DNA from: Desulfobacula sp. | Lineage (GTDB): Bacteria > Desulfobacterota > Desulfobacteria > Desulfobacterales > Desulfobacteraceae | DNA length: 64,000 nt | Reading direction: 5' to 3' | Assembly (NCBI GenBank): GCA_028280105.1 | Contig: JANQML010000087.1 | Span: forward strand, 56,100-120,099 | Translations under genes and position numbers: made by a program | Notes under the pieces: model-generated | Told to the model about the DNA's origin: nothing | Database searches by the model: none | Seen by the model: the letters and a program-made list of their open reading frames with translations, nothing else | Shown here: positions 1 through 64,000 of the stretch, one piece after another | How the letters are laid out: each line of letters begins with the position of its first letter | Position numbering within the stretch: position 1 is the first letter of the stretch

Positions 1-962
1 ATGGCATCGGTCATGGCCGGCCATCTGGGCATATCATTGGGCAAAAATCCGACAACGACTTTAGAGAATTTAGGATCGGAAATCCGGTTGGAGACTTTAC
101 CGCCTGCCATCAGAACAATACCATCCCCTTCCGTATCAGCAAGTGGCAAGGACGGGCACATGGTATAGCAGTTACCGCAGTACATGCATCTTTCATTCTT
201 AATTGCCACGGATTTTACTTCCGTACCGCTGGGCAGGGTCACCTTGGCAGGTTTGATGGCAGCCGTCGGGCAGGAGGCAACCGCCAGAGGAATCTCACAA
301 ACCTTGTCAAGGTATTCATGGTCCAACATCGGCGGTTTTCTATGATATCCGAGGATCGCGATATCAGAACAGTGAACCGCACCGCACATATTCAGACAGC
401 AGGCCATGGAGACCCTGAGCTGTGCCGGAAGTCTCATATCCTGGAAATCATCAAACAATACGTCCATGGCCGCTTTTACCGTACCGGATGCATCGGATGC
501 CGGTGTATGGCAATGGACCCAGCCCTGGGTATGAACGATGTTGGTAATCCCGGCACCGGTTCCGCCGACGGGAAATTTATAGGAACCGCCGTCAAATTTT
601 CTGGAGGCCAGATCGTTTTTCAACGGTTCTACCTTATCTTTTGAATCCACCATAAACTCGATATTGTTTCTGGTGGTAAAACGGACATATCCGTCACAAT
701 GTTTGTCTGCAATGTCGCAAATCTCATTGATCATACTGGTGGACATCAGACGGGCGCCACCGGCTCTTACCGTATATACCTCGTCTCCTGATTCGGCAAC
801 GTGCACAAGAACGCCGGGCTCGAGGATTTCATGATGAGACCACTTCCCCTTGTTCTTTTTGATCACAGGAGGATAAAATTCGTTATGGTCTTTTGGGCCG
901 ATGTCGGTAATTCTGTTTTCCATCGGTTTGTCTGGATTATAACCAGTAGAAATAAATGCCAT
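1..962 (-). CDS. dsrB: Dissimilatory sulfite reductase beta subunit, 3' end cut by window edge
   Basis: Reverse translation from ATG at 962 gives [46 protein letters not shown]...[25 protein letters not shown], with the DsrB ferredoxin-type Cys cluster; directly downstream of dsrA. Not in ORF track because it is open at the edge. Confidence 0.96.
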
Positions 963-976
963 TATATTCTCCCCTT

Positions 977-2305
977 TTATCTTCTATGGTGTTTTCTGTA
1001 TTCTTCAACATCACGTTCCCAGCCGCCTTCAACCTCATCTTCTTTCCAGAAGATGTACGGGTTGGTTCTCGGGTAGGCAACATGCTGAGGCATCGGGTCG
1101 ATACCGGTTACTTCAAGAAGCTTCTGGAATCCCTGACGCATGATCAACTCACCAAGACGTTCGCGGTTCTTGCCTTCTTCCATCCACCAATCCCAAACGT
1201 TTTCAATGACCTCTGTAATTGCTTCATAATCATTGTCCGGATTCACTTCAACAAACGGAACAAGCAAAGATCCCATCTGGGCGCCGTCAAGAATCGGTGC
1301 CTTTGCACCCACGAGGATGGACAAACCGGTGTCTTTACCGATCTTAAGGGCTCTCGGCATAACATTGATACAATGCATGCAGCGCGTACAATTGGCATTA
1401 TCAATGAATAATTTTTTATCTTTGAACATCATACATTTTGTCGGGCAAAGAGAGAGCACCTCTTTTTCGATATCAAACGGCCCCCAGTCTCTGCTGCCTT
1501 TGTATGCACCGGCGTTTGCAGGGTATGCCGGATCATATTCAACATACTTGTTAACAGCATCCTGGTCTATGCGGATGTCATCTTTCCAGGTACCGATAAA
1601 AGACATATCAGAGCGGGCAATGGAAGCCACACAGCCGTTGGGGCAGCCATCCAGTTTGAACTTAAATTTATATGGGAAGGCCGGGCGGTGCAGTTCATCC
1701 TGGTACTCGTTGGTCAGAAAGTAAACCAGGGCACTGGTGTCATAGCACGCATACTCACATCTGGATTCTCCCAGACAGTCGGCAGGAGTTCTCAGGTTGG
1801 AACCGGACCCGCCCAGATCCTGTCCCAGATCATGGGTCAGTGTCCAGAAAATTTCTTCCAACTGGGGGGTTGTGGTTCCGAGAAGAATGATATCACCGGT
1901 TGCGCCGTGCATATTGGTGATACCCGACCCTCTGAGATCCCAGAGTTCCGTCAGTTTTCTCAGGTAATCCGCTTTATAGTATTTGCCTGCAGGCTGGTTG
2001 ACGCGCATTGTATGAAATGCTTCAACACCGGGGAAGTTTTCAGGCTGATCACAATATCTGCCGATAACACCACCGCCGTAACCGAAAACACCTACGATGC
2101 CGCCATGTTTCCAGTGAGTTCTACCATGTTTGTAAGAAAGTTCCAGAATGCCGAGAAGATCATCCACAACATCCACCGGAATCTGGAATTCAATACCTTC
2201 TTCATTCTTTGCTCTTTTTTCCGCCTGATATTTCAGGTCAGAGACAAAGCTTGGCCATGGGCCGGATTCCAGCTGGTCCAGTAAAGGAGTTTCATGCTTA
2301 GCCAT
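977..2305 (-). CDS. dsrA: Dissimilatory sulfite reductase alpha subunit
   Basis: 442 aa; [25 protein letters not shown]..., [48 protein letters not shown] motifs typical of DsrA. Confidence 0.98.
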
Positions 2306-2663
2306 TTACTTACCTCCGTTAAAGTTAATTTACATTACAGTAATGAAAGTTATCTAAACTTTTCATTCAATAGTCTAAATCGTCGTTATTGCTTAAACAT
2401 ATATAAAATATTCTTTATTGTGCTAAGGAACACTTTATCCAAAATAACATTGCAGATATAGAATTTCTGTTTGGGCATGTCAATAAAAAACGATTTTTTT
2501 TAACGACTGTTAACAATCGTTCTCATACCCTCAACAGGCAGCATTTTCGTCCTTCCGAGACCTTTCCCTTCAAATGCGGAACCGGATTAACCCCATCTTT
2601 TCAGAAAGGGGGAAGGTTCCGGCTTAAAGGCACCAAGGTAGCCGTTTACTGAAAAAAGTGCCA

Positions 2664-3341
2664 TTATTTATTTCGGTGAGGAGACAGCTCATCTTTTAAT
2701 CCCTCAGCAATTTCATAACCAAGGGCTTCTGCCTTGTCACAAAATTCAATGGCCTTTTCAAAATCACCTTTTTCAAGATAGGCCACTGCCAGGTTATTAT
2801 ATGCAATCGGGAATTCGGGCTGGATCTTAATGGCCTCCAGGTTGGCCTGAATCCCCTCCTCAACCAGCCCTTTCATAAAATAAGCGGTTCCAAGCGTGGT
2901 GTATGCCTGGACAAAGTGTTTATTGTGAATAATACCTTTTTTAAGATGTTTAATGGCCTTATCGACTTTCTCTTCATCTTCTTTTCTGTCTTTGCCGTCA
3001 ACCAGCTGCAGCAGTACATAGGCCATGTTGGCATACCCTTCTGCAAAGCCGGACCGGGCCTTGACCGCTCTTTGGTTAAACCGGTAGCAGCCCTCAAGAT
3101 CGTTTCTTTGAAGGCAAAGCCCCCCCAGCAAAACATACGCTTCAGCCAGGGTAGGGCTATGGTCAATGGCTTCATGAAGCTCTCTTTCCGCCTCAGAGTA
3201 CTCCTTTTTCCCCATCAAAGCCACTGCCAGGTTATAATGAGTTGTGCCGCACTCGTCATTGTGCGCCAATGCTTGTCTGAGCTGGGCGATATGTTCATCC
3301 ACATCCTTGGGTAAATTTCTGCCCGGTTTAGCGTCTGTCAT
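2664..3341 (-). CDS. TPR repeat protein encoded upstream of dsrAB
   Basis: 225 aa with repeated TPR units (THYNLAVALMGKKEYSEAERELHEAI, AYVLLGGLCLQRNDLEGCYRFNQRAV, AYNNLAVAYLEKGDFEKAIEFCDKA). Confidence 0.85.
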   Translation of the reverse strand: MTDAKPGRNLPKDVDEHIAQLRQALAHNDECGTTHYNLAVALMGKKEYSEAERELHEAIDHSPTLAEAYVLLGGLCLQRNDLEGCYRFNQRAVKARSGFAEGYANMAYVLLQLVDGKDRKEDEEKVDKAIKHLKKGIIHNKHFVQAYTTLGTAYFMKGLVEEGIQANLEAIKIQPEFPIAYNNLAVAYLEKGDFEKAIEFCDKAEALGYEIAEGLKDELSPHRNK

Positions 3342-3569
3342 TTTGTTCTTCCTTCATTAAACGGATAACTATCATAAATACAAATGGATCAATACATCCT
3401 GTAATACTATTGAAGCCCAATATAATATTTGGTAACACCCCCCGGTGTCAAGGCCCGGCCGAACAAACCTGATTTTTACTTTAGGGTTGAACCTGCGCCA
3501 GACTTGTGATAGCAAGTGATTTTAGGCACATCCACGAAAGCATAATTTATTAAAAAGGCAGGAGACACT

Positions 3570-4604
3570 ATGGAACCAGGATGCTATACGGCATTGATCA
3601 CTCCGTTTGAAAATGAGGGCAGAGTCGATCAGGCAGGACTTGAGAAACTGATCAGTTTCCAGATTGACAACGGTATCACCGGCATATTGGCAACCGGAAC
3701 GACCGGAGAAAGCCCGACGTTAAAATGGAAAGAACATGAACAGGTTATCAAACAGGTTGCCGATAGTGCCAAGGGTAAATGTTTCAGAATCGCCGGAACC
3801 GGCAGCAACAACACCGAAGAAGCGTTGAACGGTTTGGGACATGCCGCTGACGACGGCGTGGATGCTGTGCTCATGGTGGATCCGTATTATAACGGCCCCA
3901 GCTCTCTTGAAATCAGAAAAGAGTATTATGAAACCGCCGCTCAAAAATTCCCTAACCTGGAGATTGTTCCATATATTATTCCGGGCCGGACCGGTGCCCA
4001 GATGTTCCCCCAGGATCTGGCCGTACTTGCAAAAAACTTCAGCAATATCAACTGCGTTAAGGAGGCCACCGGAAACATGGAGAACATCCGTCTGACCCGT
4101 AAGTTCTGTCCGGACGGATTTCAGATTTTTTCAGGGGACGATGCATTGATATACGAGATGATGACCGCACCGGATATCCGGGCATGCGGATCCATTTCCG
4201 TCATGTCCAATATTGCCCCCAAAGCCATGACCCAAATGATAGACCGGCTCAACCGGGGGGATGTTCAGGGCGGGCAAAAAATCCAAAAGGCATTGGCACC
4301 GTTGTTCGATCTTGTTGTGGTCACCACAACAGAACCCTCTGAATTCGGAGAGGTACCCTGCAGGGCAAGAAACCCCCTGCCGCTCAAAACCATGATGCAG
4401 CTTCTCGGCATGCCGTCAGGCCCCTGCCGGAAACCGCTGGGAAAAATGACTCCCCGCGGATTTAAAATCGTTCTGGACACCTTAAAAAAGGTACAGGCAG
4501 AAACCCCGGATATTCTTGAACCCGTGGCCGAATTCTTTAATGTGGATGTTGATCAGCGTCTGAACAACAGCGATCTCCACAGCAAACTTCAATACAACGA
4601 TTAA
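3570..4604 (+). CDS. Dihydrodipicolinate synthase / N-acetylneuraminate lyase family aldolase
   Basis: 344 aa; GCYTALITPFENEGRVD, GTTGESPTLKWKEH, KEATGNMENIRL, FQIFSGDDALIYEMM motifs. Confidence 0.85.
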   Translation: MEPGCYTALITPFENEGRVDQAGLEKLISFQIDNGITGILATGTTGESPTLKWKEHEQVIKQVADSAKGKCFRIAGTGSNNTEEALNGLGHAADDGVDAVLMVDPYYNGPSSLEIRKEYYETAAQKFPNLEIVPYIIPGRTGAQMFPQDLAVLAKNFSNINCVKEATGNMENIRLTRKFCPDGFQIFSGDDALIYEMMTAPDIRACGSISVMSNIAPKAMTQMIDRLNRGDVQGGQKIQKALAPLFDLVVVTTTEPSEFGEVPCRARNPLPLKTMMQLLGMPSGPCRKPLGKMTPRGFKIVLDTLKKVQAETPDILEPVAEFFNVDVDQRLNNSDLHSKLQYND

Positions 4605-4637
4605 ACAAAAGTGAAACCGTCCATTTTTGAACACAAA

Positions 4638-4671
4638 GCCCCGTCTTCACCCTGTTGGGTGAAGACGGGGC
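4638..4671. terminator. Bidirectional rho-independent-like hairpin between convergent genes
   Basis: GCCCCGTCTTCACCC-tgtt-GGGTGAAGACGGGGC, 15-bp perfect stem between convergent genes at 3570-4604 and 4702-5499. Confidence 0.8.
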
Positions 4672-4701
4672 ATCCGAATCAAAACACCCGGGTCAGATTA
4701 T

Positions 4702-5499
4702 CTAATTCTCTTTGGTCTCTTTTATTTTAAATGCCTCGTCATGGGTTTGAAAAAACGTGTTTTTCAGCCATTCAAACCCAAACTGAAGCAACTTAACATC
4801 ATCTTTTTTAATCTCTTCAATCTGTTTAGCCGGCAGGTCATATCTTTGAAGAAAGCTGCTTTTAAATACAAACTCCCTGAATTTATCAATATTATAACAG
4901 ACAAGAAAAAACATTTGCTTACTCTCTTCAGACAGCTTCATGGAAGGCGGCAATGATTTTTTACGGACGATCAAATCCATCCACCCGTCGTTGACCGTAT
5001 CCCGCAGATCAACCCCCTGATCCTGACGCCATTCGGCAACCGTCCACTCTTTTTCCTCCTCAAACCCGAAGCAGTGGGCTTCTTTAACCGTGAAAAAAAA
5101 TTCGTCCTTTTCTCCCTGTTCCCCGGAATAACTGAGAGACCCCACACCTAAGGGATAGTACCGACAGGTGGTGGGCCGGTCTTCATAAACGGCACACCCG
5201 TCCTTGTCATCTACAAACGGGCATGATTTCCTGTCATCATCCAATAATTTCAACGTGACCACCGGCAGATCCGCACTCTCCAGAATCCGGGGTGTGGTAA
5301 AAACAGCGAGAAATTCTTCCGAGCTTAAATCAAGCTTGGCACGCATGGTTAAAATATCATAAGGGGTGAGCATAATATCGATGCCGCGACAGCAGTCTGT
5401 GAAACATTTGACGTCTTTATGACACTTGAATTTAAATTTACTTTTCAACCCCATTTGCTCCGGGGGGATCCCTGAGGTCTTTTCGGGCGTATCAGTCAT
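4702..5499 (-). CDS. YkgJ-family Cys-cluster protein (putative zinc/iron-chelating domain)
   Basis: 265 aa; CHKDVKCFTDCCRGIDIMLTPYDI, CPFVDDKDGCAVYEDRPTTCRYYPLG. Confidence 0.8.
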   Translation of the reverse strand: MTDTPEKTSGIPPEQMGLKSKFKFKCHKDVKCFTDCCRGIDIMLTPYDILTMRAKLDLSSEEFLAVFTTPRILESADLPVVTLKLLDDDRKSCPFVDDKDGCAVYEDRPTTCRYYPLGVGSLSYSGEQGEKDEFFFTVKEAHCFGFEEEKEWTVAEWRQDQGVDLRDTVNDGWMDLIVRKKSLPPSMKLSEESKQMFFLVCYNIDKFREFVFKSSFLQRYDLPAKQIEEIKKDDVKLLQFGFEWLKNTFFQTHDEAFKIKETKEN

Positions 5500-5583
5500 T
5501 CATCTGTCCTTTATTCTTGTTAAGGTCTTCCAAAATTGTAATCTATACAAAAAAAAGAGAATAATGTCAAAATGTGACATGTT

Positions 5584-5760
5584 CCCCAAATCCACCATCA
5601 AATGTTTGTTTAGCTGCCTACCTGGCATGGGTTGCGTCCTTTCCCCGACCACCCCGGCAAGGTGCCGGGTGCAAGGCGACAAAGAGTGACGACTGAGGGC
5701 GTATCAGCCATACGCCGCAGGGAGGAAACACCGCAGGCGGGACCGTATGGTGGATCAAGG
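5584..5760 (+). repeat. Dispersed repeat family A, copy A1
   Basis: CCCCAAATCCACCATC...GCAAGGTGCCGGGTGCAAGGCGACAAAGAGTGACGACTGAGGGCGTATCAGCCATACG...CCGTATGGTGGATCA; near-identical to 14702-14884 and 26450-26634. Confidence 0.9.
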
Positions 5761-5802
5761 TGCCCCAATCCGCACAGGAAAAGGGACAACCGACCCGAAT
5801 GA

Positions 5803-7092
5803 TCATTCAGAACTGAGCCATTTTCGACCGACTATCATATATATAATGACCGACCCTAAAATCATATAACCGAACATCTGTGCGTTTTTGGTCTTTAAAA
5901 TTAATGAGAGCATCACAATAATAGCTGCGCTGGAGGAAAAGAAGACCGGCTTTGGAATCTGTTTGAGTATCACCCGCCCGAAGTGGGCAAACCGAATCTG
6001 ACTGACCATCAGTCCGGTGGAAATGCCTGCTGCACACCACAATACCCCGGGAGAGAAAACCAGGGCCGCCCCCAGAACAACCAGGGCACCTGCCGGACTG
6101 GGAAGCCCGTTAAAAATACCATCCGGCAAGTCGGTTCTCTTTTTATCCACAACAACAAACCGGACCAGACGGAATGCCACACCGGCAATAAATATACCGC
6201 CGATCAGCCATGATACGGGATCTCCGCCTTTTTGAACCACCACATACGCCGGTGCCAAACCGAAACTGACAAAATCGGCAATATCATCCATATAGGGCCC
6301 GTATTTGGTACCGCCGTGTTTCATGGCCATTCTGCCGTCAAACAGATCAAATAACTGCCCCACGATAATGATACAGATGGCCCATGCAAACTGGTTGTTC
6401 TGCGTCAGGATAAGGGCGGTTACCCCGCAGCAGAAATTAAGTGCGGAAAGAATATCCGCATAGAGTCGGTTGGGTATAAATTTAAACACAATGGAAGCAC
6501 CGGCAAGAATGATACATCCCCATAAAATTCCGTCTGCAAAATCGATCATATCCGGATTGGCATCCATCAGTGCGCACAGAATAACTAGGGCAAAACAGAT
6601 AATGGCCTTAATTTTGCCAAAATTATTGGCGGCCCCGGACACCTTTAACCAGCCCAATACTTTTCTGGCAAAAAACTGGCCCAGCAGTTCAATCACCACC
6701 AGAATCCAGACCAGTTTAACAGATATGATTCCGGCATAGGCAAATCCGATCATTGGCGGCAGATACGTCAGTTTATCACAGAGCGGGTCAAGCCATTCTC
6801 CCCAGGCCGATCCCAGATCACACCCCCTTGCAACGACACCGTCGGCCCCATCCAGAATGGCGGCAAAGGTGAAGATCAGTATGGCTGCGGACTCAAACGC
6901 CATAAAAAAATAAAGGACCATGCCCACCATTGCCATGCCGGTCCGCCAGTAACAGATGGCATTGGGATGGAGCAACCATAAATTTGCCATGATCACATTT
7001 TTCATGGACGGCTGCCGAACGGCCTTTGAAAACCAGACATAAAAAGCCGTACTCACAGCCGCGGAAAAAACTATTACCCAGAATCGTTCCAT
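5803..7092 (-). CDS. Tandem CDP-alcohol phosphatidyltransferase protein (two CDP-OH-P-transferase domains)
   Basis: 429 aa membrane protein; first motif DGVVARGCDLGSAWGEWLDPLCD and second DGRMAMKHGGTKYGPYMDDIADFVSFGLAPA. Confidence 0.85.
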   Translation of the reverse strand: MERFWVIVFSAAVSTAFYVWFSKAVRQPSMKNVIMANLWLLHPNAICYWRTGMAMVGMVLYFFMAFESAAILIFTFAAILDGADGVVARGCDLGSAWGEWLDPLCDKLTYLPPMIGFAYAGIISVKLVWILVVIELLGQFFARKVLGWLKVSGAANNFGKIKAIICFALVILCALMDANPDMIDFADGILWGCIILAGASIVFKFIPNRLYADILSALNFCCGVTALILTQNNQFAWAICIIIVGQLFDLFDGRMAMKHGGTKYGPYMDDIADFVSFGLAPAYVVVQKGGDPVSWLIGGIFIAGVAFRLVRFVVVDKKRTDLPDGIFNGLPSPAGALVVLGAALVFSPGVLWCAAGISTGLMVSQIRFAHFGRVILKQIPKPVFFSSSAAIIVMLSLILKTKNAQMFGYMILGSVIIYMIVGRKWLSSE

Positions 7093-7389
7093 TTTAACAT
7101 CTCAGTACAAAAATACGGTTATCTAAATTTCATTATGCATTGGATTTGTCTTTATCATTTTAACGGCCTTACGTCCATCGCATTTCAAGCCGGGCGATCA
7201 AACAGGTAATTCAACGATTTAAAAAGTGTTAGAGGATAAGAATCTATTTGACATCAGGGGGTTTTTCAAAATACATAATTGTCAGATTAAAAAGTAAACA
7301 CGATATTCATAAACAGATTTTTATCGCTTGCCGGCTGTTTTTTATTCGAACTTCACAGCCGCAGCACGCAATGTAGTTAAGGAGCGCTC

Positions 7390-8262
7390 ATGAAAGTCAA
7401 AAAGGCGGTTTTTCCTGTTGCAGGGCTCGGCACCCGATTCATTCCAGCGACCAAAGCCATGGCCAAAGAGATGTTGCCCGTAGTTGACAAACCCATTATC
7501 CAGTATGCGGTGGAAGAAGCATTTCAAGCGGGAATCGAACAGATCATATTCGTAACCGGCCGGGGGAAGAAGGCTTTGGAAGATCACTTTGACCGATCGT
7601 TTGAAATCGAACATGCCTTGGAGCATAAAGGGAAATCGGATCTGCTCAAACAGATCCAGGAGCTGGTCCCAAAAACCGGCACCATCGTATATACCAGGCA
7701 GAACCAGCCCCTGGGACTGGGCCATGCCATCTGGTGCGCCAGAGACATTGTCGGTGACGAACCCTTTGCCGTTCTTCTGGCCGATGACCTGATTCAGACC
7801 GACAAACCCGTTCTTTCCGAAATGGTAAAAAAATTTGATCGCCTCAGGGCCTCCATGGCCGCAGTCATGGAAGTGGAAAAGGAACAAACCGATAAATACG
7901 GTATTCTGGATGCGACCTGTGTGGAAGACGATATTGTCCGGATCGACGACATGATAGAAAAACCGTCCCCTGAAGAAGCACCGTCCAATTTAGCCATTAT
8001 CGGCCGATATATCCTGATGCCTAAAATTTTTGAATACCTGGGCAGACGAAAAAAAGGGGCTGGCGGTGAAATCCAGCTCACCGACGCCATGAAAATCCTT
8101 CTTAAAGAACAGCCGATATTTGGCTATAAATTCAACGGGAAACGATTTGACTGCGGTGATAAAGCCGGATTTCAGATGGCCAACCTGGCTTTTGCCCTTG
8201 AACGGCCGGACATCCGGAACCGTCTCATCAAATTTATCAGAGATGTGGAAAAAGATTTTTAA
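7390..8262 (+). CDS. galU: UTP--glucose-1-phosphate uridylyltransferase
   Basis: 290 aa; KKAVFPVAGLGTRFIPATKAMAKEMLPVVDKPIIQYAVEEA, GLGHAIWCARDIVGDEPFAVLLADDL. Confidence 0.95.
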   Translation: MKVKKAVFPVAGLGTRFIPATKAMAKEMLPVVDKPIIQYAVEEAFQAGIEQIIFVTGRGKKALEDHFDRSFEIEHALEHKGKSDLLKQIQELVPKTGTIVYTRQNQPLGLGHAIWCARDIVGDEPFAVLLADDLIQTDKPVLSEMVKKFDRLRASMAAVMEVEKEQTDKYGILDATCVEDDIVRIDDMIEKPSPEEAPSNLAIIGRYILMPKIFEYLGRRKKGAGGEIQLTDAMKILLKEQPIFGYKFNGKRFDCGDKAGFQMANLAFALERPDIRNRLIKFIRDVEKDF

Positions 8263-8267
8263 ACGGC

Positions 8268-8843
8268 TCAGGAATTTTTGTAGAGACTGTAGGTGTTCAT
8301 CACTTTTCTGACATAATCCTGCGTCTCCTTAAAGGGCGGTATCGTCCGATACCTGTCCACGGCACCGGGCCCGGCATTGTATGCAGCCAGGACCAGGGGC
8401 AGTTTGTAATCATACCGTTTTAACAACTGCTTGAGATAATAGGTGCCGCCCATAATATTCTGCTCGGGGTTGAACGGATCCTTTATGGAAAGGGAGGCAT
8501 AATTCATGGGCATGATCTGCATCAGGCCTTTGGCACCTTTTTTAGACACCGCTTTGGGATTAAATCCGGATTCGACCTTGATAACGGCCTTAATCAGAGA
8601 AAAGTCCACCCCGTGAACCTGATGCGCCCTTTCGATCTCATCATCGTACCGGTTTGAACTATATCGGAGAGCGGTTTTTCGGGGCCGTTCCTTGATATAC
8701 AGCTTATAATCGGATGACGTCGGGGCATTGGAGAAATTGACCACCCCGTCACGGTCAATATACATATAGATGTCGGCGCGGGCATTGCCGGAAAAAAACA
8801 GCATCAGAACGACAAACCATACATATTGTTTTTTTCTCATCAT
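8268..8843 (-). CDS. Lytic transglycosylase (SLT domain) with N-terminal DUF4124-like region
   Basis: 191 aa; signal peptide, YMYIDRDGVVNFSNAPTS, IKAVIKVESGFNPKAVSKKGAKGLMQIMP, LVLAAYNAGPGAVDRY. Confidence 0.9.
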   Translation of the reverse strand: MMRKKQYVWFVVLMLFFSGNARADIYMYIDRDGVVNFSNAPTSSDYKLYIKERPRKTALRYSSNRYDDEIERAHQVHGVDFSLIKAVIKVESGFNPKAVSKKGAKGLMQIMPMNYASLSIKDPFNPEQNIMGGTYYLKQLLKRYDYKLPLVLAAYNAGPGAVDRYRTIPPFKETQDYVRKVMNTYSLYKNS

Positions 8844-8889
8844 CTTTTTTAAGCCTTTGGGCAGTCTATCTTAATTTTTCCCGCCATCA

Positions 8890-9261
8890 TCAGCCGGCTT
8901 TATCGGCGTATTTTTTAAGGGCAAATCTTTCAGCAAACACAGGGGCTCCCACATACCGGCCCGAATTATCTAAAAAGGTATCGACCAGGGATTGAAATAC
9001 CCCGTCTTTTTCATGATCCATGATAAAATTACGTTCCACCTCATACGCATAGGTAATACGCTTTCCCAGCACCCGGGAGATCTGAGCAAAGGTCAGATCC
9101 GGGGGCAGACCCCGGGTAAATAAATCGGGTGTCACATCAATATCCACACAGGCTTTCATTTTTACCGCAAATGCATCTGCAGATATTTTTCTGGACACGT
9201 CCATAATTTTTAACTCAAATCCATTTTCAAGTGCAATGGTTTTCACGATATTTTTTGTCAT
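8890..9261 (-). CDS. Conserved hypothetical protein
   Basis: 123 aa ORF filling the gap between same-strand genes; no motif recognised. Confidence 0.55.
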   Translation of the reverse strand: MTKNIVKTIALENGFELKIMDVSRKISADAFAVKMKACVDIDVTPDLFTRGLPPDLTFAQISRVLGKRITYAYEVERNFIMDHEKDGVFQSLVDTFLDNSGRYVGAPVFAERFALKKYADKAG

Positions 9262-9300
9262 TATGATAGAGCCGCCTTTAATATTATTCTACATTTAGGA

Positions 9301-12300
9301 TTAAAAAAGTTCCAACTGAATCTCTTTTTTCGGTTTAGGGGAGGGTGCCGCAGGCTTTTCAAACCGGGTTAGCTTTCGTTCAATGTCGCCGATAAAGACG
9401 GACCGCTGCCTTTTTTCCAACCTGCCGAATATCTGTCTTTTTTTTGCATATGTCAAACAGAGGATTTCCATGGCCCGGGTCATGGCCACGTAAAACAGGC
9501 GGCGCTCCTCCTCCGGATCTTCAACCTGTTCACCATCCCGTGCAAACGGAATCAGCCCCTGTTCGCACCCGGCCACGAACACAACCGGAAATTCAAGTCC
9601 TTTGGCCGAATGCATGGTCATCAACGACACCTTCTCTGCTCTTTCAGCCATGGTATCCACATCCCGGTTCAAAGCGATTTCATCCAGGAACGAATCCAGT
9701 TTCTCGTGGAATCCGGCAATGGCAAGCATGCGGCTAAATGCGTGCTCCGTCCGGGTATCGCCCTCAATTTTTTCAATCAAACCGGTCTCTTTACTCAAGC
9801 GGGAAATCACATCCTTTGGATCCAGATCCGTTGTGATCTCTTTGAGCCGGGCCAGGAATCGGACCACGGATTTAAATTTTTCATCTATTTTTGTGTTCCG
9901 GATATCTCTATTTTCATCCCGTGCCAGCCACGCAAGCAGGTCCGTATTTCTCCCCCGGTCCTGGCTCTGGTGCAGCACCTGTTTGACCTGTTTACCGGAA
10001 CCGGCGCCCAGAAAGGCAAAGGCGGTCTCAAGATCCGGCACCCCCGCTTTGCCTGCCAGAATCCGGCACAGGCTGATCAGATCACGGATGGATGCCGTTT
10101 TCATCCAGGACGCTTGATCCGCTGTCTGGAAAGGGATGCCGTGTTTTTCAAATATCTGAACAAACGCACCCGCCTCTTTCCGGGTCCGGTATAAAACGGC
10201 AAAATCGGAAAATGAATATTCCCTTTCCATATCCGAACCCGCCTTGCCCGCGTCCACGGAGAAAAAAGAGGTCCCGCCCACCAGTTCTTCAATCATCTTA
10301 CCAATGGCCACGGCTTCGGCACGTTCCGACGCCGTCTCTTTGATCACAAGCTTCCGGAACGTCTGATCTTCGGAATAGATGCGGGTCTGCTCTTCGTTGT
10401 CTTCAGACCGGCTGATCATTTGAAATGAGGCATCCAGAATCGTCTGAACGGATCGGTAGTTCTGCCTGAGGATAATTTTTTCACATCCCGGAAAATCCGT
10501 TGAAAAATCCTTAAAATACCGGTTATCCGACCCCCTGAATCCGTAAATGGACTGATCCGGGTCCCCGATGACCATCAACCGGCTGTTACGGGCCAATTGC
10601 CGGGTCAGCACATATTGGGCATAATTTAAGTCCTGGTATTCATCCACAAATACAAATTGAAACCGGGTTTGAATCCGGTCTCTTATTACAGGATCTTTTT
10701 CGAGCATCTCCACGGTTAAACGGATCAGTTCTTCAAAATCCACCACATCCTGCTCCAGGCAAAGCGCCTGGTAGGCCAGATAGACAGATGAAAACGCCGG
10801 CGGCAGGGGGACAATTTTTTCCAAATCACCGGACGGATCAAGCAACATCTGCTTGCAACGGCTGATCGCCAAATCCATCTGTCTGATTTTAGCCGCTGCC
10901 GGAGTACCGCCCATGGCCCGGCCAATCAGTGACAACCGCAGGGTATCGTCGGCGATTGAGGCGTCAAATCCATTGTACTGCTTTAATATCAAAAGACAAA
11001 AGGCATGGAATGTCGCCGATAAAACCCCTTGATTTTCAGACGGACCGGACAATACCGGTAAGAAGGTGTCGATCCGTTCCGTCAGCTCCCGGGCGGCTTT
11101 ATTGGTGAATGTCAGGGCCAGAATAGAGCCGGGGTCAACCCCTTTTCGGGATACCAGATCGGCAATCTTGGCGGTCAGGGTCCGGGTCTTTCCGGTCCCC
11201 GGTCCGGCCTGGATAATGATGGCCCGAGCTTCCGATTCCACTGCCCGGCGCTGTTCATTGTTAAGCCCTTCCAGCAGACCGGCGGGTTTGGCGGGCGCCG
11301 GCCGCTTTTCTTTCTTTTTCAATTTTGGTTCGGCTTTTTTCTCTTTCACCCGGCTCTGTTTTTTTTTCTTTTTCACCGGAACCGCAAACAGGGGATACCG
11401 TTCTCCCTGCAACTGCTCTTTCTCTTGCTGTGTAAAGAGATTGACCTTACCAAATTCACCGTCAAATCCCGGATCAATATTGACATCTCCGGTGCGCATC
11501 TTTTCCACGGATTCGGCCAGCAGCGGGATATGGGCCGACCGGATCTGATCAACCGACCGGTCGGTCAAAATTTCCAGCTCCGGCCCTAACAGTTCAATCG
11601 CCTTGTCATAGTAAGTTCCCACCTTTTTGGTTTTCGAACCGACCTGAAAAATCTGAGCCAGGATATCGGCCAAGGGAATAATATTTTTAAACCCCTGGCG
11701 GTTCTCGGGCATATACCCCTCCGGCCGATTGGCCAGTTCCTGAACCCGGTAGAGCACCCCCTTTGTCAATTTTCCTCCGCACTCGGGACAGATGCCGCCC
11801 ATCTCGGCCGTAACCGACGGATTCAGGCAGACATTGCATTTTCGATGCCCGTCATAGTGATATTTGCCTTGGTCCGGATACATATCCAACGTGCCCTGGT
11901 AGGCCTGAAGGTCGTTTTTTTCCAACGCACTTCGAATATGGAAAAAACTGAGTTTTGTATCAAAAACAGAGGCATTTCTTCCCAGGTAACCCGGTGAATG
12001 CGCATCAGAGTTGGAGATCAGCCGGACATGGTCCAGATCTTTGACCCGCCAATTCATGGGCGGATCCGACGACAACCCGGTTTCAACGGCAAAAATATAT
12101 TTTTTAAGCTCCCCAAAGCACTCTTCAATGGAATCAAATCCGGATTTTGAACCGAACATGGAAAACCAGGGGGTCCAGATATGAGCCGGGACAAAAAAAC
12201 CGGCATCATCCGTCTCCAGCATGATCTCCAGCAGATCCGCCGCATCCAGCCCAAGAATCGGGCGACCGTCAGAGGTGATATTCCCGATGGCATCCAGCCG

Positions 12301-12672
12301 GGAATTAAATCGCTTAACACTTTGTAGATCCGGAAAATAAATTAAATTATGGTTTTTACGAACCCGGCCCTCTTTTTTATATATATTGCTGATCTCAGTC
12401 TGCAAAATAAACCGGACCCGGTTTCTGCACCGCCGGGGCACCGTTTTATCAATCGGACCGGCCAGTTCTTTTTTTAATGCAAACAGGCCCGGTTCCGCCG
12501 GTTCAAGTTTGTTTTCAATCTCCTCTATCCAGGCAGGATAGGTAAAATCCCCCGTTCCCGCAACCTGTATGCCTTTGATCTGGGCCGCGTAGTAAAGGTT
12601 TTCCAGATCAAGGTTTTTTGCCGTGGCCCTGGAGTATTTGGAATGAATATGGAGATCCGCTATAAATTTCAT
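9301..12672 (-). CDS. Fusion of EndoQ-like PHP-domain endonuclease (N-term, with Zn-ribbon) and UvrD/Rep superfamily 1 helicase (C-term)
   Basis: 1123 aa; N-term MKFIADLHIHSKYSRATAKNLDLENLYYAAQIKGIQVAGTGDFTYPAW, SNSDAHSPGYLGRNAS, CNVCLNP...GICPECGGKL; C-term LNNEQRRAVESEARAIIIQAGPGTGKTRTL, VFVDEYQDLNYAQY, VMTMHSAKGLEFPVVFVAGCEQG-like motifs. Confidence 0.92.
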   Translation of the reverse strand: MKFIADLHIHSKYSRATAKNLDLENLYYAAQIKGIQVAGTGDFTYPAWIEEIENKLEPAEPGLFALKKELAGPIDKTVPRRCRNRVRFILQTEISNIYKKEGRVRKNHNLIYFPDLQSVKRFNSRLDAIGNITSDGRPILGLDAADLLEIMLETDDAGFFVPAHIWTPWFSMFGSKSGFDSIEECFGELKKYIFAVETGLSSDPPMNWRVKDLDHVRLISNSDAHSPGYLGRNASVFDTKLSFFHIRSALEKNDLQAYQGTLDMYPDQGKYHYDGHRKCNVCLNPSVTAEMGGICPECGGKLTKGVLYRVQELANRPEGYMPENRQGFKNIIPLADILAQIFQVGSKTKKVGTYYDKAIELLGPELEILTDRSVDQIRSAHIPLLAESVEKMRTGDVNIDPGFDGEFGKVNLFTQQEKEQLQGERYPLFAVPVKKKKKQSRVKEKKAEPKLKKKEKRPAPAKPAGLLEGLNNEQRRAVESEARAIIIQAGPGTGKTRTLTAKIADLVSRKGVDPGSILALTFTNKAARELTERIDTFLPVLSGPSENQGVLSATFHAFCLLILKQYNGFDASIADDTLRLSLIGRAMGGTPAAAKIRQMDLAISRCKQMLLDPSGDLEKIVPLPPAFSSVYLAYQALCLEQDVVDFEELIRLTVEMLEKDPVIRDRIQTRFQFVFVDEYQDLNYAQYVLTRQLARNSRLMVIGDPDQSIYGFRGSDNRYFKDFSTDFPGCEKIILRQNYRSVQTILDASFQMISRSEDNEEQTRIYSEDQTFRKLVIKETASERAEAVAIGKMIEELVGGTSFFSVDAGKAGSDMEREYSFSDFAVLYRTRKEAGAFVQIFEKHGIPFQTADQASWMKTASIRDLISLCRILAGKAGVPDLETAFAFLGAGSGKQVKQVLHQSQDRGRNTDLLAWLARDENRDIRNTKIDEKFKSVVRFLARLKEITTDLDPKDVISRLSKETGLIEKIEGDTRTEHAFSRMLAIAGFHEKLDSFLDEIALNRDVDTMAERAEKVSLMTMHSAKGLEFPVVFVAGCEQGLIPFARDGEQVEDPEEERRLFYVAMTRAMEILCLTYAKKRQIFGRLEKRQRSVFIGDIERKLTRFEKPAAPSPKPKKEIQLELF

Positions 12673-12810
12673 TGTGTTGCCCGGTGTTGTGGTTTAAATT
12701 CATCTCATATGCCATATTTACCTGATTTGTGCCCGCTTTAAAAGGCAGTTTATCAGTTTTATCTTAAAACGAACAAACCGGTCCGGCCGGTCAAACGGAT
12801 ACCAACAATC

Positions 12811-13815
12811 ATGACACGATTAACCGAAACAGATCAACATCTGGTCAGACAATGGGATCAGCATGCAGAAGCAACGGTGGTAATCAGCCTTGTCCAACCC
12901 GAAGATACGGACACCGACCCGTCACACGCGGACCCCATCAAACAATTCCAGGCCGTTGCAGACCAGTTGACCGGCCTGTCATCCCGGCTGGCCATCCGGC
13001 ACCAGAGTAAACCGGTTCCCCGACCCGGCTTTGAGCTGGCCGACAACATTCTGTTTTCAGCCTTTCCCCTGCAAAAGGGACTGCCACCCTTTCTCAATGC
13101 GTTGTCACAAACCGCCGGGTCCCGGCCCATGCTTCCCGATCCGGTAAAAAACCGTATAGACAGATTAGACATTCTGATCCGGCTGAAATTATACATCACC
13201 CCGGCCTGCCCCCATTGCCCGGATATGGTTAACACCCTGATCCCCCTTGCCCTCTCCTCTCCGTTGATTCAACTGGAGATTCTTGACGGCAGCCTGTTTA
13301 ACCGGGAGGCACAAAAGGACGGGGTGACATCCGCCCCCTGTCTGATTCTGGATGACGGCTTCCGGTGGACCGGCGGGGTCTCGGCTTTGGAAATTCTTAA
13401 TATGGCGGTAAACAGGGACCCGTCGACCCTGAGTACGGAGACACTCAAACATATCATGGAAGAGGGGGATGCATCCTGGATTGCCGTACAGATGGCGGAA
13501 AAGAAAAAGATCTTTGACAATTTTGTCCACCTGATCTGCTACCCGCTCTGGTCGGTTCGCCTGGGTGCCATGGTCGTGGTGGAAGAGCTGGCACAAACCC
13601 AACCGGATCTGATTCTCCAGCTCTGTTCTCCCCTGATTGAGCGATTCGATTCCGTGGATATTCCCGCACAAGGCGATATACTCTATGCCTTGGGTGAGGC
13701 CGGAGACCTGAAAACCGCGGACTGGATAGAAAAAAAGCTGTCCTCCTTTTCCCACCCGGATCTGATCGATGCGGCCAATGAAGCGGTGGTATCCATCCGG
13801 GAGAAAACGGATTAA
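12811..13815 (+). CDS. Thioredoxin/glutaredoxin-fold protein with C-terminal HEAT-like region
   Basis: 334 aa; LKLYITPACPHCPDMVNTLIPLAL (CPHC active site), VTSAPCLILDDGFRWTGG; C-term PLWSVRLGAMVVVEELAQTQPDLILQL...QGDILYALGEAGDLKTADWIEKKL. Confidence 0.7.
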   Translation: MTRLTETDQHLVRQWDQHAEATVVISLVQPEDTDTDPSHADPIKQFQAVADQLTGLSSRLAIRHQSKPVPRPGFELADNILFSAFPLQKGLPPFLNALSQTAGSRPMLPDPVKNRIDRLDILIRLKLYITPACPHCPDMVNTLIPLALSSPLIQLEILDGSLFNREAQKDGVTSAPCLILDDGFRWTGGVSALEILNMAVNRDPSTLSTETLKHIMEEGDASWIAVQMAEKKKIFDNFVHLICYPLWSVRLGAMVVVEELAQTQPDLILQLCSPLIERFDSVDIPAQGDILYALGEAGDLKTADWIEKKLSSFSHPDLIDAANEAVVSIREKTD

Positions 13816-13979
13816 CGTCCTTTTAGGGTTCCTCTTTTAAGTGACAATTTGTTAATCAAAAGGTATGGCCTTTATATCGGCACAAAGATAAGTTTAGGAT
13901 TGCCTCTCATTTTATTTTCTGAAATAACAGGAAACGGTATGATTCCATATCAACCCTAGGTTTTTATACGGAGAATGAG

Positions 13980-14690
13980 ATGGACGAATTTGATATCCGC
14001 ATTCTGGCGGTACTGATTTTTTTGATTTTCGGTTCAACGCTGACGATGCTCGTCCGAAAATTTAAAAACAGAATATTCCGCCCCAAACTGCCGGTTTACA
14101 ACATGACCATCCGGGCGGACGGCCTGGAGACAACAACGGTTTCCGATGTGGTCATCCCCCTTCCCGAGGGACTTGTCAATGGAGCGGTCAACGCTTTTGA
14201 CCGGATTCAGACCATCCCCGGCATCCGATCCGATCTGCTGGAAGAGCTTGAGGAACGTTTTCTTTCCCAACAGGAGAACAAAGCGTTTGCAAAAGCGGCG
14301 ATCCGTGCCTTCCGGGCATGGCAGACCGGTATCATGATGCAAATACTCGATCCGGACAATCAATTTTCAAAAAAGGCAAAAAAACCGTTTCAACCCGCAA
14401 TCACGGCACCGGAATTTAAGCAATTTGTATTTTTTACATTCCTGGGGGTTCAAAACCCCGATCTCATGCCCGCAGCCGTCCAATCGTTGCAGGCACAGTA
14501 CACAACCTTTTTCAGGACCTACCGGTTCCGGGAAAATGAATTCCTGCTCGGATGGGCCCAGCACCTGATGCTGACCAATCAGGCCCTGATCCTTTTCAAT
14601 CAAACCAGTACACCGGAAATCGAACAGACCATACCGCTGCAAACGGTCAAAAAAGTCTCCTATACGCCCGTCGGGTTAAAACGATTGTAA
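13980..14690 (+). CDS. Hypothetical protein with N-terminal transmembrane helix
   Basis: 236 aa; hydrophobic N-terminus IRILAVLIFLIFGSTLTMLV; otherwise no family recognised. Confidence 0.6.
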   Translation: MDEFDIRILAVLIFLIFGSTLTMLVRKFKNRIFRPKLPVYNMTIRADGLETTTVSDVVIPLPEGLVNGAVNAFDRIQTIPGIRSDLLEELEERFLSQQENKAFAKAAIRAFRAWQTGIMMQILDPDNQFSKKAKKPFQPAITAPEFKQFVFFTFLGVQNPDLMPAAVQSLQAQYTTFFRTYRFRENEFLLGWAQHLMLTNQALILFNQTSTPEIEQTIPLQTVKKVSYTPVGLKRL

Positions 14691-14701
14691 TGGCCGATGA
14701 T

Positions 14702-14884
14702 GCCCAAATCCACCATCTAATTTTTTTTCCCATGTGGGCCATGGGTTGCACCCCATCCCTGGCCTTCAGCAAGGTGCCGGATGTAAGGCGACAAGGGGTG
14801 ACGACTGAGGGCGTATCAGCCATACGCGCAGGGAGGAACGACCGTAGTCAACGCGGCAGGCGGGACCGTATGGTGGATCAGGGT
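14702..14884 (+). repeat. Dispersed repeat family A, copy A2
   Basis: CCCAAATCCACCATC...CAAGGTGCCGGATGTAAGGCGACAAGGGGTGACGACTGAGGGCGTATCAGCCATACG...GACCGTATGGTGGATCAGGG. Confidence 0.92.
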
Positions 14885-15050
14885 GATGCCAATTATATTG
14901 ACATTACCGGATGGAATCACCTATTCATTAGATTACGAGCCTGTTATTTTAATGAACAAGATAAACCCCGGTTATGACTTGTGCTGTCTGCTCACCGGAT
15001 ACTTCAGTACAGCACACGGAATACGCGGAACCCTAACAAGGAGGGAACAA

Positions 15051-15401
15051 ATGGCGGTTAAACAGTATACAGACGTACTCCCCGTGGTCATGAACAACGA
15101 TGTGGTAAAAAACGTGGCCGGACGGGTAATGATCGGAAAGGAAGACGGGGCCGAGAATTTTTGCATGCGGGTTTTTGAAATGGCAAAAGACGGTCACACC
15201 CCCAAACACGCCCATGACTGGGAACATGAAATTTTTGTCCATACCGGCCATGGAGAGGTTCTTATGAACAATACCTGGCACCCGTTGTCACCCGGTTCCA
15301 CGGTTTTTGTTCCCCCCAATGCAGAGCACCAGTTCAGAAACCGGAATGATTCGTTGTTCACGTTTGTATGCCTGATTCCTTCAGGGGTTGCCGAATTATG
15401 A
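15051..15401 (+). CDS. Cupin-domain protein (start re-set from ORF 14883)
   Basis: Start ATG 15051 preceded by AAGGAGGGA; GHTPKHAHDWEHEIFVHTGHGEVLMNNTWHPLSPGSTVFVPPNAEHQFRN cupin motifs. Confidence 0.88.
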   Translation: MAVKQYTDVLPVVMNNDVVKNVAGRVMIGKEDGAENFCMRVFEMAKDGHTPKHAHDWEHEIFVHTGHGEVLMNNTWHPLSPGSTVFVPPNAEHQFRNRNDSLFTFVCLIPSGVAEL

Positions 15402-17041
15402 TACGCCCCCGCTCCTGTGTAAAGAAAAACGGCCGATTCACTGTCGGTATTCACACCCCCGGTTTTGATGTCCGGAACCTGAGGCAGAATGAATATATAG
15501 ACACCCTGGGCTGGTGTGACGACGGCACGGCCGTTGACAACCGGATCAATTTTCCGGATACGGATCTGCAGGAACCCGGTGCAGATCCGATCTATGAAAT
15601 TGCCAATCCTTTTTCATTCCGGGGAACCACCTATATCAATTCCGCCTGGGCCGATGCCAAAGCCAAGGCCCCGGATACCATCCGGATCAGGGAACCGGAG
15701 CCCTGTTCGCTGATCAACAATTTTAAAAAGGCGGAAACAGGGTTTAAAGACGTATCTGTCTTCATTGACCTGTTGCCCCGCCCCCTTTTAATCGCCTTGG
15801 CACAGGCGTCCACCGACCCTGAGGAGCTGGTCCTGCTGGCCCGGAAATCATGCCGGATTCATTATGACCAACAGAACGGCCGTCCCACCGGAATCGGCTA
15901 TAAAAGAGACAAAGATAGTATTATTCCCGATATTTTTGACCCCGAATTGTTTGAAGTCGTGGTCAACAACCCGGATCTTCCGGACCCTTACAAAAATGCA
16001 CTTGTATTAAAACCCGGTGTCCAGGGCCATAATGAAATCACTGCCGAGTTTATTTCACCGGACGGCACCACCCATGTCTTTGAATATTTACGGCGTAATT
16101 CATACATCCCCTGGGGACATTTTGCCTCGAACATGGCAAACGACAGTGTCCGTTACAGCGCCAAAGAGTTGAGTATCCAGGATATGCAGGGTATCCGCCA
16201 TCTCTATTATCAACGGGCCTATGTCAGGATGGCCCGGGCCCTGGATATTCCAATGCGGGATAAACGGCAGACACTGGCCCCTGATCAGCTGGAATCCCTG
16301 AGAATTAAACTGATTGACCAGTTGAACCGGACAAATTCCACCGACATGGACTTTACCGCCACCCTATGGGGCTGGAACTTCGGGTTTGGATATGCCCCTT
16401 CCGGTCACCGGCTCCATGCATCACACCAGATGATCCACCAGCAAAATGCCATGATCCCCGGCAACATCCCCACCACATCAGGAGAGACCGTGCCGGCATT
16501 TGCCTGCGGAGACCAAATAGCGGAATTTATCGCCCAGTACAGGGATGCCCACGGGGTTGATTTCTTTCAGGTCTATCAGGACGCCATTTATAGCAATACC
16601 CGGACAGACGGAAATGAAAAGGGGCCGGATTCCCTGATTGTGGCGGAAGACGAACATACTCTTCTCTTTGTTCCCAAGGCGCAGGTGTGTGAGTATGAAC
16701 TGCAGCTGATGCCCAAAACCGACTGCGGGAATATCTTTGAAGCCGGAACCGGTTTGAGGGCCGCATTGGACAAGGCGATTTTGTCCGCCGTAAAAACCCT
16801 TGAGTCTTTGGGGGCCAAGCTGATCACATCCATAGAGTTTTCCAAGCGACTGGGACGATGGGAGGGGGATACAACCGGACAGCGGTTGCTATACTCTTTC
16901 ATCCCAAGACTGCCCTATGCACCGGCCACCTTTTCCGAAGCCCAGCAAAGATGGATATGCGGACTCTATCCCGAAGATTTTGCCCGGGCCTGCAGGCAGA
17001 CCCGATCCGGCAACCAGGGAGGCAGCCATGGTGATTCATGA
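15398..17041 (+). CDS. Uncharacterised protein with GalT/HIT-superfamily-like features
   Basis: Likely start ATG 15398 overlaps the cupin stop (ATGA). GHRLHASHQMIHQQNAMIPG resembles a divergent His-rich HIT/GalT motif; DSLIVAEDEHTLLFVPKAQVCEYELQLMPK resembles the second half-domain of GalT-like proteins. Fold call is tentative; ORF itself is solid. Confidence 0.6.
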   Translation: MIRPRSCVKKNGRFTVGIHTPGFDVRNLRQNEYIDTLGWCDDGTAVDNRINFPDTDLQEPGADPIYEIANPFSFRGTTYINSAWADAKAKAPDTIRIREPEPCSLINNFKKAETGFKDVSVFIDLLPRPLLIALAQASTDPEELVLLARKSCRIHYDQQNGRPTGIGYKRDKDSIIPDIFDPELFEVVVNNPDLPDPYKNALVLKPGVQGHNEITAEFISPDGTTHVFEYLRRNSYIPWGHFASNMANDSVRYSAKELSIQDMQGIRHLYYQRAYVRMARALDIPMRDKRQTLAPDQLESLRIKLIDQLNRTNSTDMDFTATLWGWNFGFGYAPSGHRLHASHQMIHQQNAMIPGNIPTTSGETVPAFACGDQIAEFIAQYRDAHGVDFFQVYQDAIYSNTRTDGNEKGPDSLIVAEDEHTLLFVPKAQVCEYELQLMPKTDCGNIFEAGTGLRAALDKAILSAVKTLESLGAKLITSIEFSKRLGRWEGDTTGQRLLYSFIPRLPYAPATFSEAQQRWICGLYPEDFARACRQTRSGNQGGSHGDS

Positions 17042-17435
17042 TTTTATCTACGAATGGGACGGAAAAAGCAAAGACGGGGAAAAACCGGTCTCGTGGTGGC
17101 CGGGCGCCTACCGTGTCAAAATCGTTGAACTGGCTTTGCCCGATTCAGATATCAGCTATCTGATCCCCACAGCCGTGCTCCTTAAAAATGCCCGGTCCAA
17201 CCGGGAAATAAACACATCTTTAAAAAATTATATCTATACCTTTGCCCAGAAAATAAGCAAAGAATATGATCTGGACATGGAAAAAACCCTGTGGATAGAA
17301 CTGGACGACACCATCCGGGTGACCCGGCTGGCATCGAATCCCAAACTGCCTGAAGCCACGTTATACTCCATCTCATGGCGGGCTATACGCCCCAACGAAC
17401 TTGAAATGATCCAGCCTTTTCTTTCGGACATGTAA
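17028..17435 (+). CDS. Small hypothetical protein, third gene of the cupin/GalT-like operon
   Basis: ATG 17028 overlaps the upstream stop by 14 bp; MVIHDFIYEWDGKSKDGEKPVSWWPGAYRVKIVEL... Confidence 0.7.
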   Translation: MVIHDFIYEWDGKSKDGEKPVSWWPGAYRVKIVELALPDSDISYLIPTAVLLKNARSNREINTSLKNYIYTFAQKISKEYDLDMEKTLWIELDDTIRVTRLASNPKLPEATLYSISWRAIRPNELEMIQPFLSDM

Positions 17436-17594
17436 CAGACAGGCAAAAAATAACTTATTGAATTTACTATTTTTTTCATATTCACAAATAAAATTCAAAA
17501 AAATTGATAAAATTCAAAAAATGTTGACGAATCATTCAAACCAGGATATGATTTCATAATTTTAAAATTCAACGAGACTATAAAGGACATCATC

Positions 17595-18848
17595 ATGTCA
17601 AAATATCTAATAGACACAGACCCAGAAATTGCAGCCATCATTGAAAAGGAAAAAGAGCGCCAGGAAATCGGCCTTGAGCTGATCGCATCGGAAAACAGCG
17701 TCAGCAAGGCGGTTATGGATGCACAGGGAAGTGTCCTCACAAACAAGTATGCCGAAGGATATCCGGCCAAACGGTACTATGGCGGGTGTGACTTTGTCGA
17801 TGAGGCGGAAAACCTGGCCATGGACCGTGCGAGACAACTTTTCAAGGCCGAGTATGCCAATGTACAGGCGCATTCCGGCTCCGGAGCAAACATGGCAGCC
17901 ATGATGGCCGTGATTGAGCCGGGCGATACGGTTTTAGGCATGGATCTGGCCCATGGCGGACACTTAACACATGGCAGCCCGGTCAGCTTTTCCGGAAAAC
18001 TCTATCACTTCGTCCATTACGGTGTCTCTGAAAAGAGCTGCACCATTGATTACGACCAGGTGGCCGAGCTTGCAAAGGAACACAACCCCCGGATGATTAT
18101 TGCCGGTGCCAGCGCCTACCCCCGGATCATTGATTTTAACCGATTCGCCGAAATAGCCGACGCCTGCAATGCCGTTTTAATGGTGGACATGGCACATATC
18201 GCAGGGCTCGTGGCCACCGGGTTTCACCCCTCCCCCGTCCCGGTATCCGATATTGTCACCACGACCACACATAAAACCCTGAGAGGACCGAGGGGCGGAA
18301 TGATTCTGGCCAAATCCGAACTGGGCGGCAAAATCAACTCATCCATCTTTCCCGGTACCCAGGGCGGTCCGCTCATGCATGTGATTGCCGCCAAGGCAGT
18401 GGCCTTTAAAGAGGCCCTGTCCGATTCTTTCACGGATTATCAGAAAAATGTGGTCGCCAATGCCGCAGCCATGGCCGAGGCCTTTAATGAAAACGGGGTA
18501 AACATGGTCTCCGGGGGAACGGACAATCATCTGATACTTCTGGATCTCACCGAACTGAATATTACCGGCAAAGATGCGGAGCACCTGCTGGAAAAGGCAG
18601 GAATAACCGTAAACAAGAACGCCATCCCCTTTGAAACCCGCAGTCCATTTATCACCAGCGGTGTCCGCATCGGCACACCGGCCATCACCTCAAGAGGCAT
18701 CCGTGCGGAGCAGGCTCGAACCGTGGCCCGGATGATTTCTAACATTTTAAAACACCCGGATGACGATGCGGTTTTAAAGGAGAGTAAGCAGAGCGTTGCA
18801 GACCTTTGCAAACAATTTCCCCTCTACGCAGACGGAGACCGGGTATAA
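17595..18848 (+). CDS. glyA: Serine hydroxymethyltransferase
   Basis: 417 aa; [58 protein letters not shown]. Confidence 0.98.
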
Positions 18849-18878
18849 AAAGGTCCGGTTGTTATCATACCGTATAAA

Positions 18879-18913
18879 AAAACGGGGAATCCAGACCATC
18901 GATTCCCCGTTTT
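18879..18913. terminator. Bidirectional terminator hairpin between glyA and convergent TSUP gene
   Basis: AAAACGGGGAATC-cagaccatc-GATTCCCCGTTTT, 13-bp perfect stem with A/T flanks. Confidence 0.85.
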
Positions 18914-18928
18914 CAATTTCAATGCCCG

Positions 18929-19681
18929 TCACCTCAAAACCGACCAGATAATGCTGAGCCCCATGACGGCGAGGCCTAAAAACAGTATCTTCCGATATGA
19001 CTTCTCATTAAATGAAGCAGAGAGCCATATCCCCAGCTTGCTGCCCGCTATCACCGCCGGAGTTGCCGCAGCATAGGTAACAAGGACCGTGGATGTCATC
19101 TGGCCGTTCGCAGCCTTGGCACCGACAATGAAAACACCTGTGATGATGAATCCGGCACCCAGAATCCCTTTCACCGCTTTTGCCGGGCAACCGCTGTAGG
19201 CAATGTAAGCGGCAAGCGGGGGGCCGTTGAAGCCAAAGGCCATTCCCAGCGCCGAAGAGAGCATGCCGGCAAGATATCCCCAGGCTTTGCCGATGATCTG
19301 AACGCCGCCCCTGTCCATGCAGAGCCCCCAGACGGCATAACAGGCAATAAATGCACCCATGCCTGCCTTCAGATATCTTTCCGATATATATTCAAGAACA
19401 AAGATACTCAGAACCACACCGGGAATCGCACCGATAAAGATACCGCGTACATACTCCCACTCAATGTATTTTCGAAAGGTCCAGCCCACCTGGCAGTTGA
19501 GGGTTAAAACAATCAGGGTGCAACTGGGCACGGCAATGGAAAAATCGATAAACGGGGTAATGAGCGGCATGGCGATCATGGCTGCGCCAAAACCGGCCAC
19601 ACCGTTTATAAAACCGCCGGCAAACCATCCGAGTGAAATCAGTATCAACTCTGTCATGCCCGATCCCTTTTCAGGCCGCAT
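18929..19681 (-). CDS. TSUP (TauE/SafE) family sulfite/sulfonate exporter-like membrane protein
   Basis: 250 aa polytopic; GWFAGGFINGVAGFGAAMIAMPL, GMAFGFNGPPLAAYIAYSG. Confidence 0.85.
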   Translation of the reverse strand: MRPEKGSGMTELILISLGWFAGGFINGVAGFGAAMIAMPLITPFIDFSIAVPSCTLIVLTLNCQVGWTFRKYIEWEYVRGIFIGAIPGVVLSIFVLEYISERYLKAGMGAFIACYAVWGLCMDRGGVQIIGKAWGYLAGMLSSALGMAFGFNGPPLAAYIAYSGCPAKAVKGILGAGFIITGVFIVGAKAANGQMTSTVLVTYAAATPAVIAGSKLGIWLSASFNEKSYRKILFLGLAVMGLSIIWSVLR

Positions 19682-19802
19682 TTCAAAGAGAGTCGGTAAA
19701 AATCCATTCTCTTGTTGCTTTCACTTCTAACCCCGTTACAGAAATCCATTGTTTCTCCTTTCATCAGCTTGCATAGCGCCGCACCCCCACACAGCGGCAT
19801 GC

Positions 19803-19834
19803 AAAACGGGGAATCATTCAAGATTCCCCGTTTA
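19803..19834. terminator. Terminator hairpin downstream of gdhA, same stem as 18879-18913
   Basis: AAAACGGGGAATC-attcaa-GATTCCCCGTTT. Confidence 0.8.
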
Positions 19835-19872
19835 TTATATTTTATACAAAAAATAAAGACGGTGTTGATCAA

Positions 19873-19897
19873 CCCGGATATTTCACGAATCGATTTT
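19873..19897 (-). repeat. Repeat family C, right-half copy (reverse orientation)
   Basis: CCCGGATATTTCACGAATCGATTTT, reverse complement of 37125-37148 motif. Confidence 0.7.
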
Positions 19898-19920
19898 ACT
19901 TTAGTTGTTAGCCATTATGT

Positions 19921-21270
19921 CTAAACGATCCCCTGGTCCATCATGGCATCGGCCACTTTGACAAACCCCGCGATATTGGCGCCGTTCACATAGTTGCCCG
20001 GTGTGCCGTATTCCTCGGATGCGGACAAACAGTCCGAATGGATACTCTTCATGATGCCTTTGAGCTTGGTCTCCACCTCCTGCCTTGACCAGAGAATCCG
20101 CATGGAGTTCTGTGACATCTCAAGGCCGGATACGGCCACCCCGCCGGCATTGGCCGCTTTACCCGGCGCATAGAGGATGTTGTTGTCAAGAAAGATCTCC
20201 ACCCCGTCCGGTGTGGTGGGCATATTTGCCCCCTCACTGACAACCGTCACGCCGTTGTTTACCAGATTCTGAGCATCTTTCACCTGGATCTCGTTCTGGG
20301 TGGCGCTGGGAAAGGCACAGTCGGCTTTATGGGTCCACAACGGATTGGAATCGGCCGCGGGATCCAGTTCCGTGTAAACCGCCTCTTTATACTTGTCTGT
20401 ATACTCTTTGATCCTGGCCCGTTTGGCATTTTTCAAGTACATAACAAAATTGAGCTTTTGTTCGTCAATGCCGGTTTCATCATAGATATACCCGGATGAA
20501 TCGGAAAGCGTCACCACCCTGCCGCCCAACTGGTTGATCTTCTCCGTGGTGAACTGGGCCACATTGCCGGATCCTGATACCAGGCAGGTCTTGCCGTTGA
20601 GTGAATCGTTCTGAGTGGCCAGCATCTCATCGGCAAAAAAGACCGATCCATAGCCCGTGGCTTCAGGCCGGATCAGGCTGCCGCCCCAGTTCAGCCCCTT
20701 TCCGGTGAGAATTCCGGTAAATTCGTTTCGCAATTTTTTGTACATGCCGAACAGGTAACCGATCTCTCTGCCGCCCACGCCGATATCCCCGGCCGGGACA
20801 TCGGTATTGGGCCCCAGATGGCGAAAGAGTTCGGACATAAACGCCTGGCAAAACCGCATGACCTCATTGTCGGATTTTCCTTTTGGATCAAAATCGGAAC
20901 CGCCTTTCCCGCCGCCCATGGGGAGGCTGGTGAGCGCATTTTTAAAGACCTGTTCAAAGGCAAGGAATTTAAGGATCGAGAGGTTAACCGACGGATGGAA
21001 CCGCAAACCGCCTTTATACGGGCCAATGGCTGAATTCATCTGGATTCTGAACCCCCGGTTCACCCGCACGGTTCCCCGGTCATCCACCCACGGCACCCGA
21101 AACTGGATCACCCGGTCCGGCTCAATGACCCGTTCCATGATCCCGTTGTGCCGGTATTCGGGTCTTTTGTCCAAAACCGGTTTCACAGATTCGACGACTT
21201 CGGTGACTGCCTGATGGAACTCCTTTTCAAAGGGATCCCTTGCATTGACAATATCAAGTATTTCACCCAT
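19921..21270 (-). CDS. gdhA: NADP-type glutamate dehydrogenase (start re-set to 21270)
   Basis: MGEILDIVNARDPFEKEFHQAVTEVVESVKPVLDKRPEYR, GPYKGGLRFHPSVNLSILKFLAFEQVFKNALTSLPMGGGKGGSDFDPKGKSD. Confidence 0.97.
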   Translation of the reverse strand: MGEILDIVNARDPFEKEFHQAVTEVVESVKPVLDKRPEYRHNGIMERVIEPDRVIQFRVPWVDDRGTVRVNRGFRIQMNSAIGPYKGGLRFHPSVNLSILKFLAFEQVFKNALTSLPMGGGKGGSDFDPKGKSDNEVMRFCQAFMSELFRHLGPNTDVPAGDIGVGGREIGYLFGMYKKLRNEFTGILTGKGLNWGGSLIRPEATGYGSVFFADEMLATQNDSLNGKTCLVSGSGNVAQFTTEKINQLGGRVVTLSDSSGYIYDETGIDEQKLNFVMYLKNAKRARIKEYTDKYKEAVYTELDPAADSNPLWTHKADCAFPSATQNEIQVKDAQNLVNNGVTVVSEGANMPTTPDGVEIFLDNNILYAPGKAANAGGVAVSGLEMSQNSMRILWSRQEVETKLKGIMKSIHSDCLSASEEYGTPGNYVNGANIAGFVKVADAMMDQGIV

Positions 21271-21452
21271 CTCTTCTCTCCTGTACCAATAGTGGTTGAT
21301 GCCAGATTTGATATATACACCGTTGCTTTTTGACGAAACAGGCCCTTTTCTGAAAGCTGCCGGACAGAGAAGGCCCCGGAAATGCACTGAAGATGCGATA
21401 CTGAACTATAAATACCATTTAAAAGCAGAAGACACAACCATAGTTGGACGCA

Positions 21453-21642
21453 CCCTGATCCACCATACGGCACCGCCTGCTATGTTGTCTGCGATCGTTC
21501 CTGCCTGCGGCGTATGAATGATACGCCTCACTCGTCACGCCTTGCCGTCTTGCATCCGGCACCTTGCTGATGGCCGGGCATGGTACGAAACCCATGACTC
21601 AAACCATACATATATACGAAAATTTGATGGTGGATTTGGGGC
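21453..21642 (-). repeat. Dispersed repeat family A, copy A3
   Basis: CCTGATCCACCATACGGCACCGCCTGC...GATACGCCTCACTCGTCACGCCTTGCCGTCTTGCATCCGGCACCTTGCTG...AAATTTGATGGTGGATTTGGGG. Confidence 0.92.
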
Positions 21643-21742
21643 GCATTCATTAAAGTGACAATTTGCTAATTAAAAGGGCCAAATAACAACCCGTCATTTG
21701 ACCCGTTTAAATTTGCATCCGTCAACAGATGTCAGGCCGGTA

Positions 21743-23089
21743 TCAATGCTTGATCATATCGGCGATCTGGAAGGCGACTTCAAGGCTCTGCTCTGCATTG
21801 AGCCGGGGATCACAGGATGTGTGATACCGGTGGTGAAGTTCGGCATCGTTTATGTTTCTGGCGCCGCCCACACATTCGGTGACGTTTTTCCCGGTCATCT
21901 CCAAATGGACCCCCCCCGGGATGGTTCCTTCAGCCCAGTGAATGTGAAAAAATGTCGTGATCTCTTCAAAAATATCATTAAAGTCTCTTGTTTTACGCCC
22001 GGATTCAGACGTATATGTATTGGCATGCATGGGGTCGCAACTCCATACAATATTAAATCCTTCTTTTTTCATCTCACGCAGCAACGGCGGCAATACGTTT
22101 CCCGCATTCTTGATTCCCAGTCGGGTGATCAGGGTCAGCCGGCCGGCTTCGTTCTCCGGATTAAGGGTTTCGATTAGCCTTTTGACATCATCGATCTCAC
22201 AGGTCGGCCCGATTTTAATCCCAATGGGATTGAGCACCCCTCTTAAAAACTCGACATGGGCCCCGTCCACCTGGCGGGTCCGTTCACCGATCCAGAGCAG
22301 ATGGGCGGAACAGTCATACCAGTCACCGGTGGTGGAATCCACACGGGTCATCGCCTCTTCATATCCCAGCAAGAGGGCTTCATGGGAGGTAAAAAACTGG
22401 GTTTGGATCACCTGGGGAATATCCGTGGGAATACCGATGGTATGCATAAATTTAATGGCCTGATCGATCTGTTTGGCCAGGCGGTCATAGGAACGGCCCA
22501 TGGGCGATTGTACCACAAACTCCTGGTTCCATGCCTGAACCCGGTGCAGGGCGGCATATCCGCCCCGGGTAAATGCCCGAAGCAAATTCAGCGTGGCAGC
22601 GGCCATGTAATATCCTTTGAGCATAAACTTGGGGTTGGGTATCCGGGCCTCTTTCACGGGGTCAATCCGATTGACCATGTCTCCCCGGTAAGACGGAATT
22701 TCAACACCGTCAACCCATTCCGTGTCTGACGACCGGGGTTTGGCAAACTGACCGGCAATCCGGCCCACCTTGATCACGGGTTTTCCGCCCGCATAGGTCA
22801 TGACAACCGACATCTGGAGCAGCACCTTTAAGGTTTCCCTGATATTGGGAGCCGTTACCTGTGTAAAATTTTCCGAACAATCACCGCCCTGGAGCATAAA
22901 GGCCTCTCCTCTGGACGCTTTGGCCAGCATCTCTTTCAGTGCGCGGATTTCACCGGCAAAGACCAGGGGCGGCAGCACGGATAAATCATCGATCACCTTC
23001 TCGTATTTTTCCGAATCCGGCCAATTGGGTTGTTGAAGGGCCGTATAGTCTTTCCAGCTTGTTTTTGTCCACTCTTTTGCGGTTGTCAT
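21743..23089 (-). CDS. Class II 3-deoxy-7-phosphoheptulonate synthase
   Basis: 448 aa; LPPLVFAGEIRALKEMLAKASRGEAFMLQGGDCSENF, KIGPTCEIDDVKRLIETLNPENEAGRLTLITRLG, GTIPGGVHLEMTGKNVTECVGG. Confidence 0.96.
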   Translation of the reverse strand: MTTAKEWTKTSWKDYTALQQPNWPDSEKYEKVIDDLSVLPPLVFAGEIRALKEMLAKASRGEAFMLQGGDCSENFTQVTAPNIRETLKVLLQMSVVMTYAGGKPVIKVGRIAGQFAKPRSSDTEWVDGVEIPSYRGDMVNRIDPVKEARIPNPKFMLKGYYMAAATLNLLRAFTRGGYAALHRVQAWNQEFVVQSPMGRSYDRLAKQIDQAIKFMHTIGIPTDIPQVIQTQFFTSHEALLLGYEEAMTRVDSTTGDWYDCSAHLLWIGERTRQVDGAHVEFLRGVLNPIGIKIGPTCEIDDVKRLIETLNPENEAGRLTLITRLGIKNAGNVLPPLLREMKKEGFNIVWSCDPMHANTYTSESGRKTRDFNDIFEEITTFFHIHWAEGTIPGGVHLEMTGKNVTECVGGARNINDAELHHRYHTSCDPRLNAEQSLEVAFQIADMIKH

Positions 23090-23213
23090 ATTCTTCTCTC
23101 ATACTATTTACAATTAAAAGTTTACATTATACACCTAACAGCACTTATTTATAAAATCAACATTATAATAAAAATTGCACATATAAAATTAAGCAAATAG
23201 CGCTCAGCATCTT

Positions 23214-23975
23214 TTATTTTAAATAAGTGTCGTAAAATAACTTTAAAATAGTTAAAAAAACGACGATCAAAAAGAGAGGCCGAATAAGGCCGGCTCCTTT
23301 TTTTATCGCCAGGCTTGATCCGAGCCTGGCACCAATGATCTGACCGCCTGCCATACAGAGCCCCACGGAGTAAAGGACATTGTTACCAAGGATAAAGACG
23401 GCAAGCGCCACAATATTGCTGGTAAAATTCATGATCCGTGTCATTCCGGATGCTTTTTTTATGTTCAGCCCCAGAAAAAAAAGCAAGGCCGCCGTCCAGA
23501 AAGAGCCGGTTCCCGGGCCGAAAAACCCGTCATAGAACCCCAGTCCCAATCCGAATATAAAAAAAAACAGATGCCGGGGCAGTTTGGGGGAAGCCGCCCC
23601 GCCCGTCGGATCCTTTGTAAACAATGTATATAAAAAGACCACAAGCAGCAGAACCGGAACCAGGTCTTCGACAAAACCGGCTGACACCTGCTGAACACTC
23701 CAGGCGCCCAGCATGGCTCCAATCAATGTATATAAAATGCCGGCCCGGTTTTCATTGATTTTAACCACGCCCTTTTTAATATAATTATACGAGGCGGACA
23801 ATGTCCCGAAACTGCCCTGAAGCTTGTTTGTTCCCAGGGCGACCTCGGGGGGAAGGCCTACGGATAAAAGCACGGGCAGGGTTATCAGCCCGCCCCCGCC
23901 GGCGATGGCGTCCACAAACCCGGCAGCGATGCCTGTTAAAAACAAAAGTATATACAAAGAGAAGGAGAGATCCAT
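23214..23975 (-). CDS. TSUP (TauE/SafE) family transporter
   Basis: 253 aa; GIAAGFVDAIAGGGGLITLPVLLSVGLPPEVALGTNKLQGSFGTLSAS, GFYDGFFGPGTGSFWT. Confidence 0.92.
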   Translation of the reverse strand: MDLSFSLYILLFLTGIAAGFVDAIAGGGGLITLPVLLSVGLPPEVALGTNKLQGSFGTLSASYNYIKKGVVKINENRAGILYTLIGAMLGAWSVQQVSAGFVEDLVPVLLLVVFLYTLFTKDPTGGAASPKLPRHLFFFIFGLGLGFYDGFFGPGTGSFWTAALLFFLGLNIKKASGMTRIMNFTSNIVALAVFILGNNVLYSVGLCMAGGQIIGARLGSSLAIKKGAGLIRPLFLIVVFLTILKLFYDTYLK

Positions 23976-24055
23976 TTTCGTATCCGCTCATTGAGATATT
24001 GAATAAAGAAAAGCCATATCAGTCTGTACGCTGTTTGTAAACCGTATCTTTACAG

Positions 24056-24170
24056 CCCTGATCAATCATACGGTCCCGCCTGCTGCCTTGCCTGCGGCAC
24101 CGTATGGTAGCCAGGGAAGGGGTGCAACACATGGCCCACATGCTAAAAAAATTTGATGGTGGATTTGGGT
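24056..24170 (-). repeat. Dispersed repeat family A, copy A4 (internally deleted)
   Basis: CCTGATCAATCATACGGTCCCGCCTGCTGCCTTGCCTGCGG ... ATGGCCCACATGCTAAAAAAATTTGATGGTGGATTTGGG; both ends kept, middle missing. Confidence 0.8.
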
Positions 24171-24244
24171 ACAAAAACCCGCTCAACAATGCGTACCATC
24201 AGACATGCTTGTTTATGAACCCGGTTTTCCCTTTTGTTCAGGGC

Positions 24245-24964
24245 TTACCTGGGGTGTCCTCTCCAAGTCGTTTCATTATCCGGCAGCGCCAGTACTTCCA
24301 GCAGGGACGGAATGAATCCGACCTGTTCATGAAACCGTCCCTGATGTTTGGCTGCCGCCGACAGCATGGTGGTGGCGACCTGAAAAATCCGATGAATCAC
24401 CGGACGCTGGGGCACCTGCCTGCCGTCCGCAAGGGATTGCCTGCAAATATTCACATCCGGCGAACTGAACCAGCGACAGGAGAGGGGCCGGTTTTCATAG
24501 ATCAGACACAGATGGTTTGTATCGAGAAAGACGCATACCGACCGGTTCAGAGGGGGCTGCCTTACCAGGACATCCCGGTTCATCCGGCTGATGAGGTGCT
24601 GCAAATCGATTTCTGAAACCGTTTTTTTTAAGTGCCCGGCCACATCAACAACCACCTGGGACGGGCATTCAATGGGAAAAGAACAACAGAAATGACACCC
24701 CTTGACACAGGCTACCGGGGACGAGTCGGGAAAATGACGGTTAAACACGGCAACGGCATCATCAATATGGCTGATGATGATTGCCAGGGCTGAAGATGCA
24801 TCCTCAATATCGGCAATATCGTTAAACATCTGCCGGCCCAAATCCATGAACAATTGCTCGTACTCACGGCCGATATCCGCCATTTTTTCGGCCACCTGAA
24901 CCACTTTTTTTTCATAAAAAACAAGTGCCCCGGCATCCTGACGGTCCTGTTCTGTCTCTTTCAT
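24245..24964 (-). CDS. YkgJ-family Cys-cluster protein
   Basis: 239 aa; CVKGCHFCCSFPIECPSQVVVDVAGHL, CVFLDTNHLCLIYENRPLSCRWF. Confidence 0.8.
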   Translation of the reverse strand: MKETEQDRQDAGALVFYEKKVVQVAEKMADIGREYEQLFMDLGRQMFNDIADIEDASSALAIIISHIDDAVAVFNRHFPDSSPVACVKGCHFCCSFPIECPSQVVVDVAGHLKKTVSEIDLQHLISRMNRDVLVRQPPLNRSVCVFLDTNHLCLIYENRPLSCRWFSSPDVNICRQSLADGRQVPQRPVIHRIFQVATTMLSAAAKHQGRFHEQVGFIPSLLEVLALPDNETTWRGHPR

Positions 24965-25074
24965 ACCTTTATCCTAACCTGTTACCTCTATTTGGGTTTT
25001 CTCCGGCTTCCATGCGTATGGCATCTGTGGCGGCTTGTTTTTTATTTCACCGGACATAAAGAAGCACCCCGATA

Positions 25075-25506
25075 TCAGTCATCCGTGTTTCCCAAAACCC
25101 GGCCCCGAAGTTTTTTCAGCCGGCTCCGTTTTGATTTATGGTCCAGGCGCTTTTTCATGGCGCTCTTTGTCGGTTGGGTGGGCCGTCTTTTCCGCTGGGT
25201 TTGAGTGGCGGTCATTATGAATCTTTTCAATCTTTCAAAGGCATCTTCACGGTTTTTATCCTGTGATCGAAACCGCTGGGCTTTTATAATGATCACCCCG
25301 TCTTTTGAGATCCGCTTATCGTTTTTTGCCAGCAGGGTTTCTTTAACGGCGTCAGGCAGGCGGGATGCCCGGATATCAAACCGGAGATGAACAGCGGTCG
25401 AAACCTTATTCACATTCTGCCCGCCCGCCCCCTGGGAACGGACCGCAGACCACCGGACCTCATCTTCACGTATCTCTATGGATTTAGACTTGTTCAAAGA
25501 TGCCAT
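25075..25506 (-). CDS. arfB: Peptidyl-tRNA hydrolase ArfB-like ribosome rescue factor
   Basis: 143 aa; VRWSAVRSQGAGGQNVNKVSTAVHLRFD (GGQ motif) and basic C-terminal tail. Confidence 0.93.
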   Translation of the reverse strand: MASLNKSKSIEIREDEVRWSAVRSQGAGGQNVNKVSTAVHLRFDIRASRLPDAVKETLLAKNDKRISKDGVIIIKAQRFRSQDKNREDAFERLKRFIMTATQTQRKRRPTQPTKSAMKKRLDHKSKRSRLKKLRGRVLGNTDD

Positions 25507-25557
25507 TTTATTGGTTTTTCAAACGGTTATCCGATTTAAACACCGGGCAGAGCCGGG

Positions 25558-26304
25558 TCACCGGTCAATAAATCCTGATAAAAACTCTCCCAAAGGTTGG
25601 TTGATTACCAGGTCGGCCAGATGATCCAGCGGGGTGTCTGACAGTGTAATGATCACAAGGGTGGCACCGGATTGTTGTGCCATAAGGGGATAGGTGGCTG
25701 CCGGCTGGACAACAAGCGTGGAACCGGCGGCAATGAAAAGGTCGCAGTTGCATGCCAACTGTTCAGCCCGGGACAGGTCTTCTCCGTTCAGACTCTGCCC
25801 GAAAGAGATGGTATTGGATTTAAGCAAGCCCCCACATCTTTCACATACCGGGCATGGGGCGGAAAGATCCAGGTGATCCATAAATCCGTCCGCAGGTTGC
25901 GTGTCTCCACAGTCAAGACAGATGATCTCCAGGCTGGTCCCATGGAGGTTGACAATCTGATCGGCCGGTATTCCGCTTTTTTCATGTAGCCCGTCAATGT
26001 TCTGTGTAATGAGCCCGGATAATCGCCCCGTCTTATGGAGATGGTAAAAAAAACGGTGGGCCGGTCCCGGCCGGGCCGGTTTTAAAGACGCCCACAGGGC
26101 CTGTTTTCTCGACCACTCTAATCGTCGTTTCTCTTCATCGGCGATAAACTCGTCCAGATAGACGGGTTGAAATTTTTCCCAGATTCCCCCCTGGCTCCGG
26201 TAATCGGCAATACCGGATTCCGTGCTGACCCCGGCACCGGTAAACCCGACGATCCGGCTGCTCGATTCAAGCATCTCCTGAAATTGTCCGGCCTCTTTTT
26301 TCAT
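25558..26304 (-). CDS. Sir2-family NAD-dependent protein deacylase
   Basis: 248 aa; GFTGAGVSTESGIADYRSQGGIW, TQNIDGLHEKSG, CLDC...CPVCERCGG. Confidence 0.95.
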   Translation of the reverse strand: MKKEAGQFQEMLESSSRIVGFTGAGVSTESGIADYRSQGGIWEKFQPVYLDEFIADEEKRRLEWSRKQALWASLKPARPGPAHRFFYHLHKTGRLSGLITQNIDGLHEKSGIPADQIVNLHGTSLEIICLDCGDTQPADGFMDHLDLSAPCPVCERCGGLLKSNTISFGQSLNGEDLSRAEQLACNCDLFIAAGSTLVVQPAATYPLMAQQSGATLVIITLSDTPLDHLADLVINQPLGEFLSGFIDR

Positions 26305-26449
26305 GTAACACTCCTGTAAGATATTTCTTTAAGCGTTTCTCTCTCTTTTACATTCATCATACTCTCATTTTTCAATGATGACCGGATGTCATTCAAATTA
26401 GCAAAAAAAGAAGGAAAAGCCAATCAAATGAAATATGCACACCCCCCGA

Positions 26450-26634
26450 CCCCAAATCCACCATCAAATTTTTGTTTAGCATGTACGCCATGGGTTGTAC
26501 CGCCTCCCTGGCCACCAGCAAGGTGTCGGATGCAAGGCGACAAGGCGTGACGACTGAGGGCGTATCAGCCATACTCCGCAGGGAGAAACAACCGCAGGCA
26601 ACGCAGCAGGGGGGACCGTATGGTGGATCAGGGG
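26450..26634 (+). repeat. Dispersed repeat family A, copy A5
   Basis: CCCCAAATCCACCATCAAATTTTTGTTTAGCATG...CAAGGTGTCGGATGCAAGGCGACAAGGCGTGACGACTGAGGGCGTATCAGCCATAC...GACCGTATGGTGGATCAGGGG. Confidence 0.93.
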
Positions 26635-26664
26635 AGAGCCGAATTAGAGGGGATAAACCGTTAC

Positions 26665-29295
26665 TTAAGAATTTTGAGCCGATTCAGCCAGTTCCAGCGC
26701 ACTCAACCGCTGCTGGGCCAGCCGGGCCCAGACCGAGTCATATGATTCCACCACTTGCGTGTAAGCATCTCTGGCTTTTGAAATAATATTGCCCTTCTGA
26801 TACGCATCACCTAAAAGAAATCCCAGATTGGCCCTTTCCCTTTCATTTTTGGACAGGTTCAATGCCTTCTCAAACGCATCTGCAGACTTGACATATTGTT
26901 TGAGTTCGATATAGGTCCGCCCCAGTTCTTTATATGCAAACGCAAGAGTCTCATAATTTTCACCTGAAGCCAGTGCAATCTCCTTTGCCGCTCTTTCCCG
27001 AAGATCTGCAGCAGTTGCAAAGTCTTCTTTTTCTTCAAATACCGTGGCATGCGACGATAAAATATTCCCTTTTTCAATACGTTTTCTTGCTGCCCTGTAA
27101 GCATCTTTATACTTTTTTGAAGCCAGGTCATACTTTTTTTGTTCTAAATAGATATCCCCGGATCGAGTCAGCGCTTCCACCCGGTTTTTATTTTTCGTAA
27201 ACCGTTTGGCAAATCCGGCGAATAATTTTAACGCATCCTCATCCCGGCCGGATTCATCCATGGCCAGACCAAGTCCGAAAAGCAGTTCCGGTGAACGGGC
27301 AGATCGTTTATACTGTTTATACGCGTCGATTAAATGGTTGAACGACTCTTCATATAAACCGGCTTCAAGATATGCCAGACCGATGGATAACTCAAGCTGC
27401 CGGCTCCCCATTCGATCAATCCGGTTGTGTTCCGTTTCATACCGGTTGAGTATCAGGGTATATTCATCCGCCTTTAACTGTTCTTTAAACAATTGTTCAT
27501 AAGCCTTTTGCATCAATTTCACAGCCTCGTAACGGAGGCCCCTGGGATGCGTTGATAAAAGATCCTCAATTTCCTGAATGCATTTATCATACTCACCCTG
27601 TTTCTGATAAATCTCCGCGATCCGCATCATGGCAATTCTGGCAAAGGTGTTTTCAGGAAATTTGGTCTTGATCATCTGGTAAATTTCCATCTTTTCATCA
27701 TCATTTTTCAGGTATCTGGCAATACCGATGGAACTGGCGATATACCCTTCAGTGTCCGGGAATTTCTCTCTTACCAGTTCATAGATTTTAGTCGCCCTTT
27801 CTTCATCGTTGTCCATACCGTATGTATCGCCGATTCTAGTTAAAACAATATCCCGATCGGATAATGCCGGAAAAAGATTCATCACCCGGTTTAAACTGTC
27901 TCTTGCCTGCCGGCTCAGACCGACTTCATAGTTGGCGTTTCCTATAAAGAGCAGCAGATCGCTGGATTCGTAAACTTTTTTCGGAAACGATTCAACCACA
28001 TAGTTCAGCACGGTGAGTGCATTCAGGTATTGACGTTTATTAAAAAGTGTTTTCCCATATCCCACACCGGCATCTGCAATATAGGCATTTTCCCTTGTAT
28101 CTTCAAAGACCTGCTTGTAATATGTCATCGCCTTGTCCGGGTACCCTTTTAAATCATATATATCTGCCAGATGGTACATGACTTCGGAAAGACCGCTATA
28201 CTCCGGATACTCTTGCTTGATAATATTAAAATACCCTTCTGCAGCTGAAATATTATTCAACTGCTTTTGAATCAGGCCGATACCTGCATATCCATAGGGG
28301 ATATACTCGGATTCGGGATATGAAATCAACGCATCCTGAAACATTCGCTCCGCCTGTATCAGACGGTTAAACTCCTCTTCTTTAACCGTTCTAAAAAAAA
28401 CATGCGCTTTTAAAAAAAGAGCGTCTTCCAGGCAGGTCACATTTTCCTGCCGGATGTACTGATCCAGCACTTCAAAAGCCTGGGCATACATCCTATTTTT
28501 CATCAGACTCAGGGCATTCCCCACTTGTGAGGTATCTTCATTACATCCGGTTTCGCTCATTTTATAGAGGATGTCATTTATATCTCCCTTGTATTTGCTT
28601 TTTTCCCTTTCCGGAGGCACGTAGGTAAGCGGCATGGGAATGACTTCGCGGGCAGGTTCAGCCGTTTTTTCCTCTTTCTTGCGTTCATCAGCGCCTGTTA
28701 ATTTGGGAATATCACTGATTTTAATCGGATCCGGAGCCGTGTTGTCCACGATTCTTTCAGGTACTTTTGCAGGGGGCTGAGGAGAACGCTTTACAGGCTC
28801 CTGTTTCTGATCTCCGGGTGGCGGGGGTGGGCCGGTTGGCGGAGTTTTAGGTGTCAAAGGCGTGTCCGGTTGGGTGGCTGGGGCTGCCTTTTTACTTTCA
28901 AGGCCTACTTTAAAAACGGTATTAGAGGCCTCAAACCCGGACGTTATGGGTCCAAACGGCTGATGGGAGTTTAAAACTACGGCAATCACATTGCCGGAAA
29001 GCTTTTCCACGGCAATGTCTTTAAATGCACTCTCTTTCTTGCCATCGATTTTAAACCCTTTTGAAAGCGTTGCATTTTTTAAAGCAATCAAAAGCTGCCG
29101 CTTTTCTACCTTGATCACCTTCACCGGAACCTGGCCGGTTAAATGGAGATCTATCGATAAAGGATTCTGACGGATGGCAATTTTTTGTATATCGGCCTGT
29201 GCGGCAAAAGAACGGAAAGGTGTCAGCAGACAGAAAACAACCGTTAAAAACCAAAGTACCGGAACGATTGCTTTTTTTGAATGTGATTTGCTCAT
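26665..29295 (-). CDS. Large TPR-repeat protein with N-terminal signal peptide and AMIN-like region
   Basis: 876 aa; many TPR-like units (AYADAGVGYGKTLFNKRQYLNAL, AFAYKELGRTYIELKQYVKSADAFEKAL) and a Pro-rich linker. Confidence 0.8.
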   Translation of the reverse strand: MSKSHSKKAIVPVLWFLTVVFCLLTPFRSFAAQADIQKIAIRQNPLSIDLHLTGQVPVKVIKVEKRQLLIALKNATLSKGFKIDGKKESAFKDIAVEKLSGNVIAVVLNSHQPFGPITSGFEASNTVFKVGLESKKAAPATQPDTPLTPKTPPTGPPPPPGDQKQEPVKRSPQPPAKVPERIVDNTAPDPIKISDIPKLTGADERKKEEKTAEPAREVIPMPLTYVPPEREKSKYKGDINDILYKMSETGCNEDTSQVGNALSLMKNRMYAQAFEVLDQYIRQENVTCLEDALFLKAHVFFRTVKEEEFNRLIQAERMFQDALISYPESEYIPYGYAGIGLIQKQLNNISAAEGYFNIIKQEYPEYSGLSEVMYHLADIYDLKGYPDKAMTYYKQVFEDTRENAYIADAGVGYGKTLFNKRQYLNALTVLNYVVESFPKKVYESSDLLLFIGNANYEVGLSRQARDSLNRVMNLFPALSDRDIVLTRIGDTYGMDNDEERATKIYELVREKFPDTEGYIASSIGIARYLKNDDEKMEIYQMIKTKFPENTFARIAMMRIAEIYQKQGEYDKCIQEIEDLLSTHPRGLRYEAVKLMQKAYEQLFKEQLKADEYTLILNRYETEHNRIDRMGSRQLELSIGLAYLEAGLYEESFNHLIDAYKQYKRSARSPELLFGLGLAMDESGRDEDALKLFAGFAKRFTKNKNRVEALTRSGDIYLEQKKYDLASKKYKDAYRAARKRIEKGNILSSHATVFEEKEDFATAADLRERAAKEIALASGENYETLAFAYKELGRTYIELKQYVKSADAFEKALNLSKNERERANLGFLLGDAYQKGNIISKARDAYTQVVESYDSVWARLAQQRLSALELAESAQNS

Positions 29296-29594
29296 AATCT
29301 TTACTTTAGGTTATCACTTGACCCCGTTTCAGGGTTGATCTTAATTAAGATAAAAGGGTATTTAAATCCGGTTCCTTCTCGAATCCTACCCTGCTTAAGG
29401 CTTAAGCCTGATAAAAGCAATTTATATGCCACAATTCAATGATGTGGTTATAATAGCAGATCAAACCGGTGAGTTAAAGCAAAGTTTACCTCATCATTGC
29501 AGGTTTAGTGCGGAAGCTACTTTTTGAGGGTGAATAAAAATAAGGGCCAGAACGAAAAAAAGAGATGTGTCAAAAAAATGACGACAAAGAGTCT

Positions 29595-30659
29595 TTAAAA
29601 AACCGGCATCCGGTTTTCCGGTTCAATTTTCATTTTTTTGATTTTTTCCACGAGCGTCGTACGGTTCATCTTCAGCAATTCAGCAGCTTTTGCCTTGACC
29701 CATCCGGTGTCGTTGAGCGCATGCAGGATCAAAGACCGTTGGTATTGATCGATTGCATCGTTAAATCCGATTCCGTTATTGAATATCGAGGCGACACTGA
29801 CGGTATGATTTTTTGTACAATTTCGGGTGATATAATCCGGCAGATCATACATTTCAACGGTATCCTCTTCCACAAGCACGGACAGCCGCTCTATAAGATT
29901 TTCAAGTTCCCTGATATTTCCCGGCCAGTCATATCTCAGCAAGGCGTTCATTGTCTCTTCAGGGAAAATTCTTTTCCGGTATCCGTTTGATCTGAGCATT
30001 AACTGACCTTGAAAATAGTCTGTTAGCTCAGGGATATCTTCTTTGCGTTCCCGCAACGGTAAAATATGGAGCGGAATAACATTTAACCGGTAATAGAGAT
30101 CCTCCCTGAAACGGCCGTCCTCAATGGCCGCAGGTAAATCCTTATTGGTGGCTGAAATCACCCGGATATCCACCTCAATTGTGGAAGTCCCGCCCACCCG
30201 TTCAAACCGTCTTTCCTGAATGGCCCTTAACAGCTTTACCTGGAGATCCGGGCTCATATCCCCGATCTCGTCTAAAAATATGGTGCCTTTGTCGGCAATT
30301 TCAAAGCGACCGGTCCTGGAGCGGTGGGCCCCTGTAAAGGCACCTTTTTCATGCCCGAACAATTCACTTTCAAGCAATTCACCGGGAATGGCGCCGCAGT
30401 TGATAATAACCATGGGGCCGTTCTTTCTGCAGGAGTTGTTATGAATCGCCCTGGCAATCAATTCTTTGCCGGTTCCGCTTTCTCCGGTAATCAGAACGGA
30501 GGAATCGGATTTAGAGACTTTTCTTGCCGTATCCAGCACCTGCATCATTCCTTTGCTGGTGCCGGCAATGCCTTCACGATTAAAAACCGTTATGTTTTTA
30601 TGGCGGATGTCGGTTCCCTGAATTTCGTTGCCTTTGTTAGACGGGGAGGTAATGATCAT
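29595..30659 (-). CDS. Sigma-54-dependent transcriptional activator (AAA+ plus Fis-type HTH, no receiver domain)
   Basis: 354 aa; VLITGESGTGKELIARAIHNNS, GAFTGAHRSRTGRFEIADKGTIFLDEIGDM, C-term GWVKAKAAELLKMNRTTLVEKIKK. Confidence 0.93.
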   Translation of the reverse strand: MIITSPSNKGNEIQGTDIRHKNITVFNREGIAGTSKGMMQVLDTARKVSKSDSSVLITGESGTGKELIARAIHNNSCRKNGPMVIINCGAIPGELLESELFGHEKGAFTGAHRSRTGRFEIADKGTIFLDEIGDMSPDLQVKLLRAIQERRFERVGGTSTIEVDIRVISATNKDLPAAIEDGRFREDLYYRLNVIPLHILPLRERKEDIPELTDYFQGQLMLRSNGYRKRIFPEETMNALLRYDWPGNIRELENLIERLSVLVEEDTVEMYDLPDYITRNCTKNHTVSVASIFNNGIGFNDAIDQYQRSLILHALNDTGWVKAKAAELLKMNRTTLVEKIKKMKIEPENRMPVF

Positions 30660-31036
30660 TTTAGAATCTTTTGGAGTTTGTCTGATATGGCTTCTGCCGT
30701 AAACGGCTTCACTACATAATTGGAGACACCGGCCTGCACGGCTTCTATAACATTCTGTTTTTGGGCCTCTGCGGTAACCATTAAAAAGGGGGCTGTTTTA
30801 TAGTTATCGCTTGCGCGAACCTTTTTTAACAGTTCAAGTCCGGTCATCTTAGGCATGTTCCAATCCGATATGATCAGATCTATTTTCTGAGTTTCCAAAA
30901 CTTCCCAGGCAGTTGTACCATCATCTGCTTCCACAAGATTTTTAAACCCAAGCTGTTTTAAAATATTCTTAAGGATACGGCGCATGGTAGCAAAATCGTC
31001 AACTATCAAAACTTTGATGGAAGTGTCCATTGCCAC
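30656..31036 (-). CDS. cheY: CheY-like response regulator
   Basis: 126 aa; KVLIVDDFATMRRILKNILKQLGF, LIISDWNMPKMTGLELL, VTAEAQKQNVIEAVQAGVSNYVVKPF. Confidence 0.94.
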   Translation of the reverse strand: MAMDTSIKVLIVDDFATMRRILKNILKQLGFKNLVEADDGTTAWEVLETQKIDLIISDWNMPKMTGLELLKKVRASDNYKTAPFLMVTAEAQKQNVIEAVQAGVSNYVVKPFTAEAISDKLQKILK

Positions 31037-31069
31037 ATTTTCCTCCTTCTCTATATTAAGACTTCCGCT

Positions 31070-31531
31070 CTATCGCTCAAAACAGACTTCAATTGTAAAT
31101 TTACCACCGTCCGTACTGAAAGGAATGGCTATCTTGGGCCCTTCGGAATAATGGGTGATACTGTGGTTCCGGCCCGTAATCACGGACGGAATCGCCGCTT
31201 TAAATACCTTCCCCATTTCTTCAAGCTCCCGCCTTGCCTGCCCTGAAATCATATTGGTCAATTCACCAACCGCATCAGCGATCTCACTGTTGAGTTCAGT
31301 CATGGTTTCACCAAACATATTTGAAACCACCGTGAGAATACACTTCTCCTCGAATGTAACGGCAATCGTCCCGTTTGCAATACCGGTGAGCCCCAGAACT
31401 CCGGATACATCCCCGACTGCCACATTATCCCTTTTAAGATAGGGTTTGCCTGCTTCCACGTCTACAAATGCCATGGTCTCCAAAACATTAATAGTTGCAT
31501 TTATAAAGGGATTTACAAGCTTGACATCCAT
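31070..31531 (-). CDS. cheX: Chemotaxis phosphatase CheX
   Basis: 153 aa; VNPFINATINVLETMAFVDVEAGKPYLK, ADAVGELTNMISGQARRELEEMG. Confidence 0.9.
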   Translation of the reverse strand: MDVKLVNPFINATINVLETMAFVDVEAGKPYLKRDNVAVGDVSGVLGLTGIANGTIAVTFEEKCILTVVSNMFGETMTELNSEIADAVGELTNMISGQARRELEEMGKVFKAAIPSVITGRNHSITHYSEGPKIAIPFSTDGGKFTIEVCFER

Positions 31532-31562
31532 TTATTTTAACCTTTGATCGCAATCCGTGTAA

Positions 31563-31925
31563 TCAGACAGAATCATCAATACTATTATAATAGACAATAT
31601 TTTTCAAATGAGAATATGTTTCTATATCCATTGAATCGAATTCAATCCCCATACCGCTTTCCGTAACCCTTACAACGGTCGCCGAGATCTGTAATTCAAT
31701 TTCTTCCACCCCCCCGGACAGATAGATTTTCACGGAGCAATTGGTCTGGGCAGGGAAGACCGTATCTGTATTGACAAAGAGACCTTTTATACTCAGATCT
31801 TTGGAATCGCCTTCCAAACGGACCTGTTCTTTATCCGCATCAAGTAAAATATGGATGGCCGTAGCAAACCCCACTCTGACATGTTTACGTTTTTCATCGT
31901 TGTTATCTGCAACCACGTGAGACAT
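31563..31925 (-). CDS. PilZ domain protein
   Basis: 120 aa; KRKHVRVGFATAIHILL...DLSIKGLFVNTDTVFP. Confidence 0.85.
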   Translation of the reverse strand: MSHVVADNNDEKRKHVRVGFATAIHILLDADKEQVRLEGDSKDLSIKGLFVNTDTVFPAQTNCSVKIYLSGGVEEIELQISATVVRVTESGMGIEFDSMDIETYSHLKNIVYYNSIDDSV

Positions 31926-31997
31926 ACTCCATGCGTTTTTTAAATCGGGTTATTGTTTTCAAATAAAGTAGCACATTTTAATTCAGGGCTCAACCTA

Positions 31998-33530
31998 TTA
32001 AAAATCATCGGGTAAGTCCTGATTTGCAACGTTTAAAAATGCATTTACAACCTTTGGATCGAACTGGGTTCCGGAGTTTTCCCTGATGATTTTTATGACC
32101 TCTCTTTTTTCCATTTTTTTCCGGTAGGCCCGATCCGATGCCATGGCATCAAAGGAATCTGCAACACAGAGAATCCGGGAGAGTTTGGGAATGTTTTCAC
32201 CTTTTAGCCCATCCGGATACCCGGTACCGTCATAGCGTTCATGATGATGCCGAATGATTTCCATTTCGCGATCCCACAACCCCAGTTTGCTGATAATGTC
32301 GGCCCCGATATCCGGGTGTTCTTTTATTTTTTCGTATTCTTCGTCAGTCAATCGGCCCGGTTTCAAAAGAATATCATCCCGAATACCGATCTTGCCGATA
32401 TCGTGGAGACTGCCGGCAAAATTGATAATGTCCATCTCCTCTTCCGTACAGCCCATTTCGGCAGCAATCATATCCGCGTATTTGGCAACCCGTGTGGAGT
32501 GTTTACGGGTGTAAAGATCCCGGACCTCCAGAGCGGTTACAAAAGCATACAGGGTTGAAAACAGATTATCATAAATATTTTCATACAATGCAATATTTTC
32601 AATGGCAGACGCCGCCTTTTGAGTAATAAAGCTCATATAATAGATATCTTTTTCATCAAAAAGCTTTTCATTAAAAGAGAATGCACTGGCAATTCCAAAG
32701 GTTTTGTCACGAATTTTTAACGGAACAACCATTAACGAATGTACGACATCGTCAATCCGGTCATTTTTTCTGGGTTCCGATATCAGACAGGGATTGTGCT
32801 CTCCGTCTAAAATATCGAGTATAAATGCGCTGGCCAGCTCAGACAGGTCCGAACCATAGAGATTTCTGGTCTGTTCATCTTCTATACCGCAATCGTTTGA
32901 AGCGACCTGAACAAGGGATCTGTCCTGGTCAGAGTATATATGGAAAAAAACTTTATCCGCCTTTAATTCATCCACACCCAGATCGACGACTTTATTAAAA
33001 ATTCCATAGCTGGAATCGGTATTGGAAAAATCTTCCATGATACGGTTGAGCGTGTTGACCTCCTCTATGCGGTCAAGCAGCTCCACATTGAGTTGTTTGA
33101 GGCGCTCCTGACGCCCCATCTCTTCTTTGAGAATTAAATTTTCAACAAAGAGTTCCCGTTCCCTTAAAATTCGTTTCAAGGTGAGTTCCATCTGTTCGAG
33201 ATTGACCGGTTTGATCAGATAGTCGACAACACCGTTTTTAAGCGTCTGTATTGAATTCTCAAGAGAGGGAAAGCCGGTCATCACAACCACCGGAAGCGTG
33301 CTTTCAATCTGCCGGACTTTTTCAGCCAGTTCCAGTCCGTCCATCATCGGCATGTTGATATCGGTGAACAGGCATTCGATATTCACTCTCTCAAGAACTT
33401 CGAGCGCTTCAACCCCGTTTGGAGCCGTATAGACCTGATACCCTTTTTTTTGAAAATATCCTTCCGCAACATCCAGAATACCTTCCTCATCGTCAACTAT
33501 CAGAACCTTGATCGGATCTTTTCTCATCAT
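31998..33530 (-). CDS. Response regulator with GAF and HD-GYP domains
   Basis: 510 aa; receiver KVLIVDDEEGILDVAEGYF...; HD-GYP VAKYADMIAAEMG...FAGSLHDIGKIGI...HHERYDGTGYPDGLKGENIP. Confidence 0.95.
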   Translation of the reverse strand: MMRKDPIKVLIVDDEEGILDVAEGYFQKKGYQVYTAPNGVEALEVLERVNIECLFTDINMPMMDGLELAEKVRQIESTLPVVVMTGFPSLENSIQTLKNGVVDYLIKPVNLEQMELTLKRILRERELFVENLILKEEMGRQERLKQLNVELLDRIEEVNTLNRIMEDFSNTDSSYGIFNKVVDLGVDELKADKVFFHIYSDQDRSLVQVASNDCGIEDEQTRNLYGSDLSELASAFILDILDGEHNPCLISEPRKNDRIDDVVHSLMVVPLKIRDKTFGIASAFSFNEKLFDEKDIYYMSFITQKAASAIENIALYENIYDNLFSTLYAFVTALEVRDLYTRKHSTRVAKYADMIAAEMGCTEEEMDIINFAGSLHDIGKIGIRDDILLKPGRLTDEEYEKIKEHPDIGADIISKLGLWDREMEIIRHHHERYDGTGYPDGLKGENIPKLSRILCVADSFDAMASDRAYRKKMEKREVIKIIRENSGTQFDPKVVNAFLNVANQDLPDDF

Positions 33531-33619
33531 CTGCTCATATCAACCTTGTTTGCAATATGTTCGTATCCCATGAATGTAACCCAATCACATGTTTTTATCA
33601 ACAGAAAACCATGTCCCTG

Positions 33620-33757
33620 CAGGGCAAACGCATTTAGAACCGACACGTTTTTTGATCATCTATAATATTAAGTTCTTAGCTCTTGTTAAAAATTTATCTG
33701 CGTTTGCCTTCATCATGTAACTATCTGAAATCATTTATACTGAATTTTACATGCGAT
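33620..33757. repeat. Dispersed repeat family B, copy B1 (138 bp)
   Basis: CAGGGCAAACGCATTTAGAACC...GTTTTTTGATCATCTATAATATTAAGTT...GCGTTTGCCTTCATCATGTAACTATCTGAAATCATTTATACTGAATTTTACATGCGAT; near-identical to 36868-37005. Confidence 0.93.
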
Positions 33758-33768
33758 AAACCTGCATG

Positions 33769-33912
33769 TCCCAGATCCGCCATACGGCACCGCCTGCTGC
33801 GTTGCCTGCGATCGTTCCTCCTTGCAGAGTATGAATGATACACCTCACTCGTCACGCCTTGCTGCCTTGCATCCGGCACCTTGCCGATGGCCGGGGATGG
33901 TGGGTTTGGAAT
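33769..33912 (-). repeat. Dispersed repeat family A, copy A6 (internally shortened)
   Basis: CCCAGATCCGCCATACGGCACCGCCTGCTGCGTTGCC...CACTCGTCACGCCTTGCTGCCTTGCATCCGGCACCTTGCCGATGGCCGGGGATGGTGGGTTTGGA. Confidence 0.85.
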
Positions 33913-34043
33913 GTTCGGTACTGTCCATTCAAAAAGTGAACACAATTCTGTTTTTTTATATAAAAAGAAAATATTAATCTTGACAACCCAACATATGCTG
34001 AATAATATACAAAAAAATAACTAACAAACAAGGGCATTTACCC

Positions 34044-34505
34044 ATGGATAACATCGACCTCCAGATTCTTAAGATTTTACAAAAGAAAGCCCGGATCCCC
34101 AATGTTGAAGTTGCCAGAAACGTTGGAATGGCACCATCTGCCGTTCTTGAAAGAATCAAAAAACTGGAAGCCCGGGGGGTTATCCAGGGGTATGAAGTCC
34201 GGCTCAACCCGGAGATGTTCAATTGCGATATGATCGCCTTTATAAAAATCCGGACCACCGCTTCCAACCGACTGCCTGAAACCGGCCGGGCCATATCAAA
34301 AATCGAACAGATTCAGGAAGTCCACTATTTGGCCGGCGAAGATTGTATCATGGCCAAACTCAGGGTAAAAAACAACGTTGAACTTGAAACCGTATTGAAC
34401 AAAGAGATCGCCGTCATTGACGGTGTTAAAGAGACCCGGACATCTATCGCCCTGTCTACCTATAAAGAGAGTGCCAAAATCGTATTACCCGAAACCACCA
34501 ACTAA
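34044..34505 (+). CDS. Lrp/AsnC family transcriptional regulator
   Basis: 153 aa; MDNIDLQILKILQKKARIPNVEVARNVGMAPSAVLERIKKLEARGVIQGYEV. Confidence 0.95.
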   Translation: MDNIDLQILKILQKKARIPNVEVARNVGMAPSAVLERIKKLEARGVIQGYEVRLNPEMFNCDMIAFIKIRTTASNRLPETGRAISKIEQIQEVHYLAGEDCIMAKLRVKNNVELETVLNKEIAVIDGVKETRTSIALSTYKESAKIVLPETTN

Positions 34506-34519
34506 GGATGTGATTTACC

Positions 34520-35779
34520 ATGCCAATGTCAGATTCATACCGTAACCGTCTGTCTGCGATTTTACCGCAAATTGTGAAAACCTTTGGAACGCCGTTTCAT
34601 ATTTATGATGAGCTGGGAATTCGTGAAACCTGTAACCATTTGAATTCCGCGTTCAAAGATATAAGCGGGTTTAAAGAATTTTTTGCCGTTAAGGCACTTC
34701 CCAACCCAATGATCATGAAGATTATGCAGGAAGAAGGGTTTGGTTTTGATTGCAGTTCCGTCCCGGAACTGACACTGTCCCGGCAGGTGGGAAGTTTTGG
34801 CGAAGAAATCATGTTTACATCAAACAACACCAGCCCGGACCAGTTTGAAGCCGCTCAAGCCCAGGGCGGATCCATCCTGAACCTGGATGACATCTCTTTA
34901 ATCAAAAAGTTGGGTCACACCCCGGAGTTAATCTGTTTCCGTTATAATCCGGGGTCCAGGCGGGAAGGCAATACCATTATCGGAAATCCTGTTGAAGCCA
35001 AATACGGCGTGTCACACGATCAGATTATTGATGCATACGGCCAATGTGCGGATATGGGAATCAAACGGTTTGGGATCCATACCATGCTGGCCTCCAACGA
35101 ACTCAAGTATACCTATATGGTCGAAACCGCCCGAATGCTGCTTGACATCGTCAAGGAAATCAACAAAAAACTGGGCATCACCTTTGAGTTTATTAATATC
35201 GGCGGCGGCCTGGGCATTCCGTATACACCGGATGCCGACCCCTTTGATCTGGATGCCATGGCCAAAGAGATCACGGCCCTGTTTGCGGCCTTTAAAACCG
35301 AAAATAAATGGGCGCCCCGGTTATATATGGAAAGCGGCCGGTACATCACCGGTCCCCATGGCGTCCTGGTAACACAGGTGATCAATCACAAGCAGATCTA
35401 CCGGCATTACGTGGGTGTGGACGCGTCCATGTCCGCACTTATGAGACCGGGGATGTACGATGCGTATCACCATATCCATATCCTGGGCAAAGAAACCGGG
35501 CAATCGAAAAAAATCGTCGATGTGGTGGGGGCATTGTGTGAGAACAACGACAAATTTGCCGTCCAGAGGGAACTGCCGGAAACCCGGGATGGCGATATTC
35601 TGATTATCCATGATACCGGTGCCCACGGTCATGCCATGGGTTTTAACTATAACGGCCACCTGCGCCCAAAAGAACTGTTCTTAAAACAAGACAACAGCGT
35701 GGAACTGATCCGCCGTGCAGAGACTGCGGATGATTATTTTGCCACACTGGATTTTGAACCGAAGACAATGAAAGCCTAA
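34520..35779 (+). CDS. Diaminopimelate decarboxylase-like fold-III PLP enzyme
   Basis: 419 aa; EFFAVKALPNPMIMKIMQEEGFGFDCSS, FEFINIGGGLGIPY, MESGRYITGPHGVLVTQV. Confidence 0.88.
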   Translation: MPMSDSYRNRLSAILPQIVKTFGTPFHIYDELGIRETCNHLNSAFKDISGFKEFFAVKALPNPMIMKIMQEEGFGFDCSSVPELTLSRQVGSFGEEIMFTSNNTSPDQFEAAQAQGGSILNLDDISLIKKLGHTPELICFRYNPGSRREGNTIIGNPVEAKYGVSHDQIIDAYGQCADMGIKRFGIHTMLASNELKYTYMVETARMLLDIVKEINKKLGITFEFINIGGGLGIPYTPDADPFDLDAMAKEITALFAAFKTENKWAPRLYMESGRYITGPHGVLVTQVINHKQIYRHYVGVDASMSALMRPGMYDAYHHIHILGKETGQSKKIVDVVGALCENNDKFAVQRELPETRDGDILIIHDTGAHGHAMGFNYNGHLRPKELFLKQDNSVELIRRAETADDYFATLDFEPKTMKA

Positions 35780-35850
35780 TCTTATCTCCGGTACCGGGGA
35801 TTAAAATTAATAAATTTGTAAACCCTATTTAAAATGAGGTTATTAGATAT

Positions 35851-36171
35851 ATGGAATATGCCGTTGTCCTGACCACCTGTCCCAGCGAGCAGGAAGCAAA
35901 AGACCTTGCCACGCGAATCATAGCTGAAAAACTGGGCGCCTGTGTCCAGCTATCCGGAATTGAAAGTTTTTATATCTGGGAAGGGGAGACCTGCATCGAG
36001 CCGGAGATCCGCCTGACGATTAAAACGCGGACAAAGCTGTATGAAAAACTTGAGGCACTGATTAAAAATCACCATAGTTTTGATGTTCCCCAAATCGTCA
36101 TGATCCCGATCAAGGACGGATCCGATGCATATCTGGACTGGGTTGACTTAAATACCGGAAAAACGGGATGA
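35851..36171 (+). CDS. cutA: CutA family divalent-ion tolerance protein
   Basis: 106 aa; VVLTTCPSEQEAKDLATRIIAEKLGACVQLSG, SFYIWEGE, HSFDVPQIVMIPI. Confidence 0.94.
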   Translation: MEYAVVLTTCPSEQEAKDLATRIIAEKLGACVQLSGIESFYIWEGETCIEPEIRLTIKTRTKLYEKLEALIKNHHSFDVPQIVMIPIKDGSDAYLDWVDLNTGKTG

Positions 36172-36239
36172 GCCGGATTGTTTCAGACAGCAGCAAAAGA
36201 CCGGTTCTTTTTTTGGAAACTAACGGTCCGTTCGCACAT

Positions 36240-36818
36240 TTACAAAACCGTCTTCGGGTTCGCAGATTCTTTTAAAAATCTGATCCCGATTCCGGCGGTC
36301 TCTTTTCTGACAATTTGACCATGATGTTTCTGGGGATGGCCCTTTTCAGTTTGAAATGTAACTAAGAGTGGGTCTCCGATACGATATCTTTCCGGTTTTT
36401 TCGATCTGACAAACATCCCTGAATAACTCAGGTCCTTTGACATCTCTTTAAACAGCACCCCCTTTTTAATGAATTCAACCGAGCTGACGAACGCTTTCCG
36501 GGGATATCCGCGTCTTTCTCCGTCCTTAACCGTTCCATTATTTGAAAGGGGCATTTCTCCATTGAACGTGGTTTCATTAAATAGATGATGATTCATTTTC
36601 TCATTGGCACTCATCTTGTTTAAATCTTTTCTTGCCACTCCCGCTGAAACCGCTTTGGTATCATATTTAATGACGCGAACATCCTTGACTGCCGCACCGA
36701 CAGAAAGCTGTTTAAGACCCTGACGGAATCTGATGAACTGAATCAGCAGCAGGGTGGCAATAAAACCGATCCCAATTACGGCCACAACCAAAAGTGAGTT
36801 CAATAGGGTTCCCATCAT
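36240..36818 (-). CDS. Membrane-anchored PilZ domain protein
   Basis: 192 aa; N-term TM helix; RRGYPRKAFVSSVEF...DLSYSGMFVRSKKPERYRIGDPL. Confidence 0.78.
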   Translation of the reverse strand: MMGTLLNSLLVVAVIGIGFIATLLLIQFIRFRQGLKQLSVGAAVKDVRVIKYDTKAVSAGVARKDLNKMSANEKMNHHLFNETTFNGEMPLSNNGTVKDGERRGYPRKAFVSSVEFIKKGVLFKEMSKDLSYSGMFVRSKKPERYRIGDPLLVTFQTEKGHPQKHHGQIVRKETAGIGIRFLKESANPKTVL

Positions 36819-36867
36819 AATTCTTATCTTTTTTTTATCTGGCCCGGATTAAGGGTGTCTATCAGCC

Positions 36868-37005
36868 CAGGGCAAACGCATTTAGAACCGGCACGTTTTT
36901 TGATCATCTATAATATTAAGTTTTTAGCCCTTGTTAAAAATTTATCTGCGTTTGCCTTCATCATGTAACTATCTGAAATCATTTATACTGAATTTTACAT
37001 GCGAT
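36868..37005. repeat. Dispersed repeat family B, copy B2 (138 bp)
   Basis: Same length and almost identical to 33620-33757; internal inverted GGCAAACGCA / TGCGTTTGCC. Confidence 0.93.
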
Positions 37006-37086
37006 GGCCCTGTCTTTCAACCGTGGTTGAAAGACCTGGCATGGATACCCTGTTTGAACTCATCAAAAAAATCCGCCAGGGCCATC
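37003..37086. repeat. Inverted-repeat element with nested hairpin
   Basis: Outer GATGGCCCTG (37003-37012) / CAGGGCCATC (37077-37086) perfect 10-bp inverted repeat; hairpin GTCTTTCAACC-gt-GGTTGAAAGAC at 37012-37035. Confidence 0.8.
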
Positions 37087-37124
37087 TGTGATGAAGGGGG
37101 CCAAAAGAATCATTGTCGATTTAA

Positions 37125-37148
37125 AAATCGATTCGTGAAATATCCGGG
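37125..37148 (+). repeat. Repeat family C, right-half copy
   Basis: AAATCGATTCGTGAAATATCCGGG. Confidence 0.7.
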
Positions 37149-37205
37149 CTTCGGACAACCCCCGACCCTTGATTACCCGCCGACACAATGGCGGTTCAAG
37201 GTTAC

Positions 37206-40200
37206 CTAAAGATCATAATACAGCACGTCCCAGTTGGGTTGAATTTTATTCTTCTGTTTTTTAGGATTCTTGGAAGAATAAAACAATGTATTAAAGGGCA
37301 TGTTTTCCAGCCCCATTCTGTTGAGAATATCTTTTTTGGTTTCGGCAAGTGTCAGGGGACTTGCCAAAATAACGGATTCATAAAACAGCTCTCCCCAGGA
37401 ATTGAGGTAAACCAGGGTGTAATCGCTTATCCTTTCCTGATGTTCAGGCACATAAAAATTCATTGATACAAAAAGCCCGATCACCTTGTCTACGGTGAGT
37501 AACTGGTCAAATCCAACAGTTTTTTCAAGGGGCGGATTGAAAAAATCATACATGATTTCAAACAGTTTCCGGATGTCGTCAACAGTGACATAAGAGGGAT
37601 TGGGAACTAAACTCACGGCATTGGCCTCATTATAAAGACCGTTGCTGATCAACCATATGCCGATTTCCTCAACCGTATCCGCCCGGATTAAAAGATCCTC
37701 TTTGAAATCGAGCTTCCGTGTGTTCCTGTTGAACAATTCCCACATTCCTCTACCGGTGTCTGACTTGAGGTAACGCAGGTGCAGGCGTTGGTAATACTGG
37801 CCGCTCCTTGAGATGATAAACGCCTTTTCAACCCTTCCGGGTTGTTTTGAGAATTCAATAAACACCTTCCGTCCGAGCACGGTCCGGTCTTTAGGGTTGA
37901 TTTTTGACTGTCTCTGGCGTGAAAACTTTTTATTCACGGTTTTATATGTGTTGATCATATAGTCTTTGATAGTGTTTGACAGCGTGGCAATATCACGATA
38001 TTCCCAGTTCTTGAATCCACCGACTCTAAAGACCTCCTCTTTGGTCCACCCCCAACGGCGCATACATTTTTCAAGGAGTATATTTCGAAAACCGAAAACC
38101 GCATCTTCATCCCCGGGCTCCTCTGAAATACCGAGTTTCAAAAAAAAACAGGTTTTAAGGAGCGTCACTGAGTCCTTGTCGCCAACGGCTTTAAAATGAG
38201 CGAGAAGATTTTCCACCAGAATATAATATGAATCACTTTGGGAAAGCTGCAGGTGCGCGCCTGAATTCATCCACTCGTCTTTATACTTGTTGCAAAGCAG
38301 AATCTGCTTTCCATACTCATGGATGAATTTCTCAAGAAGCGCCATTTTCAGAACAGACTTAAAAGGGCTTTTCAGGCATTTGAACATCTGCCAGAGAGAA
38401 CCGCCAAAATATTCACCGATGGATATGGCGTTGATATCTCCCAGGTCAATATATCTGGAATCACTCGAGCCAAAGACAACAGTGTTGCTGATGATTTCGT
38501 AATAATTCACGCTGACGGCACTGGGCAATACCGCCCAGAGGGGAATTTTTCCGGCAACATAAATCATGGTTCTGTAAAATTCTTCTTTTAACAACCGTGA
38601 TTGTGCCGACCCCGAACTTTCAACCGAGAAATTCCCAAAATCATTATTCCTGGCTTTCAGAATATCCACGACAAAAAAGGTAACTTTTGTATGAAACATA
38701 TCCAGGGCCATTGATTCCAGACTTTTCAGCTTTATCTCAAGCTGGTCCATATCCCAGGAGTCAAACTTTTTTTCATGGATGCAGACCCAATAGTCAATAT
38801 CCGAATCTGATGTCTGGGCGATGGACCCCACACTCCCAATGGTAAAAAGTCCTTCGATACGGGGCTCACGGCATCGCCCAGGGGAAATATCATTGCCGAG
38901 AATGTAGCGGTTCAACAGGTCTTGCGTTTCAGTGTCCGGAAAATAATTCCAGATGCCGCAGGGTGTTTGGGGATGACATGCCCTAAATCCGGGCATGGTT
39001 ATATTTTCATTCAGCAAAAGAGGAATAAGCCGGAACAGATCAACCTGTTTTTTATTGAAGATGTCAAAGGCTGTAAGCAGGGAAAGCCGGTTTTGGTTTA
39101 AAAACTTTTGCTTTCCATAGTGAATGAATTCACAAAAAATCTCTTTGTTGATTTTCGCTACAGCCCAGGGTTCGATTAAGGACAGATCCCTGTCGGAAAG
39201 CTGGAATTGCCTTGCGTTACAGTCCAGATTTTCAGTCCTGATATTCGCGCTGTGACTGAGCTGGAATTTACAGAACCGTGCCCTCACATCCGAAAAATCT
39301 GCATTACCCAGAACGGCCGTAGAAAAAGAGACGGCAGAGAGTCTTGAATGGGCAAAACATGAATCAGACAGATCTGTTTCCCGAAATACGCTTTTCGAAA
39401 TGACAGCCCCGGCAAAAGAGACATCTTTCAAGCTGGCCTGGCTGAAATCACAATTATACAAGGATGCGTTTTCAAAACTGCAGTTTTTGAATTCAGCGCC
39501 CAATGCATTTACATTTATAAAAACAGTATGATCAAAGTTGACCCGGTCAAACCGTGCCGCTTGCATATCAACATTACAAAAAATGCTTTTTCTGAAAACA
39601 ATATTAAAAAAAACAGCCTGTGAAAAACAGGTCCCCACAATGATACTGCCATTAAAAAAAAGGCTAGGCGAATTCATCTTTAAGGAGGACAGGTCCGCAT
39701 TTAAAATAAACTCATTTTCAAAACAAATTTCATCACCCGACTTTTCTCCGGATTTAAGGCGGGTTATCTTTTTTTGGATGATGGCCCTGGCAGAAACCGG
39801 CAGGTTTTCCGATGTAATGTTTATCCGCTTGAGAATGGCATCAAACTCTGACACAATACTGTTCTTTTCTTTTGCCAGAAGGGATCTGGCCTTCACGGCA
39901 ACGGAGGCCTCCCGGTCGCAGGCAGAATTTCTGCTTAACAGCTTTATGATCCGTTCCGGCCTTTTCTTGATTATTCCTAAAACGCAGGCAAGGTTGGCAT
40001 CAAAACTCACATCTTCATATTCTTTCTGGTTCAGGGCGATATCCTGAATAAACAAAAAGGAAAATCTGGACAAGGTGGATATCTCGGAATGGATTACCGG
40101 CAGCAGGGAGGGATACTTTGCCGAAACCATTTTAAGGATACGATATGGCGGTAGTTTCCCTGATACGATCATCGCCTTAAAGGCATGGATCGCTTCAGCC

Positions 40201-41084
40201 TCTTTCCTTTCATAAAAAAAACGGAGGATGGGGTAGCACAGTTCCCGGTAATACCCGACAGCTGAAGCTTCAATGATATTGTAGATGGTAATCCGGACCG
40301 CCTCGTCTTTCTCATCAGCCAGGAGGTTGATTAACAGGTCGGCATGAATTTTTCCCTTTATCATGGAAAGCGCCTTAAGCCCTATTATCCGTAATTCCGG
40401 ATGGGGAGACCGTATCTCTCCGGATATAATCTGCCCGGGAAATCTTAATTGTACACTGATATTGTGCAAAAAGGGATCTGCATTTTTTTGGCGGTCAAAG
40501 AGGCCGGCGTAAAAACGGATAACAGTGTCTCTCCGGCGAAGTGACACTAAAATGCGCCTGAATGAACAGCCGAATTTCAGGCGGATATCCGGGGAAGCCT
40601 CAAGATAGTGTTGAACAAAAGACAACCGGTCGGCTTCCGGCACCACGGCAACCAGTTGTTCCATGTCCGGTACTGAAACCGATCCCTTTCGCACAGCTTT
40701 AAAAGCAAAGCGGCATCCTTCCGGGCCAAAGGTCAGCAGGGTTGTAAAAAGAAAAAAAAAGACATCTGGACACATATCCGACCGGATAAGGGCGTATATC
40801 CGCGCGCAGATCAATGTTACGCTTTTGCGATCCCCATAGTCATCTGCCCCCCTGGCATCTGCCAACATTTTACGGATATTTTTTTTCAGCGTTTCAAGAC
40901 TGCCTTTCGCCTTGATTTTCAAGGACATATGGTGGGACGTCAAACCTTTCAGAATAGGCAGGATGGCAGTTTCAGGCGGTAAAGTGACGGCGTTCTCTAC
41001 AATAAGGGTCTTTTCTCCAATTGATAATTTCTCCCATTTGGATTCAAACAGATTAAAATCAAAACCATCAATTGGTGTCTTCAT
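37206..41084 (-). CDS. Class I (CyaA-type) adenylate cyclase with N-terminal HEAT-like and pentapeptide-repeat regions
   Basis: Start re-set to MKTPIDGFDFNLF. GLFTIGSVGSIAQTSDSDIDYWVCIHEKKFDSWDMDQLEIKLKSLESMALDMFHTKVTFFVVDI, SAQSRLLKEEFYRTMIYVAGKIPLW, ISIGEYFGGSLWQMFKCLKSPFKSVLKMALLEKF align by eye with the E. coli CyaA catalytic region; ADLSSLKMNSPSLFF..FDRVNFDHTVFINVNALGAEFKNCSFENASLYNCDFSQASLKDVSFAGAVISKSVFRETDLSDSCF is pentapeptide-repeat-like. Confidence 0.9.
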   Translation of the reverse strand: MKTPIDGFDFNLFESKWEKLSIGEKTLIVENAVTLPPETAILPILKGLTSHHMSLKIKAKGSLETLKKNIRKMLADARGADDYGDRKSVTLICARIYALIRSDMCPDVFFFLFTTLLTFGPEGCRFAFKAVRKGSVSVPDMEQLVAVVPEADRLSFVQHYLEASPDIRLKFGCSFRRILVSLRRRDTVIRFYAGLFDRQKNADPFLHNISVQLRFPGQIISGEIRSPHPELRIIGLKALSMIKGKIHADLLINLLADEKDEAVRITIYNIIEASAVGYYRELCYPILRFFYERKEAEAIHAFKAMIVSGKLPPYRILKMVSAKYPSLLPVIHSEISTLSRFSFLFIQDIALNQKEYEDVSFDANLACVLGIIKKRPERIIKLLSRNSACDREASVAVKARSLLAKEKNSIVSEFDAILKRINITSENLPVSARAIIQKKITRLKSGEKSGDEICFENEFILNADLSSLKMNSPSLFFNGSIIVGTCFSQAVFFNIVFRKSIFCNVDMQAARFDRVNFDHTVFINVNALGAEFKNCSFENASLYNCDFSQASLKDVSFAGAVISKSVFRETDLSDSCFAHSRLSAVSFSTAVLGNADFSDVRARFCKFQLSHSANIRTENLDCNARQFQLSDRDLSLIEPWAVAKINKEIFCEFIHYGKQKFLNQNRLSLLTAFDIFNKKQVDLFRLIPLLLNENITMPGFRACHPQTPCGIWNYFPDTETQDLLNRYILGNDISPGRCREPRIEGLFTIGSVGSIAQTSDSDIDYWVCIHEKKFDSWDMDQLEIKLKSLESMALDMFHTKVTFFVVDILKARNNDFGNFSVESSGSAQSRLLKEEFYRTMIYVAGKIPLWAVLPSAVSVNYYEIISNTVVFGSSDSRYIDLGDINAISIGEYFGGSLWQMFKCLKSPFKSVLKMALLEKFIHEYGKQILLCNKYKDEWMNSGAHLQLSQSDSYYILVENLLAHFKAVGDKDSVTLLKTCFFLKLGISEEPGDEDAVFGFRNILLEKCMRRWGWTKEEVFRVGGFKNWEYRDIATLSNTIKDYMINTYKTVNKKFSRQRQSKINPKDRTVLGRKVFIEFSKQPGRVEKAFIISRSGQYYQRLHLRYLKSDTGRGMWELFNRNTRKLDFKEDLLIRADTVEEIGIWLISNGLYNEANAVSLVPNPSYVTVDDIRKLFEIMYDFFNPPLEKTVGFDQLLTVDKVIGLFVSMNFYVPEHQERISDYTLVYLNSWGELFYESVILASPLTLAETKKDILNRMGLENMPFNTLFYSSKNPKKQKNKIQPNWDVLYYDL

Positions 41085-41277
41085 GGTGCTCGAAATCTCC
41101 TTTTTTTTCAATTGCATACATTTTCCGGTGTCAGCTGCAGTTCAAGCATTTTTTGGACTTTCCCATAAAAAAAGCCAGGTATTGGAGGCTGTTTCTGAGC
41201 AAATCATTGCAACCGGAGCCACCTTATCTTTTACAAGCCCGTTAATTTGGTTTTTCACAATCCGCGTCCTTTTGAGA

Positions 41278-41800
41278 TCATCTATCATAATGGATCAGGT
41301 CATATCTGCTGCCGATCGGATCGGTAATGTAGTCTCCGGCCAGAACTGTCATCCGGTCTTCCAAACCGTATTCGAGGATGATCCCCCGGGTTGTCCGCGC
41401 GACAGCAGGCTTGTCAAACACAATGCCCTGCATATCGGGATTTTTTTGAAGAGCCGCAATACAATCCATCCCGTGGGCGCCGCCCAGGTCAAGCATCTTG
41501 CGGCATTCTTTGAACCCGGGAAGCCGTGCCAGTTCGTCCCCGATTCTCTGGGAGACGCCTGCAAAAGAAGACTCTTCATAGCCTGGGTCAGGGAGCAAAG
41601 GGCATTGAGGAACAGCTCTGTATTGGCCTCATGGATTCCCAGGGCGGCAGCCGTTTCTCCGGCGTTTTTTCTTCACCCAAGTGGTTGAAGATCCCCATCT
41701 CTACGGCGGTCATCAGGGACAAGGTTTTTATAATGCCGTACTGCATGTCGAAAAGGGGTGTGGAATCGGTTTTTACAATGGGAAGTTCTTTCATCGTCAT
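41278..41800 (-). pseudogene. Frameshifted and truncated SAM-dependent O-methyltransferase-like gene
   Basis: N-part MTMKELPIVKTDSTPLFDMQYGIIKTLSLMTAVEMGIFNHLGEE (ORF 41588..41935) continues in another frame as FAGVSQRIGDELARLPGFKECRKMLDLGGAHGMDCIAALQKNPDMQGIVFDKPAVARTTRGIILEYGLEDRMTVLAGDYITDPIGSRYDLIHYDR, ending well before a full methyltransferase. Confidence 0.75.
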
Positions 41801-41891
41801 CGCTCCTTTTCCGTCAAGAAGAGAGATAGGAACTTGCTTTTTGCTAAAGAAAGTATCGAAAATCCCTAAAGTATAAAATATTACTGCTCCC

Positions 41892-41925
41892 CTGATACAA
41901 GCACAACATGTTGTGCTTGTATCAG
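41892..41925. promoter_or_regulatory. Perfect 34-bp palindrome, candidate operator
   Basis: CTGATACAAGCACAACATGTTGTGCTTGTATCAG is its own reverse complement; about 90 bp upstream of the methyltransferase remnant start; no T-tract after it. Confidence 0.7.
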
Positions 41926-42149
41926 CGTAAGACAACCTGAGTCAAGACAAAAATCAAGGTCTGAAAATATGGGAAATAATACCTTGAGATTTCTGAAAAA
42001 TATTGTAACCGGGCTGATTTTGGGCGCAGACCGGTTCAAGAATATAATCAAAAAACCTTTTGCAATGGATCATGATTGCGGATGCCCCAAGGATCAATCG
42101 GTGTCCAGATGGCTACAGCTGCACCAGGAGAGACAAGATGGTAGGATTC

Positions 42150-42515
42150 CTATTCTGTCTCAATCCAGTTTTCTAACCGTAAACCGTCAATTCTCTCAAA
42201 CTCACGTAGATTATTGGAAACCAAAATTAATGACTCACTTCTGGCATGGCCGGCAATATGCAAATCATTTACTCCTATTGGAGTACCTTTTTTTTCTAAG
42301 TTCGCTCTTATATTGCCATAATGAAATGCCGCATTATTGTCGTATGGCAAGACATCTAAACGCGATGTAAAATCCTCAACTTTCCGCAAATTGTGGGAAA
42401 CCATAGAGCTTTTTTCAACACCATGTAATAATTCAGCTAAAGTGATTGAACTAATACACATCTGTCCTGAATGGGCATTAAAAAGAATCCCTTTCAAATT
42501 GTTCTTGTGAGGCAC
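42150..42515 (-). pseudogene. VapC-like PIN-domain toxin lacking its N-terminal strand and first catalytic Asp
   Basis: ILFNAHSGQMCISSITLAELLHGVEKS...GVNDLHIAGHARSESLILVSNNLREFERIDGLRLENW is VapC-like, but the expected N-terminal DTN/DTD segment is missing. Confidence 0.75.
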
Positions 42516-42720
42516 GTTCGTTCATAAAATCATCGGAAACACCATTCTCAGAAAGGAAAAAACTATCCCAGGTATTTTCTACTGGTGAGAGTATGCGGTC
42601 CTTACCAACAATACGCACAACAACCTTTTTTACCGTTTCGGAAAAACGGGTGTCCGCCGGTAACCTTACCGCTTGAGTTCTATGGATGAGTAAAAAGGTT
42701 GGGGTAACAACCGGTGTCAT
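42478..42720 (-). CDS. VapB/VagC-type AbrB-fold antitoxin, N-terminus degenerate
   Basis: 80 aa; IHRTQAVRLPADTRFSETVKKVVVRIVGKDRILSPVENTWDSFFLSENGVSDDFMNERASQ. Confidence 0.78.
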   Translation of the reverse strand: MTPVVTPTFLLIHRTQAVRLPADTRFSETVKKVVVRIVGKDRILSPVENTWDSFFLSENGVSDDFMNERASQEQFERDSF

Positions 42721-43463
42721 TTGTTCAAAGCCCAGTCATAATCCAGGTATTTGACCCGGATATTATCCCCCATGGCATCTATTCGCGCCAAAAGGTCGGG
42801 GGACGCATATTGCCGGACAAAACTGACAGGGCCTTCGGTAAAATCCTCTTTGAACCATCTGAAGATTTTACTGACGTAGATGGTGTTTCCGTCTATTTTG
42901 ACATTGCCCGGGCCGTTGATAAATGCCGTGGTCTGTTCATTTAACTGTTCCTCCAGGCGGTCCCCTTCAAAGGCTTCCGGCCTGAGAGGCGGGCACCCGA
43001 TGGAGGCGCAGTTGACGGCAAAATGGATTCTGGGATCTTTAAAGGTCGGCCGCAGGATCTCATGCTCAACCTCATCCAGGGTCACTTTTTGATCCTTTAG
43101 CGGGATAAACCTGATTTTCCAGGGGGTTGAAAAAAAACTCCCTATATCTTTGATAGAGTCAATTCCCGGATATTCGGTGAGGACCAGTTTGATGGTAAAG
43201 GCATTATAAACATTGACAAAAAAGGCGAATTGCTCTGCGCTTGACAGGGAGGCATGATCGGTCCGGCTCAATATATCCAGGTACTGATCCAGTTGTGCTT
43301 CATCGGTCTTAAACCCGGCATAATCGACCCGGGGGCCTGTGACATGTTTTTTTAAAAGATCGGAGAACAGGGAATTGTCCACACTGTCGGCACTCACCGG
43401 GGATAAGATAAAGACAACTAAAAGCAGGTTGATGATCATCGCACGCTCTATTTTTTTTAACAT
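42717..43463 (-). CDS. DUF547 domain secreted protein
   Basis: Start re-set to MLKKIERAM with signal peptide; VDYAGFKTDEAQLDQYLDILS, EQFAFFVNVYNAFTIKLVLTEYPGIDSIKDIG, DPRIHFAVNCASIGCPPLRPEAF. Confidence 0.9.
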   Translation of the reverse strand: MLKKIERAMIINLLLVVFILSPVSADSVDNSLFSDLLKKHVTGPRVDYAGFKTDEAQLDQYLDILSRTDHASLSSAEQFAFFVNVYNAFTIKLVLTEYPGIDSIKDIGSFFSTPWKIRFIPLKDQKVTLDEVEHEILRPTFKDPRIHFAVNCASIGCPPLRPEAFEGDRLEEQLNEQTTAFINGPGNVKIDGNTIYVSKIFRWFKEDFTEGPVSFVRQYASPDLLARIDAMGDNIRVKYLDYDWALNK

Positions 43464-43563
43464 CTTCAGGCCCCTTGGTTGATAAGTTGTTTGGTTGATT
43501 TTCATTTTAAACAAAATGATGGGGATGATTTTAATTAATTCAATCATGTGATATGAAATTGTC

Positions 43564-44784
43564 ATGAAAATCCTCCACCTGATCAGCCAGGCACCGGATT
43601 ATACGGGCAGTGGTAAATTTATCCAGCAGCTCATCCGGCAGGGTGCGGCAAACGGAAATGAGAATTTTCTTCTGGCCGGTGTCCAGACGGATTTTATGAT
43701 GCCCGATGGGTTGCTCCATCCTGATAATTGTATTTTCGTCCGGTTTGACGGCCCGGATCTCGGCTTTCCCATTGCCGGGATGAGTGATGTCATGCCCTAC
43801 CCCAGCACTGTTTTTTCAAGCCTGGATCCGTCAGGTCTGGATTCTTATATCCGGGTATTCAAACAAAAGATCAGGCAGGCTGTCGACCGGTTTCAACCCG
43901 ACATTCTGCATACCCATCACCTCTGGATATTATCAGCGCTTGTCCGGCAGGCTGCCCCGGATCTTCCTGTGGTGACGACCTGCCACGGGACCTGTCTTCG
44001 TCAGCATCAGCTCTGCCCCCAGATTTTTGAACGGATTCTGCCGGATCTGAAAGACCTGGACCGGATCATCGCCCTGAGCAACGAACAAAAGCTAAGGATT
44101 ACGGACACCATACCCATGCCCCGGAACCGGGTTGAGGTCATCAGCGGCGGATATGACGAAACGCTTTTTTTCCACGGCACCCAACCGGTCAACAGAAGAG
44201 CAGAGCTGGTTTATGCCGGTAAACTCAGCTCTGCCAAAGGCCTGCCCTGGCTGCTGAAATCGTTGAAAAGGCTGAAGCATCTCCCGTTCAGGCTTCATAT
44301 TGCCGGTTCTGCAAGTGGCCTGGAAAAAGAGGTTTGCCTTAAAATGGCCCGGGATCTGGGTGAAAAATGCATTTACCACGGCATGCTCAGCCATTCGGAA
44401 CTGGGAGAACTGATGCGGAAATCCCACATCTTTGTACTACCGTCATTTTATGAAGGACTGCCCCTGGTTCTCATGGAAGCACTGGCCTGCGGATGCCGGA
44501 TTGTGGCCACGGCCCTGCCCGGTGTAAAAGAAATTTTTGACCGCCATGATTCGGATCTGATCCACCTTTTGGACCTGCCCGCACTGGAAACCATTGATCA
44601 ACCCTATAAAAAAGACGAACCCGAACTGGAATCACGGCTGGCAGATCTGCTTGAACAGGTTATCTGCCGGATGAGACAGGATGGAGAACCGGACCGGGAT
44701 GCCATGGCAAGGATCACCCGGCCCTATACCTGGAAAAAAATCTACTCCCGAATGGAAACGGTTTACAAAACACTTTTGACCTAA
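43564..44784 (+). CDS. Glycosyltransferase family 4 protein
   Basis: 406 aa; KILHLISQAPDYTGSGKFIQQLIRQG, DILHTHHLWI, IFVLPSFYEGLPLVLMEALACGCRIVATALPGVKEI. Confidence 0.93.
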   Translation: MKILHLISQAPDYTGSGKFIQQLIRQGAANGNENFLLAGVQTDFMMPDGLLHPDNCIFVRFDGPDLGFPIAGMSDVMPYPSTVFSSLDPSGLDSYIRVFKQKIRQAVDRFQPDILHTHHLWILSALVRQAAPDLPVVTTCHGTCLRQHQLCPQIFERILPDLKDLDRIIALSNEQKLRITDTIPMPRNRVEVISGGYDETLFFHGTQPVNRRAELVYAGKLSSAKGLPWLLKSLKRLKHLPFRLHIAGSASGLEKEVCLKMARDLGEKCIYHGMLSHSELGELMRKSHIFVLPSFYEGLPLVLMEALACGCRIVATALPGVKEIFDRHDSDLIHLLDLPALETIDQPYKKDEPELESRLADLLEQVICRMRQDGEPDRDAMARITRPYTWKKIYSRMETVYKTLLT

Positions 44785-44889
44785 CCCTTCCCTTATGGCC
44801 ACCTCTTCTTCTGAGCAACAAATTGGTATTTAAAAAGGTCCCCTTATTTTTTCTTGCTATTTTCCGTCAATCCGTCTAAAGAAATCTAT

Positions 44890-44940
44890 CCCGGATATTT
44901 CATGACAATCTGAGTGAAATCGATTCGTGAAATATTCAGG
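44890..44940. repeat. Repeat family C, full palindromic copy
   Basis: CCCGGATATTTCATGACAATCTGAGTGAAATCGATTCGTGAAATATTCAGG; ends form an imperfect inverted repeat. Confidence 0.75.
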
Positions 44941-44990
44941 CTATTCATCGAATTGGATAAAAAAGTCAACCCGTTTAAAAGGGATGCCCC

Positions 44991-45905
44991 ATGCCGTTCA
45001 CCGGAGAACTGATCGCCCTTGCAACCGTCCTGTGCTGGACCGTCAGTGTCCAGTTTTTCGAAGCCGCATCCAGACAGGTCGGCGCCACACCGGTCAATAT
45101 CATCCGCCTGATGACGGCCCTGGTCCTTTTCAGTCTCTTTATGGCGATCAGACACGGCACCCTTATGCCCCTTGATTTTCCGGCCCGGGCCTGGCTGTAT
45201 CTCGGACTTTCCGGTGTGGTGGGATTTTTCCTGGGAGATATTTTCCTGTTCAAGGCCCTGGTGGCCATCGGTCCCCGGGTGGCCATGCTGATTTTCAGCC
45301 TCTCCGCCCCCATGGCGGCATTGATTGAATGGATGTTTTTAGATCAGTCCTATGATATCCTCCAGTGGACCGGCATTGCCGTTACCCTGTTCGGTGTCTG
45401 CATCGTTATTATCGAACGACAACCCAAAATGACCGTTCCATCGTCACGGCAGACACGGACGCTTTCCCTGGCAGGTATACTGTTCGGGTTCGGTGCCATG
45501 ACCGGACAGGCCGTGGGGTATGTGCTGAGCAAGGTCGGCATGCAGTCTGCCGACGGCTACCTGGACGCATTCGGTGCAACCCAGATCCGTGCCCTGTCCG
45601 CCTTTTTCTGTTTCTTTGTTCTCTTTACGTTCACCGGGAAATGGGTAAGTGTCCACACCGCATTGAAGCATACCCGGGCGGTTGCTTATACGGTTGCCGG
45701 ATCGATCATCGGACCTTTTTTAGGTGTCTCTTTATCTCTCTGGGTCCTGCATTTTCTCAGTGCCGGAGTGGCATCCACCTTTTTATCCCTTGTTCCGGTT
45801 TTCATCATTCCGTTTTCCATCTTCATTCACAAGGAATATGTCTCCCTGCGGGGCATGGCCGGTGCGATCATCGCCGTTTTTGGAATTTATCTTCTCATGA
45901 ACTGA
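44991..45905 (+). CDS. EamA/DMT-superfamily transporter
   Basis: 304 aa, about ten TM segments in two repeats; MPFTGELIALATVLCWTVSVQFFEAASRQVG. Confidence 0.9.
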   Translation: MPFTGELIALATVLCWTVSVQFFEAASRQVGATPVNIIRLMTALVLFSLFMAIRHGTLMPLDFPARAWLYLGLSGVVGFFLGDIFLFKALVAIGPRVAMLIFSLSAPMAALIEWMFLDQSYDILQWTGIAVTLFGVCIVIIERQPKMTVPSSRQTRTLSLAGILFGFGAMTGQAVGYVLSKVGMQSADGYLDAFGATQIRALSAFFCFFVLFTFTGKWVSVHTALKHTRAVAYTVAGSIIGPFLGVSLSLWVLHFLSAGVASTFLSLVPVFIIPFSIFIHKEYVSLRGMAGAIIAVFGIYLLMN

Positions 45906-46084
45906 GTCGATGACAAGCGGGACGGCCGGTTATGAATTTTCCTTCACCGGCCGCATCCGGCTGCAATTTCATTTTATGAAATGCCGTCCCCGACCCGGCC
46001 GGGGTCACCTAGCAAATGAAACCGGCAGTCGGATTCAATCAGGAATTTAAACCAAAGGGTATATTTGATTTAGGATAAAACGGG

Positions 46085-46882
46085 TTACGACAGATTAATG
46101 GCAATGGCGGCTATATCGTCATGACATTTAAACCGGGGGAATTTTCTGATAAGGGGATCTTTGGATTCCATTTTACGGATATGATTTTTAAGACCGGACA
46201 GCCCCAGAGTTTTATACAATGAGACCAGGGGCCTGAAATTCTTCATTCTGGCCGGGATTCGGGATGGATGGGACAGGCCGTCGGTAAACAACAGAATGGT
46301 CCGGATATCCTTTATGGGCAGAGAACCGGTATTTAAAAATTCGACCGCCTCGGGTTCCCCGTTGAGAACCCCATAGGTTTTGTTCATCTGCCGGCGTATT
46401 TTAATTACCTGGTTTTTGAAGGTCCGGGACTGATGGTCAGGATCTTTTTTGAGCATGAGCAGGGTCTCGTAATCGTGATCCTCCCGTTCCACAGGCAGAA
46501 AATAAGACCCGTCCTTTCGGATGATCAATATATAGGCATCGCCGGTCTGAAACCATTCGACACGCTCCCGGGTGACCCTTGCCACGGCCGCACTGGCAGA
46601 CCAGAGGGTGTGACGCCGGCTTGCATCCACCTGTTCTGTCTTCATCTGGTTGAGAATGGCCGTATTGGCTTGGCAGCCCAGATGGATGAGGGGATAATGA
46701 TTCTTCGCAAATACCCTGCCCGCAGTTTCAGCGGCCAGACGGCCGCCGGTTTTTTGATCTTTGAACCGTTTCTCCACAAGGCTGGACGCACCGTCAAACA
46801 CACCGAAAATATTATTTTCCATAATCAGGGTATCTTCGTTGCAGGGGCCGGAGCCTTTTTCCAGGATATGTTCTATTTTCAT
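46085..46882 (-). CDS. PP2C-like protein phosphatase
   Basis: 265 aa; GPCNEDTLIMENNIFGVFDGASSL, TGDAYILIIRKDG, LLFTDGLS, DDIAAIAINL. Confidence 0.8.
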   Translation of the reverse strand: MKIEHILEKGSGPCNEDTLIMENNIFGVFDGASSLVEKRFKDQKTGGRLAAETAGRVFAKNHYPLIHLGCQANTAILNQMKTEQVDASRRHTLWSASAAVARVTRERVEWFQTGDAYILIIRKDGSYFLPVEREDHDYETLLMLKKDPDHQSRTFKNQVIKIRRQMNKTYGVLNGEPEAVEFLNTGSLPIKDIRTILLFTDGLSHPSRIPARMKNFRPLVSLYKTLGLSGLKNHIRKMESKDPLIRKFPRFKCHDDIAAIAINLS

Positions 46883-47022
46883 ACCGCGCCTGTAATCATC
46901 TATACTTGATTCGCAATGATTTGAAACTACGAATTATTCAATCCCGGGTCAAAACGATTATTTCAATGGGGTTTAAAAAACCTATAGCAGGCACTTATAC
47001 GGATATAGGAAAAGGGAGTGAG

Positions 47023-47940
47023 TCACCCCAATGCCGCGGCATCGGGTTCGTTCGATATTTCACTGAGCAGCCAGTCCTTGAATTCCGCCAGCCCGGGCTT
47101 GTCCCCGTTGTTCTCCGGCCAGGAGAGATAATAGGCCCCGGTATCGACTTTTACAAATTCAAAGGGTTCGGTCAGCCGGTTTGATGCCAGATCCTCCTTG
47201 ATCAGGAGCCGGTCTCCCAGGGCCACCCCCAAACCGGCAGTGGCAGCCTGGAGTGCGGCATCATCGATTTCAAACACCTGGCCTTTTGCAAATGAGAGTC
47301 CCTCCACATTCACCTGCCTGGCCCAGGTCCGCCATTCCCTCTGGTCCGGACTGTTGTGGAGCAGTTGGTGATGTGTCAAATCTTTGGGGTGTTTCAGCGG
47401 TACCGTGCCCGTTAGCAATGCCGGTGAACAGACCGGTGTTAACTGCTCTTCAAGAATCTTATGACGGATCACGCCGGGGATCTCATTCCCGCGGTAAGTC
47501 ACTGCAATATCAAAGTTTTCTTTTCTGAAATCCGCATTGATGTTGGAGGTTGTAAACCGGACCTGGACCCGGGGAAACAGGACCTGAAATTTGTGCAGTC
47601 GCGGAATCAGCCAGCGGATGGCAAAGGTGGGGTGGACCTTCAAATTGAGGTCATCTGTATGTTGACTGAGGGAATCGACAGTGGCAGCAATATCATCCAT
47701 GGCCCGGTTCAACGGGTGGAACAGCGCATGCCCCTGGTCGGTGAGCACCAGTTTTCTGTGAAGCCTGTAAAACAGCTTTATTCCCAGCTTTGTTTCCAGC
47801 GTTTTGACCTGGCGGCTTACCGCGCCCTGGGTGACATTGAGTTCATGGGCGGCCCGGGTGAAACTCAGATAACGGGCAGAGACTTCAAAGGCCCTGAGTG
47901 CATTCAGCGGCAAATCGGATCGGTTTGAAAATTTTTGCAT
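47023..47940 (-). CDS. LysR-family regulator, GcvA-like
   Basis: 305 aa; LPLNALRAFEVSARYLSFTRAAHELNVTQGAVSRQVKTLETKLGIKLFYR. Confidence 0.93.
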   Translation of the reverse strand: MQKFSNRSDLPLNALRAFEVSARYLSFTRAAHELNVTQGAVSRQVKTLETKLGIKLFYRLHRKLVLTDQGHALFHPLNRAMDDIAATVDSLSQHTDDLNLKVHPTFAIRWLIPRLHKFQVLFPRVQVRFTTSNINADFRKENFDIAVTYRGNEIPGVIRHKILEEQLTPVCSPALLTGTVPLKHPKDLTHHQLLHNSPDQREWRTWARQVNVEGLSFAKGQVFEIDDAALQAATAGLGVALGDRLLIKEDLASNRLTEPFEFVKVDTGAYYLSWPENNGDKPGLAEFKDWLLSEISNEPDAAALG

Positions 47941-48086
47941 GAGTTTATCTCATTCAAAACGTGCATATTTATCGCTTGACCATTGATATACAACAATCTA
48001 TTTTATTTTCAAAGAAATTTTCGCATACAAAACAATCGAAAAAAGTAACAAATAACGCATGATCCGAAGAAAAGGCAGGGAAACAA

Positions 48087-49289
48087 ATGAAAACACAGGA
48101 CTATATTGATATCGAAGACCAATACGGCGCCCATAATTACAAACCCCTGGATGTGGTTCTAAGCAAAGGAAAAGGTGTGTGGGTATGGGATATCGACGGC
48201 AATAAATATATGGATTGCCTCTCTGCCTATTCAGCCGTAAACCAGGGGCATTGCCATCCGCAGATCGGCAAGGTCATGGTCGAACAGGCCTCCCGCCTGA
48301 CCCTGACTTCCCGGGCGTTCAGAAATGACCAGCTGGCACATTTATACGAGGAGCTATGCAAGCTGACTCGATCTCACAAAGTGCTGCCCATGAACAGCGG
48401 TGCCGAAGCCGTTGAAACCGCCATCAAATCCGTCCGTAAATGGGGATACGAACACAAAGGGGTTGAACCGGATAAAGCGGAGATCATTGTGTGTGAAAAT
48501 AATTTCCACGGACGGACCCTTACCATTATCGGATTCAGCACCGATGAGAATGCCCGGAAAAATTTCGGTCCGTTTGTTCCCGGATTCAAGGTGATCCCGT
48601 TTGGTGATGCCAAGGCATTGGAAGATGCCATCACCCCCCATACCGTTGCATTTATGGTGGAGCCGATCCAGGGAGAGGCCGGCGTCATCATTCCGCCAGA
48701 GGGATATCTCAGACAGGTCCGGGAGATCTGCACCGCCCATAATGTGGTATTGGTGCTGGATGAAATTCAAACCGGCCTGGGTCGGACCGGAAAACTGCTG
48801 GCTGAGGAACATGACGGCATTGAAGCCGATTTAACCCTGATCGGGAAAGCGCTTTCAGGCGGATATTATCCCGTTTCCGCCGTATTATCCAACCAGGCCG
48901 TTCTGGGGCTCCTCAAACCCGGGCAGCACGGCAGCACGTTTGGAGGGAATCCTCTGGCATGCGCCGTTGCCAGAAGAGCCCTGGATGTCCTTGTCAAAGA
49001 AAAGATGGTGGAAAATTCCGCAAAAATGGGGGCTTATTTTTTGTCCCGATTGAAACTGATTCAGTCGACTGCCATCAAAGAGATCAGAGGCAGGGGTCTG
49101 ATGATTGCCATTGAACTGCACACCGACTCCCCCATTTCCGCCCGCCAGGTCTGTGAGCAATTGATGCTCAAAGGCATCTTGTGCAAAGAGACCCATACCT
49201 ATACCATCCGGTTTGCCCCGCCCCTGGTCATCACAAAGGATGAGGTGGATTTTTGCCTTGACAGAATCCGGTCCGTGTTTGAAAAGTAA
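48087..49289 (+). CDS. rocD: Ornithine--oxo-acid aminotransferase
   Basis: 400 aa; [67 protein letters not shown]. Confidence 0.94.
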
Positions 49290-49382
49290 AAAAAACGGTC
49301 CCCCCTGTCCGATGGAGCGAAACCGGAAGAAACGCAGCAAATCGTTACGCTTCGTCAGGTGTAAACAAGGAGATGCAATAGT

Positions 49383-50342
49383 ATGTTGGATGTTTCAAGA
49401 ACCACCCACACCATTCTGATGGTGCGGCCCTATGATTTCGGGTTTAACGAAGAAACCGGCCTGGACAATGAATTCCAGCAGATGCCCACCGATTCTGAAA
49501 CCCGCATTAATCAGTGGGCCAACCGCGAGTTTCAGGAGATGGCCGACCGGCTCTCGGCCGAGGGCGTGAATGTACTGATCCTTGAAAAACCGGAAAAAAG
49601 AACGGCCAAAACACCGGATGCTATTTTCCCGAACAACTGGTTTTCAACCGAACATGACGGCACCCTGATCACCTACCCCATGGCAGCCCAGAACCGCCGG
49701 CGGGAAAGACGGGTTCTGGATGTTGAAAAATTATTGAACAAAAACGGATATAAAGTTCGGAATGTGATTAATGTCGGGTGTATCGACGAAACCCGGCGGT
49801 TTCTGGAAGGCACGGGCAGCATGGTCATCGATCACCGGGCGGAAATCGTCTATGCCGCCCGGTCCAACCGGTGCGATCCGGAACAATTTGATAATTTTAT
49901 CCGGCTCCGGTTTTATGAGGAGGGGATCCTGTTTGACACGAAAAGTTCAAAGGGAAAACCCATCTATCATACCAATGTCATGATGAGCATCGGGGAACGG
50001 TATGCAGTGGTCTGCCTGGACTGCATCCCTGATCCGGGTCAGCGATCCCACGTGATGACAACCCTTGAATCATCCTTTGACGTTATTGAAATCTCCATCG
50101 ATCAGATGGAAAATCATTTCTGCGGCAATATCCTCCAGGTCAACTCCGAACAGGGTGAGCCGAAAATAGTCATGTCAAAACGGGCATTCCAGGGGTTTTT
50201 ACCGCAACAGCTTTCCAGGCTGGAGCGATACGGAAAGATTGTCGATGTGGATCTGACCACCATTGAATCCGTTGGCGGCGGGTCTGCCCGGTGCATGATG
50301 GCTGAAATCTTTTCGGAACGGGTCGGCCCCCCGTTAAAATAA
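49383..50342 (+). CDS. ctlX: Citrulline utilization hydrolase CtlX-like (amidinotransferase/deiminase fold)
   Basis: 319 aa; TTHTILMVRPYDFGFNEETGLDNEFQ, TPDAIFPNNWFSTEHDGTLITYPM, FLEGTGSMVIDH, GGGSARCMMAEIF. Confidence 0.88.
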   Translation: MLDVSRTTHTILMVRPYDFGFNEETGLDNEFQQMPTDSETRINQWANREFQEMADRLSAEGVNVLILEKPEKRTAKTPDAIFPNNWFSTEHDGTLITYPMAAQNRRRERRVLDVEKLLNKNGYKVRNVINVGCIDETRRFLEGTGSMVIDHRAEIVYAARSNRCDPEQFDNFIRLRFYEEGILFDTKSSKGKPIYHTNVMMSIGERYAVVCLDCIPDPGQRSHVMTTLESSFDVIEISIDQMENHFCGNILQVNSEQGEPKIVMSKRAFQGFLPQQLSRLERYGKIVDVDLTTIESVGGGSARCMMAEIFSERVGPPLK

Positions 50343-50571
50343 AGCGAGATGAGTCAACAACCGGATCGAGACGGCATGGTATAGAGGCTGTGCCTGTTCC
50401 GGCTTTTGTCTACGACCCATCGTTGAGGTTCATTCAAAAAAAACGGCATCCCCTTTACAATAAAACTTTCCCTTGGTACAACCATACGATTCCGGGGTAA
50501 GTCCGATTAGAGCGACATCCCCGCCACGACTAGGGTATGACAAACCAATCCTGTATCGGAGACGTATTCGG

Positions 50572-51024
50572 ATGATTAATCCTGCCTATGTGGACGAATT
50601 AAAAAGACGGGTTAAAAACAGCCCGTTCCCATCTCATATGATCATGGAAATCGATCATATTGAACCGGACGCGGCACGGATCATACTCGATCTGGCAGAT
50701 TGCCATCTCCAGCCGTTCGGGATCGTTCACGGCGGCGTACTGGCAACCCTGATTGATACGGCGACCTTCTGGGCCGCATTTCTAAACCTTCCCGAAGATA
50801 CGGGTCTGGTCAATGTGGATTTGAAACTCAACTATTTAAAACCCGTGACCCGGGGCAGGCTGATTGCCCGGGGCACCTGCCTGCGATCCGGAAAATCAAT
50901 CAGCTATTCGGAAGCCGGCGTTTTCAGTGCGGATAACGCCTTGCTGGCCCATGGGACATCCACACTCATGGCACTTCCGGGAAAGGGACTCCAACTGGAA
51001 TCACCTAAATTTCTCGACGCCTGA
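50572..51024 (+). CDS. PaaI-type hotdog thioesterase
   Basis: Start re-set to ATG 50572; HLQPFGIVHGGVLATLIDTATFWAAF. Confidence 0.9.
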   Translation: MINPAYVDELKRRVKNSPFPSHMIMEIDHIEPDAARIILDLADCHLQPFGIVHGGVLATLIDTATFWAAFLNLPEDTGLVNVDLKLNYLKPVTRGRLIARGTCLRSGKSISYSEAGVFSADNALLAHGTSTLMALPGKGLQLESPKFLDA

Positions 51025-51074
51025 TCTGCCTTTTTAAACGAGCCATCAGCCAACCGGTATATGGAGGTAAACCA

Positions 51075-52049
51075 ATGAGGACCCGAATCACTCAACTGTT
51101 CAATATCAAATACCCGATAATCCAGGGGGGGATGCACTATGTGGGATTTGCAGAGCTGGCATCTTCGGTTTCAAATGCAGGCGGACTCGGTATCATCACC
51201 GGACTAACCCTGAAAACTCCGGATGATCTGTCAAAAGAGATTCAACGCTGTCAAGAAATGACCGACAAGCCTTTTGGTGTCAACCTGACCTTTCTGCCCA
51301 CGGTTACGGCACCGGACTATCCCGGCTACATCAAAGCCATTATCGATAACGGGATTAAAATTGTGGAGACAGCGGGGAGAAATCCCCAGCCCTATCTGCC
51401 GGCATTAAAAGACGCCGGGATCAAGGTCATCCATAAGTGCACCTCGGTCCGCCATGCGCTTAAGGCACAAAAGATCGGTTGTGATGCCGTTTCCGTGGAC
51501 GGGTTTGAATGCGGCGGCCACCCGGGTGAAGATGATATCCCCAATATGATCCTTTTGCCCCGGGCGGCAGAGCAGCTGGAAATCCCCTTTGTTGCCTCCG
51601 GAGGGATGGTCGACGCCCGAAGCCTTGTGGCATCCCTGGCCCTGGGAGCGGACGGCATCAACATGGGAACCCGGTTTATCGCCACCCAGGAGGCACCGGT
51701 CCATGAGAATGTAAAACAGGCCATTTTGTCTGCAACGGAGACAGATACCCGGCTGGTCATGAGACCGCTGAGAAACACGGAAAGGGTTTTATACAACGAA
51801 GCCGCCCGAAAGCTGCTTGATAAGGAAGAACGCCTTGGAAACGCCCTGCGGTTTGAGGATATCATCGAAGAGGTGGCTGGCGTCTATCCCAGGGTGATGC
51901 AGGAGGGAGAGGTGGATTCAGGGGTCTGGTCCTGCGGCATGGTGGCCGGGCTGATCCGGGACATCCCCACCTGCCGGGAGCTGATAGACCGGATTATGAC
52001 GGATGCAGAGACCCTCATCCGGAAACGGCTTACCGGTATACTCGATTAA
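51075..52049 (+). CDS. Nitronate monooxygenase / 2-nitropropane dioxygenase family
   Basis: 324 aa; FNIKYPIIQGGMHYVGFAELASSVSNAGGLGIITG, VDGFECGGHPGEDD, GADGINMGTRFIATQEAPVH. Confidence 0.93.
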   Translation: MRTRITQLFNIKYPIIQGGMHYVGFAELASSVSNAGGLGIITGLTLKTPDDLSKEIQRCQEMTDKPFGVNLTFLPTVTAPDYPGYIKAIIDNGIKIVETAGRNPQPYLPALKDAGIKVIHKCTSVRHALKAQKIGCDAVSVDGFECGGHPGEDDIPNMILLPRAAEQLEIPFVASGGMVDARSLVASLALGADGINMGTRFIATQEAPVHENVKQAILSATETDTRLVMRPLRNTERVLYNEAARKLLDKEERLGNALRFEDIIEEVAGVYPRVMQEGEVDSGVWSCGMVAGLIRDIPTCRELIDRIMTDAETLIRKRLTGILD

Positions 52050-52111
52050 ACCGATACCGGACCTAATATAATTTTTTAGATAACCTGAAGACAGATGGAT
52101 GGGATAAGAAA

Positions 52112-53805
52112 ATGGCTAAAAAACCGAGTTATAACGAACTGCCCCCCTATGTACGTGAACAGGCTCCGGAAACAGGGGTAAAGGATGGGCAACAATACCG
52201 GTTTTCAACGGATGCCGCATACAAAAGGTCCGGTTTCTCTCCAGATACGGCGGATTCGTGCCGGCCGTCCAAATCCTTGGATATCAACGGGGTGGATCTA
52301 GAACATATTTTTGAACTTCTTACCGACGGTCTCTGCATTGTCAACCGGCAATCCGATATCCAGTATGTGAACAACCGGCTAAAAGAGGCGTTCGGCGACC
52401 CTTCCGGGAAAAATTGCGATGACTATTTTCTTGGTGGGAAAAAGGGAGTTTCCTGGTGCCACACACCGGAAACATTTGACAAAAAACCGTACAATGGGAG
52501 TGGCAGTCATCAAAAAACAATAGGGTGTACGATGTAATCGACACCCCGTTTAAAACACCTGACGGAAGTCTGTCCAGACTTAAGATATTCAGGGACATCA
52601 CGGAGCGCATCCCTGCTGAGAATAAATTAAAGGATGAACTGCAGACCCGATCCGTCCTGTTGGACAATATTCCCGATTGTATCGCCATGATTCTAAAAAA
52701 AGAGACAAGAGAGATTGTTGCCTCCAACCGGTTTGCACACGATCTGGGGGCGGTTCCGGGGAAGACCTGTTACCAGACATGTTCCATGCTCGATAATCAT
52801 TGCTACTGGTGTCTGGCACCCCGGCTGTGGGAAACCAATCAACCGCAAAAAATCGAAATCGATCATAAAGGCCGCTTTTACAAAGGGATTTGGAAACCCC
52901 TGAATAAAGAACTTTACGTCCATTATATCTTTGATATCACGGAGCAAAAGAGGGTAGAAAGAGAAATCGAGGAAAACCGTTCCATTCTTTCCAAAGCCGA
53001 AGAACTCGGGGGATTCGGGGGCTGGGAGTGGAATCTTGCCGAGGATGAATGGCTTCTGTCCGATAACTGGCTCCGCCTCCACGGTGGGAGCCGATCCCGG
53101 CTCAAAACCGAAGAGCTGATGTCGTTTGTATGCCCGGAAGATATGGAAAAGGTAAACACCGTCCTGAATCGTTCCGTTAAATGCAAAGCCCCTTATCAAA
53201 TCAACTACCGTATCATTCATCAGGAAACGAATCAGACCCGGTTTATACAGGCCCATGGTGAAGTCAAATTTGACAAAACCGGCACGGCCGTCAAAATGTT
53301 CGGAGTCTCACAGGATATCACCGATCGGGTTCATCAAGAGGAGACGATCCGAGAAAAGCAGACACAACTTGAAGCCCGTGCGTCAGAATTGGAAAAGATG
53401 AATACTGCATTAAATGTATTGATCGATAACCGGAACGACAGGATGAAAAAACGGGAAGATGAAATTGTAGACGGATTCGAAAAACGGGTGTTCCCCTATT
53501 TTGATATGCCCATAGAGGCCAAAAACCCTTTGGAAATCGCTTCAATTATCAATGTGGTAAAAACCAATATACAAAAAATCTTATTTCAAGATGCCGGAAC
53601 CGTCGAGATCTTTTACAGGGATTTCACACCAATGGAAATCCAGGTTGCCGATTTAATAAAAGAGAATAAGACGACAAAAGAGATTGCCCAGCTCCTTAAT
53701 CTCAGCGCCAGAGCAGTCTATTTTCACCGGGAGAATATTAGAAAAAAACTGAAACTGTCTCATAAAAAAGTCAATCTGAGTGCATTTCTCCAATCCTCAA
53801 AATAA
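52112..53805 (+). pseudogene. Multi-PAS LuxR-type regulator interrupted by one -1 frameshift (ORFs 52112..52537 and 52525..53805)
   Basis: Cys-rich PAS CDDYFLGGKKGVSWCHTPETFDK continues in the -1 frame as TVQWEWQSSKNNRVYDVIDTPFKTPDGSLSRLKIFRDITER; later PAS domains and C-term LuxR HTH FTPMEIQVADLIKENKTTKEIAQLLNLSARAVYFHRENIRKKL. Confidence 0.8.
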
Positions 53806-54108
53806 TCCTACCAGGTTTTACCTGTAAAAAAACTGGTGTTTATTTGTAAACATCCATTTGTTTTTTTGTGCTATGGTAGGTCTTAATTCAATATATTCCA
53901 ACGGATTGAATTTTTTTCATAAAAAAAGCACCGCGTGTTTTGAAGCAGGGTTTTCGAATTCTTTCTTCCTCATAAAAGATAACTCTGGTTTAATTATCTT
54001 CAGATGCCGGATCTGAAATGATTTGGTGGGCCGGAAAGTTTCAGGAAAATATCAAAACCGTGCTTATGAAATATGATGTTATTCCCGATAAGGACCGGCG
54101 TTTTTTAC

Positions 54109-54296
54109 CCCAGCGTTGCAAGCACTGTGAAGATGCCGGATTCAAGTCGCCAGGGTTACGGCTATCCATCTGCGGCAAAACTTTGGTAATCAGGAGTCCG
54201 GCATCTTCGCGGTGTTTAAAAAGGGTAAAAAATCAGAAAATTTCATCTTTTTTTCCAGATTTTTTAGGCCTGTTTTTTGGGATATGCAACGCTGGG
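54109..54296. repeat. Intergenic element with 12-bp terminal inverted repeat and long nested stem
   Basis: Ends CCCAGCGTTGCA (54109-54120) / TGCAACGCTGGG (54285-54296); inner GTGAAGATGCCGGATTC (from 54127) / GAGTCCGGCATCTTCGCGG (54194-54212). Confidence 0.85.
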
Positions 54297-54302
54297 CTTT
54301 AA

Positions 54303-54331
54303 CCCGGATATGTCATGGCAATTTGAGTGAA
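54303..54331 (+). repeat. Repeat family C, left-half copy
   Basis: CCCGGATATGTCATGGCAATTTGAGTGAA matches 44890-44918 with about 3 differences. Confidence 0.65.
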
Positions 54332-54433
54332 GACCCATGAACGTCTTTAATAACATTCCGTTGTGTTAACAACTAAATCAAAATCGGTCGTGACATATTA
54401 AAATTTAATCAAACCAATACAGGAACAGTTATC

Positions 54434-54853
54434 ATGTTACAAGAAAGCGTTGAGAAAAAGCAAATTGATCGGGAAATTCAGGAACTCATCACCAGCCGAC
54501 AGTTCAGCACGGCTCTGTTGGATAGCCTACCCTACCCTGCCATGGTTATCCGAAAGGACAGAACCATTTTAATGGCAAACAAAGCTGCCAAAGAAGCTGG
54601 TGCCGGTGTGGGCTCTTTCTGTTGGGATTCTTTTGGGAAAAGGGCATCTATGTCAAAAGAAGATAGGGAATATTACGAAAAAAACGGCACGATCCCCCCA
54701 AGCGGAATCAAGTGTACGTTCTGCGGGGCGAAAAATGCATTGGATTGTCAAGAACCGATTTGGGAAAAGGTTGTGGCCGATGATGTCTGCTATTCAGCCC
54801 ATTGGGTACCGCTTACAGACTCGGTCTATCTTCATTATGCAATTAAACTGTAA
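54434..54853 (+). CDS. Cys-rich PAS-domain protein (possibly 5' part of a split gene)
   Basis: 139 aa; LLDSLPYPAMVIRKDRTILMANKAAKEAGAGVGSFCWDSF...IKCTFCGAKNALDCQEPIWEK...VCYSAHWVPLTDSVYLHYAIKL. Confidence 0.72.
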   Translation: MLQESVEKKQIDREIQELITSRQFSTALLDSLPYPAMVIRKDRTILMANKAAKEAGAGVGSFCWDSFGKRASMSKEDREYYEKNGTIPPSGIKCTFCGAKNALDCQEPIWEKVVADDVCYSAHWVPLTDSVYLHYAIKL

Positions 54854-54865
54854 TGGATTTAAACG

Positions 54866-55486
54866 ATGGGCCAAACGGAAGAGACACTTGAGCGGATGAC
54901 AAGGGCCCAAAAGATGGCCCGCATCGGCACCTGGGATCAGGACCCGGTTTCAGGACAGTTGTGGTGGTCGGATGAGACCTATTCTATTTTAGGAATTGAA
55001 CGCCGGTGCGCCCCCCCGGATTTCAACCGCTTTATATGCCTTGTCCACCCGGACGACAGATGCATCATTCTTAATAGAGCCACCCGTGCATTGATGTCGG
55101 AGGACACCCCCTACCAGGCTGAATATAGAATCACCCGTTCGGATCATACCGAACGGATCATTCATGAAAAGGCGGTTATTAAAAGGGATAAAAACGGTCT
55201 CCCTTCTAAGATAACCGGCATCATCCAGGATATAACCGAACGCAGAAAAACGGAAATTGAAAGAGAAAAGCGTATTAACGAACTTGAAAAAACAATTGAG
55301 AGCATCAAGACAATAAGCGGCTGTATCCCCATTTGCAGCTGCTGTAAAAACATCAGAGATTCTGACGGGTATTGGAGCCGTATGGAAGTGTATATCCAAA
55401 ACCACTCCGACGTCTTATTCAGTCACAGCATCTGTGAAAAATGTGCCGAAGATCTTTATCCCGGCCTTAACATTCGAGGCAAATGA
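54866..55486 (+). CDS. PAS-domain protein with C-terminal Cys motif (possibly 3' part of the same gene)
   Basis: 206 aa; PAS fold with TGIIQDITERRKTEIE; C-term GCIPICSCCKNIRDSDGYWSRMEVYIQNHSDVLFSHSICEKCAEDLYPGL. Confidence 0.8.
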   Translation: MGQTEETLERMTRAQKMARIGTWDQDPVSGQLWWSDETYSILGIERRCAPPDFNRFICLVHPDDRCIILNRATRALMSEDTPYQAEYRITRSDHTERIIHEKAVIKRDKNGLPSKITGIIQDITERRKTEIEREKRINELEKTIESIKTISGCIPICSCCKNIRDSDGYWSRMEVYIQNHSDVLFSHSICEKCAEDLYPGLNIRGK

Positions 55487-55513
55487 CCTTTTGACGGGCA
55501 AACCAAATCCGGA

Positions 55514-58331
<2,818 letters not shown>

Positions 58332-58618
58332 CCTTTACCTCATCAATGATATCATAGATCCACATCACATCTTCAATGGGCAGCCGGCCGGCTTTTGAGG
58401 GGGCCCTGTCGCTCCCGTCCTTCTTTTTTAAAATTCTGGGGCCGATCTGAAGTTTGGGTTCTCCTTCACCGTATTGATGAATGGAAATCAGCAGCCCGGT
58501 TTCTTCATTCTTCCATTCTTTTATTTTTTTGTCCATTTCCGGATCATATCCTGCCATATATCTTCCTCCTGTTTTTTAATTATTTTTAACAAAGAAAAGT
58601 GTGTAATATATTCAAGGG

Positions 58619-59659
58619 CTAATCGATGATAATCCCTTGGTTTTCTATTTTTGCATCCAGAATTTTCGCATCTTTTATCGGATTCAGTATCTTCTGCCAA
58701 ACCGGCTTTAATGCTTTAATATCCATTTGTTTACCGATTGCCCACAGGCATCCGCCGCCCCCGGCTCCGGTGAACCGGGTACCGCAATGACCGGTTTGGG
58801 CGGCGGCAAACAATTGTTTTCCCGTATCATCCAGAACATCCGGTGTCAACTTCAGTCTGATCTGCGTTTCCCGGTTCATCAATTCGGCAGCCCGTTCAAA
58901 ATCCTTTTTTCCCAGTGCATCCCAGAACCGTTGAGTGATATTGGAAATGGATTCAAATGCAGATCTGGCACTGCCGTCTATGAATAAACGGACCCATCGG
59001 CTGTTGATATCCCGGGAGACATGGGGAATCCCGCAATAGGCGATCAAAATATTCGAGTTCAGTACGTCTTCATCCTTTGGATCATCAAACAGAGGGTGCC
59101 GTTCAAACACGGGCGAGGTTCGCCCCATTTGCCAGACCCATCGGTTCACCCCTCCGAATGCGGCGGCCAGTTGGTCCTGCATGCCGCAGGGAACACCGGC
59201 CACTCCGGCCTCAAGGTAGTGGGCCAGCCAGGCAACAGATTCAGGATCAACCGGTTTTCCCAATGCATGGGAAAAGGCGGCCGCCATGGCAACGGCTGCC
59301 GATGATGATCCGCCCAGGGCACTTTTAGGCGGAGAACTCGACTCAATTCGCACATGAACCCCGTGGGCATCAAAGTAATGGGCAACGCAGAACATCAGTC
59401 CCATGGGATGGTTGAACGGTGCCCGGCCATGTTCAAATTCAGCCGGTTCAAATCCCCTTGAACTCACCTTTATCCACCCTTTTTTAAAAGGAGACAGGGT
59501 GACCTTTGTCCGCAGATCAAGCGCCATGTTGATGCTGGACGGCACAGCGTTTTGAAGGGCCAGATAAAAGGTGCTGATATCTAGGGTTCCCCCAAAGTCA
59601 ATGCGGCACGGTACGGAAACCGCCACCTCTTTTTTTTTCAACACGGTTTCAAGGTTCAT
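58619..59659 (-). CDS. GHMP-family kinase (sugar kinase)
   Basis: 346 aa; PCRIDFGGTLDISTFYLAL, PKSALGGSSSAAVAMAAAF, GTRFTGAGGGGCLWAIG. Confidence 0.88.
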   Translation of the reverse strand: MNLETVLKKKEVAVSVPCRIDFGGTLDISTFYLALQNAVPSSINMALDLRTKVTLSPFKKGWIKVSSRGFEPAEFEHGRAPFNHPMGLMFCVAHYFDAHGVHVRIESSSPPKSALGGSSSAAVAMAAAFSHALGKPVDPESVAWLAHYLEAGVAGVPCGMQDQLAAAFGGVNRWVWQMGRTSPVFERHPLFDDPKDEDVLNSNILIAYCGIPHVSRDINSRWVRLFIDGSARSAFESISNITQRFWDALGKKDFERAAELMNRETQIRLKLTPDVLDDTGKQLFAAAQTGHCGTRFTGAGGGGCLWAIGKQMDIKALKPVWQKILNPIKDAKILDAKIENQGIIID

Positions 59660-59662
59660 TTT

Positions 59663-60442
59663 TTATCTGATTTCCCTTAAAAATTTCAAACTTTTAAATT
59701 CACGCCCGATGTGAAACGGAATAAACGCTTCCATCAAGGCCTGCCCTTCTCTAATGGAGTAATCTGAAAACCTGATTCGATCCGCCCGCCGGATATCGGT
59801 ATGGCTGATCCAAAAGAGTTGTTTTATAGTGCCTTTGGAAACCGATACACCGTAGCCGGATTTCTTTTTATTACAACCGGGGCAGACCAGCCCGCCTTCT
59901 TTAAAATCAAACGCCAGCTTTTTTTGCTCAATATCGTCAATTTTTATCCCGCAGTAATGACAGGTTTCAAAGTTGGGAGAAAAACCGGACAGATTCATGA
60001 ACCTGAGCAAAAAAAGCAATGAGATCACCGGTGGGGGAATCTGGCCGTCATTCAGGCTCTTAAGAGAGAAGATAAACAAGTCATACAATTTTTCCAAGCG
60101 TTTTTCCTCTTCCAGCCAGAAGTGAACCAGCTCCGACCAAAAACCGGCATACGCCGTTTTAAAGACGTCATAACGGATATGAACAAACCCATTTTCCAGA
60201 TCAGCCTGGGAAAGAATGATCAGTCCGTCTCTGTTTTTTTTAGGATAGGTACAGTGAATATGATAGAGGCTGAACAGATCCAAGGCCCCTGAAAATCGTC
60301 TGATACTCTTTTTGGCATTTTTGGCGATCACCGATATCTTCCCGTTGGACCGGGTTAAAAAGGAGATAATAAAATCATGATCACCGTATTCAATCTTTCG
60401 CAGCAAAACAGCGTCTGTTGAAAATCCGGGTTTCTCCATCAT
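59663..60442 (-). CDS. recO: DNA repair protein RecO
   Basis: 259 aa; FSTDAVLLRKIEYGDHDFIISFLTRSNGKISVIAKNAKKSIRRFSGALDLFSLYHI; zinc-finger Cys CHYCG...CPGC. Confidence 0.93.
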   Translation of the reverse strand: MMEKPGFSTDAVLLRKIEYGDHDFIISFLTRSNGKISVIAKNAKKSIRRFSGALDLFSLYHIHCTYPKKNRDGLIILSQADLENGFVHIRYDVFKTAYAGFWSELVHFWLEEEKRLEKLYDLFIFSLKSLNDGQIPPPVISLLFLLRFMNLSGFSPNFETCHYCGIKIDDIEQKKLAFDFKEGGLVCPGCNKKKSGYGVSVSKGTIKQLFWISHTDIRRADRIRFSDYSIREGQALMEAFIPFHIGREFKSLKFLREIR

Positions 60443-60450
60443 ATCCCGTA

Positions 60451-61815
60451 TTACGACCCGAGCAGCCAGCTGGCAATAATCAAATACCCGTATACACTGA
60501 CAATATCGATGGATGTGGTTACAAAGGGGCCCGTGGCAACGGCCGGATCAATGCGGAGCCGCTCCAGTATCAAGGGAACCATGGATCCCACCAGTGCGGC
60601 AATGGCCATGGATAAAAGAATGGCCAGCCCCACGACAGCAGCAAGTGCCAGGGAAAAAGGTTCAGATGCAAATGTGATGCTGGCAATAATTCCGATGAAA
60701 AGTCCGTAGACGATACCCAACAGGGCTCCCACGGAGAACTCTTTCAACACCACCTTTGAAAAATCTCGGATATCGATCCTGCCGGTGGCGATCCCCCGCA
60801 CCACAATGGTGGAGCTTTGGGTACCGATGTTACCCCCCATCCCCATGATCACCGGGATAAAAGCGGCAAGACTGGTAAATTTGATAAGATCCTCCTCAAA
60901 CCCGCCAATGATAAAAAAGGCGGCGACGCCACCGATAAAACTGGCCATGAGCCAGGGCAAACGGGTCTTTGTTCCCCTTAAGACGGTCTGGGTTTCGACA
61001 AATTCCTCACCCACACCGGCCATGCGAAGAATATCCTCGGTTGCGGCCTCATGGAGAATGTCAATGACGTCATCCACCGTCACAATCCCCACAATGCGAT
61101 TGTCATCATCCACCACCGGCACGGCCAGATAGTCATACCGGGAGACGAGTCGGGCCACTTCCTCACGATCCGTATACGGTTTAACGGAAACAATGTCCGT
61201 TGCCATGAATTCCTTGAGCGGCAGGTCCGGCTGAACCACCACCAGCTGTCTTAGTGAGCTGACACCGACCAGTTTGCCGTATTCATCTATCACATAGATG
61301 TAAAACGGCATCTCCACATCCAGGTATTTACTCTGCAACGCTTCGATCACCTGCTTGGCATTCACGTCCTCTTCAAGGGCAACAAAATCCGTGGCCATCA
61401 AAGAGCCTGCCGCATCCTCGCCATAACTCATCAGCTGTTCGACATTGTCGGATTCTTCTGTCTGCATTTTGGACAGAATTTTATCGGACAGTTCTTCGTC
61501 AAGCAGAGAGAGGAGCGTGGCCGCATCATCCGATGCCATATGATCAAAGGCGTCAACCAGTTTTTCAAAATCGACTTTTTTTACAAATTCCTGAAAAAGG
61601 GTTTCTTCTAGGGTGGAAAACAGCAGACCGATTTGTTCGGGATCATCGATCAGCTTAAACAATCGCTGCCGGTTATCGGGAGACAACTCTTTAAATGAAA
61701 TGGCCAGATCCGCCATATGCGTCTTCTTGATAATATTCTGCAACTGTCGGGTGGCCCCCCGCCGGAGCAGTCGTTTTAAACTGGCTGTCAGAATTTTTAT
61801 CTGTTCGTTTTGCAT
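60451..61815 (-). CDS. mgtE: MgtE magnesium transporter
   Basis: 454 aa; MgtE_N, CBS pair (VGIVTVDDVIDILHEAATEDILRMAGVGE), TM domain GMGGNIGTQSSTIVVRGIATG. Confidence 0.96.
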   Translation of the reverse strand: MQNEQIKILTASLKRLLRRGATRQLQNIIKKTHMADLAISFKELSPDNRQRLFKLIDDPEQIGLLFSTLEETLFQEFVKKVDFEKLVDAFDHMASDDAATLLSLLDEELSDKILSKMQTEESDNVEQLMSYGEDAAGSLMATDFVALEEDVNAKQVIEALQSKYLDVEMPFYIYVIDEYGKLVGVSSLRQLVVVQPDLPLKEFMATDIVSVKPYTDREEVARLVSRYDYLAVPVVDDDNRIVGIVTVDDVIDILHEAATEDILRMAGVGEEFVETQTVLRGTKTRLPWLMASFIGGVAAFFIIGGFEEDLIKFTSLAAFIPVIMGMGGNIGTQSSTIVVRGIATGRIDIRDFSKVVLKEFSVGALLGIVYGLFIGIIASITFASEPFSLALAAVVGLAILLSMAIAALVGSMVPLILERLRIDPAVATGPFVTTSIDIVSVYGYLIIASWLLGS

Positions 61816-61848
61816 GGTCTTTCCTGAAGCGCAAACATTGAATTAAAT

Positions 61849-62790
61849 TTACAGCATCCGCTTGATATGGGCATTTTTTTTCAGGGTTTCAAGCCAGGAC
61901 TGAAATTTTTTTTCAACCTCCTCCTGATACAAAATACCTTCTATTTCATCGGCGGCCTGCTCCAGTGTCCGGTTGCCGTCCAGAACAATATCTTCTATAA
62001 AAAAGATCTGAAACCCCTGTGCCGTTTGAATAATATCTGTATATTCCCCCTTTTCCAGCTTTGAAATACTCTCCCTGATCTGCGGTGTAAAATTGGAAAT
62101 ATCGAACAGCCCCAAATCTCCGCCGTCTGATGCATTGGGTGCCATGGAAAACTGTTTTGCCAGAATGACAAAAGACTGATTTTCATCCAGTCTTCTTTTA
62201 ATTTCGCCTATCTCTTCCCGGTCCCGCATCAGGATGTTTCGAAGGTGATGCTTTTTTTTTCCGGCATACTCTGCAATATGGTTATTATAGTATGTTTGAA
62301 TATCCGTATCTGTAATGACGACCTTTGATTTGACCGCCACATTAATGATCCTTGCGTGCAGAAGCTGTTTTTTAATATTTTCCCGATAGACTTCAATGGT
62401 CATCCCTTCATAGCTCAGAGCCTTCTCAAACTCTTCCTGGGTCAATGATCTTCTGGCCTTGACGCTTTCAACGGCATTGTCGATCTCATCTTCGGATATG
62501 GATATACCGTATCGCCGGGCCTCCTGCTGAGTCAGCGACTGTTCGATCAACGCCTCCAGGAGATCCCCCTTCACTTTTTTGATTAATTCTTCCTGTTTTT
62601 CCCGGGAGTGTCCGGACGAGGCTATCTTGTTAAGAAACGGAGCAGCTTCTCTTTCAATATCCACCTGCGTGACAATATCTTCATTGATAATGGCGACGAC
62701 CCTATCCACTACCTCTGCAAATGCCTTACCGCCGTAGCAGCACCCCATGGATAGAACTATAAAAAAAAATAATTGGATATTTCGCTTCAT
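61849..62790 (-). CDS. SurA-like periplasmic peptidyl-prolyl isomerase
   Basis: 313 aa; EVVDRVVAIINEDIVTQVDIEREA; parvulin domain HHLRNILMRDREE...DGGDLGLFDISNFTPQIRESI. Confidence 0.9.
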   Translation of the reverse strand: MKRNIQLFFFIVLSMGCCYGGKAFAEVVDRVVAIINEDIVTQVDIEREAAPFLNKIASSGHSREKQEELIKKVKGDLLEALIEQSLTQQEARRYGISISEDEIDNAVESVKARRSLTQEEFEKALSYEGMTIEVYRENIKKQLLHARIINVAVKSKVVITDTDIQTYYNNHIAEYAGKKKHHLRNILMRDREEIGEIKRRLDENQSFVILAKQFSMAPNASDGGDLGLFDISNFTPQIRESISKLEKGEYTDIIQTAQGFQIFFIEDIVLDGNRTLEQAADEIEGILYQEEVEKKFQSWLETLKKNAHIKRML

Positions 62791-63545
62791 TCCTGTCTTC
62801 CCTTACCTGTTTCAGTATCGATTAAAAATGTTTTTAAGCTGTTTTTACCGATTTCAACCGGATAATCGTTCCACAGTTGCTGCATCCATGCGTCGTACGC
62901 CTCTTGAGTTTTTTTCATTTTCAACTTCGAAATCAGGCGTTCTTCATTCTGCAAATCAGATCTCTCTTCATTTAATCCTTCCGGTTTTCCACCTGAGTTT
63001 TCACCGGTTTTTCTAAATAGAAGTTTCGCTTTATCGGTTTTGTTGTTTTGATAAAATTCGACAATTTCATCTGGGGATATTTCAATTTTCTGAGTCAGTT
63101 CCTGATCAATAATTTTTTCTATGATCATCTTTTTTTTGAATCGTTTTTTCCACAGCGGATAGGATATGGCATTTTTTAAAAGCATCTGATCAAAACTGCC
63201 TTCGGGATATGACCTCCGAAACGCCGTTTCCGCCATATTTTGATCCGCTTCTGAGACCGTAATGCCTTTATCTTTTGCGGCACTCAAAAGGACGAGTTCT
63301 TCGGATAAAACCGTGACCAGATGAATAACCATGTCATTATATTCGGCGGGTTGATCTTTGATATTGTACGGGTAAGCCGCCATTTTCAGATCCAGCTCTT
63401 CGGCAAACGCTTCCGGGGTGATTTGGATGAATGAGGTTTTCAATACATATTCCGGCACAACAGGCGGCGGTTCAATGCAGGAAACCAGGCCGAAACAATT
63501 GGCCGCCAACAGGATATACATCCATTTTAATATCATCTTTTGCAT
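62787..63545 (-). CDS. SurA-N-like lipoprotein chaperone lacking a parvulin domain
   Basis: 252 aa; lipobox-like FGLVSCIEPP; SurA_N-like helices; 4-bp ATGA overlap with the downstream surA-like gene. Confidence 0.65.
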   Translation of the reverse strand: MQKMILKWMYILLAANCFGLVSCIEPPPVVPEYVLKTSFIQITPEAFAEELDLKMAAYPYNIKDQPAEYNDMVIHLVTVLSEELVLLSAAKDKGITVSEADQNMAETAFRRSYPEGSFDQMLLKNAISYPLWKKRFKKKMIIEKIIDQELTQKIEISPDEIVEFYQNNKTDKAKLLFRKTGENSGGKPEGLNEERSDLQNEERLISKLKMKKTQEAYDAWMQQLWNDYPVEIGKNSLKTFLIDTETGKGRQE

Positions 63546-63775
63546 GATCCGACTCCGGCTTTGACCGTAACTGTCTCCTGCCCGTAAAAATAAACAGTTG
63601 TAGCATTACCGCCTTTTTTGTGCAAGGCAATTCAGGCGGACACGACCATTTAAAAACGCATAACACATCATCTGCGGCCGTTTGTTAATCACTTGAAAAT
63701 CTGTGTAAAGCAGGCGATTGAAACGTCATTTTTTTTTGTTGCAACACAAACGGCACACGATCAGAACCGCAGCAA

Positions 63776-64000
63776 TCAGTGAAAAAAATGGCAGGCTGTC
63801 AAATGCCCGGAATCATCGTTATTTGGAATGAGCGTGGGCTCCTTTTCCACACAGATATCCCGGGCATGGGGGCAGCGGGTATTGAACCTACAGCCCGGTG
63901 GCGGATTCTCAACAGAAGGGACCTCTCCCTTGAGAACGATTCGATGGGATCTGTTTTCCGGGTCCGGTATGGGAATCGAAGATAAAAGCGCCCGGGTATA
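63776..64000 (-). CDS. C-terminus of oligo/dipeptide ABC transporter ATP-binding protein (5' part outside window)
   Basis: Reverse translation YTRALLSSIPIPDPENRSHRIVLKGEVPSVENPPPGCRFNTRCPHARDICVEKEPTLIPNNDDSGHLTACHFFH*, typical oligo_HPY tail. Confidence 0.92.
   Translation of the reverse strand, partial: YTRALLSSIPIPDPENRSHRIVLKGEVPSVENPPPGCRFNTRCPHARDICVEKEPTLIPNNDDSGHLTACHFFH

Follow-up and report, generated by a model that had tools for sequence, protein, structure and literature searches.

The EndoQ-UvrD gene and its protein

The window, the whole 64,000-nucleotide stretch of Desulfobacula sp. contig JANQML010000087.1 that was analysed, harbours a gene for a protein in which an endonuclease Q (EndoQ) module is followed by a UvrD-type helicase (Table 1). 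A sequence-only reading of this DNA had given the extent of the open reading frame exactly but had missed the strand: the plus strand contains 19 stops between positions 9301 and 12672, and the gene lies on the minus strand as a single frame of 1123 amino acids. The motifs quoted in that reading (DLHIHSKYS, SNSDAHSPG, GPGTGKT, DEYQDL and QNYRS) are all present in the protein, and the identification as a fusion of EndoQ and a UvrD-type helicase was upheld by sequence, fold and active-site tests, which agree. While this core identity held, that reading had overlooked the predicted clamp-binding motifs, the relatives with split genes and the breadth of the distribution of the fusion. The fusion protein is confirmed to be real, with both parts in one chain; a chance or assembly artefact was ruled out by relatives, mostly full length, in 42 named contigs and across the class.

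An AlphaFold2 model was built on 48 aligned fusions and has a mean pLDDT of 87 over the whole protein. Values below 50 are limited to the linker, a helicase loop (residues 803-813) and the last 13 residues. The pTM of 0.61 means that the model does not fix the relative placement of the two halves. Residue conservation was scored in 59 full-length fusions sampled throughout the phylum, one of them being the window protein.

Table 1 Features of the fusion gene and its product (window coordinates)
Feature	Residues	Position	Strand	Basis
Whole gene, EndoQ-UvrD fusion protein	1-1123	9301..12672	(-)	One uninterrupted frame; full-length homologues
EndoQ module (PHP nuclease domain plus Zn-binding and C-terminal parts)	1-414	11431..12672	(-)	PDB 5zb8/7k30 match, superposition
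PHP motif I, ADLHIHS	5-11	12640..12660	(-)	Further metal/catalytic residues E93, H108, H164, D223, H225
Zn-binding site, H276-x2-C279 ... C295-x2-C298	276-298	11779..11847	(-)	Four residues invariant
GERYPLF, putative degenerate relic of the C-terminal clamp motif of an ancestral stand-alone EndoQ	423-429	11386..11406	(-)	
Flexible Lys-rich linker	430-465	11278..11385	(-)	AlphaFold pLDDT <50 for 426-462
SF1A UvrD/PcrA-type helicase module	466-1102	9367..11277	(-)	Motifs Q and I-VI all present; PF00580, PF13361
QLELF, predicted beta-sliding-clamp-binding motif	1119-1123	9304..9318	(-)	Conservation in fusions

Two modules, a linker and predicted clamp-binding motifs

Sequence comparison, the AlphaFold model and a fold search of the PDB concur in identifying the N-terminal module as a full-length endonuclease Q. 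In a phmmer search residues 5-414 aligned with residues 5-384 of PfuEndoQ (5zb8/7k30) with an E value of 3e-50 and an identity of ~30 %, and Foldseek placed the N-terminal half on 5zb8 with TM-scores of 0.87-0.89 by target length and an rmsd of 2.5-3.3 Å. Absence of PHP active-site residues on alignment with EndoQ had been named earlier as a ground for abandoning the assignment; the alignment was run and every residue is present. At D6, H8, H10, E93, H108, H164, D223 and H225 PfuEndoQ has the same residue, and none of the eight varies among the 59 fusions. Among them, E93, H108, H164 and D223 are the equivalents of Pfu E76, H84, H139 and D193. E76, H84 and H139 are each essential in PfuEndoQ, the alanine mutants being dead, and H139, G169 and S171 act as steric gatekeepers that exclude bases (PMC8307549). 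The equivalents of these three base-pocket residues (H164, G199 and S201) are likewise invariant in the fusions. The module thus resembles the characterised archaeal enzymes (PfuEndoQ PF1551 and TkoEndoQ; 5zb8, 7k30; TIGR00375) in full-length alignment, fold, and catalytic and steric-exclusion residues, and it is the same module as that of stand-alone bacterial EndoQs (Bacillus and many members of the phylum). EndoQ enzymes incise DNA on the 5' side of hypoxanthine, uracil, xanthine and AP sites, which yields 3'-OH and 5'-phosphate ends (PMC4357722). Among bacterial EndoQs, that of B. pumilus has activity on deaminated bases (PMC6202378).

Compared to PfuEndoQ and TkoEndoQ, the fusion has an added helicase, a ~17-residue insertion near residues 68-84 and a different zinc site. 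The latter had been described as a Cys4 Zn-ribbon and is best read as His-Cys3 (H276, C279, C295 and C298): the cysteine C282, the source of the Cys4 appearance, is present in just 13 of the 59 fusions, whereas all of them have H276, which aligns with a cysteine of PfuEndoQ. Since the stand-alone EndoQs of the phylum have the same His-Cys3 site, it represents variation rather than loss. The match to TIGR00375 has an E value of 2e-52, yet its 178.7 bits fall below the curated cut-off of 326.6, which is reached by no sampled genome of the phylum, those with stand-alone EndoQs included. Judged from these comparisons, the zinc-site and TIGR00375 deviations, being common to the stand-alone EndoQs of the phylum, would by themselves be no argument against activity. 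The substrate range could nevertheless differ, in view of the ~30 % identity to PfuEndoQ and the score below the cut-off.

The claim of a full SF1A helicase in the C-terminal half was borne out by both Pfam domains (PF00580, E 9e-65; PF13361, E 2e-44), by the complete set of motifs (Q, I, Ia, II, III, IV, V and VI) and by a UvrD fold. Matches to PcrA/UvrD structures reach E ~1e-81 (PcrA 1pjr, E 2e-81), and Foldseek superposed this half on UvrD-DNA complexes with TM-scores of 0.81-0.86, in the DNA-bound conformation. K495, D677, E678, R740 and R1066 are invariant in the 59 fusions. Because the active sites of both halves are invariant, both activities appear to be under selection. While it resembles the UvrD/PcrA SF1A helicases (2is6, 4c2t, 1pjr) in motifs, domains and fold, the fusion helicase forms a separate group in the tree, carries a C-terminal QLxLF and an N-terminal nuclease, and lacks the PcrA/UvrD tudor domain that is present in housekeeping relatives (for instance loci L119 and L123). 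The equivalog cut-offs for PcrA, UvrD or Rep are not reached, with a PcrA score of 385 bits against a cut-off of 911; the half is therefore called UvrD-type rather than an orthologue.

The fusion is not the sole UvrD of the cell, as a separate UvrD/PcrA-like gene was found here and in 20 other genomes examined. In the genome of the source organism this gene (L002, 1459-3321 (-)) encodes 620 amino acids that end soon after motif VI, and its product is a helicase without the tudor domain that the UvrD/PcrA of other phylum members have. In a further genome (G138) contig C3 carries, besides the fusion, four UvrD-type frames of 631 amino acids with near-equal scores, and a similar frame of 621 amino acids lies on contig C6; these repeated frames are possibly a multiplied mobile or defence gene.

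The Lys-rich linker reported earlier is indeed found in the window protein; across the fusions the linker is variable, with 48-91 amino acids and a median of 16 % Lys+Arg.

At its C-terminus the protein carries QLELF. The consensus peptide by which proteins bind the bacterial sliding clamp is QLxLF (PMC4549789), and in the 59 fusions Q1119 and F1123 are conserved in 100 % and L1122 in 96 %. A strict pattern for a clamp motif near the protein end was matched by 58 of the 65 fusion frames, by 14 of the 20 frames with EndoQ alone and by 5 of the 36 with the helicase alone. Four of these last five are dedicated helicases (see below); the fifth is, by exclusion, the latter half of a fusion interrupted by a frame shift (L032). 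With the same pattern the motif was found in all 4 dedicated helicases and in none of 31 housekeeping UvrD/PcrA proteins. In archaeal EndoQ a C-terminal PIP box binds PCNA, which stimulates the enzyme, and the authors of that study remarked on clamp motifs in bacterial EndoQ homologues (PMC4858679). The fusion likewise has a predicted clamp-binding peptide, now at the helicase end, and on the basis of its motif QLELF should dock on the beta clamp. A second, internal (G)QxxLF follows directly after the EndoQ module in 35 of 59 fusions, compared to 0.7 % in shuffled linkers. As stand-alone EndoQs end there, it is best read as a fossil of the former C-terminus, which in the window protein seems to have decayed to GERYPLF.

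Distribution, gene neighbourhood and origin

A scan of named-species genomes yielded 42 loci, all titled Desulfobacterales, Desulfobacteraceae, Desulfobacula, Desulfotignum or 'Deltaproteobacteria'. In a sample of the class, 259 of 291 genomes have a match at E <= 1e-60; most of the matches listed either extend over the entire protein or take in the EndoQ half together with the beginning of the helicase, the latter kind lying in open frames of ~1000-1190 amino acids. In a phylum-wide sample of 158 genomes EndoQ was found in a frame of at least 850 amino acids in 41 and as a stand-alone EndoQ or fragment in 66, with none in 51. The fusion is thus present in most genomes of the class and in about one quarter of the phylum-wide sample, while others have a stand-alone EndoQ.

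The chromosomal setting is stable, with galU and a lytic transglycosylase near the fusion gene in family members. A mobile or viral origin was rejected: relatives of the fusion were not found in viral contigs, a search of plasmids with the EndoQ half found no relative, and the phage matches listed are confined to the helicase half. The fusion gene is followed immediately downstream by an ORF of 123 amino acids (8890-9261 (-)) with no match in Pfam, NCBIfam, PHROGs or PADLOC. It was dismissed as a conserved operon partner, being present in 12 of 42 related loci and often not adjacent, and gives no functional lead. A protein of 557 amino acids (15368-17041 (+)), with no Pfam or NCBIfam match, has copies, mostly ~54 % identical, near the fusion gene in eight related loci.

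The helicase is not on the chain of stand-alone bacterial EndoQs and was found next door in only two genomes, where the two halves are consecutive genes on the same strand. In one (L103, 2268-5983) the EndoQ ends in GQLGLF and the helicase in KQLTLF, the frames being ~200 bases apart; in the other (L104, 1985-5291) the ends are KQLSLF and KQMKLF and the frames abut. Two more genomes, of the family of L104, have a helicase of this kind encoded on a different contig (L113 and L114). The trees were quick searches without bootstrap. In the helicase tree the 41 fused rows cluster together (SH-aLRT 99), as do the 25 housekeeping rows (100); the four dedicated helicases are placed between the two groups, the branch that joins the four being unsupported. 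In the EndoQ tree the split-gene EndoQs adjoin the fused clade, and three EndoQ-only frames (L102, L105 and L110) are nested within it, which seem to be due to secondary loss or to a broken frame. One of these, L105 (2112-3452 in G002, a genome of the same order), seems to have lost its helicase half, as the surrounding 8 kb contain no helicase piece. One fusion event after a stage of neighbouring genes is the simplest account: a stand-alone clamp-binding EndoQ and a dedicated clamp-binding UvrD paralogue would have become neighbours first and a single gene thereafter.

No description of an EndoQ-helicase fusion was found in the open-access literature searched. Both halves belong to known families; their joint architecture appears to be undescribed. 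New here are the terminal clamp motif of the fusions and the split halves in adjacent genes that each end in a clamp motif.

A proposed role in the repair of deaminated bases

From its motifs and conserved residues the fusion should work like EndoQ plus UvrD, and it is, on balance, probably a clamp-tethered single-chain 'incise and unwind' repair enzyme for deaminated bases (hypoxanthine, uracil and xanthine) and abasic sites. The C-terminal QLELF would hold the protein on the beta clamp where DNA has just been replicated or repaired. The EndoQ module would flip the damaged base out and cut the phosphodiester bond 5' to it; the known EndoQ cut would provide a 3'-OH and a 5'-phosphate, and the strand downstream of it would carry the lesion at its 5' terminus. 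The flexible linker may then deliver the UvrD module to the nick, where it would load on the intact opposite strand, move 3' to 5' along it, as the polarity of the UvrD family suggests, and peel off the lesion strand as a 5' flap. Finally, a clamp-bound polymerase would extend the 3'-OH, a 5' nuclease remove the flap and ligase seal the strand. In mismatch repair UvrD is directed to nicks, unwinds from them and acts after the nick (PMC8744996). For archaea a route of strand-displacement synthesis, Fen1 and ligase on PCNA has been proposed to follow EndoQ (PMC4858679); compared to this route, the helicase would take over strand displacement.

Other explanations were weighed against this one. 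The order might be reversed, with the UvrD motor opening or tracking DNA at the clamp and EndoQ sampling the exposed single strand for deaminated bases to cut, so that the helicase would serve lesion search. The clamp motif suggests a location at the fork, and PfuEndoQ efficiently cuts dU and dI in single-stranded DNA (PMC11354406). Cutting a single-stranded template at the fork would break it, however, and UvrD in mismatch repair works after a nick (PMC8744996), and the reversed order is unlikely. It is also unlikely that the PHP module has become mainly an abasic-site or structure-specific nuclease, acting for example on flaps made by the helicase. The low identity to characterised EndoQ, the TIGR00375 score and the position of the His-Cys3 zinc site, which adjoins the base pocket, would fit such a change of substrate; against it, H164, G199, S201 and all metal ligands are invariant, His-Cys3 is shared with the stand-alone EndoQs of the phylum, and one bacterial EndoQ does act on deaminated bases (PMC6202378).

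An independent EndoQ and a general UvrD might, moreover, merely share a chain without mechanistic coupling. A flexible, poorly conserved linker and the return to an EndoQ-only frame in a few nested lineages (L102, L105 and L110) are what such an arrangement would predict. It is rather improbable given that the same pair also occurs as neighbouring genes, that the fused helicases group together, separate from housekeeping UvrD, and that the active sites of both halves are invariant across the phylum. Very improbable is a Gabija-like role in anti-phage defence by cutting phage DNA with uracil, inosine or related bases, even though Bacillus EndoQ has been suggested to act against viruses (PMC8307549) and PADLOC GajB helicase models match the UvrD half. 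When the fusion and four neighbours were searched with PADLOC, the best 25 matches on the fusion were UvrD-helicase (GajB) or helicase-RT models, and none were found on the neighbours. GajB matches are expected from any UvrD, the GajA/TOPRIM partner is missing, and most genomes of the class retain the gene, which in family members lies near the housekeeping galU and the lytic transglycosylase; no relatives were found in viral contigs or, with the EndoQ half, in plasmids, and the listed phage matches are to the helicase half. Gabija GajA-GajB and AddAB/RecBCD have in common with the fusion that a helicase and a nuclease work together. Their nuclease is of the TOPRIM or PD-(D/E)XK type, whereas that of the fusion is PHP/EndoQ, on a single chain and with a predicted specificity for damaged bases.

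Within the 'incise and unwind' reading, the other repair genes bear on the likely range of lesions. UDG-superfamily genes were found in 21 of 21 genomes checked, that of the source organism included, so uracil repair is not left to the fusion alone and the fusion as a replacement of UDG was rejected. EndoV was undetected in the source organism and in all ten family genomes checked, which may reflect ancestry. Phylum-wide, the presence of EndoV has no significant relation with the fusion (fused versus no EndoQ, Fisher p = 0.20), and replacement of EndoV was not retained either. With a separate UvrD/PcrA-like helicase and a UDG-superfamily gene present and no detectable EndoV, hypoxanthine is the most plausible main substrate. 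It is about as likely as not that the phylum (Thermodesulfobacteriota/Desulfobacterota) has a core, glycosylase-independent deamination-repair pathway with incision, strand removal and clamp attachment in one chain, a 'nick, unwind, resynthesise' machine that would supply the step after EndoQ incision in bacteria.

Should the proposed mechanism hold, evolution would have written the step that follows EndoQ incision into the protein itself, a UvrD-type motor removing the damaged strand on the clamp that carries the polymerase. The fusion offers a single protein on which to study incision, unwinding and clamp coupling side by side. If the proposal is true, a large group of anaerobic bacteria, some of which are without EndoV, would repair hypoxanthine by means of this fusion.
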